64,000 bases of DNA. It comes from Hesseltinella vesiculosa. Taxonomy: Eukaryota; Mucoromycota; Mucoromycetes; Mucorales; Cunninghamellaceae. The notes under the pieces are model-generated. The model was not told the origin of the DNA. It made no database searches and worked only from the letters and a program-made list of their open reading frames with translations. Shown here one piece after another: positions 1 to 64,000 of this stretch. Both the position numbers and the translations under genes were made by a program. Location of the stretch: the NCBI GenBank assembly GCA_002104935.1, contig MCGT01000022.1, positions 62,001-126,000 on the forward strand, written 5' to 3'. Numbering within the stretch: position 1 is the stretch's first letter; every line of letters starts with the position of its first letter.

Positions 1-909
1 GCCACCGAAGTCATGCAACGCTTGTTTGAGTTGCTCAAAGTATGTCACAGAAAGCCGTACGCTTGAAGCAAGATATTTACAAAGTTTTTTGAACTGTCCA
101 GCTTTTCAATTCGCGTGTCAACCAAGTCATCCTTGGCGCTGGTGCAATGCGTTCTGCTGGCTTGAAAAACATATCGGCCAAACACCTGGGTAAGAAGGAA
201 GAGATGTGTTCCACAATTGACCCCCAGTCACTCCTTTTCTTTTAGCACTGGCATCTCAATCCATAGGTGTGATGATTGCTTTAACGCCGGTATTGAAAAC
301 ATGCATGAGCAAGTACGTGCCTGAAAAACATGGCGTGCTCCTGTCCGAATTCGACCGTGTGGCCAATGACTATCAAAACCACCAAAGGGAGATCCATTTG
401 AAGCTGGTGGCCATTATGAACGAACGCTTCGCAGTGCATATCCGTGCCATGAAAGCTGTCCGTTGGGACACTGACGATCTCTCGGGAAAACACGCGAATA
501 TCTACATGGAAACTCTCGTCAAGGAAACCATGACCTTGCACAAAGTCCTCAACAAATACCTCCCTAGTCTGGATCTACAAGTAAGCGAGTAAAAAGATAT
601 GTGTTGTGCAACAGCACAAAGACTGAATGATTGATCCTCGAGTCATGCCTTTTTTTTTACTCACTATTCCCTTTATTTTACAAGTTCATCATGGTACAAG
701 TGTTTCAATCGTTTACCCATCAACTGGCCCATATCATAAGTGAGCTTACCATCCTAACCGAGGCAGGAAAAGCCAGGTTAATCCAAGACGCCTCATACTT
801 TACCCGCCGACTGTCATCGCTACAAGGTGTTACACCGCCAACTCAAGAGGTCTTGGAAGCTGCTCAAGCCATTACCCTCCCTCCCCCCAACGTCCCAAGT
901 AACCCATGA
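1..909 (+). CDS. VPS54: VPS54, GARP tethering complex subunit (3' part; 5' end outside window)
   Basis: Vps54 is a subunit of the GARP complex, which tethers endosome-derived vesicles at the trans-Golgi network. The exons read in one frame: 1-39, 102-189, 246-580 and 685-909, with GT-AG introns whose phases agree (0, 1, 0). Together they give the conserved Vps54 C-terminal region: EVMQRLFELLK, then FNSRVNQVILGAGAMRSAGLKNI (split by no intron), then the helical segment with KLVAIMNERF, which resembles the KLVAIMDS block of animal Vps54. The protein ends with a proline-rich tail (PPPNVPSNP) at 907-909. The N-terminal part lies upstream of the window. The family call comes from recalled family motifs and the continuous spliced reading; the last exon is the least conserved part. 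Confidence 0.85.
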
Positions 910-1879
910 AGTGTTCCTCTCTTTTAATAGAATAGATGAAAGTGTTTTTTTTTAAACTTAATCAGCATCAGAGAATGGTTTTTATACAAATTTTTATTTC
1001 AAAAACTGGGTAAAGTGTCCAGCTTAACCAAGGGATTCCTATTCCGGAAGATAAAGAGTTAGCTTTCATGAATATAAATCAATCATGGGGAATAAAAGAG
1101 AATCAAGAGCATTCTGAAATGTCGAGTCAGCAAGCGTTTTTTAATCCTAGTAGCCACAGAAAGAATAACCGCCCGAATCCGTCTTTTTTCAGTTCCAGGA
1201 ACATCCGCCCAAAAAGACGTCTGAAAACGGAAAGAAAAAAATTGGAAGCATCTTGAAATTCCCCATCCCATCAACAAGTGACATTGCCCGATCACATGAC
1301 ACACCAGAGAACCCAGTGTGAGGAGATCAAACAACATCGGCGTCAAGTAGGATGTGGACCACATATCATAGAATGGATTTAACTAGGTGTCATCACCCTG
1401 ACATTTCATTTGCCCTCAAAAATGTATCCACTGAGGGAAAGGACGTACCTGGTTAACAATGACATCGTTCCAAGGATAGTCTATCAAAAAAAAAAAAAAG
1501 CAAGCTGTGAGTCTCTGACCAATTCATATCCACGCCAAATTTTCCAACTGCTGCAAGCAGATGCGCTATATGTTGTGCAAAGGATCAGAATCGAGGAATT
1601 CCAAAGTGAGTCTAGTCCACATTGTCGGCCCTTTTTCATATACGTCCATGAATTAGGGATCCAACTTGAGAGTATCAAATACACATTTCTCATCATAAAC
1701 CTTTGCAGACAACAACGGGCAATGCCAGCATCATTTTGCAGCCCTGCTCCAAATGTTTCCCTTTACCTTTTCTTTTCTGATCAAGAATTAACCATGAATG
1801 AAGAGATGAAGGGGAGTGAAAAATACCAGAATTTATATCTAGGCTGAAAAATTTTTAGTGGCTTGGTTTCCCCATTTGT
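910..1879. other. Spacer without a recognisable gene
   Basis: A/T-rich sequence following VPS54. Several open frames exist on both strands (for example 1410-1847 on +), but they are low in complexity, have no recognisable motifs and show no splice-supported continuation. I see no RNA gene. Confidence 0.6.
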
Positions 1880-2228
1880 TTGGCTACCCCCGACCTACAA
1901 CAAGAGCAAACACAGCGTCTATATTGGGTGCTATCTCAGCAGCAAGTTTGATTACGGTTGCCGTAATAAAACCAAGACCTGCCTAGAAGAAAAAAGCTGA
2001 TGGATATAATAAGGTCAGGAACTGTAACGGGTCATTACATTTGTTTCTTTAAAGTGACTCTCGATGAAATGGATAAACTTCCGCATATGAACGGTCACTA
2101 CATAGTTATGGACAATACACCGATTCACACGCATGAAAACATTAGGGAGTATATTGAGTATCGAGGATACAAATGTGAGTATCTTCCTACTTGCTCTCCT
2201 GAGCTTAATCCAATAACCAGTTTTGGGT
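1880..2228 (+). pseudogene. Decayed IS630/Tc1/mariner-type transposase fragment
   Basis: Two frames joined by a frame change read as the catalytic core of a DDE transposase of the same superfamily as the intact one at 7012-8316. The first part (about 1899-1973) contains ILGAISAAS, comparable with ILGAICAAG of the intact protein, and ends in a stop. The second part (2000-2230) contains HYIVMDNTPIHTHENI and CSPELNPI, matching YLVMDNAPIHQ and YSPELNPIEQFW. The final catalytic Glu of the NPIE motif is lost (NPIT). Start, N-terminal DNA-binding domain and terminal repeats are not visible, so this is an inactive relic. Its sequence differs enough from the intact element to be a separate family rather than a recent copy. 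Confidence 0.75.
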
Positions 2229-2542
2229 ACTGAAACAGATTGCTGGAAAGACTGTACTGTGTTACCAAAAAAAAAAGTCGCAAAGCAAGAAAAAAGTCAG
2301 CTACGAAAAAGGAAAATGAAGTGGTTAGTTTAGCAAAAGCTAGGCATCTTTTTATTTTTTTCCACTCACCCTTAGAAAAATTGAATTTGGCATCTTCTTT
2401 TTTGCTACTTACAGCCAGACAAGACGTTCAAAGAACTAACAGGTCATTTTGCCTGAGTGGATGCGAAGTCTGATCAGATTACTGCACAGTTGCTTTTTTT
2501 TGACTTACAGCTTATACGTCGTACAGGTTTTTGATACCTGGA
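2229..2542. other. 3' flank of the Fanzor gene; candidate guide-RNA region
   Basis: No gene is visible. In characterised Fanzor and TnpB loci the guide (omega) RNA overlaps or follows the nuclease 3' end, which here is this stretch on the minus strand. Immediately after the stop codon, at 2524-2540, lies a small inverted repeat: CAGGT, a 7-nt spacer, ACCTG. Whether it is part of an RNA scaffold is inference only. Confidence 0.35.
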
Positions 2543-5500
2543 TTATGTGGGGGTTGGTTGGTTCGGTTGCGCGTCTGGTGGCGAGGTTGTGGAAGGGTCG
2601 GCCTGCTCTTGGTCTTGGGGGGTGAAAACAAGAGGCTTCACACCAAGAGCAGCAAAATGGGAGAGCGCATGGATGTTTCGGGAGGCGTTGCAATCTCGTT
2701 GCCACACAGTGCTACATGTTTCGCAACATTGCACTGCATGCAACTTTGATTCGCCACCATCCACCGTCACGTTGGTCAAAGTCTTCTTCCCACATTTGCT
2801 GCAAACTTTGGACGAAAAGGCTTCGTCTGCATCGACCACCAAAATGGGGAATTGCCGCTGGGCCAATCGAACCACTTTTTTGAAGCGATTTGCGAGACCA
2901 AGTGGCTTTTTGTTGAAGCGTCGCCTGCCAAATTTTCCATCACCAATGCACAGAAGGGGTATCTGGGTGGATGGTTGGAAAGGCAGGGGACGCCACTTTC
3001 CATTTCTTGTCTCGCTGAATTAAAAAGAAGTCAGTTTTTTTTTTGTTGGTTTTGATTTTGACATTACCTTGGCTGAGGAGGGGAGGGATGTGCATGCTGA
3101 CGCCGACGACTCTTAAAACTGCCATCTTCATTCAGCCGGCTCATGTATGTGTCGTGGCTGTTGTAGTTGGAGGCATGGGATCCGTACTTGCGACCACCGT
3201 CGACAAATGTCTTGACCAGGTCGTGGGTAACGAGCTGCGCGCCCCTGTAGTTCAAGAAGCGGAGCTGCTGAATGTCTTGGCCATAAAATAAGAGCAATCG
3301 ATCCAAATGGCGTAGCTTTTCAGTGATGTAGGCAGTGATGTTTTGGCGCACTGATGTTTTTGGCGATCCAAAGGACGACTCAATTTCAGTGATGCCGTGC
3401 TGCTGCTTCCAGGCTTTGATATTTGCGACGGTTTTTCGATAGCCAGCTTTGACATAATATTCAGCACTGGAAAAGCGGCGGATCTGATGCCTTGGGTTCG
3501 GCGGTGTGGCTAGCAATGGTTCATCTGGAAGGTCCGCTGGGGAGAGGTAAGCACGGGGATCGGAGGAGTTTGATGCTACAAAGATGTCGGTGACGCCAGG
3601 ATCTATACCCCAAACGTCCATTTGCTGCATGGCCACAGGGCTAATGTCGGTCAGTCGAAGAGGTTGGCCGCTCGATGCACCAGACATCTTTTTGAATGGA
3701 ACGCAAACGGAATAGCCATCAGTGTACAGCTGATTGAGGAAGATTCCGCGACTAGAAAATGAAAAGTGAGATATCTTTTTTCCGGCAATGCTCTCACCTT
3801 TTTTTTTATCTCTTTGTTTCCGACTTACCCACTATGGATCCTTTTCAAGTTCAGGATCTTGAAATTGTCATGCACTTGTCCAGCAACTGGGCGAATCGCT
3901 TGAGGTACGACGTAGTGTTCTAATCCGAAATGGCGCATGATTTCACCAAGAGAATCGTGGGAGACTTGAATGAATTTTCGGGTGAGACACGGTGTGGGAA
4001 GGACCGAGAAAAGACGCACTTTTGGTGACACAAGGTATGCTTCGGATGAGAATGTGCCAGCAGCAAGAGCTCGTTGCGTTTCGGCCACAAGCGTGGTCAC
4101 TTGTTGGCGGGATTGCTGAGAAAAGACACGAGGCAGTCGTTCAATGTCCACTGGAGTGTTGTTGTTGATGGATTTGGATATACCACGGACGAGCTTTGAC
4201 CGCTGGTAATGGTTCAGATAACTCCAGTCATGCATTCCAGAGAGCTGGTGATGTGTCCAATTCCAATGAACGGAGGTTTGTGGCGCCGGTGCGGTGTGTT
4301 GATCTTCATTTAGGCGCTCCAAGCTGCACAAGACATCAAATAGAATCTTGATAAACAGGTGCGGATACCGGGTGATCGTTGTCGTTGTGATAGACACAGA
4401 TGGAGGAACCTGGCTACGAATAGCGTTGTCAGTTGAGAGAGATGGATCAGCTAGCGGAGGCAAGGTATAAGGGCCAGTAGCAACATCAAGGCGCGAGATG
4501 CCAAGGGTTGAGATAGTGTCGATGGACATGGCTGTGGCTGTGCTGACCGAGAGGTTGTCAACCTCTTCTTGGTTGTCCTCGTCGTCTTGGTTGTCCTCAT
4601 CCGCGTCTTGCTGTGTCAAGGGTCCTTCTTGTTCAATACGAATGGCGAGTTGTGTCCATCTGTCCCAAGTCTCGTCTATCAATTCGTTCAAAGCAGTGTC
4701 GACCTTGGCATCCACCATAGCATGGTCGATAGAATCTTCAACATTGATCGTCGGCCAAACTGGTTCAAAGTCTTGGTTTTGTGCACACGTGTCAAACACG
4801 AAATCCGCAAGGGCTCCAACTTGAAAGCGATTAAGTTCCTATTGAAAAAAAAAAAAGGTGAGCTGTTAATGATGGAGGTTTTTTGGAGTTACTTACTGGA
4901 ATAGAACGAGCAAGGCGAGCTTGCAAATAACCAATGTAGGCTTGGTCGAAACCCTCGACCACATGATTCACCATGCTGGAGGCGTACGTGCGGGCCGTGG
5001 AAGTTAAAATCTTGGAAAAGCCAATAGGGCGTTTCCCTCGCACAGTAGACGGGACCAGTGGACAGTGGACATTAGGATGCTGAATCAGAAATGTGGCAAA
5101 CGCTTCTTCAATGTGTTGACGGACCTCTTCAGTAAAGAGTGAGTTATTCGACCAAGATCGGCCAATGACAAGCTGAAACACACCGATAGTCCAGGAACAC
5201 TAGAGGGATATCCAGGCCATTGGTGAGGCGGGAGTTGAAGTAATCCAGGATAAACAGGTGACTGCAAATCAACACACGACGATTAAAATCAACAACTGCT
5301 TGAAGGCCATCCATAAAAATTTCTTTCTCGGCATTGCGTAGCGATTTCAATAATGGGTACAGTCCATGCTTGATCGTGAGTGTCTTGGTCTTCTTTCCAC
5401 CAAGCAATTGGTTCCCTTGTGCACGTTGAGAGGGTATGCGGTAGGGACATAGGCGACTTGATGATCTTGAATGGGTCAACGACGATTCTATGTTTCCATT

Positions 5501-5837
5501 CTTTATGCAAGTTGGGCAGGGACGTCGAGATCGTCGCTGTCGATCGATGGCAAGGCTACGCTCATCTCTGCCGGTACGCTTTGCTGCTTTTTCATCAGCA
5601 TTCTGTCTTCTTTTTGTTACATTCCTTGTTTTGTTTCGTCTTTGTCGCTTGACAGGGCCTGATGAGAAAAGCGATTAGATAACGGCGCTATCGAAAAGAC
5701 AATTCATATGTATCATGCTTGGTCATACGTGACGTAGAAGGGCCAGCTTCTTCTTCAATTGGCACTAACTGAGTTCTATCCGACTCCACCTCGGGCGTAT
5801 TTTGTCTTCTTTTTCTACCCTGCTTGGTACGGGCCAT
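2543..5837 (-). CDS. Fanzor-family (eukaryotic TnpB-like) RNA-guided nuclease, one apparent frameshift
   Basis: Fanzors are eukaryotic relatives of TnpB that use a guide RNA to cut DNA with a RuvC-like domain. Exons on the minus strand: 5837-5729, 5658-4897, 4838-3829, 3751-3068, 3014-2543; all four introns are GT-AG and phases agree. The spliced product is about 1011 aa. In order: a basic N-terminus (KQGRKRRQ, NLS-like), a zinc-knuckle-like CPTC...HSRSSSRLCP near residues 80-105, a long middle region with an acidic insert, YTDGYSVCVPF, RuvC-I WGIDPG (Asp codon 3603-3601), GDGKFG, RuvC-II DADEAFSSKVC (Glu codon 2824-2822), a zinc ribbon CSKC...CCETC, and RuvC-III RDCNASRN (Asp codon 2695-2693). 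The three acidic catalytic residues are all present. Exon 2 holds one extra base near 5182-5185, so the assembled frame needs a +1 correction: either a recent inactivation, a sequencing error, or an undetected splice event. No clear terminal repeats were found. Neighbouring DNA is transposon-rich, as expected for this family. Confidence 0.85.
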
Positions 5838-6762
5838 TTTTCGTGATGAAGGAAAACAAGAAGAAAGAAACAAAAAAAAAAGGTGAAACGCGAGTTGTAT
5901 TTTCACTCCGCCATTTCCCCACTCTCCAACTGCGTCCCATTCTTCCTTTCCATTTTAGTCTATTTTTGATTCGTTGAATATTAGTAAATTGACCTAAGAG
6001 CATTTTCTTTTACTATTTAAAACTTATATATCCTGTATTTGGGCAATAATCGTTGCGATTCGTTGCAGGGAACACAAACTCATAAAGCAGTAGGCCTGAG
6101 CTTTCGATATGCCTGAGATTTTTTATAATTTATGCTTACATTGCATGTCGACAATCCCTAGCCCATCACTTCCATGCCTGAGAGGTGTGTACCATTATTA
6201 CCCCTCCATGTGCAAAATTTGATGTGAATCGATTTTTGACGAATTTGAAGTTGTTATTTGATCAGTTCGCCTGGGAGTCATCTGAAAAAATGGCATTTTT
6301 TAGCTGAAGTTTGAGACACATCAAAACTAACCTGCTAAATATTAGCTAGGAGATCTCTACCAATCGATCTATTTTTTTTAGTATCATCACCACTCAACAC
6401 GCTATTTACCCATGCGTAGTTTTACGTCAATCCATTGATCTTGAAAAAAAGTCAGTCAGAATTTCACATTCCGATATCTGCTCGAATCTCTGTGATCAGA
6501 CTAGCTGAATCATAGCTATCGTGTACGTTTGTATTAAGTAATGGTCTTGGTTAAAACCACTAATGATTCAAACATTGTGATCCAAGAACTATCTTGGGAG
6601 CACGAATAGGAAAAAAACGCCCTCTGATCGTACTCCACTTTTTTTCAGTGTTGGCCATGTAATATTTTGATTGGCTAGAAATATTAACATCACTGATGAG
6701 ATTCCAAAAGCAGAACGACATGCGACTTTTAGAATGCGACAGCATTTGCTGGAAACACATTA
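5838..6762. other. Spacer between Fanzor gene and mariner element, with part of a dispersed repeat
   Basis: No gene. The segment about 6205-6335 is an inverted, diverged copy of the repeat at 8640-8780 and 39060-39200 (shared words include CCATGTGCAAAATTT and, on the same strand, TTTGATCAG followed by a CTGGG block). Short similarity also exists between about 6050-6100 and 36958-37010 (GTTGCAG...CACAAACTC...GGGCTGAG-like). Confidence 0.5.
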
Positions 6763-6876
6763 CACTCTCTCCATGAATAAGTGGCGGCTCTCCTGGAAGA
6801 CAGGTGGCGGACTTTGGATTTTTGAGTGTCGCACAAGCCAAGACAAATTTGGCGCAGCGTTTTTTTTTTTTTGTCG
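6763..6876 (+). repeat. Left terminal inverted repeat of the mariner element
   Basis: Matches the reverse complement of 8379-8492 along about 114 bp with a few mismatches, including a T-tract at the inner end. Preceded by TA at 6761-6762. Confidence 0.9.
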
Positions 6877-7011
6877 GGATGACCAAATGGACTATGTCGC
6901 ATTTTGAGAAAGTTGCCTTTTTCCATGTTTCCCCGATAAACAAGTATATAAGAAGCGATCTAATGTGTGGCAGTTGTACATTTCAAAGGTCACTGATTTT
7001 GGTTATTACGT

Positions 7012-8316
7012 ATGAAAAAGTTCAGCTTTGTCCACGACGATGGTTTTGGGAAAATAACGGATGACAGCGGTCAAGCGATGGTCCTTGATGAGGAGCCAAC
7101 CATTGAACTGGATCCAGGCGCGATGATGGAAGTTGAAACACTGACCAACCTCAATCAATATCTGTCAGAAGGAATTGCTGCTGCCGATTTGATTGAAGCA
7201 GTGATATCCGAGTCCACCGACAAAGAAATCAGCCCAAAGAAAAATGTTGGGAAGCGAAAGCCGCGACATGATTACGAAGTCAAGCGTCTTGTTGTCACCT
7301 ACAAGTTGGAAAAGCTTTGTTCAGCAGCTGAAGCTGGACGTCGGCACAATGTTGACTCAAGAACTGCCCAGAGGTGGTGCAAGCAATTTGACGAGGAGGG
7401 AACGATAGACATGAAGACAAAAAACGCCGGACGGAAAACTATCTTGCTTGATGATCACAAGGATTTCATCATCTCCTTCATCGACGACAAGCCGACAGCG
7501 ACGGTATGCGACGTTGTGGATGCACTCATTCATGAATTCCAAGGGTTGACTATCAAGAAATCGACTATACATAAGTATATGGTGAATGACTGCCGATTGT
7601 CGCTCAAGAGGACCAGAGTGCATGCTGAGAATCGAAACGCGGATGAAACGCTCGACAAGCGACTCGCATGGGCGGTGCAGTGGACTGCAACAGACATGGA
7701 TTTTATAAAGAACTGTGTCTTCATCGATGAAGCGTCATTTAGCATCAATTTGCGCCGAACAGTAGGCTGGTCGCGTGTCGGATCAAAGACAGTCGTGGAA
7801 GCAGCCGCCACGAAATCCAAGACGCATACGATCCTTGGTGCTATTTGTGCTGCTGGTGTTGTTCAAATCAGCATGAGAAGCCCGCCTACAGGGAACAAGA
7901 AACGCAAACTTGATCAAGATATCTACAAGCACATTGGAGTCGGCACAAACACTCATCACTACATCGCCTTCTTGAATGAGGTCATGAATACTATGGACCA
8001 ACACCCAGAATTTGAGGGCTACTATTTGGTGATGGACAATGCACCAATTCATCAATCCAAGGCCATCGACACCTTCATCAGGAACCGTGGGTATCGATGC
8101 ATGTATCTTCCGCCCTATTCCCCTGAGCTCAATCCGATTGAGCAGTTCTGGTCGGCCGTAAAGAGCAAGGTTAGGCGTGACGAGCTGAAAGATGACGAGT
8201 TGTTGTCTCATCGAGTCAAGGCGGCGTGTAATAATGTTTCTATCAAGAGTCTGCATGGCTTTATCGGTTATTCTGCTGCCCGGATCAATGACTGTTTCCA
8301 TAGGACTCCTATGTAG
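7012..8316 (+). CDS. Tc1/mariner-superfamily DDE transposase
   Basis: Intact intronless gene of 434 aa that would excise and insert its own element at TA sites. The N-terminal third has a basic stretch (KKNVGKRKPRHDYEVK) and helix-turn-helix segments (LCSAAEAGRRHNVDSRTAQRW). The catalytic domain shows the DDE triad: Asp in VFIDEASF, Asp in YLVMDNAPIH, and Glu in SPELNPIEQFW, with 34 residues between the last two (DD34E spacing). The C-terminus follows with no frame break. The gene sits inside matching terminal repeats, so protein and DNA substrate are both complete and the element may be autonomous. The ATG at 7012 is the first of the frame; starts at nearby downstream ATGs are possible. Confidence 0.93.
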   Translation: MKKFSFVHDDGFGKITDDSGQAMVLDEEPTIELDPGAMMEVETLTNLNQYLSEGIAAADLIEAVISESTDKEISPKKNVGKRKPRHDYEVKRLVVTYKLEKLCSAAEAGRRHNVDSRTAQRWCKQFDEEGTIDMKTKNAGRKTILLDDHKDFIISFIDDKPTATVCDVVDALIHEFQGLTIKKSTIHKYMVNDCRLSLKRTRVHAENRNADETLDKRLAWAVQWTATDMDFIKNCVFIDEASFSINLRRTVGWSRVGSKTVVEAAATKSKTHTILGAICAAGVVQISMRSPPTGNKKRKLDQDIYKHIGVGTNTHHYIAFLNEVMNTMDQHPEFEGYYLVMDNAPIHQSKAIDTFIRNRGYRCMYLPPYSPELNPIEQFWSAVKSKVRRDELKDDELLSHRVKAACNNVSIKSLHGFIGYSAARINDCFHRTPM

Positions 8317-8378
8317 TTGTATTTAATAAACAACTTGTCGCACGACAAGTCTATTACGACACGAAAAAAAAATATCTA

Positions 8379-8492
8379 CGACAAAAAAAAAAAAACGCTG
8401 CGCCAAATTTGTCTTGGCTCGTGCGACATTCAGAAATCCAAAGTCCGCAATCCGTCTTCCAGGAGAGCCGCCACTTATTCATGGAAAGAGTG
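8379..8492 (-). repeat. Right terminal inverted repeat of the mariner element
   Basis: Reverse complement of 6763-6876, followed by TA at 8493-8494. Confidence 0.9.
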
Positions 8493-8564
8493 TAACTCAG
8501 CTGTGTGAAGGCGACATTCAGAGATTGAATATGATCACCTCCATGTTTCTTCATACTCTGCTTT

Positions 8565-8880
8565 GTGAAAAAAAAAACAGCTGTTTTGATGATCGGATGG
8601 TTGGTCCGTTTCGTTTTCACAGCTCCACCTCCCCAGCGAAAATAAAAAAAAAAATGAAAAATCAGCCATTTTCTACAGGCGACCCCCAAGCAATCTGATC
8701 CAAAATCAAAGAGTGCAATACTGTATTTCTCAAAAGTCGATTCACCCCAAGTTTTGCACACAAGTTCAGAATGATGAGAAGGGGACTCTGGTTAAAATTC
8801 AATCTCACAGACAGTCAAGTAAACAGCTAGAATGCTGCCAAGAGAAATGATGCCATACACACTACACGATGCCTGCGCAA
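8565..8880 (+). repeat. Dispersed repeat, copy A (partner at about 38990-39290)
   Basis: Shares order and spacing of many words with 38990-39290: GTTTCGTTTT, an A-rich tract followed by ATGAAAAATC, GCCAT.TTC, CAAGCAATCTGATC-like, ACCCCAA.TTTTGCACA, TTCA.AATGATGAGAA, AAGCTAGAA-like, and TGCCATAC near the end. No coding capacity is visible. A third, inverted and shorter copy lies at 6205-6335. Confidence 0.7.
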
Positions 8881-9131
8881 GCTCCTCCTTCTTTTGCCGA
8901 CTTTTTCATTGAACCAACGAGTCTCCGTTGATGCCGTCACCCTCCATCTCACTCTGGCTGTGGCCTACTGAACAACAAAACCACTAGCTTGTGTATCTTA
9001 AAAAAAATTTAAAAAAAGGAAATTTACTATTTGATATGATTACAAGGAGAAACGAAAAACGAAGGATGCAGGCAATAAAAGAGGCAAAAGAAAAAAAAAA
9101 GATTTGAAAGATATAAGAAAAATCAAATATT
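8881..9131. other. Spacer at the 3' side of the HECT ligase gene
   Basis: A/T-rich sequence with no recognisable gene; it probably contains the 3' UTR of the minus-strand gene that ends at 9132. Confidence 0.5.
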
Positions 9132-10816
9132 TTATACAAATGCAAAGCCCGTGGCGCATTCATTGATAGCCTTGACCAAATTGGCGCGCAAACTTTCATA
9201 TGAATCATATTCTGGAATATCCACTTGGTTGAAGCTAAAGAAAAGAAAAAAAAATGAGTAGCTGCTTCCAACTAGAAAGGTGCATTCTTATTATTTTACC
9301 AAGTATGGGCCGAGGGCAGACGGTTTTCACCACCAAAGTCTTTGTGGATTTGGAATTTCTGGATGCCGCCAGAGCCTTGGAGATGGGAGAAGCCGTTGAG
9401 AGGGACTTTGGAGGTGCCGGTGGAGAATTGGAGCAGTTTGGCGCGCTCTTCTTGATCAAAGCTACGGACGGCGCGCCAGAACCACTGGACTTGAGGCGAG
9501 TTGGCGTGGTAGGTTTCATAGGTGGTGTTGTTCTTCCAGTCATCAAGATCAATATCGGGCAGGCCAGAGATCAATAATTCCAGCTCCTGCTCGTTGAAGA
9601 TCTGGATCAGCTCGGGTGGGATGATGTCGTGGAAGCCTTGGAGGAACCCGTTGATTTGGTCGCGGATGGCAATGGTCAGCTTCTGTTCAGTGACCAGGTT
9701 GACATACTCATGCTTGTTTGCCTCGGTGACAGCAAGGTCACGACCGCCAGGCTTGAGATCGACCGTCTTGGTGGTACCAAAGTCGTCGATTTCCATGCTG
9801 AACGTCAGGTCGATGACGTCGGTGATGTCATTGTCCAGCATCCATACCAGGCTCTTGTAGTATTCAGGGTCGATAGCTTCCACGTCACGGTAGTCGACAG
9901 ACCGGTTGAGGATGTGTTTGTAGAAGGAGCGCGTGAAGTAGGCATCCAGCAGGCGGCCATCGTAGATTGCTTTGCCGATCACACGACCAACAAACTTGAA
10001 ATAGCTGAGATGGTCATTGTTGACGTACGATGCGCGGTTGGGTTGATACGTCAGCTTGTCGGCTGCCGAGGCAATGAACAAGGCATAGTTGGGGTCGAAC
10101 ATCTGGCGTGCAAGCACCGAGAACCATTCGCGGCTGACACCGCCAGCATCCACACCTTCTTCGTCATAGAAGCGCACCATCAGTTTGCCATGCTTGATAT
10201 CTCGGCCGGGGCGGCCAAGAAGCTGTTGGTACGAGTCTTCAAACACATACTGCCGACGAACATTCAGTTGCAGGGGCGGGAAGTGTGAACGAGGCTCGGA
10301 GCGTTTGTGCAGTTGCTGGTGGAAATAGTTGCGCTTGTTGTCAAACTCAAGTATCTTGGGGTTGCGGACCAGCAATGAGAAGGAGCCACTCATGAGCGTA
10401 GGGTTGTTGCGCACCATGATATTCAAGATCTTCTTATGCTCTTCGGTAAACTTGAAGAAGAAGCTGTCTTCAGGTAGCTCGCTGTCCAAGGGGGCGGCTG
10501 TGACGGCACCCGGCGATGCGACGGCGCCAGTGGATGAGGTCGAAGGCAGATGGCCCCCAGCTGCATACTTGGACACGACCATGAATGACTCAATCAGCGG
10601 CAAGAGGACCGTGGCCACGTTGATGAATTCTTCCTTTTCATGGATCTGCGACAAGCAATTTCCAAGCATCTTCCACAAAGCCAAGAAATCCAGTTGGTCA
10701 TAAATGGCCAGCACACGCTTTTCGTCCTTTTCCTTGGCATCGTCTTCAGAACTTTTTTTTTTTAGAAAATAGAAGAAAAGAACAAAAGGTGAGCCCATAC
10801 AGCAAAAGGACTGGCG

Positions 10817-10848
<32 letters not shown>

Positions 10849-12214
10849 TGGTGGAAGGACGTTTGCGGGAGTAGACATAATCAATGGTTTTGAGGACACG
10901 GAGAAGCTTGGCTTGATGGGAGGTGGCAGCGAGGAAGGGAGACATGATGGAGGCCTGGATGTCGGTACCAGGCATAGAGTCACAGAGAACTTGGCTGAGT
11001 TCTTGCAGATCCTGGAGAATTTGGCGGCCAGAGACCTTGGCAGCTTCGGTGAGTTCACGGGTGATGGCTTGCAAGGCACCGTCCAGGGCCGACAGGTGGG
11101 AGATGACGCCCAAAGTGTATTGGAAAGTACGACTAGAGCACTCACCACTGGTCAAGACGTGCACCACCATTTTCAGATAATGGTCAGGGATCGTGGGTGG
11201 TTTGGGCACGGGTTTCTTGTGAGCCACAGGTGGGGCAGGCGCAGCCTCGGTCGATGCAAGCTCAGAGCTGGTTGCTTCGGGTTGCTGTTTTTGCGACTCA
11301 ACCTTTTCAACGTATTTGCGGACCAAGGCAGGGAAGGGACGGCACATGGTGGCCAGCAAGTTCATCAATTGCTCCATCAGGGTGGTGTTTTCGATAAATA
11401 CTGGGCGATCCAACAGGCTCATCAAGACCAGCAGTGGGTACTTGCTGGAGGGTTTGGCAGGGTCCTTTTCCTTGTGCTTGCCCTTTTTGCTGCTGGCACG
11501 TTTCAGGCCAGCGAGGCAGTCATTTTCAGCCAAAAAGTAGGTCAGCGATTGCTCGTTGCTGGACACAACATACTGGAGCACATCCAAGCAGCGCTGGGTA
11601 ATCAAGTTGGGCACGTTTTCGCCAATCGTTGTGGTGGTAGGAGCCGAGGTGGTAGGTTCATTGCTATTGCCACCAGCAACGGCAGGTGCTGTTGAGGAGG
11701 AGGAGGAGGAGGCAGGTGCCAGGGACGATGTTGAGGCTGACAGGCTGGCAGCCTTGGGGTATAAAGACAGTTGGGCAAAGCTCTTGTCAACCTCAGCCAG
11801 ATCCACACTGCCGTCGTGGAGGATGCAGATCAACAAGGATAAAAGATCACCACGCGTCTTGCTGTTTTCACACAGGTTGAGCAACAGTTTGTTGAGGAGG
11901 TTGCGGGAGATCGATTGTGGAACAAATAACAGACGGGCAAGGGTGGCCAGTTGTGTGCGGTCAACCAGCTGCATGGTATCGATGCGGCCCACGTGTTTCT
12001 TATTGCTGGCTGTCGTCCCTGCATTGGATCGAGTTTCTTGACGGAAACGACCAATCAATCGGTTCAATGGATCACCTGGTGACGATGATGAACGCAGACC
12101 ATCCAAATCACGTACAATGGCACCAAGCAAATTACGGGAGTTAATATCTGAGAGCAATCTAAAATGAGAATGAAATTGAAAAAAAAAAAGCAAGAGTGAG
12201 AAAAGAGCAATTCG

Positions 12215-12251
<37 letters not shown>

Positions 12252-15200
12252 ATTGTCATTATTGGCAGATGGGGAGGGAGCGGTGTCCTGGGCGGGCTGG
12301 GGAGTTTGTTGTTGGCGACGTTGGCGTTCGCGGCGTTCACGTTCGATGGCTTCTTGGCGGAGGACTTCTTCACGGATATCGGGAGGCAGGGCATCGAGGA
12401 ATTCAGGACTGATGGAGTCTTCTTCGGCTGGCTGAGGGGCAGGTTGTTGCTCACGCATGTGTTGATTGATGACTTCTTCACGCAAATCGTCGGGCAAGGC
12501 TTCTAGGAATTCGACATCAATACCAGTACCAGAAATGTCGACAGGCTCGCCATTGATGATGATGGTGGTGCGCTGCTGTTGTTGATCGGTTTGGCTTTCG
12601 TCAGCGACAGTGACCTCTTCGGTAGCATCGGGAGCTGGAGAGGACGAGACGTCCATGGCTTCGGCTAGCTCTTGTTGTTGACGAAGCTGCTCTTCAGCAG
12701 CAGCGGCAGCAGCTGCAGCACGTTCGGCAGCCAGGCGTTCTTCTTCTTCGGCCTTCTTGCGTTCTTCTTCCTCACGTTGCTTGCGTTCCTTGGCCTGCCG
12801 TTCAAGCTCTTCCTGGCGGCGCTGCTCGGCTTGGCGTTTTTCTGCTTCACGGCGCTTCTTTTCTTCTTCGAGGGCCAGGGGGATCAGGCCATTGAGCAGT
12901 GCGTTTGTCAGCTTGCTGGCCAAGTCGGTCATGATGTTGCCATAGAGCATACGGCCCTCTTGGTTCCATCGGTCAGCGGTAGTCATGGGCTGGAAGTCGT
13001 GCAAGATGGCAAGAGTTTGGCGCGATTCTTCTTGCAGGATTGTGCTGGCGGGAGTGGCTGATGAAGAGCCAGCAGCTTGGTCACCACTGGCGCCGGCACC
13101 GGCCCCAGCAGAGGTGGAGGCGCCCAGACCAGTGTTATTCACTGTCAAACCACCAGCAATCAAATGGTCGTGACCATGGTCATTGGCAAAAGGTCGAAGC
13201 AGGCGGCTGTGACCACCGAGGCCGCTGACACGGAAGTTTTCGCCACTGCCATAGGAAGTCAAGATGCTTTCGAGCACACGGATGGCATTTTCTCCCATGA
13301 TATCTTCAAATGCTTGGACATTGAGGCCAGAATGACCGCCGGTATGGCCAGCACCTAGGCGATGACGTCGAGCACCAGAATCCCAAGGACGACTGACACC
13401 ACCCACAACATCGGTAGATTCACCCATATCACGTTGATTAGCAAGCAAAGGATGGGTAGTGACATCGTCACCACCAGCCAAAGGTGCAGAAGGGTCGGCA
13501 CCAATGCCACGGAATGGACGGCCAGCTAAAAAACATAAAACTGTTAATAAATAAAGGGCGAGAAAGAGCCGTGTGAAGAGAGCGTTGCACTTGCCTAGTT
13601 CCAGGCGGCGCGTTTGAGCGGAGCGGCCGGGACGGCGGAAGCCAAGACCGCCAAACGATCGCGAACGTTCTTGCCAGCTTTCTTCATCATTGAAGGTGAG
13701 TTGCATGTTGGACTGGCCATCTTCCACAAAGAAAGGGTCCAAGTCATCTTCGTCAATCAAGACACCATCGTTCAGTTCGGCGTCAACTTCATCTTCCAGA
13801 TAACCTTCTGAGCCTTCTTCTTCATCAAAGTCGGACTGATCTAGCGTGTCCAAATCATTTTCATGCGACTGGAAAAATCAGAAAGAGAGAAAAAAAAAAA
13901 GTGAGTGCGTATGTCCTTTGTGTGCATATCATAAAGGGGAAAAAAGGATACTTACTTCATCAAAGCCGCGGTGATGGCGATGGGCTTCAGGTTCTTCTTC
14001 ATCAGATTCAATAGTAATTTCTGCACCGACAAACACACCCTCATCATCCATATCTTCAAAGCGCCAAGTCACAGCATGGCCATCGTCTTCATCGTCGGTA
14101 TCATGATCATGTGCATCATCCTCATCGGATTCGTCTTCATCGGATTCGTCGCCAGATTCATCCGTACCATGCTATTTAAAAAGAGGGTTAAGTTTTAGAT
14201 TTTTTTTTTTAATTTTACCTCGTGTTCTTCATCTGTTTCATAGTGGCGCAGGACAACTTCCATTTCTTGATCACCGTCTTCGTCGCCGTCTTCTTCTGAC
14301 ATGTCTGAAAGGTCACTACCAGTTTCGTCATCAAACTCTTCTTCATCAAAACTATAGACGGACAAGGAAAATGAGGGAACAGAGTTTTTTTTTTCCAACT
14401 CCCCTCCTTACCTGACGCCTTCTTCATCGGTTTCATCGTAATGATCTTCATCTTCATCCATGACGCTGCCATTGAACATGCCGAGGGAAGAATGGCGATA
14501 GAGATCAGGGGTATCTTCGTGATCATGATCGTGTTCGGGAATCAGGTTGTCGTCATCATCATCATCATCGGCTGGTTCGACAGAGGAGGCTGATGTAAGG
14601 GACAAATTGCTATTGCTGTGGACCATATCGGCGCTAGCCATGGTGACATCGCCTGAGCCTTGGGACGCCAGGGCACGCTGTTGTAAAGAAGACGAGGTTG
14701 GCTGGGAGGAGGTCGAAGCCGCTGCCTTGGCATCGGCGGCTTTCTTGGCGTCTTTGGCAGCACGCTCTTCGGCGGCCTTGCGTTCGATGGTGACAGCCAG
14801 TTTGGTCAGTTGTTCCAAGGGCCGGATCATAGTGCCAAGGACAGTTTTGGCATGAGGGTAGTTGACATCGACATCGCTGATGGCGCTTGTCATGACACCA
14901 ACAAAGCCCTTGTCAAGCATAATCTTGGCAAGCTGCAGCGAGGCATCTTCCTTGTGTTGCTGATGGACGTGGCCAGGGTTGGGGCGGGCATTGAGTACGC
15001 GGTGGCATAGGTCGGCAAGGCTGAGATACTTGTTGTACTTGGCTGAGAGCATGGCCGTTGATTGGGTGAGGTCTTTGAAGGCTTTGACAATGCCTTCCAA
15101 GACATATTTGCGCACATGGTTGAGATCATACTTGGTGTCAGAGGCGTAATTGGTGGCGGCATGGTCCTCGCTGCGAGAGAGGGTGTTGTAACACATGGCT

Positions 15201-18200
15201 ACAAGCACACACGAGGTCCACATGGAGATGCCTTGTTGCTTGCGTGACTCGTCGTCGCCGGGCTTAATGGCGTTGTGGGGAAGTAGGTCGTTGATCAGCA
15301 AGTTGAGAATGGCGTGGCGTGGGCGAGGCTGGGCACCATCCTTGTTGCCCCGGTGGCGGCTGAACCAGAACATGTCGTATTTACAGGAAGGGTAGGAGGA
15401 CACCAGCTCAACAAGGCATTGCAGCAAGAAGCCAGTGTAAGCATAGGTCAGATCCGTAGGCTTTTCGTCGGTAGCCACCTTGGCACGCGTGGCGAGGAGC
15501 TCGTTGAGCAAATGGCTGATGACAGTGGACGAATTTCGGTTAGAGCGCTGCGGCTGGGAGGCTGGTTGCTGAGAGTTGTCGGTGCCTGTGGAGGCTTCAG
15601 GGCCAGAAGCAGCTGCGGCAGGCGTGGTGGAGGACGAAGAAGACTGGTCATGCGAAGCGGCATCGGCCTGGTCTTCCTTGGAGAGGACCTTGATCTGGCG
15701 GTTGCGGTCATACTTGCTGTAGCGGGTGAGGCGGCAAATTTTTTCGGAGACACGCAAGAAAGCGTCGGGGTTGCGCAAGGCAATGGCGGCGTTGTTGCGG
15801 AAGAAAGTCTGGACGTCAAGGTTGCGGGGTCGTGGCACAGTGCCCCAGGTGGTGATGATGTCTTCGATTTGTTCTTCCAGAACAGCCCGGTCTTCGATAA
15901 CGTGACGCAGAATAAGGACAATAAAGGCTTGTTGACCCTGGAAGCCTTCGAGGCTAGATCGTGGTTTGCTGAACAGGAGGTCCAGACCACCCAGTTCCAC
16001 CAGTTTCATGGCTGCGTCATGAGATTTGGTCAGGCGCACGAGCACCCGTAGAATAGCATACAGATCGTCCTTGGACAGGCTTGGTTTTTTTAGCATGGCT
16101 ACGCAAGACTCCAACAGACTTGAACGCTGATCCAATGTCAATGTAGCAGCTTCGGATTCTTGCATTTCTACATCATCAGCAGCCTCCTTGTCGGGCTCGC
16201 CGCCCTCTTGATCTACAAGGCAGGATAGAATAAAAAAAAAAAAAAAAAAAAAAAAAAACGCGTGAGTTGCTGTGATCAAAAAAAAAAAAACACCAGGCTT
16301 GTTGGCCGCTTTCTTACCTTGCTCGGCTGTCAGCTTGACATGGGTAGGTTCATCAGCAATGGAGATCACCATTTCTAGGACGAGGAGAGCAGAGGCGAGC
16401 CAAGCAGGAGTGGGCTGGTCTGGTTGGGTAAGCTCATCTTGGTGTTTGGTGAAGAGATCAAAGAGACAGGCAAGGGTGCTGGTCATATCACGGAGAACCC
16501 GATGGAAGGGTGGGTCACGTAACAACAAGGCAAGGAGACGCAGTTGACGGCACAAGGATTGCTGTGACTCCGATTTCTCTTTTTGCAAGGATCGTTGGAT
16601 GCGGTCCACCAGCAACGTCAACAGGTGCTTAGCAAACGAGTTGTCAGTGTCGAACTTGCAGATGACCAACAGCAGGTCATGGACTTCGAAGAGAACGTCG
16701 TCACGTTCATCCAAGAGCGGCAAGAGCAGCGTTGGGATCGAATCACGCAGCTCTTGACGGATGGCCTTGAAAGTTTCGAGATCGACAGGGTCTTCAGTGG
16801 CTTTGATTTTGCCTTTATCCTTGGCTTGGTTGCCAGGGGTCATGAGCGAGAAGCGGTAGGGGTTGTCGGAGTGCTCGTCTTCAGCCTCACCGTCGTCGTC
16901 ATCTTCATCTTCCTCCATAGAGTCATTGTCCAGGTTCATCAGTTCCTCGTCTTCGCTGTAGTCTTCGTGCTCTTCATCTTCGTCTTCATGCATGTCGCTA
17001 TGAGCGTCGTCTTCGTCTTCATCGTCTTCATGGTGCTGGTCATCTTCTTGGAGTTGATCGGCGGCTGAGGTGGTGGTAGAAGAAGGAGGAGGAGAGGATG
17101 GAGGCTGGTCGCCGTCGGTGGAGGGATCTGCTGCTGCTGCCGGGGCGGGGGCGTCGGTGTCGGGCTCTTGTTGGTCTTGCTGCGAGCTGGTCTGAGTGTG
17201 ATTGGTGGAGGTGAGGAAATCCATTGGATGGCTGAACAAGTAGTCGACGGCACGGGAAATGTGGTTGTTGCAGCGGATCATGGCCTGCTCAGCACCGGCA
17301 CGGTTGAAGCCCATGTCGACAAGGGTTTGGACACCGGCTTCATTGGGGACAACGGGTGGACGTGCAGTGGTACCCGACGATGGGGGCATGGAGGCAGCCA
17401 AAGAAGCATGGATACGAGCAGCAGCGTCGGCATTATTTCCGCTGGAGGAGGCAGCAGCTGCAGCTGCAGCTGCAGCACCCAAGCTGCCCAAATTGACACC
17501 CAGGGCCGAGGAAGAGGCGGTGGCTGCAGCATCTTGTTTGGGTTTGTCCATGTCGCTTGCAATAATCTGAGACAAGCATTTGAAGAGCATGCGAAGGACA
17601 AATTTGGGAGCTTTATAGAGGTATTTTGAGTGCAGGTGTTTGCGGATGTCGGCCACTTTGACAGAGACAGAGATGTTCCAGGTGCGGGATTCAAAATAAT
17701 CGGGAGCGTCGTGGTCCTTTTTGGTAAAGTGGAAGGTAAAAGGCGAGTCCATCAGGAGCTTGGTAGAGCTGATGTTGGCGAGGACGGCAAGGAGCAATTC
17801 AATGCTAGAGTTGATTCGGTGTAGCACGTCTTGCTTGCTGGTATCGGGGTCATCCTCTGAGATGGTCGACTGCAATGACAAAGCGGTCTGCCAGAGTTGA
17901 TCCAAGCGGTCGGTCATGAGTTTGACGCCACCTTGGCGATCATAGGTCACAGCCAATGGGGTATTCAAGCCTGGCGCAGTACGGTCGTCCAGCAGAAGCA
18001 TGGAGGTCATGGAGAACATGGAGGCTAGGTAGTTGTATTTGCAGGGAGGTGCATCGTCAGCTTCGATACAAGGCCAGTTGATGCTGTCCATCAAAACTTT
18101 GGTCATCAAGCGGGCCCACTTGAATGCTTGACGGATCTGTGTGCTATCAATGTTGCGGCGGCCCACAGTGACTTTGCTCATGACTATATTTCAGAGGAAG

Positions 18201-21200
18201 GAAAGGAACAGAGATTGAGGATGACCTTCAAGAATAAAATGGTGGGGGGGGGGGAGACTTACGTTGGAAGAAGGGCGTGAGGGCAAGAGGGATTTCGGTG
18301 AGGTAGATTTTGAAATGCTTGATGTTGACGATGCGTGGATCCTTGCTGTCCAAATCCTTGTCAGCATCGCTGGTAGGAGGAGCTGCAGAGGAACTGGTGA
18401 GAGCCGTCGTAGAATCAGCTGCTGGAGAGCCATCCATACTTTGACGGTGACCGTCGACCCCAGTGATGCCCAAAGGATTATCGGTTTGTGAGTCTGGTTT
18501 TTTGGTGGATTTGAAGTTGTACCAAGACTTGGGGACAGACTCTCGCAACAAGATATTTTCCCATACCATGGTTCTATAGCAAGATAAATGTGTAAGAGAT
18601 AACATCCGTATGACCATGGTCTAGGCGGTTTTTTTTTTGGATCTCGTACCGATGCAATTCGCCAAGCAAGATAATGATATTGTCCTTATCGCCTTGAGAT
18701 ACGAATTCGTTGACCAGGGCAATGCCGTTTTTGCCATGAGCCAAGTGAGATGAGCAGCACAGGTTGGCCAACAAAGACACGTAGCCATTCATGACAATAA
18801 ACTTGTGCAACAGGTCATTGCCTTTGCCAATCTTGTCTTGCTCGTTATCTAAAAGTTGGGAAGAACGAGAGAGAAAAAAAGTCAGATACAAAAGATGACA
18901 AGAAAAGAATGTGCTTTTGATTTTACCTTTGACATCAATGTAGGGTCGGACCATGCTTGTTGTTCGGGTGGCATTGTCGTCGAGGATGAATTTGAGGCTT
19001 GCACGGGCTTTTTCAGCAACAGCCAGAACGGTGGGGATAGGGCTGACTTCGGATATCAGGCGCAAGAGATAGGTGAGGGAATCAAAAGCAATGGACACTG
19101 AGAAACTTGAAGGTAGGTTGGGTAGTGCAAAGTAATCCAAGAGCATTTCTGGGCCTTTGTCCTTGACGAATTCACGAATATTGGCTTGATTCTGGAAAAG
19201 ACCTTCCAGAAACTACAAGAAGGGAAAAAGAAAAGTCAGTTCTGGATCTATGCGTATCGCCATTGCAAAGGGAAGGCATACACGAGCAACCAAGTCGATG
19301 AAGGACTGAGTGAGGCATTCGAATTTTTCGTCGGGCTTGGCGTCCATGTCGATGTCAGGGTCGGTTTTGACGAGGCGCAGGAGGTGATCGTTGTCGGTGG
19401 GTTTGCCGATGTCCTCGTTGCCGATGGCGAGGACTTTTTTGACCATGGTGATGACGCAGCGGAAGACTTCAGGACGGAGGGAGGGGTGGTGACGGACAAG
19501 TTCGTCCATGGCATTTCCAAGGCCAGTGGCGCCGTCGACTTCATTGGAGCTGCGGAGGTAATCGGGGTGGGTCAACATGTCAAAAAAGTGGGGGAGTGGG
19601 TTGATGTCGTTGAACATTTGCAAGCCAGGGCCGTTGAGGCAGATGGCGCCAAAGGCATGGATGGCCGCAACCATCACTTCAAGATTGGGAGTCTCATAGT
19701 GGGAGATGGCATCCAAGAAGGCCTGGGGTAGCTTTTGTTCCTGTAAGATGGCGAGGGAAGTTGGCTCGTTGTGGATAAAGGTCGATGCGACATTGACGGC
19801 GAGGGTGAAGACGCTGTTTCCAAAGGTTTTTGGGTGACTAATGATGAGACGCAAGGAGACTGGGGCGCTGGAGTCGATGAGGTTCCGCAGCCCATCCGAG
19901 GTGCCAGTGGATTCCATCATCCTGATCAAAAACCGAAGCATGACCTTGATCAAAGAAATGCGCTCGTAAGCAAGTTGGCCGCTGACAGTGTTGGTGGTCT
20001 GATTTTGGTCCATACTGTCGGACGTGGATGCGTATTCCATGGCCAAATGGACTTCTGTCTAAAAAGGCAAAGAGAGGGTTCAGCCGCGTGGGGTTTTCTT
20101 CGCTCTTGTTTACCTTGATACGGTTTAGCAAGATTTCCACGCCATTGGCATTGCAAAAAGCAGAAAACGAAGCCGAAATGGCATTGACCACCCCGTCCAG
20201 CAACCCTACAACCTTGGTGACGGACTAATAAAAAATGGGATTCAGCTTTGTCGTTTGGGTGCAAAGAGAAAGGAGTACCTTGATTTGTAGTGATTCTTGA
20301 TTATCCAGCATGCCGAGGAGGATGGGGATAATACCGGCTGACATGAGGATCTGGCTTCCTGATGGCGTCTGCACCATATATAGGAGCAAGGTGAAGAGGG
20401 CGTCCAAGAATTCACTGTCAAAGGCTGGTTGACGGAAGGGACAAGATTGGTGAGCCATTGAATTTTTTTCTTTTTCTCAGGGGGACTTACTGTCGGTTGA
20501 AGCCTGGTTGATTTGGCGGAGGATGTGGAGCAAGGGACCGTGATTGGCGGAGGCGTTGCATGCTTGGAGGACATCTGTCAGTTGGCTACGGTGACGGGCA
20601 ATACCATCCATCGCATACAGGGCATAAGTCTGAATGAGTTCATCGACGGCTTTCTCGGGTTGAATGGTTTCAGCCAAATGGGGGATCAAGTGGGGCTCAT
20701 AAACAAACACCTTGTTCTGAGCTGTGGATTCAGTGGCAGTGTGGGCTAATCAAAGGAAGAGGTTTAGTCAGGATGGCTGAGATTGTTTCTTAAAACGTTA
20801 CCCATGATGGTGAGGGCAGCCAATTGACAAATGAGCATTTTTTTACGGACTGAGGGGTTGGTGATATTGTTAGCGATGCGGACACGGTTAAAGAGCTCGA
20901 AGTGATGTTCCTTGGGCACGTTGTATTGGTCGACGAGGGATTGGAACCAGTCGATATCTGATTTGGGCTGAGCGGCGAGCTGGCAAGCAATGACTTGGAC
21001 GCCTTCTTGGGGATGACTGGGATCGTCGGAAGTGCGATAAAATTGGAAGTGGGCGGTGGTCATGTCTTCGGTGATGGGCATTCGGTCATTGCACAGATCC
21101 AGCAGGGCATGGTCGGGGGTGGGCCAGCCTTTGGCCAGTTCAATGATCTTTTCTTGAGGAGCCACAAAACTTGAGCGCATGGCACGGGGATTGGTTACTC

Positions 21201-21307
21201 GTTGAGCAGGCCGTAACATGAATCGTAATACTGCTTCTAGGATATCAACATCGGATGTGTTCAATAATGCCGAGAGGTGCTAAAATAAAAAATAGAGGTT
21301 TCCCGCG

Positions 21308-21339
<32 letters not shown>

Positions 21340-21844
21340 GTCAGCAACCACATACGCAAATAAAAAAAAAAGAAAAGAGCTTGGAATGCCATGCCTCATT
21401 GTCCATGAAAACGAACTTACTTCATAAGAGTTAAAGATGTTCCGGTTGGTACAATGTTCAAAGAGTACAGGACAAAGCTGCAGGATGGCTAAAATAAGTT
21501 GCTTCTCGGCAGGCTGGAAAGGCACCCGTTGGATAGCGTCTAGTTTATGGTCTTGGCACAGTCGTTCCAGGATGGTGTCGAAGCGGTTGAGCACAGTGAC
21601 CCAGTGGAACAGATCACCACGAGAGAAGGTCCATTGATCAAGCTGTTCCGTGATAATGGAGACCAGCTGTTCTTCGGGAGCATCTTCCAGTTGCTTAATC
21701 ACTTGCTGCAGTGACGCAGACTAATCCAACGAAAGAGTAGAAACGTCAGTTTTGTTTTTGTTTGCATGCGCGCAAATGGTCATCTATGGACGCATCCATT
21801 ACCAACGGGGATAGCTTTTTGGAGGGAGCCTTTTTGATCTTCAT
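9132..21844 (-). CDS. TOM1: Giant HECT-type E3 ubiquitin ligase, HUWE1/TOM1 family
   Basis: Transfers ubiquitin to substrate proteins through a HECT-domain cysteine thioester; family members act in protein quality control, DNA-damage response and mRNA export. Nineteen exons fit with full phase agreement: 21844-21803, 21720-21421, 21279-20802, 20745-20491, 20424-20279, 20224-20114, 20058-19282, 19212-18927, 18848-18650, 18573-18263, 18183-16318, 16212-14412, 14351-14219, 14171-13956, 13868-13595, 13525-12250, 12158-10848, 10751-9300, 9234-9132, giving about 3778 aa (human HUWE1 4374, yeast Tom1 3268). Start MKIKKAPSKKL and the following LYHWV-like block resemble HUWE1; FLEGLFQN and ELHRTMVWEN are also family-like. 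A UBA domain (DMGFNRAGAEQAM) lies near residue 1250, acidic stretches in the middle, two ubiquitin-binding motifs (FLEALPDDLREEV, FLDALPPDIREEV) near 2730-2770, and the HECT domain from about 3420. The active Cys (SAHTCFNQVDIP) is encoded by a codon split by the last intron. One intron is GC-AG (13594-13526). The initiator ATG is preceded by no in-frame exon I can see. Confidence 0.95.
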
Positions 21845-23430
21845 GATCCAGACTAATAACCAACACGTATTCAGCGTTGAGCAACTACGTCATTTCTCGT
21901 TTTTTTTTAATGTTTACCAAAACGTTTTCAATCTTTTGAAAGTCTTGTCAATAGGAGATATACTTGTTGTTCTTCTTTTTGATTACAAGTTGAGAACCCA
22001 CAAATGTAAAATACTGCTGATCAAGAAGGGATTAAAAAAAAAAAAAAAAAAAAAAGGGTAAAGAAGAAAAAAGTGGGAAAAAAAAAAGAGCAAGAAAAAG
22101 GAACGACGGCTTTCTCCGCCTGGAGGTTTTTTCACTTCCTGCGCCAAACGCAAACCTTATTTTTACTGGGAGGCTGGTCTTTTTCAGCAGCCACTCTACA
22201 AGACCATCACAAGTGACCATACAATTGCTAGTGTTGTCGCTGTGTCAGGTACGGGAGGACTGTGCTCAGCTTGTACTTTGTCCGGAATAGAAGGATTTTA
22301 GGGGAAATTTACTTGATTTGGTGTTGTTGGAGAGAGAGGGGAGAAAAATCAATGGAGGCCAGTAACTTCCCCAGTAAGCTGACAAGCGTGAGGGCAAGGT
22401 CGATCGTTGCTGACGTCGGTATTTTCTCGCTGTAAGCATTTTCAACGAGCAAGCCTTTGCTTTGGGCTCTTCAAAGCAGCAAAAACATCATCAATGAGCA
22501 GGTCTACGGTCCTACGAGCTCCTAGCAAGTGTCTCTGTCCTTGAGCTGGTTGACCAGAGCGTGGCACTGTCGGCGTTTGAAATGTGTTAGGCGGTGTCTT
22601 CTTTTTTTGGAAATTGGGAGGGTCGTTGTCAAGTTGACTGGGAGCCCTTTCATCTGACGAATGCTTTCACCTTTGACTTTTATAACCCGTTGAATTGGAA
22701 TGGGATCGAATGGTTGGAAATTGATTTCGTGTTTTCGTTTCTTCAAGAGGAAAGAGGGGTGTTTTCAAATGCAAAACTACGACTGCGGCCGATTCATATC
22801 CATTCGGCACAAACACAGCATGGGATGTAGAATGACCAGATTGAAAGCCGCCAGCCATGTAGGTAGGAAAGGGCTGTGAAAAACTACTGTAGGCAGGACA
22901 GCTCAGCCATTTTGCCAAAAAGACCGATTTTGCTCGTAGGTGTAGCATCCGTACCATCTGATCCAAAAGCAGTGTATTTTTGAACAATCCTGCCCTCTCC
23001 CCTTTCTTGTGTTTATGCAAAGTTTTGTCATGGTGCAGCTCATCCCATACAAGTTGCACCAGGTAGGATCGATCATCCTGACAAGCGTCCTGTATGATTG
23101 GCCGTGGCGCGGTTTTAAAAAATCAAGAAGCGCCACGGGCCGGCCATCCAGAAGAATGAGAGATGAAGTGTTGTCGTCGTTGATCAAATGCATGGCCAGG
23201 GCTGTAGCCCCTTGGTTTGAGCAGCATCATCTGACATGCATGCTCATGCAATTGGAATGAAAACGTGGTATGCTATTTTTTTTAGTATTATTTATTATCA
23301 TTGCTTGGGTATACATTAAGAGCAAAAGGGGGTGAAAGAAAAAAAAACAAAAAAAAAAAAGGTCACCTGGAAGAATTAAGAGCAAAAAAAAAAAAAAAAA
23401 GGGCAGCAAGGATGTTGGAGAGGGGCGGGG
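21845..23430. other. Intergenic region without a recognisable gene
   Basis: About 1.6 kb upstream of the HECT ligase gene. Open frames on both strands (for example 22903-23193 on minus) are short, lack family motifs and show no convincing exon chain. A 9-bp perfect hairpin lies at 23101-23142. No tRNA-like fold was seen. Confidence 0.5.
23101..23142. repeat. GC-rich inverted repeat (hairpin)
   Basis: CCGTGGCGC is followed after a roughly 19-nt A/T-rich loop by GCGCCACGG, a perfect 9-bp stem in otherwise A/T-rich intergenic DNA. Function unknown. Confidence 0.7.
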
Positions 23431-24507
23431 TTAATGACGTTCATCTTTGGTATAATCCAGGACGACACCGACGAATTCATCAAGAATTTTTGCATTCTTG
23501 ACATATTTGACGTTGGTGGCGTTGGCCAAGGGTTTGTTTTCTTCTTGGCCATAGAGGAGGGCGTGAACGGGGGGGAGGACGACCATGGGTTCATCGGTGG
23601 TGGAGATGGAACTTTCGCTGCTACTGCTGGTGCGTCGGCGAAGGTTTGTGCTGGGGACTAAAGGGGGACAAAACGAATCAATGGAGGGTAGTTCGATTTT
23701 TTGCAGAGGGAAGTTATAAAAGGGCAATTCGATTTTCCAAGGGCTGGTGTGGTTTTCTTCGTCATCGTCGAGGGTGGAGGTGGGTGAGAGGATGGAGGAG
23801 GTAGGGGTGGTGGAGGCCGAGGAATGCGTGGAACGGATTTTGGAGGAGGGCGGAGAGTAGAGAGACATACCCATGATGCCACGCATGTTTGAGAAGGAGG
23901 AAGCTTTGGCCCGGGGCAGACGTTTGGTGGTTGGTTTGACAATGGTTGGAGGTTCTTTTTTGATACCGTTGCGACGGCCAAGACGACGAGCAATTTCTTC
24001 ACGGATAAATGTTTGTTTTTCTTCAGAGTCTTGTTCGCCATATTTTTGACGAGCCAATCTATACACTCGGCAGCGGAGATCGTTTTGTCGATTTTTTTCT
24101 CGGTTCTCAGCTCGCCATTTGCGCATTCTAAAAAAAAAGACGTCAGTTGACAAGCGCCCTTTTTTGATCTTGTACGCCAGTTTGTTTACCTTTCTGTGGT
24201 TTCTTCTTTAGAAACGACTTTCTTTGCATGACCTTTCCATCGTTTTTGATCACGGCTTCGTACATAAGGAATGTTATGAATATTGGGGTTTTCCATGTGT
24301 CTCTTTCTGTAGAAAATAAAAAAGTCAATCACACGCGACAAAGAAAGGGCTGGTTATTTACAGATTGGATCTGGTGGCAAACACTAAATGATTGGTTCAA
24401 AAAAGAAAAAGCCGTGAGGACCCCATGATTTCGATTGAAACCAGAATGGATGGCTTACTCTTGGAGCACTGCGTGCAGGAAAACACCTTGTTCAAGTTAT
24501 CTGACAT
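23431..24507 (-). CDS. C2H2 zinc finger plus DUF3020 protein, putative transcription regulator
   Basis: Four exons (24507-24459, 24383-24362, 24306-24190, 24127-23431) join in phase to 294 aa. Residues 10-35 form a C2H2-type finger, FSCTQCSKMFATRSNLKRHM followed by NPNIH; the finger itself is assembled from three exons, one only 22 nt long. Residues about 70-115 (MRKWRAENREKNRQNDLRCRV, followed by YRLARQKYG) match the fungal DUF3020 pattern of WR..N...N..NDLRCRV. The C-terminal half is Ser/Thr/Pro-rich and probably disordered. DUF3020 proteins are fungal nuclear regulators of poorly defined role; a function in transcription is inferred from the finger. The short N-terminal exons explain why the finger is easily missed. 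The ATG at 24507 is the first in the finger-encoding frame. Confidence 0.82.
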
Positions 24508-25516
24508 GTTATTTACAAAAAGAAGGGGAAAGTACAAAGAGGGCACAGATAACAAATTTGAATTTAAAAAAAAAAAAAAAAAAAAGTAAAAGAGGGAAGA
24601 GAAAGAAAAAGTGAAGAAGTAAAGAATGAAGCAATAAAAACCTTATGCTTAGTTTGACTCAGATTTCATCTATCCTTCTTTAAAAATTTTGAACATTTTT
24701 CAATACAAAGTGCACATATTGCATATGATATAAACTCAGGTGGGGTAAAATATGATCGTTCCCTTCCCCTTTCAAAAAAAAAAAAAAAGCATGGGTGATT
24801 ATTCGTTACTCGTTCCTTTTTTGGCGGGTCGTTTTTTGACAATTCCCCTTTGCTTTTTCCCTCCCCTTCGACCCATGTTCACTGTCACCAAGGGGGAAAC
24901 AATTTTGGCTTGAGTTGTAACCTTTTTTTTGTTCATTTACTACTTGGTGACTTTTTGTTTATCCAGCCTACTTCATTATTATGCATGACTGTTGATGTTG
25001 AAATATGGCCATTGGTGATCGTCCCTTCATTGTTCAAATTCAGCATGATCACCCGTTTCCCCTCTCCATCGAGGCTTTTTCTTTTTTTTTTTTTTTTTTT
25101 TGCTTTGACTTTTTTTTTGCCCTGTGGGATGATCTCTCCTTCCTAGCAACCCCTCATTGTTCTTGACGCTTGATATTAAAAAATCCTCGAGGCATACCTT
25201 TGGATCAAAAGAAAAAAAGTCGATGCCCATTCATCCCAAATAATCAATCATAACAAAAAAGCAAATAAACCGGGGTAAAAGGGGGTTTGATTAAAAAAAA
25301 AAAAAATCATATCGTGTCCCTTTTTGTAAGGAATCCAATACCTTCCTTTTTTACCACTGCCCTTTTTCATGATTTGTCGAGCCCTTCCGGCCACGCCACT
25401 ATCCCTTTTCTTTTTCCCTGTCCCCCTTCTTTTCCCAAAGCCTCGTGCTACAAACACACTAACCCAACGGATGAAATCATGCCTGGCAAAACAAGCTTTG
25501 TATTCAAAGGACACAT
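24508..25516. other. Intergenic region, A/T homopolymer-rich
   Basis: About 1 kb between two minus-strand genes, probably the promoter of the DUF3020 gene and the 3' UTR of the RING gene. Many A and T runs of 10-20 nt. No coding signal with motifs. Confidence 0.55.
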
Positions 25517-26399
25517 TCAACCGTACATAAACGACCGGGCTTCTTCTTCCTCTTCCTGCTTCACTTGTTCTTCCGTTTCCACTTGAAAACGGCACATTGG
25601 ACACGAGTTATGCAATTCCAACCACGGTTGAATACAGCCTTGATCAAAATAATGGCCACTATGGAAAATCGAATCAGCAATCCTTGCCTCCCTTTTTCTT
25701 AACGCAACATTCTCATTTATGCTCTTTTTTCTTTTTACCAAGGCATTTTTGTCACTTTGTCTTGGCTTGCCTGGAGCACATCTTTGCATATAATACATGT
25801 TTCTTCACTATATGCAAGGCATTGAACATTCCTGTTGTCCTTATTTTGAGCTGTACCTGTCCAATGTTTCCTTTTTGATCACAGGCATGGCTTGTATAAA
25901 GCGTTGAGATGCAGGTGGCGGGCCCTTGGCATCACGTTGTGATTCTTCCAGCAGCTGCGACACCAGATTATCAAGGAATTGTTCTTGGTCCACATCGCCA
26001 ACGTTCTGCATCTGCTCTTGATGATGGCGTAGCAAACTAAACTCCCGAATCCCCCAAATCATAAAAAATAAAAAAGTGAGCAAGGCCGCGCAAGGACCTC
26101 TTGTGGGGCAATAGACCATCAAAGAATAGGAGTCCCGCGCCAGATCTTACTTGATCGTTTGCATCATTTGTACATAGGGATCTTGTGGTGTCGATGTCGT
26201 TCCAGACCGACCATTAGAAGACCGAGGTTGCACTTGCATAAAGTCATCAAGGTCGACATTGTAGGTGTTGGATCGGCGAGTTGAATGGGTCTGAATGTTT
26301 AATTCATCTATTAAAAAATACAAGACAACGCTATCTTGTTAATGGCGTACATTAAGAACCAACACTATCCACCATTAACTTGCCAAAATAACTGGCCAT
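25517..26399 (-). CDS. RNF126/RNF115-like RING E3 ubiquitin ligase with Asp at a zinc-ligand position
   Basis: Exons 26307-26151, 26036-25857, 25807-25739 and 25658-25517 join in phase; the first exon (ATG at 26399, MASYFGK) is likely but its donor is uncertain. The segment before the RING (QLLEESQRDAKGPPPASQRFI, then QAMP) matches the linker seen in RNF126/RNF115 ligases. The RING reads CIICKD ... MPCGHYFDQGCI, then QPWLELHNSCPMC. Its two halves are joined by an intron that splits the Cys codon of MPC. In RNF126-type RING-H2 domains the position after F is His (FH..C); here it is Asp (FDQGC), giving a RING-D-like zinc ligand set. The protein ends with an acidic tail (VKQEEEEEA). It should be a cytosolic or nuclear ubiquitin ligase; the N-terminal zinc ribbon of RNF126 was not seen. 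Confidence 0.8.
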
Positions 26400-27808
26400 G
26401 ACGAAGGCTGGATGCGTATGTAAATAAAATAAGAAAAATTAAAAAAGGGGGAGGGGAACCATCTGGAAACGTCAGCTTTTTTTTTTTTCAGTGCGGAGAA
26501 AGCTCTTGGCCATTTTCGGCAATTGAATTGGCACGAAAGCGGATGGCCCTGATTTGGTTGAGGATAAACCGAAAGAAGAGGAGCCTGGGCAGCATCCTCA
26601 TCTCAAATGACATGAGCATGGAAAGTAAAAGGATCAGGTCTAAAATAGACAATCACAGTAGTATGATCAAATATGGTTAAATTTCCCTTTTCAATACCAC
26701 CCAGCCAGCCAGTGATGTGGATAGGAGCTCAAAAGATCACCGTGGTGCATCTTGTAAAAGAAAAAAATCATGTTGTGCATCATCCTACCTCCTGCTTCCA
26801 AAATAGAAAAGGAGGCGTAAAGGAAAATTCAATCAAAGCGAAAATGTCCTGATAGGATAAAAAAAAATAGAGAAAGAAAAAAGAGAGAGCTGATTTCGGT
26901 GCTCCTGCCGATGAACCCTCATCCTCCTTGCGATCCTATTCAGGGCACCAGGCTGCATTTTCAAAAAAGGACAATCAAAAGGACGCGCAAGACTATTTTT
27001 TTTCATACATCCGTTTCTATCGTGACGCCACAATGGTGGGGCTTCATCACCATGTGTAACCTAATAAAGGCTTGGATGCATGACTTGTGTAACATCATCC
27101 TGGCTTGGCCTCGGCCGAGGACGGTTTTTGTTCCTTGCTGCTTGGTGCCCATCCTTTCCTCAGCGCAAACATGTTAAAGTTCAACCATGCTTATCATGCT
27201 CTGCCTAGTAAACAATGTGGATCCTTAAAAATAGCGCATGCTGCTTTGAACAACGTGCAGACAAAGAAAAAAACTAGTGGCGCAGGATGCCTTCCATGAG
27301 AGCAACCCGGGTTTTATTATTTTGGTCATTTCAAAATATAGAAATAGCTTGTCAACAAAAAGCCAAAAAAAGAACCCTTCCATCAAAACTATAAATGTTA
27401 TAAAAAAAAGTGAAGAGCTTGTTTCAAAACAAATGGCAAAGCATTTGCAGAAAACCAAAGCCAAAAACCTTTTTTTTTTAAAGAGAGAGGGGAAAATCAA
27501 GGGGCTCAAGGTTATTTTTTTTTTGAAGGTCAGGGCACGTGACTGTAAGTCCCGCGCTGGAGGAGATGGATAGAATGATTTCGGTGAGGGCTTTCGCTTG
27601 TGCTTCCTCGATCCGCACTGCTATTTGAAGAACAGAGTTACTATTTTTAATGAGTTTGTGTTTGCGATCATAAATCATAAAAATCATAACAAAAGAGCGT
27701 CAGATGGGACAAAAAAGCCCAATTGGCTCATGCAGATCGGATTTCCTTTTTTGGTGCAAAAGATAAAGAACCCAAAAAAAATGGGGGAACAGGGCCTCTG
27801 AGGCACCT
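26400..27808. other. Intergenic region
   Basis: About 1.4 kb between the RING gene (-) and the first transporter gene (+), presumably holding both promoters. No gene or RNA recognised. Confidence 0.55.
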
Positions 27809-27817
27809 TATATAAAG
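27809..27817 (+). promoter_or_regulatory. TATA box of first transporter gene
   Basis: TATATAAAG, 101 bp before the ATG at 27910, in a position matched by the two downstream paralogues. Confidence 0.6.
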
Positions 27818-27909
27818 CCGCTCCTCTAATCCTGTTTCCCGCTCTTTTCTCTTTCTTTTTTTTTTCAACAAAGAAAAAAAACACTTTTCTTCCATTCCAT
27901 TATAAAACC

Positions 27910-28864
27910 ATGGCTCAAGAACGTGATATTGAAAACAAATACGAAGCTGTCACCGTCGCCCCTCCTCCTGTCCAACCTGTCGTCATTGCCAACCCTGGCC
28001 CCTTGGGTCTGAGTGCCTTTGCTCTGACCACTTTTGTCTTGTCACTTCACAATGCTGGTGCTGGCGTTGCTGCAACCGCACCTCATGGCGTTGTTACAGG
28101 TTTGGCTGTCTTCTACGGTGGTTTGGTCCAAGTAAGTTTTTTTTTTTTTAAAAAAAAAACGCATGCAGTCACTTGCAGCCGGCATCTCGTTTTGCTGACT
28201 TTTTCCAAACAGTTGCTTGCAGGTATGTGGGAATTCCGCACCGGCAACACCTTTGGTGCCACTGCCTTCTCCAGCTATGGTGGTTTCTGGATGTCCTTTG
28301 CTGCCATCTTCATCCCTGGCTTCAACATCGTCCCTAGCTACAATGGTGACACCGCCACTTTGAACCAATCTCTTGGCTTTTACCTTTTGGGTTGGACCAT
28401 TCTTACGTATGTGCCACAAATGAAATGGAATGAGCAAGGCGACTAACGTTTTTTACTGCATCTCTTCAACCTGCACATGCACGTGTGAATAGTGTAAGTG
28501 AATGATATCATCTATGACTTGTTGTCAGCTGAAAAAAAATCTCACCACCTTTTCGGCTAACAGGGTATCTTCTTGATTGCCTCGCACCGTTCATCCATTG
28601 GCTTGGTGTCTTTGTTCTTCTTCTTGTTTATCACCTTCATCTTGCTGACTGCTGGTAAATTCAACAACAACATCACTGCTCAAGTGGCTGGTGGTGCCTT
28701 TGGTGTCGTCACTGCTTTCATTGCTTGGTACAACGCCTTGTCGGGTCTCCTCACTCGTGAATCCTCTCACTTCTTGTTGCCTGTAAGTTCCCACTCGATG
28801 AACCACAAAAGCACAGGGGACTCATTCTTTTTCTACTCATTGACAGGTTGGTCGCTTGAATTAA
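27910..28864 (+). CDS. GPR1/FUN34/YaaH family transporter 1 (Ato-type acetate/succinate carrier)
   Basis: Six-helix plasma-membrane transporters of this family move acetate, succinate and possibly ammonium. Exons 27910-28131, 28213-28406, a single nucleotide at 28493, 28564-28782 and 28847-28864 give 217 aa. The family signature NPGPLGLSAFALTTF, the helix core FYGGLVQ, and [12 protein letters not shown] are present, followed by GWTILT and GIFLIASHRS. Between these last two, the donor GTATGT at 28407 and the acceptor at 28563 leave the frame one base short; T at 28493, between TAG and GTAAGTGA, restores ACT (Thr), the exact codon the paralogue at 30750 uses without an intron. The final exon encodes VGRLN. 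First of three tandem paralogues. Confidence 0.92.
28493..28493 (+). other. Putative single-nucleotide exon (T) in transporter 1
   Basis: It is preceded by an acceptor (GTGAATAG) with an upstream GACTAAC branch-like site at about 28441-28447 and followed by a consensus donor GTAAGT. Without it the downstream exon, which is clearly coding, would be out of frame. The two introns would be 86 nt and 70 nt, normal for this window. Confidence 0.7.
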
Positions 28865-30639
28865 ACCTACCCAGCCTTCAGGTCAGTGATCCATGCAATT
28901 CTTTTCACCATGAAACCATGAGTCACTCCTGACTTTTTTTTTGTCCTTTTTTACTCATTACATTCCATCCTCCTCACATCCTCCCTTTCTTAATTTGAAG
29001 ACTTTCAATAGTACATTTAATAATGTTGATTCCATAAATATAAAAATGAACACCTTGGATGTCCATAAAAATTGAGGAGGTCCTATCCCGTTCTGTAGGT
29101 ACCTGCACACTTTTTGCCTTTTTTTTTTTTTTTTTTGTGATGATAACCAGTGCATACCTGTTGTGAGATCCTGTAGGGATCCTAGGGATTCAAGTTTCAA
29201 TGGCGTCTTCTTGGACGTCTTGGAAAAGCCTAAGGTTGAAACTTTTTTTTTTTTTTCCCTCGGATACCCATCTTGGGAAATTGGGTGTGCCTGCCGGAGT
29301 TCCCATAGCAACAAAATAAAAAACCGACCGAGAGATCAAAGGCAAAGAAACGCGTTTTGTTTTTCTTGGAGGATCAAAGGTGGGCCAGTTTTTATGGAAG
29401 AGTGATTTTGCCATCGAATCGAAGTATTTCCACGTTTGTTGTTACCAAGGGCATGGCAATTCCAAAAGAAGGCACCGTCTCCTTTTTTTTTATTTTTTTT
29501 TTAACTCTGGGTAGCACTCCTTTTTTTTTTATTTTATTTGTTACACCTTGCCATCCAAGACCAAGCCCATGGTCAAAAAAAAAAAAAATTGTTGCTGGCA
29601 ATCAAATTAAATCATGAAAAGGAATAAGATCATCATGGCACATCTCCAAGGATGGGCAATTTTGATAAAAAAAAATATAGCCAGGGGACACAGCTCCGTC
29701 TACATTTTACAACCCTGCACAAGCTTTTTTTTTTTTTGGGTCTTTTTAAAGTTTGACGAAATTTTCCTCTTTTTCCAATGGATGAAGTTCGTTCTCACCA
29801 AAGGGGAATGGAAATGCTCCGTTGTGCGGGGAAAGACAGGTGCGAAACAACAACTTGGGTTTCCAAAGAACGGGACCGGTCCTTCCAACCTGGCACTCCA
29901 AGCCCAATGAAGCCATAAGAAAATAAGAAAATGCATGTTTTCGATCTTCTCCCTTTTGAGAATCCCATGAGATGAGCTAGGATTTTTATAATATAAAAAA
30001 AAATGACCTAGCCCTCAAAGCCCTTTGCTTTGAAACTGTGAATCCAATAAATCACACATTGCCATTGTCATTGTCACTGATCCATTAATAACCTTGTGTG
30101 ACGTGCTGATGGCCAAAATGAGAAACGTGGGCATTGTCAAGTTTGAAAATGATGATTGTCCTACAATACAACCTGCCTTGCCCAACGATCATTGATCTTG
30201 ATCCAAACTGCGCTTTTTCCCAGTTTGAAGGCTGCCTCCACTCTTCCCTTGAAATTTAATCGAAAATTGAACCCATTTACCATGATGTTTTCATCTTGAT
30301 TTTTCCATGGATTTGCAGAAATGCTTCTCCCTTTTGTTCTTAATGGTAGCAACTTGTTCTTAGGAGATTAAAATGGAGGAAAAAAAAAAAAGGAGAGTGT
30401 ATGTGCTACGGGGAAAAAATAGAGAGTTTTGATCCAAGCCATGATATCAGCACTGCTCCCTCCTTTGTCGATCCCCTAATTTTGTGTTTCCCTGTCAAAC
30501 AAGCCAACCCACACTTTGTTCGTGGATAATTGAGAAAAAATAAAAAGCAAAGCTCCATTTTAGTTCAACAAAGTGGTGATGTAGCCATTCTTGTTGGATG
30601 TCCTTCTCCCCCTTACCTCACTCCTTAAATCACTGTTGC
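28865..30639. other. Spacer between transporter genes 1 and 2
   Basis: About 1.8 kb, rich in T and A runs; no coding exons, RNA genes or mobile-element ends recognised. Confidence 0.55.
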
Positions 30640-30647
30640 TATATAAA
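30640..30647 (+). promoter_or_regulatory. TATA box of second transporter gene
   Basis: TATATAAA, 110 bp before the ATG at 30750. Confidence 0.6.
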
Positions 30648-30749
30648 CTAGGAGCCTTTTACTTTTCCTCGATTCTTTTTTTTAAACTTTCTTGTTTATC
30701 TTTTTGTTTAAACTCTTTTTTATTATATTACTGTAAACTCACCTGTAAA

Positions 30750-31569
30750 ATGGCTGAACACTCCGATCTTGAAGCCAAGTACCAAGTCCACGCTCACTTG
30801 CCTCCCCCTCCTGTTCAACCAGTGGTCATTGCCAACCCAGCCCCATTAGGTCTCTGTGCATTTGCCTTGACCACCTTTGTCTTGTCTTTGCACAATGCTG
30901 GTGCTGGTCTGTCTCCCACAGGACCTCATGGTGTCGTCACTGGTTTGGCTTTGTTCTACGGTGGTCTCGCGCAGGTAAAAAATAAAATAAAATGACAGCT
31001 GCCATGCACAACGCTCTTTTCTAACTTTTTTTTTGCATGAATTTTTTTATTTATATGATAGATGCTGGCGGGTATGTGGGAATTCCGCACAGGTAACACC
31101 TTTGGTGCCACAGCCTTTACCAGCTACGGTGGGTTCTGGTTGTCATTTGCCTGTATCTTCATCCCTGGTACTGGTATTGTTGCCAGCTACGGCAATGACA
31201 CCGCCACCTTGAACCGCTCTGTTGGTTATTATCTCCTGGGCTGGACCATTCTTACTGCCATTTTCTTGATTGCCTGCCATCGCTCCAACGTGGGTCTGGT
31301 CACTCTCTTTTTCATGCTCTTGATCACTTTTGTCCTGCTGACGGCCTCCAAGTTCAACGGTAGTGTTGTCACCCAACAAGCCGGTGGTGTCTTGGGTGTG
31401 GTCACCGCCTTTATTGCTTGGTACGATGCTTTGGCTGGTCTCCTTACCAAGGACAACTCCTTCTTCACTTTGCCTGTAAGTGCAAAAAAATGGCATTCTT
31501 TCCTTCTTCTTTGTTCATTGCCCGCTCACGCTTTTGTTTTTTGCTTGCTAGGTTGGCCCTCTGAATTAA
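30750..31569 (+). CDS. GPR1/FUN34/YaaH family transporter 2
   Basis: Exons 30750-30974, 31062-31475 and 31552-31569 encode 218 aa. The signature [22 protein letters not shown] and [15 protein letters not shown] are conserved, followed by hydrophobic helices ([25 protein letters not shown]) and the short last exon VGPLN. It is closely similar to transporter 1 across its length, and the first and last introns are at the same places; the double intron around the single-nucleotide exon of transporter 1 is absent here, where ACTGCC is continuous. A plasma-membrane acetate/succinate carrier is the likely role; substrate cannot be told from the sequence. The start is the first ATG in frame with the N-terminal [11 protein letters not shown], matching MAQERDIENKY of its paralogue. 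Confidence 0.93.
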
Positions 31570-32577
31570 AAAAAAAAAGTGCCCAGTGCGCTCTCCTGTT
31601 TGGTATTACCAAGTTCTTTTTTCTAATAAATAATGTACGTAGTTGTTTTTTTCTTTTTATTAACAACCAAATTTCAAAAAAAAAAATCCAAACAAACACG
31701 ACAGCGAGGTCTCGGTGAAGATGTCGTTTTGACGTCCTTCAATTGAGAAGACGGCGGGGTTAAAAAAAGAGTTCAAGGAAGTGTCTCACCTGCAGGATAA
31801 AAACTTCTCAGTTAAAAACAAGGGAAGCTGCCTTTATACTTCATCGACGTCTTTAAGCGTTATTTGTAAATAATAAGCACGTCCAAAGATAAGAAAAAGT
31901 GATGGAAAGGCATTCTCATAGCTCCACCCTTTTCTTCACGTCCTGTCTTTTGTCAAAACTTGGTCTGCCTTTTTGCCGAAACGTCCAAGATGACCTCGAA
32001 AAGAAAAAAAAGGAAGAAATCAAATGGCGCCTCAATAAATGGAAAAATAAAAATAAATCGCAAAGACACGTCTTGCATTGATTTTTAACTTTGGAAGGAC
32101 TTCTTTGCTCATCGCCTCGTAATATACCGTGTGCTATTGGTGGTGGCTCGATGCCCCGCTCGTTTCCCCGCTTCCGAGGTTGGTTCCTAGGTCTCCCGTC
32201 AGGCATTTATTTTTTGAATTATACCTCTTGCCCTTTGGGGACACAGTATAAATAAAAGGGAAACACAGGCTCCCTGATCCTCACTTTCCTGCCAATGGAC
32301 GGTGAGGACCCAATTGACCATTTTGAAAGAAAAAAAAAAAAAAAAAGGGTCAAAGGGGAACGGGCCTTTTTGAATTAGAGTTTGAAAATCGCGGCGTTTG
32401 ATCGTTGCACCAACCACAATGAACCATTCCTTAAAGACCACTCTTAAAATGGCATCTTCGTGGACCTCAGTATATTTCGAAGACCTGAATGTAGCTCCCT
32501 CCTTTTTTTACCCTCCAGGGAAAAAAATCGTGGGGGATGGGGGTCCAACCTGTTTGAGTTTTAAAATGAAAAAGTAA
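31570..32577. other. Spacer between transporter genes 2 and 3
   Basis: About 1 kb with A/T runs, 3' UTR and promoter; no gene recognised. Confidence 0.55.
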
Positions 32578-32584
32578 TATATAG
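32578..32584 (+). promoter_or_regulatory. TATA-like box of third transporter gene
   Basis: TATATAG, 109 bp before the ATG at 32687; spacing equals that of the two sister genes. Confidence 0.5.
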
Positions 32585-32686
32585 GGCCGTCCATCAAAAA
32601 AAAAAAAAAAAGATTCTTTTTTTTTCCGTCGCATCTTCCCTACATTTTTTTTTTTTTTTGCATTTATACCCTCATTTTCTTTTAGC

Positions 32687-33451
32687 ATGTCAATACATAT
32701 GAACGCATCCATGGAAACCCTCGAAGCTGCACGAGAATCCATCATCTTCGACAAGATGCCTGAAACCCCTCCTCCCATGCCTCCCCCTGTCGCCCAGATG
32801 ATCACCGCCAACCCAGCCCCTCTAGGGCTATGCGCCTTTAGCCTCAGTAACTTGATCCTCTCTCTGCATCTCATGGGTATCGGCGTCGACGCCAATGGCC
32901 CTCAAGGCATCATGATCAGTGTTTCTATGTTCTACGGCGGCCTCTGCCAGGTAAGAAATAAAAATAGACGCGCCCTTCTCTGATCATTGTCAGCTTACCC
33001 CACTCTCTTCATCCAGCTACTGACCGGCATGTGGGAATTCCGCACGGGCAACACTTTTGGTGCCACGACCTTCACTAGCTACGGTGCCTACTGGCTTTCC
33101 TACGGTTACATCTTCTTGCCCAGCTCCAACATCATCGATGGCTATGGCGGCGCGGCAACCGAACAATTCAAACACTCCCTTGGCCTGTTCATGGCTGGCT
33201 GGGCAGTGTTCTCCTTCTTGATGCTTGTGGCTGCTCATAGATCATGTGTGACTCTTGTTGCCCAGTTCTTTATGCTGTTTTTGACATACGTCCTGTCATC
33301 AGCCCATTGCTTCAACGAAAGCGCCTCCACCAACATGGCCAGTGGCGTCTGTGGTTTCATCACCGCCTTTCTCGGCTTTTACAATGCCATGGCTGGTATG
33401 ATGACCCCTCTCAATTCCTTTTTTGTCTTGCCCATTGGTCGACTGCCCTAA
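32687..33451 (+). CDS. GPR1/FUN34/YaaH family transporter 3 (diverged paralogue)
   Basis: Exons 32687-32950 and 33017-33451 encode 232 aa. [23 protein letters not shown] and [15 protein letters not shown] identify the family. Compared with its two tandem sisters it has a longer N-terminus (MSIHMNASMETLEAARESII), more substitutions in helices 4-6, and has lost the last intron, ending PIGRLP in the same exon. The first intron position is shared by all three. The start could also be one of the in-frame ATGs at 32699 or 32711, so the N-terminal length is uncertain. Likely a plasma-membrane carboxylate carrier with a specialised role; divergence suggests an older duplication than that separating genes 1 and 2. 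Confidence 0.92.
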
Positions 33452-33506
33452 ATCAGCTCTCGCTTTTTTTTTTTCTTTTACCAACTTTCTACCGCTTATG
33501 CTTTTA

Positions 33507-34275
33507 CCCCCCCTTTTTTTTTGTATTTTTACGCATGTTCGCTACATGACACCGTCTTGTATTTTTTTTCTTTTTGCATCCTCCAACATTCAATAAAAAA
33601 CTGTCGACATGAACATGTAAACATGCTAGCTGCAGCACAAGCAATGAAAGATTTCCTTTTTCGTAAGGGACAGTATTTTTTTGCAAACCAAAAATACCCT
33701 TCTGATCAACAAATGCTAGATCAGAATCAAAAACTCCGAAAGCCCACCACTGAAAGTTTCGTCATGCACAATGTCTGAAATACTAAAACTAAAACGCCAA
33801 ACGCTGTAAAATAAATCGCGATGCATCATCCATGTCTTTGAAGCCAGCATTTACCCCTCTCGATCTTTGCCAGGACTCCGCTACCGCCCTTTTCAAATGC
33901 AAATTTGAAATTTTTATGGCACAAATTATGCACAGAGCATTTCTTCGCTCTCAAATCAGCATGCAAACCAAGAAGGAAGCTGAACCTCCTAAAAGTACGC
34001 TTATCATGTTCGCCGTTCTTATCGATAATGCTAGAGCATCCAATGATAAGCCTGTGACTGATGGAAGGCTGGTTTTCTTTTACCTTTACTTGGGAATCGA
34101 CGTGCCCTGCTCCTTTCATGCTGTGTCGCTCAATGCCGCTCGAACCCTCCCTCCTATGGCTCATGTACTGGTAAGATTTAACCATGACTCGTTTCATTAT
34201 GGATCGACGGAAGTACATGTCAAGTGCAGCCGCCCAATTGCTATGCAGGCGTTTTTTTTTTTGAATAAAATACTT
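33507..34275 (+). repeat. Segmental duplication, copy 1 (3' flank of transporter 3)
   Basis: Similar, in the same orientation, to 36310-36946. Shared words include TTTTTACGCATGTTCGCTAC, GACACCGTCTTGTATTTTT, GCAATGAAAGATTTCC, CTTTTCAA.TGCAAATTTGAA and TATGGCACAAATTA, ending at a T-tract plus GAATAAAATA. It starts about 55 bp after the stop of transporter 3, so this copy looks like the ancestral position. One frame on + (PAFTPLDLCQDSATALFKCK...) is partly preserved between copies, with a 3-nt insertion, but I cannot support a gene. Confidence 0.85.
33592..33597 (+). terminator. Polyadenylation signal of transporter 3
   Basis: AATAAA about 140 bp after the stop codon. Confidence 0.4.
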
Positions 34276-34296
34276 TAGGCAGTCAGAGGTGTCCTA

Positions 34297-35784
34297 TCAT
34301 TCACAGCCATAACCGCTGTTCAGTATATCCAGCGACATGGAAGTTTGCTCCAAGATGGATGCAATGGACCATAGACAGTGGATGAATTTGGGCAAGGATT
34401 TTGAGGCTAGCACATACTTACAAGGTAGTGCGACACTCATGACTTCCTTGAATGCAAAGACACCGGAGATGGGCATGGCCATGGCATAAACATGCAAATG
34501 GTGTCCTACAAACACGAACGAATTGATGAGGCTGAAGTGCTTTTTCTTTTCTGTTGTCCGCCAGTCTTCAATAATATGATATTCAAGAATCACTTACGGT
34601 AAACATGGAGACCAAGCAAGACAATGTTGCTGATGGTTGTGGGGTTGCAGTTGGGATTCGTGGACACAATATGCTTGAACATTTTCTTGAGGTTTATTGC
34701 GATTTTGGTGCGGTCTTTGTGGAAATACGTATGATCTACCTTCCGGGTACCAAAAGGACATGATGTAATTGTACTCCGTTTGGCGCCGTTCAAGCATGTT
34801 TCCACGTTCTTTCAATTGCTTGACACTACGAAAAAAAAGAGCTCAGTTTGAATTTCCAATTTCTCGAGCTGGTCACATACTACACATTCACAAGATCCAA
34901 GCTAGTTTTTTGCCATTTGTCGAGGGTTGTATCCTTCATCTTCACCTCAGTAGCATCCTTGATCCCAACGACGTGGTTCTATTAAGAAAGTTAATATGAG
35001 AGTATGCAAACCGTCACGGTGGAAATGACGATATTCTTGAAGATGGCACGGACAAACGATTTTGCTTGGTCCGCAGTCGCGCCATTCCACTTCATAACGC
35101 TTGAGGAGTCCAACTTTTGTTCAACGAGACCAACGACCGCCTTGAAGTGAGCAGGACCAAGAGCCGAGGAAATATTCAAATCACCTTTCGGTTTGCGTTT
35201 GCCAAAATCGAGGATTCCCTCCTTGAGCAGGCTGTGTTAGAAAAGTGAAAAAATGAGCCATTTCCAAAAAGCTTTGAATAAAAACCCTGCCTTACCTATT
35301 AGTAGAAGTTTGCCGGCATTCAGATAGCTTGCTTTTGATCAAGATGAGATTTGGCATTTCCTTGGTTATAGAAATTAAGACCAAACGTCAGTATAAAGCT
35401 TTAACATTCGAATATGTGCTTCACCGTTACCTGTTCTTCTGAATCAGAGTCCTGAACTATATTCTGCAAGCGCTGTTCGACTTTGTTTGCCGGAGCTACT
35501 TCAACAGAGTAATCTAACTTTCTTGCAGTTGAAATCTTGTTTACAATAGACGCAAGCTTATCCCAATCAACATTATGGAAATCACATTCAGCCTAGAGTC
35601 AAACGGAATGGATGAGAAACAATAAAGATAGGAGCTACGAGTTTACCTCATCTGATTTAATTCCATGTCGAAATTTCCTTGCCCAGTATGCTTTCAGATC
35701 TTTCCAAGTGACAACTTTGCCATAGTCTGTTGTATGCGTCACGTAAGTTTCGTATTTTGCAACAAAATCAGAAAGCGAGTGCAT
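34297..35784 (-). pseudogene. Unrecognised multi-exon gene, probably decaying
   Basis: I do not recognise this family. Exons 35784-35648/35647, 35592-35431, 35360-35296, 35231-35012, 34978-34884 join in phase and read MHSLSDFVAKYETYV..., then WKDLKAYWARKFRHGIKSDE, LLKEGILDFGKRKPKG, and SSALGPAHFKAVVGLVEQ (charged, mostly helical). The next exon begins VKQLKERGNMLERRQ, but near 34740 the coding signal moves by one base to a frame with FHKDRTKIAINLKKMFKH, then continues to HHLHVYAMAMPISG and a stop at 34297. That single-base slip suggests inactivation, unless an intron is misplaced. A fragment of the same family lies inverted at 38064-38452 and carries stop codons, so the family is repeated and may belong to a mobile element. 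Confidence 0.5.
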
Positions 35785-36309
35785 CGCAGATCCATCTTGA
35801 AGTAAGCTTCAAGCGCATCCATATTGACAAAACAAAAACAAGTGGCAAAGAAAAAGGGCGAAAAGAACGGGAGACCACATTTTGATAAATTTTTATTTTG
35901 AGGCTCCGCAGCATTCATCCACGAAAAGATGCAGCCAAGAACGAAGCTTTAAAAGGGTTGAGAGTGTAAAGAATTAGCGCGTAGTATGGTTCGTGAGATA
36001 AGAAACATTTTCTAATATGTTGTTGAGGGATGGTGTAGGCAGGCAGGCAGCAGGGATTGACAGTGGCATTAGCAGCGAGCATTGGCAACGGGAAAAGAAG
36101 AGCAACGCGTGTCAATAATAATAGCAAGGGGCAAGAAGACGGAGTTGGATAAGCTTTCTTACCTAAAACTGCAGCTAAGTTAGTCTCAAAAGCATGGATC
36201 CCAATGCCAACAAGGTCACAGCCACAGATCCCAAAAAAATACCACCAAGTCCAAAGGCAATGCATGGATTTGTCTGACTGCGAGGCAATTGTAACAAATC
36301 CTTTGGGAT
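35785..36309. other. Spacer, no gene recognised
   Basis: Upstream flank of the unrecognised minus-strand gene. An open frame at 35915-36265 on minus has no motifs. Confidence 0.5.
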
Positions 36310-36946
36310 CCCCCCCTTTTTTTTTTTGTATTTTTACGCATGTTCGCTACATGACACCGTCTTGTATTTTTATTTCTTTTTGCATCCTCTTACATTCAAT
36401 AAAAAACTGTCGCCATGAATATGTAAGCATGCTTGATAGCACAAGCAATGAAAGATTTCCTTTTTCGTAAGATCATACTATTTTTTTGCAAAGCAAAAAT
36501 ACTCCCTTGATCGACCAATGCTAAATCGGTTCAAAACTCCGAAGACCCATCACTGCGAATTTCGTCATGTGCACGAGTTAGTAGCGTCAAATTCTGTAAA
36601 ATAGATCGCGATGTATCATCCATGGCATTAGCACCAGCTTTTACCCTTCTCGGTCCTCGCCAGGACTCCACTACCGCTCTTTTCAAGTGCAAATTTGAAA
36701 ATTTTATGGCACAAATTAAGCACTTCCGTGCATTTCTTCGCTCTTGTATCATCAAGCAAGCCAGGAGGTGAGTTGAGCTCCCTAAAAGCGTGCATGTCAA
36801 GTTCTTTTTGTTTTCACCGGAAATCGACTCGCCCTGCACCTATCTCTCCCTCTTACGGCTAATGCACTGACTGCCCCTAGACATGTCAAGTGCAGCCTCC
36901 CAATTGTTAGTGCAGATTTTTTTTTTTTGAATAAAATAGGTGGTGG
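36310..36946 (+). repeat. Segmental duplication, copy 2
   Basis: Diverged and about 130 bp shorter duplicate of 33507-34275; both ends coincide with a C/T-rich start (CCCCCCTTTTTTTT) and the T-tract plus GAATAAAATA end. It has a duplicated polyadenylation-like CAATAAAAAACTG but no gene upstream, marking it as the derived copy. Confidence 0.85.
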
Positions 36947-38063
36947 TCTGGTTTTGCGTTGGTTGCAGAGAGCACAAACTCCTAGAGAGAGTGGGCTGAG
37001 GGTTGTGGTTGAATAAACAATTTAAAAAAAAATCGAAAAGTGGTCAGGACGAATGGATCAAAAGAAAAGAAAATGAAGAGGATAATGAGAACCCAAGTAG
37101 AATGTAAGAAAGGGGATGAGGGAGAAAAAAAGAACAGGCGATTTTTTTCTTCTTTTTTGATCGAATTTTGAGCAGGAGAATCAATGAACTTGAAATCACC
37201 ATGACCACAGGATTTTCATCTCACTTTCATTGTAACTTACTGGTCCCAAGCCAAATTTGATACTGTTTCATTTATCCAAACGTGCCGCCAGTGGTACCCA
37301 AGAGGTTTTGCCAAAAAAAGAAGAGTGCAGATGATAAAGAAAATGCATTTCTCCTACCGTGATGGCGAGCTAGAGACGCAGTAAATACCTATTTGACAGC
37401 TAGCCGGCGTCTAAACCTTCCGTTCCAATACACCGAATTTGCACGTAGGTAGCACAAAACGAGACACAGCCTTGAGCAAAGATTTCTGGCTGTTTAGAGA
37501 AAGCAGGCTTTAACATCGTCTGCTTTGACAGGCGGGGTTTGAAAGGTAATCAGTGATTCGACCGTTTTTTTTTTTTTTTGGCTGGGGAAATTGAGTGCTC
37601 AAAACGTAAACGATAGCAATTTGGCTGGGCAATCATCACCAATCAACTTGATTTTTTCAGCATCCATTTGTCTCATGCGTACTTGCTCCCATGGATAATT
37701 TCATGTTGATTCGGTAGATCAAAACTTTCAGTCGACCGTTTTCTTTTTTTAAAAAAAAGGCAAAGGGAGTGGGTCCTCTTGCTGGCATTGCCAAATTTGG
37801 ATCCTCTGGCTGAGATTTTTAGCGTGCACTAGCCAAGAATCGAAGGCGCTGTGAGGAAGTTGGGTCTGGCCACCCAGACCTTTTCTTCGTTTTGGAGAAA
37901 GATAAAACAAATGCCACATGGCATGTTTGAGTGATCTGATGGTGAAAAATCAGGTCACTTGGTGATAAATTTTGTTTCCCTGGCCATGGTTGAACGACAA
38001 CGAGTCCTCCTGAAATTCCGCCATTTTTTTTCTCTTTAGCGTTTTTGATTTTACTTTACTGCT
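36947..38063. other. Accessory spacer with a short copy of the hairpin repeat
   Basis: No gene. At 37618-37690, TTGGCTGGGCAATCATCACCAATC followed by TTTTTTCAGC and a CTCATGCG block resembles the start of the inverted-repeat arms at 38455 and 39024. Confidence 0.5.
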
Positions 38064-38452
38064 ATAGGTTAGGCAGGGTTTTTGTTCAAACTATTTGGAA
38101 ATGGCTCATTTTTCACTTTTTTCAATACAGCCTGCTCAAGGAAGGGATCCTCAATTTTGACAAACGCGTACCGAAAGGCGCTTGAATGTTACCTTAGCTC
38201 TTGGTCCTGCTAACTTCAAGGCAGTCGTTGATCTCGTTGAACAAAAGTTGTACCTCTCAAGCACTATGAAGTGGAATGGCGCGACTTCGGACCAGGCAAA
38301 ATCGTTTGTCCGTGTCATGTTCAAGAATATCGTCATTTCCACCGTGATTTTTTGCACTCTCTCACATTCACTTACAATTCTTAATGGAACCACGTCGTTG
38401 GGATCAAGGATGCTACGAAGGTGAAGATGAAGGATACAGCCCTCGACAAAAT
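38064..38452 (+). pseudogene. Inverted, broken copy of part of the 34.3-35.8 kb gene
   Basis: Corresponds to the reverse complement of about 34920-35310: an intron with its GGCAGGGTTTTT and GGAAATGGCTCATTTTT words, then the exon with GCTCTTGGTCCTGCT, CTCGTTGAACAAAAGTTG and AAGTGGAATGGCGCGACT. The copy has early stop codons (GGCGCTTGAATG, then CCTTAG), so it is not expressed as the same protein. It ends abruptly at CTCGACAAA, where the hairpin repeat begins. Confidence 0.8.
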
Positions 38453-38454
38453 GT

Positions 38455-39024
38455 AAAGTTGGCTGGGCGACCTTCGTCAATCGTCCTGTTTTTTTCAGCG
38501 CCATCATCATTCATGCGTTTGCGCTCTCGTGCAGCATTTTACATCCATCCAATCACTCCAAAGAGCTGTGCAGCGATTGCTTTTTTTTTTTTTTTCAATG
38601 GTGAAAAAAAATGGATCGCCATATTCAGCCTCCGCACAATGCCTTCAATTGCTGGCCGGTGCACGGCCAATTGATAAACAATAAAAGCCGACGCCATTCG
38701 CCAAGTGAGGCATGATGAAAGTAGTCCCAGTATTTCTTCATCAAATTTAACCTTTGGATAACAGTATTTTGATTGTTTTAGAAGAAGGCTGGGCCGTCGA
38801 ATTGATGGTGATTGCCCTGCTTGCAGCTAGGAGTCGAATGGCACCGCGCGGAGGCTGAATACGGCGATTGGATTTTTTCTCCATTTTGAAAAAAAAAAGC
38901 AAACGCTGCACAGCTCTTTTGAGAGATTGTAGCGATGTGAAATGTGGTACGAGAGCTCACAAGCATAAATAATGATGCTGCTGAAAAAAACAGATCGATT
39001 GGTGAAGGTCGCCCAGCCAACTTT
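38455..39024. repeat. Large inverted repeat (arms about 186 bp, foldback-like)
   Basis: Left arm 38455-38641 and right arm 38839-39024 are diverged reverse complements: AAAGTTGGCTGGGCGACCTTC, TTTTTTTCAGC.(C/G)CATCAT, AGAGCTGTGCAGCG, and ATTCAGCCTCCGC occur in both in the same order. The spacer is about 200 bp. No transposase is inside. It may be a non-autonomous foldback or MITE-like element; TIR ends and a target duplication are not clear. Confidence 0.75.
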
Positions 39025-39290
39025 AGATCAGTTTCGTTTTGACACCTCCGATTCTACAGCTAAAAAAAATGAAAAATCGGCCATCTTCGCCAGGGGATCC
39101 CCAGACGATCTGATCAAACATCACAGTGTAAATTTGCTCTAAGAAATTTACCCCAAATTTTGCACATGGGTTCAAAATGATGAGAATTGACTTTGACTAA
39201 AATGGCGAGTCACTCGGGCAACCGAGTGAAAAGCTAGAAGGCTGGCAAACATGCACTAGAATGACTCCATACCTCGTGATGTACCCAGTA
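38990..39290 (+). repeat. Dispersed repeat, copy B (partner at 8565-8880)
   Basis: Similar to 8565-8880 in word order (see that entry), here without a mariner insertion. It overlaps the right arm of the inverted repeat by about 35 bp. Confidence 0.7.
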
Positions 39291-39600
39291 AAAAAATCTA
39301 TACAGAGCTTTCCAACCTATCCAAAGTCCAGCAGCTCCAATCCCCCCCCCCCCCCGACTGTGTAAGTTCTCACACTCCAAACAAAAAAATAGCCATAAAA
39401 TCACACATAGCCATCTAAACTGCTCAATGTCGACCTCCTGAGCTAGACTTGATAAATACAGCTTATTTTTTTGTTTGGAGACGGTTCGCGTGCACCAGAC
39501 TTTCGCGCGCAATTGATTGGCTTGCCCGCTAAAAAAATATTCACAGCTTTGATTCTTTTTTTTTTTTCTTCTTTGTCTTTCATGCTCTTCTCACTTTGAA
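39291..39600. other. Promoter-side spacer of RPP30
   Basis: No gene; contains a run of 13 C at about 39343-39355 and T-rich sequence just before the ATG. Confidence 0.5.
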
Positions 39601-40707
39601 ATGTATTTTGATTTGAATATACCAGTTGCATCGCCTTTTGATAGACAAGCACGTGAAAAGCTGTCGTTGATCTTGTACAGGCTTAGCCAATGTAAGCAGA
39701 TTGTGTAGCCAGGAAGGTGGCTCTCGCCAAGATCGTTTGGGGATGGGTCGCATATATTGATTGTTATCTCCCTTTGATTTATTTGTTAGGTGATAAACAA
39801 GTTGTTGCTGCTCTGAACTATACCCTGGAGACGAATGGAGATATCAAAAAGGTACTTGTGACAAAGTCTTGAATCATCAGGATCTAACCTTGTTTAATCG
39901 CTTTCAGTTGCCAGCAAAGATCGATCCGCCCGTCAGCTATCCCAATTTGACAGTTCTACATCGAGTTACCATCCAAACCGACGGATCCATTGCAAAGGTA
40001 GTGATCATTGCTTTTATTGATAGTTCCAGCGATGTTTTGACGAATTCCTTTTTTTTTTTCCTTTTGCACCTACGCGTATCTTTGTAGGTTGACTGGACAC
40101 GGCTCGACCAAGAGTTTGATTTAGTGGCTATGCGAACGAGCAACCGAGATACATTTGAGGAGGCTTGTGATCTATCTCTCCTGGATATCGTCAGCTTGGA
40201 TACGAAGGAACGACTAGCCTTTGACATCACTGCACAGTCGATGGAGAAAGCGCGTGGCCATGGCATATTCTTTGAACTGTGCTATGCTCCTGGAATCCGA
40301 GGTAACGTCAAGGATATTGACACAGTTTGTCACGATTATGGCTCATCGTTTTTCTTATTTGTTTGCTTTTCCTGCAGAAACAACCAATCGAAGCTACCTG
40401 TACCAATTAGGTATGGCTCTTTCAAAATGCAGTCAAAAAGAACACCTTCTTGTGTCCAGTGAAGCCGAGTCAGTATCAGAGATCCGACATCCTTTCGACG
40501 TATTCTATTTGTAAGCGAGTCTCCTGTCCATGAATTGAGCAAGACGAGGTGAGCCCCATCCTAATTCTCTCTTTTTTTTTATTTCTCAGCTTGAAGTCGC
40601 TTGGCTTGCCAAACGACAAGGCCAAGTTCACCTATTGGAAAACGCCAGAAAAGCTGATATCCCGGAAGCAGAACCCAGTGCTCCGCCAAACCATTGTTGA
40701 TGAATAA
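39601..40707 (+). CDS. RPP1: RPP30/RPP1, protein subunit of RNase P and RNase MRP
   Basis: Part of the ribonucleoprotein enzymes that trim tRNA 5' leaders (RNase P) and process rRNA (RNase MRP); nucleolar/nuclear. Exons 39601-39691, 39790-39851, 39908-39997, 40088-40301, 40378-40510 and 40590-40707 join in phase to 235 aa, slightly shorter than yeast Rpp1 (293) and human RPP30 (268). Features of the family: MYFDLNIP at the N-terminus (TIM-barrel first strand), TVLHRVTIQTD, the strand with DIVSLD, GIFFELCYAPGIR (resembling the family FE..Y.P.IR block), and VSSEAESVSEIRHPFDV. The C-terminal tail after YWKTPEKLI is short. The 5' boundary is set by the YFDLN motif. Confidence 0.88.
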
Positions 40708-40823
40708 AGCAGGCAAAGGAGGAAGGCAGCCCAGGCTGACAAAGAGAGCGCAGGGCACTCGATTATGTTTACATTGGATCTGCAGTAGTCCATGCCCCAT
40801 CATTCCCTCGAACAGCTCTACTC

Positions 40824-40829
40824 AATAAA
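40824..40829 (+). terminator. Polyadenylation signal of RPP30
   Basis: AATAAA about 117 bp after the stop codon. Confidence 0.4.
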
Positions 40830-40985
40830 AAAAGAAGTTTGGTTTGAATAAAAATAAGCTGTTTATTTTTGGATGACTAGGGAGTTTCGATAAAAAAAAG
40901 ACACGGATTTAAGCATATCATGGAGGTGTGATTCGCGCACAGTTCACCGGGATGTCTGCGGCGGAAATGGGTACTGGATAACTGC

Positions 40986-43015
40986 TTAAACAAATCTCTG
41001 AAGAATGGTTCGCACACGACTAGCTTGGGGGGTTGTGGCGGAGTCTGGGACGGCCGAGTCAAAGACGTCGGAGATCAGCTCTTGGTCCAAGTCGATGACG
41101 CTCGTGTCGATCAATGGCACAGGATCCACGGCAGAGGGCGATCCCTTGACGCACTTTTCTTCAGCAACGGTGGTTGATTGTTGGATAGCGTTTTGCAAAA
41201 GCACATGCGATTGTTCTTCCTGGACGGGGATTTCTGTGGTGTGAGCAATGACCTACGTAGTTTGACAATAACAATGGCTATCAGCACTTCCCCTCGTCAA
41301 CCAAGGCGAATTACCTTTCTTGCCGAGCCTTTTAATACTGTGGCATTCAAGGTTTTGCGGCCGGTAGTACGAGCGGCAGCGGCGGCATTCGAGGGCTGGT
41401 GCTTACGTTGACGCTCGAGTTTCATGGTGGCGGGGGCGGCGGAAGTGACGGGGCTGGCGGTGGCAGCTTGTTTTCTGGCGCTTGACTCGGTTGGCTGAGT
41501 CAAGCGGGCGATAAGGCTTTTTCGAGTCGTGGCTGGTCGCTTGGCAGGCTGTGTTGCAGGTTCCGTGTCGGGTTGTCTTGAAGTTGGAGCCTTTGACTCT
41601 TTTTGGGGGCGGGGTAAAGAGCAGGAGGGCGTTTTGGCTGTGGTCGACCTCTTGGTGCTGGTGACATCCTGTTGATCACCATTGGAAGTCTCACTGGTGG
41701 CAGAGATGGGCAAGCCGGAGCCTTTTCTGGGCAAGCGCTTGGCCGATTTTGGTGGTGGGGTTCTGTCGTCGTTTTGTCGAGGCTTGCCCTTGAGGTCAGC
41801 TTCCGATGTAGGAGGCGTGATGTTATGAAGGGGAGGAGGTTGGGCAAGCGAGGAATGCGACGACGAACGCGACAATGTTGGGGTGATCACCTTTGAACGT
41901 TGCTTGTTGGTTGCCGAGGTTGTGGGTGAGAGATAGGTGGGGATAGGTTTCTTGGCATGGTCGTCCTTGGCATTGCCGGCCGCTGTAGCCGAGTTGCTGC
42001 TATTGTTTTTCACCAAGGCGGGGAATCGTTGGCTAGAGCTCGTCTTGGTTGGCGTGCAAGGGTCATTGGTGGATTTACGGGAGGATGACTGGGTTGGGGT
42101 TGGACGGCTCGCTTTGCCAGCGCCGGCTGAATGTCCATCAGGAGACAAGGATGGATCAGTTTCCTGTGCATGGACGGGTTCATTTAGTGCCTTACCTGTG
42201 TGATGACCCTCTCCTTGATTGTTTGAGGAGAAAAGTAATTCCATGTCGCGTTGCACATACTCGGGCTGACTTGCATAGACACTGAGAAAAAAAAAAAAAA
42301 AAAAAGGGAATGAGCCTCTGTCCCCAAACTATTTTTTTTTTTTTTTTGTGCTGCTACCTTTCAGGATCCAAAATGCGTTTTGATTTTTTGGTCGAATTTT
42401 GCAAGTTAATAAAAGCTTGGAAGTCAGTAGCAGCGTTGGGCTTTTTCAGCAAGGCAATGGTCACCTTGTCGCTGTAAAAATGAACGAGAGTCAGTGTCCG
42501 ATTTTTCCTCAGTGAATTCCGCAGCCATTCTTACTTGAGCGACAAGTTTTTCCACTGGTTCATCAACGTTTGATGGTAGGGTTTTGTCTTTGTTTCATCG
42601 TAACTGTAAAGGATAGATGCTTGGGCGGGGGAGAGTTTGTAGACAAATTGTTGTTTCACGATATATTGTTCATGTGTTGCTATGTTATGGAGGACCACAT
42701 CAGGCGATAAAATGGAGGAAGGCATCACGATGATCACCACCAGGTCATCTACGTTTGCCGGCAGGCCGTCGGAAGCATTTGGTAAGGTCTTGTCCAAGGC
42801 ATCGCCAGAAGCGTCGGATTTTCCGACGCTCAAGGACGAAGGACGATGAGTCGTAGTCAAACAAGGTGCTTCAGTGCTTGCCATCGTAGAAGTTTCACTC
42901 TCGGATACTATGAAAAAGAGCGGTTAAAAAAAGAAAAAATGCAAAAGTCAACCGTCGGCTTTTTTTCTTCATCCCACAGCAGAGTTGTATATTCCTTACC
43001 ACCGTCGTTCGTCAT
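40986..43015 (-). CDS. Unrecognised Ser/Thr/Pro-rich basic protein, possibly nuclear
   Basis: Five exons (43015-43000, 42907-42535, 42471-42358, 42281-41315, 41252-40986) close in phase to 578 aa. I do not recognise a family. Residues about 45-150 look folded: VDDLVVIIVMPSSILSPDVV, then QYIVKQQFVYKLSPAQASIL and DKVTIALLKKPNAATDFQAF. The middle 300 residues are a disordered, basic stretch rich in Ser, Thr, Pro and Lys with many SP/TP sites (possible kinase targets), including TTGRKTLNATVLKGSARK. The C-terminus is acidic (DLDQELISDVFD) and ends RVRTILQRFV. The first exon is only 16 nt (MTNDG plus one base), so an alternative start at the ATG near 42884 (MASTEAP) is possible. A chromatin or cytoskeletal role is conceivable but unsupported. 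Confidence 0.7.
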
Positions 43016-43291
43016 GAGAGGTTCAGTTTGTTTTAAAGCGTGCAATTGAAGAAGTAACAATATGATGTATGAACAAAGGTTGAAGCAAACAAATAAGGGC
43101 AATAGCGCAAAGAAGAAATAAAATTAGGGGAAAAAGGAGTTGAACAAAGAAACAAAGATTGAAAGCTGAGTTTTATTTAAAAGGTTCGGTGCATGACGAA
43201 AATACAGGTGATGTGTGTGGGAGTTGGAGGGCAAACAAATAAAAAAAGAGTAAACAAATTCAAGATCTGCAAACAAAAGCATTAAAATAAA

Positions 43292-45871
43292 TTAAACAGC
43301 GAAAGCCTTGTTCTTTTCATCCGCAATGTAGGGAGGGGTGGTATTTTCTTGAAGCTGAGCCTCGGAGACCATCTGGAGACGCTTGCCACGGATGTCCGCC
43401 CACACGGCTTTGGCCATCAGCTTCAGTGAGTGGCGCGCTTCATAGGCAGGATAGAAGACCACAGCTGCCATGGCCAGAAACGTCCAAAGGATGCTGACCA
43501 CAACCCAGCCAGTAAAAAAAGGTTTAGAGTACACATACCGAGAGAAGAACATGGGAAGTGGCCAGGCCAGGAAGAGGCAAACAGTGAGAATGGCGCTAGA
43601 GATCTTAGCAAAGCGAGCGGATTTGTGCATAAAGGCGATTTCATCGGGGGTATTCACAATCACATCGACTTCAGGATCCTTGTCGGCTGTAGTGCTTTCG
43701 GTGTCGTTCACCAGAGCGATGGCGCGCGTCGAGTCAAATTGATAGTTGTCGGGCTTGAGGAAGGTCAAGAGCAGAGTCACAGGAACTGGCGAGAGCAGGG
43801 CTACCAGATTGCCAGCCATCATTGGTAGGTTTTGCGAGGTCGTTTCCACGGTGATGGCGCCATACAGGCCATAGGTAGTAGTTAGCCACGCGATAATAGC
43901 CAGCACAAATCCAGCAATGGGTGACACAATGGCTGCCATCTTGTTTTGCTTGCTCCACAGCAATGTCAATGTCAAAGGCACTCTGAGAATATGAAAAGAA
44001 TTAGGCATGTGACTGTTTGCAACCTCGCCCACCGAGAAATCACTTACACAGCGCTGCTGATCAGCACCCCCATCTTTGTGCATTAGATAAAAAAGCCGTG
44101 TAAGCATCCGAGACATTCTCACTTTTTTTTTCCCTTCTCACCAGCGTGTACAGATAACCCAGATTGATGCCCGTCAGGTTAAGTAAGACGGAGAGAACAC
44201 CCATCAGGAGGCCAAAGGTGGCCACGGCGGCATGAGAGAAGCGGATGACGGCCTTGCCGTCGGCATCTGGGTTGATGTAGGTGCGATAGATGTCATAGGT
44301 GAAGATGGAGGACACAGCAATCATTTCGCCCGACGAAGCGCTGGTCACGGCCATGAACACCAGCACCAGCGAAGCGAATGCACCAGCCTGCCCCAGGATG
44401 GCGACCGCAGCGTCGGGTAACACAAGACCCTGGCTGACGGCTGTTGGCGACAGGTTGATTTGAAGAGCGCGGCCGGTCAGACCCATGGTGGTGGCCAAAG
44501 TGAACGGAATTGAAAACCAGGCAAGACCGCCCATCAGATAGGACTTCACTGCATGATGAGGATGAGCTGCAATGGCTCGTTGATAATAGCAATTGTCCAA
44601 AAACACTGTGCCAAAATTGCCTATGCACAGCAAAAAAAAAAAATAAATGGAGCAGATCCGTTATTTAGAGATGGTGCTTACCCACGATGTTGATAATACC
44701 AAACATAAGGGCCTGGAGGGACGAGAAGGTGACAAGGGAGCCTTGGGCATTGTCTGGAATTGGCGTTTTGATGGATGCCTCGACGAGCAAGTCATACATT
44801 TTGCCAGGGGATCCAATTAAAGGCGAAGATGCATACACCGTGAAGAAAAATGAAATGATAATAATAAACAAGACGGCAGTATGGCTGCATGCATAGATGA
44901 AAAAAAAAGAGCGTTAGAGCCTCCACTCCTTTTCATTTCTCATCCGCTCTTCAAATTACGTATAATCTGTCAAAAAAGTAGCCTTCAAGCCACCCACAAG
45001 AGTGTAAGCCATGACACCCAAAGGGATCAAAAAACAGGCTGCAATGACATTCATGCCTGTCAAGTACGTGATCACAGCTGAGCCACCCAGCAACAGCATC
45101 GCAGTAACAATCTAGCGGTGAATAAATAAGGAGGTATAAGGGTCAAACTGTTTCTCACAGTCTGCATGAATTAAATAAAGGAGAGCTTACGATATTGGTG
45201 AAGAGAGAGAAAATCAGGTAGACAATATGAGCAGTTTTTCCGTAGCGTGCGTTCACAATCTGGCAACAAAGAAGAAAAAAATAAGCCAAGAAGGATGGCA
45301 AAGCCAAGAAGGGCATACTTCAAGAAACGTGTGGGCGTTGGGAGCTTTACGCTTCATTTCGATGGCCAGCACAGAAAAGAGTAGGACTTGAACACAGGCC
45401 CCGCTTGCATACCAAACTAAGCTTGCTGGTTAGTTCCACTCTGAAGATTTTTGTCATGCGTTCATTACTAGGCCCAGATACGCCATACTTGTAAGCGACT
45501 TCTGTACTTGTTAGCAACGTAGCTGCCCATGTCCAGCTAGAAAAAGAAAGAAAGCCGCCTCAGCCAGGCTGTGACAACGGTGCCTGCCATCTATTACCTT
45601 GACACAACCGCGCTTGCAACAAGACCTGTCTTGACGGAGCGGTTGGAGGTCATATACATTTCAGATGTTTGGACTTCGTGAAGATATCGTTTCAAGGCCC
45701 ATGTCACCACAGTCATACATATAGCAAATAACGCGCCAAATCTAACAGGGAGATCAGACAAAAAAAAAAAAAAAGAACCAGCAAAAGAATCAAAATCCCG
45801 CCAGTTTAAGATGGACGTTTTCCATACCCGAGCACGACACCATAACCAACACCTTGCGATAGGATAGCCAT
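43292..45871 (-). CDS. DUR3: Urea/polyamine transporter of the DUR3 (sodium:solute symporter) family
   Basis: Plasma-membrane symporter that imports urea, feeding nitrogen metabolism. Ten exons (45871-45828, 45741-45598, 45536-45469, 45416-45319, 45259-45191, 45111-44960, 44884-44682, 44620-44142, 44073-44048, 43982-43292) close in phase to 657 aa. Diagnostic blocks: [14 protein letters not shown] at the N-terminus, [14 protein letters not shown] [60 protein letters not shown], and [15 protein letters not shown] in the central helices. One exon is only 26 nt (MGVLISSA plus two bases), and the gene has more introns than its neighbours. The short cytoplasmic tail ends DEKNKAFAV. Polyamine transport is an alternative role known in yeast Dur3. 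Confidence 0.92.
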
Positions 45872-46099
45872 GTTTGAATAAAAAAGATGGGTGAATAAAA
45901 TGCATTTTTATACCTGTGATGTAAGGACGAGTGCTTCAGACCAGCAGATAAGGTAGCCGACATGATAAAATAAAAGATATGATTAGTTCTTATCAAGAGC
46001 CCTGTGTCACCAAGACATCTCCACCTCTTTTTGCACAGCCCTCACATGATTTTCAATGCGCTATTTTTATTTCTAGAAGTGCAGACGACATGGTGCAGA

Positions 46100-47308
46100 T
46101 CACTTAGTGGGGTACCAGACAGATTGACGACAAGTGCCAGGGTGGACAGCGTCGGTGAGAACATACTGATCGCGGCCTTGCACGTAGAAGAACAGACTGA
46201 TTTCCGACAGAGTGCCAGAGCGGTCACAGTCGATCTTGACCTTTTTGCCAAATGCATTTCGGAGTGCATCTCCCATTGTTTGTACCTGATATCTTCGTCC
46301 TGGCGATACACCAGCAAGACTAAGTTGGTTCAAAGATAAAAAAAAAAGGAAAGTCAAGGTTAGATGATTGGCCATTTGTGCCACCCATTTTCCGATATAC
46401 CCGGCTTACTTGAGAGCACCATAAAGATCATATTCAGCATGGAGATCGAGTGTTTTCTAATAACGATAACAAGCCGCATGAGTCACACGAAAGTGAATGG
46501 CGCAAAAGATTCATGGTCATTGGCTCGAAGGATGGCTGTCACTTTTTTTTTTTTTTTTCTTTTTGGACAACGTCTTCCTTACGTTGAAATAGTCAATGAC
46601 GTCTTGGTATTTGACGTAGGAATCGCCATAGCATCTGGGTTGCAGGGTGCTGACGCAGCTGCCATGCTTTGTCCACTCATGTGACCAGAACCTAAAAATT
46701 ATAGGAAAAATGTGTGAGCGAGTAAAAAACGACAGATACCGCTTTACCAGTTGTTATCACCCTTGTAGCTAGGCCAAATTCTCGACAGTTCTTGGTAAAG
46801 GGAAGGAGAGCGAGAGCGAATAATGTTGCCAACCTGGTTGGATATGCGGCTGCGATCACAACCACGCGAAGGAGCTCGGCCACCGTTACTGTCGTGCATG
46901 AAATACAGATGCGTTAGCTGACGTGGTTTGTCTGATTTGTTACGGGATCCTTACCAAGTGTCAGGCCATAGCCCATGGATCGTAAAATCATCCGATGGGC
47001 CAAGGTTTTCCACCCACTGCAGCGATAATACCACAAGACCATATTTTGGTGAGCAGCAGGCATCGACATTGCCACCGTTCCAGTGACAGGAAAGTACCGT
47101 GCCTATGGTAAGCAAAAAATCAAGGGGCGCAAAGTGTCAGATTGTTTTCATTTTATCTATTTTCGTTTATTTATCCCGGGCTGGCCATTCAGCTCATGGA
47201 CGTACGGTTACAAACAGGGCCGTCATTCAAAATGACTTGGTCAGCATGACAGGAGGAAGACAACAGGAGCAGGCATAAGAGCGATACAGCCGATGGCAGA
47301 AGTTTCAT
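46100..47308 (-). CDS. Secreted ribonuclease T2
   Basis: Endoribonuclease cleaving single-stranded RNA through a 2',3'-cyclic phosphate; secreted or vacuolar. Six exons (47308-47206, 47102-46955, 46888-46748, 46691-46583, 46456-46410, 46319-46100) close in phase to 255 aa. A signal peptide (KLLPSAVSLLCLLLLSSSCHA) leads the protein. Both catalytic segments are present: CAS I FTIHGLWPD and CAS II WSHEWTKHGSC, each with its His. Cys residues expected for disulphides occur around them (SCHWNGG, DACCSP, RGCDRS). The active-site Trp of CAS II and its preceding residue are split by an intron. It shares a roughly 220-bp divergent upstream region with the phosphoglucomutase-like gene. Confidence 0.92.
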
Positions 47309-47528
47309 TGTGAGGAACGGATATATATTTAAATCGTGCAAAGATGCAAATAAATAAGAGACAACGAAAAAAAAAGAAAAACGAAAAAATGGAAGAAACC
47401 GCAGGTCATGCAACAAACGCTGCTTTTTAAAAGCCAGCCGAATCCACTAAAAATGCTGAAAAACCCACGTTGTTGGCCCTTTATTTTCCTAATTTTTTTT
47501 TTTACTGTTTCCCACGCCCTAGAGCAAA

Positions 47529-49893
47529 ATGGCTGACGATTTACAACACCTTGTGGACGAATGGTTGCGTTTAGACAAGGTAATACCTTTCCATGACATA
47601 CTGGACTCGTTGGATTCACGTTTTTGTTTTTTTTTTTTTTTTTTTTTTTGGTTAGAATCCTGAGACTCGCAATCAGATCATTCAGTTACAGCAATCCAAC
47701 CAGACCGAAGAGCTTGCACGTCGACTTTGTCAACGTATCGAGTTTGGCACAGCAGGTACTGATTGTTCAAACACCCAAATCATTGTCATTGATCTCTTCT
47801 TCCCTTTGCGATGCTTTTTCATAGGTCTTCGTGCTCGTATGGAAGCAGGGTTCTCTCGTATGAATGATCTGACAGTACTTCAGGCCTCGCAGGTAGGTGG
47901 TACCTGGCCATTGATTTTTTTTCCCCCTTCTAATCATTTGGATGTAGGGACTGGCCAAATACGTCGAGCAGCATGTGCCCAATGCAAAGAGCCGAGGCGT
48001 TGTCGTTGGCCATGATCATCGTTACCATTCCCTAGACTTTGCCAAGCTGACGGCTGCTGCGTTTCTTCAGCGAGGTATCAAGGTGTGGTATTACCGTGAT
48101 CTGGTGCATACACCTTTGGTGCCCTATACGATCAAAAAGCTCAAGGCTGCTGCAGGTGTGATGATCACAGCGTCTCATGTAAGTCAAGAGGTTTTGAGCT
48201 GGGCTGGGGCCGACCCCTGTTTTCTTTTCTTCCAATTAGAACCCCAAGGATGACAATGGCTACAAGGTATACTGGGAAAACGCCTGCCAAATCATCCCTC
48301 CCCATGACGAAGGTATTGCTGCTTCTATTCTGGACAACTTGGTCCCCTGGGATTGGGATTATGATTTGGTCGAGAAGAGCGATCTCTGTGTAGACCCCAC
48401 TGACGAAGGGGTGATTGACGCTTACTTTGAAGAGCTCGCAGCCTTGTCAACGCAAGCGTAAGTGGATGGCGTATTCTGGACATCTTTCCAATCCATTTTT
48501 TTTTTTCATGCAGCCAGGACAATACCTCGACTGATCTTCGATTCGTGTACACAGCCATGCATGGTGTGGGCACGCCATTTGCTGAACGTGCCTTTGACGT
48601 CTTTGGCTTGCCTCCCTTTGTCAAGGTGGTCGCTCAAACCACACCTGATCCCGACTTCCCCACCGTTGCTTTTCCCAATCCTGAAGAAGGCAAAGGCTCA
48701 CTGGTAAGACCAAATACAGCCATCCCGATCTCGAACTCACCCGCCTTTTCTCTCTACCTCGGACAGAGCCTTGCTATGCAAACTGCCAACGAACACAATA
48801 TCCCATTGATTCTTGCCAATGATCCCGATGCCGATCGTCTCGCCATTGCCGAAAAGCAACCCAATAATGAATGGGTCATTTTTACCGGTAACCAGATTGG
48901 TGCTATCCTTGGCGCAGCCACCTTTGAAAACGCCATGGCCCAGGGCAAAGATCCCAGTAAGACATGAAGAAAATAGGAACCAGTCTGAGCGACTGACGCC
49001 ACCTTCTCTCTTTCATTAGAACAATTGGCCATGGTCGCTAGCACTGTATCATCCAAATTCTTGGAACGCATGGGCCAGGTCGAAGGCTTTCGATTTGAGG
49101 AATCACTGACGGGCTTCAAATGGATCGGCAACCGCAGTTTGGCCTTGGAAGACCAGGGGTATGAAGTGATCTTTGGATTTGAAGAAGCCATTGGGTTCAC
49201 TGTTGGACATATTGTCAAGGACAAGGATGGCGTCAGCGCGTTGGCCTACTTTTCCGAATGGGCTGTTCAGCTCTACAAGCGTGGTTTGACCGCTTACACT
49301 TATTTGGAGTCGCTGTATGAAAAGTATGGCCATTTTGTCTCGGATAATTCGTACTTTATCTGCAACAACAAGACCTTGATCCAAGCCATCTTCACCCGCA
49401 TCCGTTTTGGCGATCAGCCTGTACATGATCCAATGCAGTTGGGATAAAGGCCGCCTGCTGATTTTTTTTTTTTTTTTTTGTTCTCGGACTTAGGTCAAAA
49501 CAACAGATGCCTATGGTTTTGAGCTTGCTTACCCCTCGAGCATTGGTGGCTACAAAGTCGTCTCGGTGCGTGATTTGACCATTGGTTATGACTCCAGCAC
49601 CCCTGACCACCAACCTACCCTGCCGGTCTCGTCCTCGTCCGAGATGATCACCTTCCGACTAGAAAACAACACTGTGTTCACGATCCGCACAAGGTAAGGT
49701 ACCACCAAAAAGGGGAGGACCTCCCTGACATCATTTCTTTAGCGGAACGGAACCCAAGATCAAGTATTACTCTGAACTTCGAGGCACGTCCGAGGCACAA
49801 GCCAAACAAGACCTGGCCAAGGTGGTGGACGCCATCGGGAACGACCTGATGCAATACCAAAAGAACGGCCTTGACAAGAAAAAAGAAGAATAG
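47529..49893 (+). CDS. PGM2/PGM3-type phosphopentomutase/phosphoglucomutase
   Basis: Alpha-D-phosphohexomutase superfamily enzyme interconverting hexose- or pentose-1- and -phosphates (glucose or ribose/deoxyribose phosphates) in the cytosol. Ten exons (47529-47579, 47656-47755, 47825-47892, 47948-48178, 48240-48457, 48514-48703, 48767-48956, 49020-49420, 49494-49693, 49743-49893) close in phase to 599 aa. The catalytic phosphoserine loop is [17 protein letters not shown], whose Ser-His is next to an intron; the metal-binding loop is [10 protein letters not shown]; the sugar-binding loop is FGFEEAIGF; the phosphate-binding loop is [12 protein letters not shown]. This combination and length match the eukaryotic PGM2/yeast PGM3 (YMR278w) branch, probably a phosphoribomutase, rather than the major PGM1 enzyme. 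Confidence 0.92.
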
Positions 49894-50112
49894 ACTTTAC
49901 ACCTTTTTTGTTTGTCATGCAAATAAAAAAAAAAAATGGGCCTTGTCACATGCTTGCAGACATTTGTTGGGTAGAGGGACGCACACGAGATCAGGGCAAA
50001 GAATCAAGGTCCTACCATTGGCCAAGCGACATCTCTTTCCTTTTTTAAAGTTTTTTCACGACTGATTTTTTTGCGCTTCTTTTTTTTCCTTCTCAACTTC
50101 AATTTTAATACT

Positions 50113-51806
<1,694 letters not shown>

Positions 51807-51827
51807 ATTTTTTTTATTTGGAATTGC

Positions 51828-51833
51828 AATAAA
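51828..51833 (+). terminator. Polyadenylation signal of ECT1
   Basis: AATAAA 22 bp after the stop, only about 22 bp before the convergent gene's stop codon. Confidence 0.4.
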
Positions 51834-51854
51834 GTTTTGTGATATAAAACAATG

Positions 51855-52454
51855 TTAAAGGATGATGGTAAATGCCGTGCCAACAGCCAAAACGACGACC
51901 GTGATGGTTGCCGGCCAAACACGTAGAGTGGAGGAGTCGCTTCCTGAGGAATAGGTTGTCTCGTGATCAAAGACAAACTCATCGTTTTGATCCGGGATGA
52001 CATTGGCGGCTAAAGCATCGGGATCTAAGAAAGGAGAAGGAAAAAAAAAAATCGTCAGTTTTCTGGAGGGAGGGACCCCTTTTTTTTTCTCTCTCTCTCT
52101 CTCTCTCATCACGTTACCGGTGTCAGAAAGAATCTGGGGTTTGGGAGGAGAAGGGTGGATGATGTCGATAGAAGGATCTGTTTGGTGACCAGTCGAATCG
52201 CCATTGGCAACACCATGACCAAAGCGAGAAAGACCGGCGGGGCTAGCTAGAAGCTCCCCTTCGTCGTGCCCAAGCAAATTGTCGGCATGCACTGCCCAAA
52301 AGGCAATACTGGGACGAAGTGAACCTGCCACTCGCTTTCCCATGCCATCTTCAGGCGAGTGACCAGCTTCGTTTGCTTGACAATACGTTTGGTTGATGAC
52401 CCATAGAAAGAGAATCAATTCAACGTGCCAGTGCCATCCAGAAGCAGGCCACAT
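51855..52454 (-). CDS. Small secreted or GPI-anchored protein of unknown function
   Basis: Exons 52454-52118 and 52024-51855 give 168 aa. The N-terminus is a likely signal peptide (WHWHVELILFLWVINQTYCQA). The C-terminus has a small-residue stretch (SSGSDSST) followed by a hydrophobic tail (TITVVVLAVGTAFTIIL) that reaches the very end, the pattern of a GPI-anchor signal or of a type I membrane segment without cytosolic tail. The middle is soluble, His- and Pro-rich, with no family recognised. The intron contains a (CT)n microsatellite on the + strand near 52089-52107 and has a length divisible by 3, so its retention would not shift the frame. The gene is convergent with ECT1; stop codons lie 48 bp apart. 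Confidence 0.6.
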   Translation of the reverse strand: MWPASGWHWHVELILFLWVINQTYCQANEAGHSPEDGMGKRVAGSLRPSIAFWAVHADNLLGHDEGELLASPAGLSRFGHGVANGDSTGHQTDPSIDIIHPSPPKPQILSDTGNVMREREREKKKGVPPSRKLTIFFFPSPFLDPDALAANVIPDQNDEFVFDHETTYSSGSDSSTLRVWPATITVVVLAVGTAFTIIL

Positions 52455-53011
52455 GGATTTTTTTTTTTAGTATGTCTGACGAGGGGATAAACAGAAAATA
52501 CGGAATAAATGGGATCACCAAAGAAGTGTGTTGTAAATAAACAATGAAAAAGAAAGAGAAGGGGGGGAAAGAAACAAAAAAAAACGAAGCCAAGGTGCTT
52601 GTCAACTGGCCCTTCTTTTTATGGATTGCCAATGCATGAATTTTTTTTGGCTGTCGTATTTCAATTGAGGCTTCTTCAGGAGGTAAACTGAAAGAATGGG
52701 CCCGCCCAGGATAAATAAACAGGCACATTGGGGATGGGGGTTTTTTTGTTTGAGACTCGATAAAATTCTTTAATTCCGGGGGTATGAACGACATCATTTT
52801 AATACCATCGACGACGATCTTTGTTCTAGCATTTTAAACTTTTATATGTATTTTTTTTATTTTTCACAGCATGAAAATGGGGTTTTTTTTATTATTATTT
52901 TGATAATTTGGCTATATACGGGAGGCTCGGTAGATAAAGAGGCGGGGAGGGGGACAAGAAAAAAAAAAAGGGGATCAACAATCAACACATGTACAAAAAA
53001 ATAAAAAGAGC
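52455..53011. other. Intergenic region between two minus-strand genes
   Basis: Holds the PDI 3' UTR and the promoter of the small secreted protein gene; T/A runs, no gene recognised. Confidence 0.55.
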
Positions 53012-54628
53012 TTAGAGTTCATCGTGTTCGACGGCTTCATCAGCTTGTTCTTCCTTTTCTTCAGTGACAGGAGCTTCAACAGACAGGTTCAGATCCTTGT
53101 TGGAGCTGTGTTCGTTCAGGAAGCGGACCAAGTCAGCATGAGAGCGGTCACCACTGTAGTCGATGATTTCATTGGTCTCAGCCTTGAAGAATTTGAGGGT
53201 GGGGAAGCCTTCGACACGGACGCCGACTTCAGGGGGGATATCATTTTCGGTACCGTCGAGCTTGGCAATGACCACTTTGCTATCCTTGACAGCTTGGACT
53301 TGTTCACCGAGTTTTTCCCAGGTGGGAGCCAAGTTCTTGCAGTGGCCGCACCAGGGGGCATAGATTTCAAGGAACACATCGTTGGACTTGTCAAGCACAA
53401 TGTCGTTGAATTGCTTACCGACAACGACCTTGACAGGACCGTCGTTGGATTCGGGAATGTCTTCAGAGTTGAGGGTAGGGTCGACTTCGCCAGCGGCAAA
53501 CTTGGTAACAAAGTCTTCAAGGGCGGCAGTGTCCAATTCACCAGAGTAGGGGTATTTGGCGGCAGTATCGAGGTTTTGGATAGCAATGGCAGGGTAGGCA
53601 CCTTCCTTGACACCGACGTTCTTGGCATGGCTACCGTATTGAGCAGCGTCCAAGTGGGCAAAGCTGACCTTGCCCTTGAACTTCTTGGCCACGGGGCGCA
53701 CGATGTCGTCCAACTTGGCACGGTCGGCATCGTTATCGGTGAAGATGTAGCCCAGAGGCAAGCCGGTTTCCATGTAGGTCATGAAGTTTTCGCCATTGAC
53801 TTGGTCCAACAGAGGCACAGAGTTGGACTTTAAGAATTCGTTCAACTTTTCGGCCTTGACTTCGTCAGCGCCCTTGAGTTCCAAACGAGGGTCGTCGAAT
53901 TGGCGGTACAACACGACAGTGGGGAATTCTTCAACTTCTTGTTGCTTGGCCACGTCCTTATCAGTCACCACACCAAACAAGTAGTCGTCGCGCAAGCGCT
54001 CGGCCAAAGTGTCAAAGGATTCGCGCGTTTCTTTGTCTTCGGCATCAACATAGGCCACCATGACCATGCGGTCGCTGTCCTTGAATTCAGTGATGGATTC
54101 GGCATCCAACACGGACACAGAGGGCAAGGCTTGCTTCTTCATGTAGCTGACAATGCCTTCGTGTTGACGGGAGCCCTTGTATTCAGAGGCTTCACCTTGA
54201 CGGAACACCTTGAGGGTAGGATAGCCTTGCACGCCGTATTCTTGGCACACATCTTGGTTTTCGGTACAATCCACCTTGGCCAAAGCAATCTTATCCTTCA
54301 GGTCAGTGGCAGCCTTTTCGTATTCAGGAGCTAGAGATGAAGATCAGCAAGGTCAGCACGCCACCATCGGTTGTCATGGAGTCTCCACCGAGGCCATTCC
54401 CTTTTTCTTCTTGGCCATCTCCCTGTTTCTCTTCAACTTACCCAAGGCCTTGCAGTGACCACACCAAGGGGCAAAGAACTCAACCAGCATCAGATCCTGA
54501 CCTTCGACGTTTTTCTTGAAGTCGGCGGTGGTGAGGGACAAGACATGGCTGTCATCAGCAGCCATCACATTGGAGATGGAGGCAAAAGAGGCCAAGATAG
54601 CAGAGAACAAGAGAGTCTTTTTAACCAT
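53012..54628 (-). CDS. PDI1: Protein disulphide isomerase
   Basis: ER-lumen oxidoreductase that forms and rearranges disulphides in secretory proteins. Two exons (54628-54442, 54330-53012) give 501 aa, the usual PDI length. A signal peptide (KKTLLFSAILASFASISNVMA) is followed by thioredoxin domains a-b-b'-a': active sites FFAPWCGHCKAL in the first (the intron falls right after it) and IYAPWCGHCKNL in the last. An acidic tail ends with the ER retrieval signal HDEL. Codon use is strongly biased towards C-ending codons, as expected for a highly expressed gene. The complete order of domains, both CGHC motifs and the HDEL make this assignment firm. Confidence 0.97.
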
Positions 54629-55072
54629 GGTTACGAATGGATTTGTATTTTTTTCAAAAAAAAAAGATGAGAAAGAGCGAGAAGAAAATAAGAAAAAAAT
54701 GGTGCCTTTTAGGTTGCGCCCCCTTTTCCCGCATAACAGCTTGCTGCTAAGTTTCTAAATTTCATTCCCAACTAGCCAATAAAAAGCAGGCAAGTATACT
54801 TGTCTCGTTCGTCTGACAAAGAAAGGATTTCTGCTTCTTTTCTCCACTGGCACAGCCATTATGCAATTTTCCAAATCTCACTTTAACTTTAAAATCGAAT
54901 GTGTAACGCTTTGTATGACACCGTGTTCTTCAAATAAATCACGCTGTGATTTAACTCTTCACCATGGCCATGGAACAAACAGAACCCTCCTTGGCGAGTC
55001 TTTTTCTGGTTTTGTTCCAATTCTCAACAACCGAGAGGCCCTTTGAAAACGCCGAGATGCAGTAACATTCTT
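54629..55072. other. Spacer, PDI promoter and RPP40 3' end
   Basis: No gene recognised; CCAAT-like and A/T-rich sequence upstream of PDI. Confidence 0.55.
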
Positions 55073-56553
55073 TTATTCAGGGATGTTTGTGCCAATCATT
55101 TTGACCTCATATACTAACCATTGGCGAGTTTCGTCAGGAGGAAAGCAAACAAGATGATAATCATTTTCGCCGTGCCATCCGTAAAAGTGGTGAGCCTCTG
55201 TTCGTACCTTTGGGGAGTCGCGCATGCCCCAAGCACCGATGAAGGCCCAAGGAACATTGAATGTGACCAGATTATTCAGCAGCCACTTCCTATCAAAAAC
55301 GAGCTTGAGCCACACTTTTTTTCATAAATGGAAAAAAGAGCCAGATTCCAAAACAAAAAGTTACCGAGTCAGGATCAAGATCTGATTCACAAAGCAGGAG
55401 GGAATCAGTCCCTTCCAAGTCACAAGGGTGCCAGACGCATGCGACATGCAGGTGGCAGGCGGTTTGGATGTGGAGACAAAGGCATTGCTGCTAGTGTGCC
55501 GGAGCCGGTGAGGAGCAAGCACAAGCCGGCCCAGCCACTCTTCGGCTTCCATTGCTTTTTCAAACCAGTTTGCTTTGTCCAAGTCTTCGTGAAGGTAGTC
55601 CAATGCCGGCAAGTCAACGTCTTCAAGGGTATCCATTTGCATATCGAATTTGATAGGCACAGCTTTGACGCCTGATGGCCAATCGATTGATTCCAGCTCG
55701 CCCGTTTCTAAAAAAGATCTTCAGTCTCCTATTTGCTCCTCCCTACCAGGCGTCTTTTTACGTGTGTCTGTCAGTACAGCAACCCAATCGAGCGGGTCTT
55801 TGAAAGTATTTTCTAAGCAGGTCAGCAAACGATTAAACAGCTCATTGCCAGGGCGCATTTTTCGGCTGCTCAGATCTACATCGACCACTATGAAAAAATA
55901 AAAGAGGAGGGAGCATCAGTAGAGGGGCCTTTTTTTTTTTTTTTTTTTTTGTTCGCATTTACCCCATCGATGTTTCTTGTTTTGCTTGTAGGCATGGCCT
56001 ACCATGCCAAATGTTTCATACACTTCCTTGGTCAGGCTCAGGACAAGATGGCGTCGCTGATCCAGCATGATCACACAGTCTGATGTCAGGTTTTCATGCT
56101 CAGTATGCAACAGTAATTCACCTAATCAACAAGAACGTCCACAGAGAGAGGCAAACGTCAGTTGTTCCATTTATTGCAGCCAAGAAGCGATCTTTTCTGA
56201 CGTGACTTACGCATTTCACTGCTCACGTATTTTTTAAAAAAGTCGGGCTGCAGCATTGCTGAACAAGGCATCGTTACCCGGTAGTAGATAGGCTCATGAT
56301 CGTATTTCAGTAGGTTCTGTGCTTCTTCTGTTGAGCAGTTCGGTAGAAAGATCGTGAGCTACAATAGATTCAAGAGTGGGAGGCAGATTAGATCAACTTG
56401 CGCTTGCTTTTCTATCTTTTTGGATCTTACACGCTGATTAAACGGCTGCTCGCTAATGGTACGGGAGGTACGTTCTGGTTGCTTTTTATCATCGTAAACA
56501 GAAAAGTCACCGTACGATGGTTCATTGTTCCTGCCAAGGTAGATGGTGCTCAT
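55073..56553 (-). CDS. RPP40: RPP40-like protein subunit of RNase P/MRP
   Basis: Subunit of the nuclear RNase P/MRP holoenzymes. Six exons (56553-56431, 56358-56211, 56121-55963, 55887-55747, 55707-55365, 55289-55073) close in phase to 376 aa, near human RPP40 (363). Shared pattern with RPP40 in order: RLTIFLPNCS near residue 40 (family: strand followed by P.C), PIYYRVTMP, QPDFFKKYVS, LDQRRHLVLSLTKEVYETFG then GH, VVDVDLSS, EEWLGRLVLA, GLIPSCFVNQIL, and a C-terminal block GMRDSPKVRTEAHHFY then HGENDYHLVCFP, which parallels the family ADSPVSW..NEHGF..GGE.LY pattern. The similarity is low in identity but consistent along the length. It is the second RNase P/MRP subunit in this window. Confidence 0.78.
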
Positions 56554-56909
56554 GGTGCTCAGGCAAGAAAAGAGAAGAAAAAAAAAAGTGGAAATCAATG
56601 GGCCTGAGACAACCTGCAGGCGAGAGCGGAAGATGAAAAATGGCCAGCAGCATTTTTGCGCTGCCAGGACTGCCACGCCTTGATCTTTCTTAAAAAAAGA
56701 AACAATGGTTCTGCCATTTTGTGTGAGAACCAAGAGTAAAGTCATCGCCAAATTCTCAGCTGAGACCAAAGGACGAGGCGGTTGTGTTTCTCACCTCACT
56801 GCTTTTTTTTTTTTTTTTGAATAAAAGTGTCAACGACAAGCCAAAAGCAAAGAAAAAAACTCGCGCTGAGGAGATTGAATTTATTTAACCAGGCCAGATT
56901 TCAAAAAAT
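56554..56909. other. Spacer between MSH1 and RPP40
   Basis: 356 bp: MSH1 3' end and RPP40 promoter; no gene recognised. Confidence 0.55.
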
Positions 56910-57057
56910 CTAGGCCATGGCATCGATATCGTTGTTCACCATCGGTCCAAAGCTTGATTTTTGCAAAGAGGTCCACATGGATTCGGCGACTTGCATGACG
57001 GACGGAGGCAGGCCTGGATCATTTGAAAAGAAAACGTCAGACCGGTCATGACAACGG

Positions 57058-57093
<36 letters not shown>

Positions 57094-59933
57094 GGTCAGT
57101 GTGAAGAATTACCGGCAAGTCGAGCCACCTTGAGGCCATGCGAAGAGCGACACACACCTGGCTGAATGCGATGCAAAAAGGTGAAAGAGCTGGGGTCTTC
57201 GTAAAGCGTCGTCTTGTAACAGGCCAGGCGATCCAGGGGGGCAATGACGTCAGCAAGTTCGTGGTAGTGGGTGGCAAACAGCGTACGGCAGCCGATGTGG
57301 TCATGCAGATGCTGGAGGATGGCATAGGCCAGGGAAAAGCCATCGGTGGTGGCTGTGCCTCTGCCGACCTCGTCCATGATGACGAGCGAACGCGGTGTAG
57401 CCTGCTGCAAGATCGTGGCGGTCTCGGCCATTTCCACAAGGAAGGTGGATTGATCCTGGGCCAGGTTATCCGCGGCACCGACGCGGCTGAAGATTCGGTC
57501 GGTCAGGCCAATGGTGGCTGAGCGAGCAGGAATGAAGCTGCCCATGTGGGCCATGATGACCATGAGCGCGTTTTGTCGGAGAAAGGTGCTTTTGCCGCCC
57601 ATGTTGGGTCCTGTCAGCAGCCAGACAGATTCAGCATCGGACATGCGCAGGTCGTTGGGGATAAACGTGCGGCCCTTGCGCGCCAGATGCATTTCCACCA
57701 CCGGATGCCGGCCACCCACAATATGCGTTGTGTTGCAAGCTGCCGAGATCTCGGGCCGTGTCCAAGCGTGGTGGCAAGCCAGCCAAGAAAAGGTCGTCAG
57801 TACGTCCAGTTCTGCCAGCGCTTTCCATGCCTCCATGAGCGATGCCCGGTGCTGATCCAGTTGTTGGCATAAGCCTTGGAGCAGCACATGTTCCCACTGC
57901 GTGATTTGGTTCAGGGTGTCGTCCAGATCCATCGACAGCTCCGACCAGGCCGTCAGGTGGTATCTCCGCTTCGTCTTGGTCTCATGCAGCAATGTCAGGC
58001 CGTCGACCTGGGCTTCAATCTTCTTGGCTTGAGCAGCACTGATTTCCACAATGGGCTGCTGTTGGTTTTGCAAAAGGAGCGTACGACCGCCGATGGTTCG
58101 CAGCTGTTGCAGCATGTCGGTCTTGCGCTGCTCTAGTTTGGCGAGGGTATCATAAAGACTGCGCAGGGAAGGGTGGTAGTCGGGATGGATGAGGCGGCCG
58201 GGTGCTTTTTTTTCGTCTTCAGCTATATCTATTGTTGGGCTGCCATAGTCCTCCAAGGTGTGTTGTTGCAGATCGTCCAGGAAAGCACGTGTCAGGTTGG
58301 AGAGCAGTGTCGCATGAGGATCGAGTCGAGTCAGCATGTTTTGTACACACGCAGGTGGAGGTGAGGTTGCCGGCGTAAAGACACGGCCAAGTGATTGGAT
58401 CACAGACAAGGTGCGGCCGATCGCGAGCATGTCCATGGCTTGACGTGAGCGTAATTGTGTCAATTGGTAAGTTTGAACGGCTGATGGTGTCACTGCGGGC
58501 TGTTCATCACTTTGTATTCCTGCATCTGTTGTGGATTCACTGTTGCGATTTCAAAAAAAAAAAAAAAAAAAAAAAAAAACGAGGTGAGGCGACGTCTAGG
58601 GTGATCCGCTTTTTACGTTTGCGTGAGGGTCAATCGCTGTAGAGCACGTTGGGCATCCGTGCTTTGTCTGAGAAGATCGCGCACGTCATCAAGCCGGTCG
58701 GGATCATGAACAAAAAAGCCGACGAGGTCGAGCCGTTCTTCAATGGCAGACTGGGCAGCCAGAGGTGCAGCAATCCATTGGGAGAGCAAGCGAGATCCAG
58801 CAAAGGTGTTCGTACGGTCGAGCAATCCGAGAAGACCATCTTGGCGCCGACCGTCTTTCATGCCTTTGAGCAGCTCCAACGAGGTCAAGGCGGCACTGTC
58901 GATTTGCAAGGTAGTGTTAGACTGGAACGGAGAAGGAGGCGACAGGCGGGGTTTGTCGGAGAGGTGGGTGCTGTCGATATAGCGCAGGAGAGCCAAGGCT
59001 GGGGCGCGGCAGAGCCATTGGCTTGGGTCTGTAGAGGACATCAACGAATCAAAAGCCGCTGGTAGTGTTGCCGTGGGGATGAAGAGATCGGTGGGTTGAT
59101 GGGTGACAGTGAACTGGTCGGCCATCCAGGTCAACAGATCAGGGTCCAGATCGGTGGCCTTGGGTAAAATGATTTCTCGAGGTTGGATGCGCAGCAGGTC
59201 GCTCTGCAACGCAGCTCGTGAGGATTCTTGTACAAGGAATTCACCCACAGACACGTCAACCCAGGCCAATTGGATGGTGTCATCGGAAGGTAGGATGGAC
59301 AGGAGGTAATTGTTGCGTTCGGCTTGAAGATATCGGTCGTCAATGACAGTGCCAGGAGTGATGACACGGGTGACAAATCGTTCCATGCCCGAGGCATCTT
59401 GTCGAGAGGCAAGGCCCGTTTGTTCGCAAAGAGCCACGCGGCAGTCGTGGCGGTTGACGAGGATGTCCAGGTATTTGTCCAAGGCACGGGAGGGGAAGCC
59501 CGCAAAGTCGACGGTGATATCGGATGTCATTTGCTTTCTCGTCAATTTCAAATCCAAGAGGGAGGCGTAGTTGGTAGCGTGCTGTTCATAGAGCTGGCCC
59601 GAAAATCATAGCAATCAATGATTCAATACGGACCATTCTTTGCATGCCCTCCATTACCTCATAAAAGTCACCCACTTGAACTAACAGGACACAAGAAGGG
59701 TATTGTTCAGAGTATTGTCGAACAACATCAATGACGATGGAGCCGGACGTGGGGTGTGTGGGGACGGTGGCCGGATCAACTGTTGTTTTTGGTTTGTAAG
59801 GGGCGACAGGAGGCGAATCAGGCACAAGCAGATCGGGAGACCCTATTGAGATTTTCTTGCGCACACATATGCTTGGGGTATAGAAACGCAGGCAACAAGG
59901 AGCACGTGGTCGTAACCTTCGCAGAGCAATCAT
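56910..59933 (-). CDS. MSH1: MSH1, mitochondrial MutS homologue
   Basis: DNA mismatch-recognition ATPase that maintains the mitochondrial genome. Four exons (59933-59658, 59593-58617, 58539-57113, 57013-56910) close in phase to 927 aa (yeast Msh1 959). The N-terminus is an Arg-rich presequence without acidic residues (MIALRRLRPRAPCCLRFY). Next come the MutS domain I mismatch-contact motif, here VQVGDFYE joined to LYEQHA, then DITVDFAGFP, ALCEQTG and TRVITPGT; the core and clamp; and the ATPase: Walker A TGPNMGGKSTFLRQ, the DQSTFLVEM block, Walker B SLVIMDEVGRGTATTDG, and FATHYHELA. The mismatch-contacting Phe of the GDFYE motif is present. The last intron contains a (GA)n microsatellite in sense orientation (57061-57090). 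Confidence 0.95.
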
Positions 59934-60355
59934 GATCTGGAATGAAAGCGTTTGTTATTTGCCACATGGCATCCTTGCTGACTTTATGATCTTGCTTACG
60001 TGAAAGTAAGATTATCAATGGATATAATAGTGACTTTAGAAAAACAAAAGTCAGGGCAAATGATCTGGACTCACTCTTGATAAAACAAGCTTACCCTAGA
60101 TTATCAAAATGTCAAAGAACAGGAACAAAGAAAAGAAAAACCCTGAAGCCGGTTGGTCTAAATTAGGAAATAGAATTTTTTTCATCTTTCTCGCTCTCCT
60201 TTTTTTTTTTTTTTTTTTTTTTGGCCCTTCTTTTTTGAGTTCTGAATCCTTTTTTATTTTTCTTCTCTTTTCCCATTTTGTTACAACTCTTGCACCACAA
60301 CAAAAAATCTTCTTATTTCTTATTTTTTTTTAAAGATTCTGTGAAAATTGGATCC
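59934..60355. promoter_or_regulatory. Divergent promoter region between MSH1 and the DUF2415 gene
   Basis: 421 bp between two divergent start codons, with a run of about 22 T at 60200-60221; no further motif claimed. Confidence 0.5.
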
Positions 60356-62410
60356 ATGGCGCGTAACGATAGCAATACCATCTTTGGTCTAGAGCAAGTA
60401 AACGACGACGACGACGACGAAGGCTCTGACTTCTCCTTGGACTATGAATATGTTGGTCCCCGCCAGCCCGTGTACCGAGATGACGATGACAATGACAGTT
60501 TGGCATCAGTGTTGTCGATTGCCAGTTCACGCTCAGACACTGCCGGTTTTGATATGTGGGACGAAGACCACTACTGCTCCAACGACTTTACATGGCAATC
60601 CAACGACATGCGCTTGACCCATTTTATTCACCAGCAACATGCAAGCCTTACCCCATGGCCATCATTCTGGCGCTCCGATCCTGGATGGCCCCGCCAACTG
60701 CCAAACTCATCCACGACCACCAACCATCACCAAACATCCCATGCTTTATTGCTGGTACCATCCTCTAGTTTGGACCAAAAAGAATGTGTCTACGGCATCT
60801 ACCGAGACAGCATTGTCGAATGTGGCCTGCCTGTCGACTCCATTTTTCTTTCTCCTGAAGCCCCACTCCTACCCCCCTCACCCGTCCTGGCCAACCCTGT
60901 GCCTCCCACCGTCCTGCACCACTGCAAACGCGTCCAATCCGACAAGCCGCCTTTCACCACTTCCAAGTTCTGTGCCACTCATTGCTCCGTTCCTTGTGCC
61001 AGCCCAGCCTTGCCGAAAACGTCCCTCTCGCCAGCCACCACCCCCTCCTCCCGCTACTGTATTGATCAATGCCGGCCGTTTACAAAGTACCTGCAGCGTA
61101 TGTCACCACGCGTTCAACAGCCTTACCTGCCACTGCTCTTTGAACCCATGTGTTTTGAGCAGCGCTATGGTTACTTGGCCATTGGCGGTATTGAGGGCGA
61201 ATTTGAACTTTACTGCTGCATGGACCCCTCCTCCACACCGCACAAGCTCTGGGCTACCAAGTTCAATGGCAACGGCAACCTCATGCTTATGACCAACGCC
61301 CTCCAGATTGTTCGCTATGCTGCTGATAATGACTGTGACCTAATCACAGACTGCTACCTGTTTTCCTGCATGAACGAAGCTGGCATCCTTGTCTATCGCC
61401 TGCCATCGCACGACCAGTGCAAGCGTCATCCGTCTCCAGCCGGCGCTTCGTCGTCCACCGCTGTGCCGCCACCGCCACCTTATGCTCACCTTCGGTCCTT
61501 TTCGCAGCTGCCCATCAACGATGCTCGCGTCAGCCCCGACGGCTCCAAGCTGGTATGCGTTGGCGATGACCATGATTTGTACGTGATCTCGCTGTCTTAC
61601 CAGCCATCGTCCCTTTTGTCTATTGGTCCCGCCGTCAAGCTGACCGTGCCTGTCCAGCCCTCCACCTGCTATTCGTCTCAACACGTCGCCTGGAGCCCTT
61701 CCTCCCTCTACTTTGCGCATACTTCTGATACCCACGATCGAGTTCTGGTCTGGCATGCTTCGACCCTCCATCTGCTTTATTCCATCCATGCGTCGGGCTA
61801 TACCTATGCTGTGATATTCCATCCTTTCCTCGACAGCATCCTTGTCTTCGCTAATCGATATGGCTACTTCCACACCGTTGACCTCGCCCAAACCACCCCC
61901 GACTCGCTACCTTCATCCTCTGCACCACTTCAAGGATCACCAATGGCACCTCGACATGAAATCACCATGGTCTCCTTCCGCGGCGAAAAGGATCGGCGCT
62001 TGCGCATCCTTGCCAAAATCAATGGTCTGCAGTGGTCCATGGATGGTGTCTATCTGTATGTGGCCACCAAGAAACGGGTGCTTGCCTACCAGTTCTTGCA
62101 AACCGATCGATTCCGCCCTCGCAAAAATGCCGTCACCAGCCTGTTTGATCTCGCCAGAACCCAGTTAAACCAGCTCGTCCAGGCTCACTCGCTCCGACCC
62201 AAACGCCATTGCGATCTGCTCGACCATCACCCGGCCAAACGTCGGTGCCATCGCTCCCCACCCGACCCATCCAATTGCTTAACGCCAATACCCTCGCACC
62301 TCATCCACCCTCATGACAATCCTTGGTCCCTGCGCCTTTCCATGCTGCCACTCTCCATTCGACGCCAAATCTGTGCGCAGGTCAACGAGCAGAACCATTG
62401 GAACCTTTAG
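60356..62410 (+). CDS. DUF2415 WD-repeat-like protein
   Basis: Single-exon gene of 684 aa, unusual next to its intron-rich neighbours. The start is the ATG of MARNDSNTIFGLEQV, which begins the conserved part; an upstream in-frame ATG at 60278 would add a low-complexity leader. An acidic N-terminus (DDDDDEGSDFSLDYEYVG) is followed by a Cys/Pro-rich region, then beta-propeller-like repeats: GYLAIGGIEGEFELY, NDARVSPDGSKLVCVGDDHD (the DUF2415-type strand pair), SQHVAWSPSSLYFAHTSD then RVLVWHA, and ILAKINGLQWSMDGVYLYVAT. The C-terminus is basic. The family is widespread in fungi with no agreed function; a scaffold role is suggested only by the propeller fold. Confidence 0.82.
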   Translation: MARNDSNTIFGLEQVNDDDDDEGSDFSLDYEYVGPRQPVYRDDDDNDSLASVLSIASSRSDTAGFDMWDEDHYCSNDFTWQSNDMRLTHFIHQQHASLTPWPSFWRSDPGWPRQLPNSSTTTNHHQTSHALLLVPSSSLDQKECVYGIYRDSIVECGLPVDSIFLSPEAPLLPPSPVLANPVPPTVLHHCKRVQSDKPPFTTSKFCATHCSVPCASPALPKTSLSPATTPSSRYCIDQCRPFTKYLQRMSPRVQQPYLPLLFEPMCFEQRYGYLAIGGIEGEFELYCCMDPSSTPHKLWATKFNGNGNLMLMTNALQIVRYAADNDCDLITDCYLFSCMNEAGILVYRLPSHDQCKRHPSPAGASSSTAVPPPPPYAHLRSFSQLPINDARVSPDGSKLVCVGDDHDLYVISLSYQPSSLLSIGPAVKLTVPVQPSTCYSSQHVAWSPSSLYFAHTSDTHDRVLVWHASTLHLLYSIHASGYTYAVIFHPFLDSILVFANRYGYFHTVDLAQTTPDSLPSSSAPLQGSPMAPRHEITMVSFRGEKDRRLRILAKINGLQWSMDGVYLYVATKKRVLAYQFLQTDRFRPRKNAVTSLFDLARTQLNQLVQAHSLRPKRHCDLLDHHPAKRRCHRSPPDPSNCLTPIPSHLIHPHDNPWSLRLSMLPLSIRRQICAQVNEQNHWNL

Positions 62411-62470
62411 ACCGCTGCATATACTTTCTTTTTTTATTATGATTCCCATTTTTTCATCTAGTGTGTGTTC

Positions 62471-62476
62471 AATAAA
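62471..62476 (+). terminator. Polyadenylation signal of the DUF2415 gene
   Basis: AATAAA 60 bp after the stop codon. Confidence 0.45.
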
Positions 62477-63403
62477 TTCCTAATTATTCTTTTCTATTCA
62501 TCAATCACGGCACTTTGGGACCAGGGAGGTCAAGGAGGCTGTGGCGTCGGCAAGGAAGTAGGATAGGCGCCCTTTTTTTTTCATTTCTTCGCATGAATTG
62601 GATATCTTTTTCCTTTCCTTTTGTAGCAAATGTGGAGAACAAGCAGCGACTGTCCTCCGTCAGTGATGGCTCTGTGTTTTCGTATCAAGCCTTGCAAGAT
62701 TCTGATGAAAAAAAAATAATATGCATATTACCCTTTTTTTCTCGTACTATTTCCCAGTTGGGCATGTTCCGTCTTGGGCGTTGTCCGAGCATGCCAAAGA
62801 TTCTTGATTGTTTGACCTCACCAAATCTAGGCTAGAAAGTTCTGTTGATAAAGGCCGACTTTTTGGTACCCCCCCCCTCTTTGAGTCTGAACTATGGTAC
62901 AGCCGATCTTTCCCTTGAGTATGTATTCTGGTACAACCGATCGTTTTGGTACCCCCTTTGAGCATAGATTATGGTACAACCGATCTGGGACCCCCCTTGA
63001 GTATATATTGTGGTACAGCCGATTGCCCGCTTGGGCACAGTAGGAGGAGTGCTTCAAAAGGTAAATTGTTTCTTAACCATGTGGATATGAAAGGGCAAGG
63101 ATGGTAGGTCTGGAATGTGGGCCAATTTTTCAGAAAATAAGGGGGACGGGCAGCGGAAGGATCGCTCCGTTTTTTTTTTTCATGTACCAGGGTAACGTTC
63201 CAAAGTATCGCCCTCTCACATCGTCAGCTTAATTTCAGACGCCTCGATGTATTTGAAAAGTGTCTCTTCTTGCAAAAATGCTGGCACGATGAATTAATTC
63301 CAACAAAAGTAACCTTTTTAATCGACATTGTTTTTTTCGGGTTTTAAAAGCGGGGCAATGAAAATAATAATAATAAAAAAACAGGGAGATGGGGGAGTTT
63401 TTT
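62477..63403. other. Convergent intergenic region with tandem repeat
   Basis: Between the convergent DUF2415 and eEF2 genes. Apart from the repeat at 62865-63030, no gene or RNA recognised. Confidence 0.55.
62865..63030 (+). repeat. Short degenerate tandem repeat (about 34-43 bp unit, 4 copies)
   Basis: The word GGTACA(G/A)CCGAT recurs at 62896, 62930, 62973 and 63012, each preceded by TTGAG.(A/T).....TT.(T/G/A) and two of them by GGTACCCC blocks. No coding meaning is visible. Confidence 0.75.
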
Positions 63404-64000
63404 TTAAAGCTTGTCATAATAGTTTTCCATACCAGGAATTTCCTCCTTGAGACCCTTACGCTTGCGCACAGCATGGACGATATCCTGAATCTTGCCAGGC
63501 TCAAGAGGGGAACCTGTCATGGCTTGCCAGTGGTCGAACACGGCCTGTGGGAAGGCTTGGCCCGAGGTGGCAGCACGGAGATCACCGTTGAAGCCAAAGG
63601 ATTCATTGACGGGCAGGTAGGCCTTGACGGTCATCATGGGGGTGCCAGGCTTTTGTTCTTCGGAGAACACCAAACCACGGCGACGATTGAGCACCGAGTA
63701 AATACCGCCGATGGCCGAGTCGGGGCATTGCACTTCAACAAGATACATGGGTTCTTGGAGACCAGGGGAGGCTGTCAGGACAGAGGCATAGGTCACACGA
63801 CGGAAAGTGGGGATGATTTGGCCACCACCACGATGAATGGCATCAGCATGCAACGTGACATCCAGAATGTTGAATCGACAGCCTCGCATGTTTTCTTCGC
63901 AGAGAGGACCTTCCTTGGTTGCCCATTGGAAAGCTGCCACACAGGAATCCTTGATTTCGTTCAAGAACTGCACAGCCTTGGTCACATCCACAACCTTTGC
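63404..64000 (-). CDS. EFT2: Translation elongation factor 2 (eEF2), C-terminal part; 5' end outside window
   Basis: GTPase that moves tRNA and mRNA through the ribosome after peptide bond formation. The visible 198 codons encode domains IV and V. The diphthamide loop reads [17 protein letters not shown], in which the His of AIHRGGG is the modified residue. The mobile-domain ends follow: [11 protein letters not shown] and [12 protein letters not shown]. The protein finishes [14 protein letters not shown], the canonical eEF2 terminus. No intron is present in this part. Codon choice is highly biased, consistent with strong expression. The gene continues beyond position 64000. Confidence 0.97.

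Follow-up and report, generated by a model that had tools for sequence, protein, structure and literature searches.

The window, a stretch of 64,000 nucleotides of Hesseltinella vesiculosa DNA, very probably holds a decayed copy of a Fanzor1 gene with several exons, which rides on a terminal-repeat transposon of this fungus; intact sisters of the copy would act through the mechanism proposed below. Fanzors are RNA-guided DNA-cutting enzymes, and enzymes of this kind have been described before in related fungi. The gene is read on the minus strand in five exons separated by four GT-AG introns of 70, 58, 77 and 53 bp, a model that comparison of the copies establishes (Table 1). An earlier note, made from the letters alone, had described a Fanzor gene spliced from five exons with complete RuvC motifs, and the exons lie at the places it gave. 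The motifs CPTC, WGIDPG, DADEAFSSKVC and RDCNASRN are all located in window exons; the three RuvC motifs and the zinc ribbon of TnpB and Fanzor nucleases are thus present where the note had placed them, with the D-E-D residues, and the last exon alone matches PF07282 (Pfam, E 8.4e-11). The N-terminal zinc knuckle that it saw is found as a CxxC...H...C motif which recurs, by eye, in a second Hesseltinella family (family B) and in the relatives P0003, P0008, P0009 and P0010; the gene models of P0001, P0002 and P0005 begin downstream of this motif, and P0004, P0006 and P0007 lay outside the survey. Its NLS-like start likewise agrees with our own inspection of exon 1.

Table 1. Positions in the window of the Fanzor gene, its element and the adjoining transposons.
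Feature	Position	Strand	Remarks
Fanzor-bearing transposable element	2255..6762	-	TA (gene-downstream end) to TA (gene-upstream end); 4.5 kb
Gene-downstream terminal repeat	2255..2267	-	TACTGTGTTACCA in the window
Candidate guide (omega) RNA scaffold	2394..2545	-	From stop codon on, no substitutions among nine copies
Exon 5	2543..3014	-	Glu codon 2824-2822; C4 zinc ribbon 2803-2714; Asp codon 2695-2693; stop TAA 2545-2543
Exon 4	3068..3751	-	RuvC I, WGIDPG; catalytic Asp codon 3603-3601; family profiles match SpuFz1 here
Exon 3	3829..4838	-	REC/WED part, judged from position in the protein
Exon 2	4897..5658	-	CPTC zinc-knuckle-like motif from 5518 downwards; broken by the 11-bp deletion
11-bp deletion site	5184..5185	-	From copy alignment; frame stop at 5146-5144; ORF 5144-5674
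Exon 1	5729..5837	-	Start MARTKQGRKRRQ, basic, NLS-like by eye; sequence present in 12 of 13 aligned copies
Gene-upstream terminal repeat	6750..6762	-	From copy comparison
Neighbouring mariner-type transposon	6761..8494	+	Shares TA; transposase ORF 7012-8316; DDE_3 E 9.3e-27
Mariner-type remnant	1970..2256	+	By eye; transposase-like ORF 1970-2233; similar terminal repeat 2244-2256 shares TA

On the evidence of profiles and of a relative's predicted fold, the gene is of the Fanzor1 type, descended from TnpB. A family profile matches SpuFz1 with an E value of 1.7e-11, SpuFz1 being first in the profile searches and best among solved structures; a PDB sequence search with the protein of sister copy L009 alone gave no significant match. 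The predicted fold of a distant relative resembles the three solved Fanzor1 proteins far more closely than TnpB or Fanzor2, both structure models being of modest confidence (pLDDT 49.0 and 60.9) and neither of them the window protein; P0009 is only 26–27% identical to the proteins of the window's family (family A). In the fold searches with these modestly modelled relatives Fanzor1 chains came first. The published Fanzor/TnpB motif, D-X(125,275)-[TS]-[TS]-X-X-C4 zinc finger-X(5,50)-RD in the accessible text of PMC3627910, is found in L009 as D681, SS 926–927 two residues before C930, CETC 956–959 and RD 965–966, with spacings of 244 and 5; the window has the same motifs but beyond its frame break. 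Of the Fanzor signature as worded in the accessible part of PMC10711439, DPG in RuvC I and a Glu six residues before the first zinc-ribbon Cys, both parts are present (WGIDPG; E923, six residues to C930), although the search expression given there allows 120–160 residues from DPG to Glu and the distance here is longer. That the gene might instead encode a TnpB of bacterial type, or a Fanzor2 belonging to an IS607-like element, is very unlikely: the zinc ribbon does match the guided_TnpB and IS607_TnpB models, all under the cut-offs, but the introns, the DPG with its displaced Glu and the rank of Fanzor1 structures ahead of Fanzor2 and TnpB speak against it, and in profile as in fold searches the gene stands nearer to Fanzor1. 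The two best database proteins are annotated in Hesseltinella vesiculosa (Mucorales) itself. The homologue searches (3, 3 and 6 matches) scored only candidates sharing most words, so more distant homologues may be missed, and a search for viral relatives gave 29 pattern matches in viral_contigs, none of them confirmed.

The assembly to which the window belongs (27.05 Mb, 85 contigs) contains at least 81 matches to the RuvC exon. Those of at least 88% identity, 18 in number, fall at 13 loci including the window, some carrying only part of the exon, and the 12 sister loci were aligned with the window to give 13 copies. Eleven base pairs of exon 2 that are present in 10 of the 12 copies readable at this place are absent from the window and from L019 (L016 does not reach the site), and as a result the window frame stops at codon 208. 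The frame is open over all five exons in four of the 12 sisters, namely L009, L012, L013 (1015 aa) and L014 (1010 aa), all of which retain the 11 bp. One premature stop each is found in L010 and L011, frame breaks occur in L020, L019 and the window copy, and L016 is truncated. Read against the exon map of the window, 9 of the 13 copies are broken or incomplete, a count in which the damage of the diverged L015, L017 and L018 may be overstated because they were judged on that map. The intron 2 acceptor of L013 lacks AG, and the donor of intron 4 is GC in both L012 and L013.

With its own frame broken and those of four sisters open, the window copy is therefore a dead relative of possibly live copies: it reads as a degenerate Fanzor1 gene copy, and sisters elsewhere in the same genome may be alive. 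Of the spliced Fanzor in the earlier note, the family, the exons and the motifs stand, but splicing does not yield one complete protein here, owing to the frameshifting deletion; for the same reason the activity suggested for this copy finds no support. Activity can be proposed for sister copies only, with guide-RNA use expected from the family. There is very little chance that the window copy still functions, with exon 2 spliced differently or read with a frameshift. A database model for the other contig with this deletion (P0002, 804 aa) does pass the break by omitting a stretch, but the omitted residues are common to P0001 and P0003, and the 11 bp belong to most readable copies, the four open-frame ones among them.

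The copies stand at different genomic sites. At least one element end is common to 11 of the 12 sister loci, the sequence diverging thereafter; the remaining one, L019, is truncated at one element end and meets a contig end at the other. The ends read TACTGTG(T)TTCC downstream and GGAAACAC(T)GTA upstream of the gene, with different flanks beyond, and TA accompanies the terminal motif at 9 of the 10 downstream ends that could be read and at all 8 such upstream ends. The downstream count lacks the truncated L019; the upstream count omits L013 and L020, whose rows did not show the end of the element, and L014, L016 and L019, which gave none. The TA duplication is seen only as a TA at both ends. 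L010 and L020 have similar downstream flanks, and these recur in reverse as the upstream flank of L018, since all three abut the apparent end of another repeat. A longer target duplication was sought in L022, L023 and five family A copies, and none above 7 bp was seen; in family B, L021 stands between direct repeats of 11 bp (around its positions 2220 and 6719). Some 500 bp upstream of the gene (window 5925–6427) are absent from L009 and L012 and present in several other copies. Ghost elements, ends without the gene, did not turn up among the long matches: the 3' end had 10 of these, every one at a RuvC-exon locus, besides 4 short ones, and the 5' end had 13 among 38 matches, of which the four lacking a RuvC exon proved to be truncated or to reach the end of a contig.

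In the window a mariner-like end stands on either side of the Fanzor element. The neighbouring mariner, with terminal repeats at 6761–6773 and 8482–8494, has ends (TACACTSTTTCCA) that resemble those of the Fanzor element, and a mariner-type element adjoins the upstream end in 4 of 8 readable cases (window, L009, L010 and L017). The likeness of the ends is telling only through their position, as the mariner end pattern with two mismatches allowed occurs 4 times in the window against 2.96 expected by chance. Mariner-type copies on contigs C1, C4, C8 and C34 often stand end to end, overlapping by TA, so that the adjacency of Fanzor and mariner may be a mariner habit. The left remnant was matched wholly or partly over 2015–2227 at 19 other places; its last 29 bases (2228–2256), with a terminal repeat close to that of the Fanzor element, were matched at none of them. 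By ORF length no DDE transposase was recognised inside the element, there being no ORF above 140 aa in 5838–6762 and none above 162 aa on the other strand of 2255–6762; the DDE_3 gene lies outside it. A search for an autonomous partner with the same ends, by the pattern TACAGTSTTTCCAGCAA, found only 3 places and gave no clear answer. We infer that the element was probably moved in trans by a mariner transposase recognising similar ends, as the Fanzor-only mariner elements described in the accessible text of PMC3627910 suggest.

The family A copies show purifying selection on the reading frame. Over 36 pairs from nine copies (window, L009–L014, L019 and L020, dead copies included) pN/pS was 0.22–0.51. 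Protein-changing variants numbered 76 of 148, against a mean of 105.4 expected when the same base changes are placed at random; none of 2000 simulations was as low as 76, the smallest simulated value being 85, and the variants per codon position 1, 2 and 3 were 36, 37 and 75. Such selection, together with an exon structure largely common to family B, is what a domesticated host gene would also show, but this reading is extremely improbable and already contradicted: the RuvC exon or part of it lies at 13 loci, the sisters share ends and not flanks, and most aligned copies are broken or truncated. It is less far-fetched, yet still unlikely, that the nuclease is a passenger with no present role, spread by mariner only while its protein decays. 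The number of damaged or truncated copies (three of the nine judged on another copy's exon map), the occurrence of the deletion-bearing type at two places with different flanks and the mariners adjoining half of the readable upstream ends would all fit a passenger, but protein-changing variants are clearly fewer than the neutral expectation.

A possible source of the guide RNA is the sequence that follows the stop codon. Among nine copies, none of 135 gap-free sites in 2542–2399 is substituted, against 25 of 247 in introns (Fisher 1.5e-5) and 144 of 3019 in exons (Fisher 0.0026), values which are not true probabilities because the copies are related, and from which gapped columns were left out. 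The next 128 sites beyond it have 8 substitutions. The invariant run of 152 columns is the longest in the gene, and a run as long arose in 375 of 5000 random placements, so its length is not exceptional; among ten 3' ends the stretch has one 8-bp deletion and one change in the length of an A-run. Its folding is weak (z -1.76, 8 of 200 shuffles as good), and neither the whole 3' end (z -0.06) nor the terminal 75, 90 and 144 nt (z 0.19, -0.07 and 1.18) fold better than shuffles. No Rfam match at gathering score and no tRNA were found in the window. The guide RNA of SpuFz1, according to the accessible text of PMC10432273, covers the 3' end next to the flank, a part that by contrast varies in the present copies.

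The mechanism that we propose for an intact sister begins with a protein of about 1015 aa, which would bind a guide RNA transcribed from the 3' end of the element into the flank (below 2255 as read in the window). The complex would find flank-matching DNA beside a TA-type motif, that is, an empty or sister site; the D681/E923/D966 RuvC site would cut this target, and repair of the cut would copy the element back. Movement itself would probably be by mariner transposase in trans.

A further feature of the gene is its start. Histone H3 begins with MARTKQ, its tail being ARTKQ after removal of the Met, and window 5837–5820 encodes MARTKQ, kept by all but one (L018) of the 12 aligned copies that have exon 1; the copies that bear it scarcely differ from one another, and the starts of family B and of P0003 are different. 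If not chance, this start would mimic the H3 tail, a highly improbable reading under which H3K4 readers or modifiers could hold the nuclease at open chromatin or at that of transposons. The idea that the start was captured from an H3 gene was rejected, judged by location: at the four H3-like starts there was no match to the Fanzor upstream region. Elsewhere in the window Pfam recognises host genes, namely a HECT ubiquitin ligase region (9296–18190), a thioredoxin-fold, PDI-like gene (53012–54343) and a MutS homolog (57096–59605).

The genome holds other Fanzor families. From roughly 60 remaining weaker matches to the RuvC exon, seven further loci were inspected (L021–L027), five of which have the RD-x-N-A motif (L021, L022, L023, L024 and L026); L025 can be aligned across the zinc ribbon but has no such motif, and the alignment of L027 reaches only as far as L009 residue 929. 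In family B (L021) DPG, displaced Glu and zinc ribbon are all present, and its predicted splicing includes three introns matching window introns 2–4, the model having no counterpart of intron 1. The RuvC motifs GGxKYG and KWR are separated by 42 residues in family A and by 259 in family B, whose longer stretch (L021 4652–5980) is rich in Ser, Ala, Pro and Thr. In L026 a zinc-ribbon piece of another Fanzor family occurs twice in opposite orientation (1388–1564 and 6057–6233). Genome-wide there are 46 PF07282 matches, 4 of them under the cut-off, and 6 of 14 control genomes also have matches.

Several known systems bear comparison, each as described in the accessible parts of the papers cited. 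PpFz1, a Mucorales Fanzor1 from Parasitella parasitica with solved structure (PDB 9cf0, 9cf1; PMC11423790), has in its RuvC domain an insertion of about 100 aa that binds cyclophilin (PMC11423790), against the 42 and 259 residues of families A and B, the places being compared by size only; its sequence was absent among the matches listed in a PDB search with P0005. SpuFz1 of Spizellomyces punctatus (PDB 8gkh; PMC10432273) likewise belongs to a multi-copy terminal-repeat element with the gene as sole recognised cargo, but it is a single ORF of 633 aa in an element of about 2.1 kb (PMC3627910), against five exons, 1015 aa in the sisters and 4.5 kb here, and it has 134 ghost loci (PMC10432273) where none was found among the long matches here. 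Fanzor1 families ROr, PBl and MCi were described in 2013 from the Mucorales Rhizopus, Phycomyces and Mucor (PMC3627910), and the same paper reported multi-exon Fanzor1 genes and Fanzor-only mariner elements. Among the latter, PUl-4 has mariner terminal repeats and TA sites, as the present element has TA and ends that resemble a mariner; CRe-1 of Chlamydomonas likewise has its Fanzor1 gene in five exons but, unlike the present element, is a Helitron-type element of a green alga (PMC3627910). By title and abstract opening, none of the listed papers on Fanzor, including Mucorales and H. vesiculosa transposons and mostly outside subscription papers, treats this element. The kind is already known, the present Fanzor1 is a new member of it, and the window copy is decayed. 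The known systems are thereby extended by a multi-exon Fanzor1 whose protein would have about 1015 aa, whose sister copies include some with an open frame and whose candidate guide-RNA region is mapped, and its mariner-like terminal repeats make the mobilisation of Fanzor elements in trans by mariner transposase testable.
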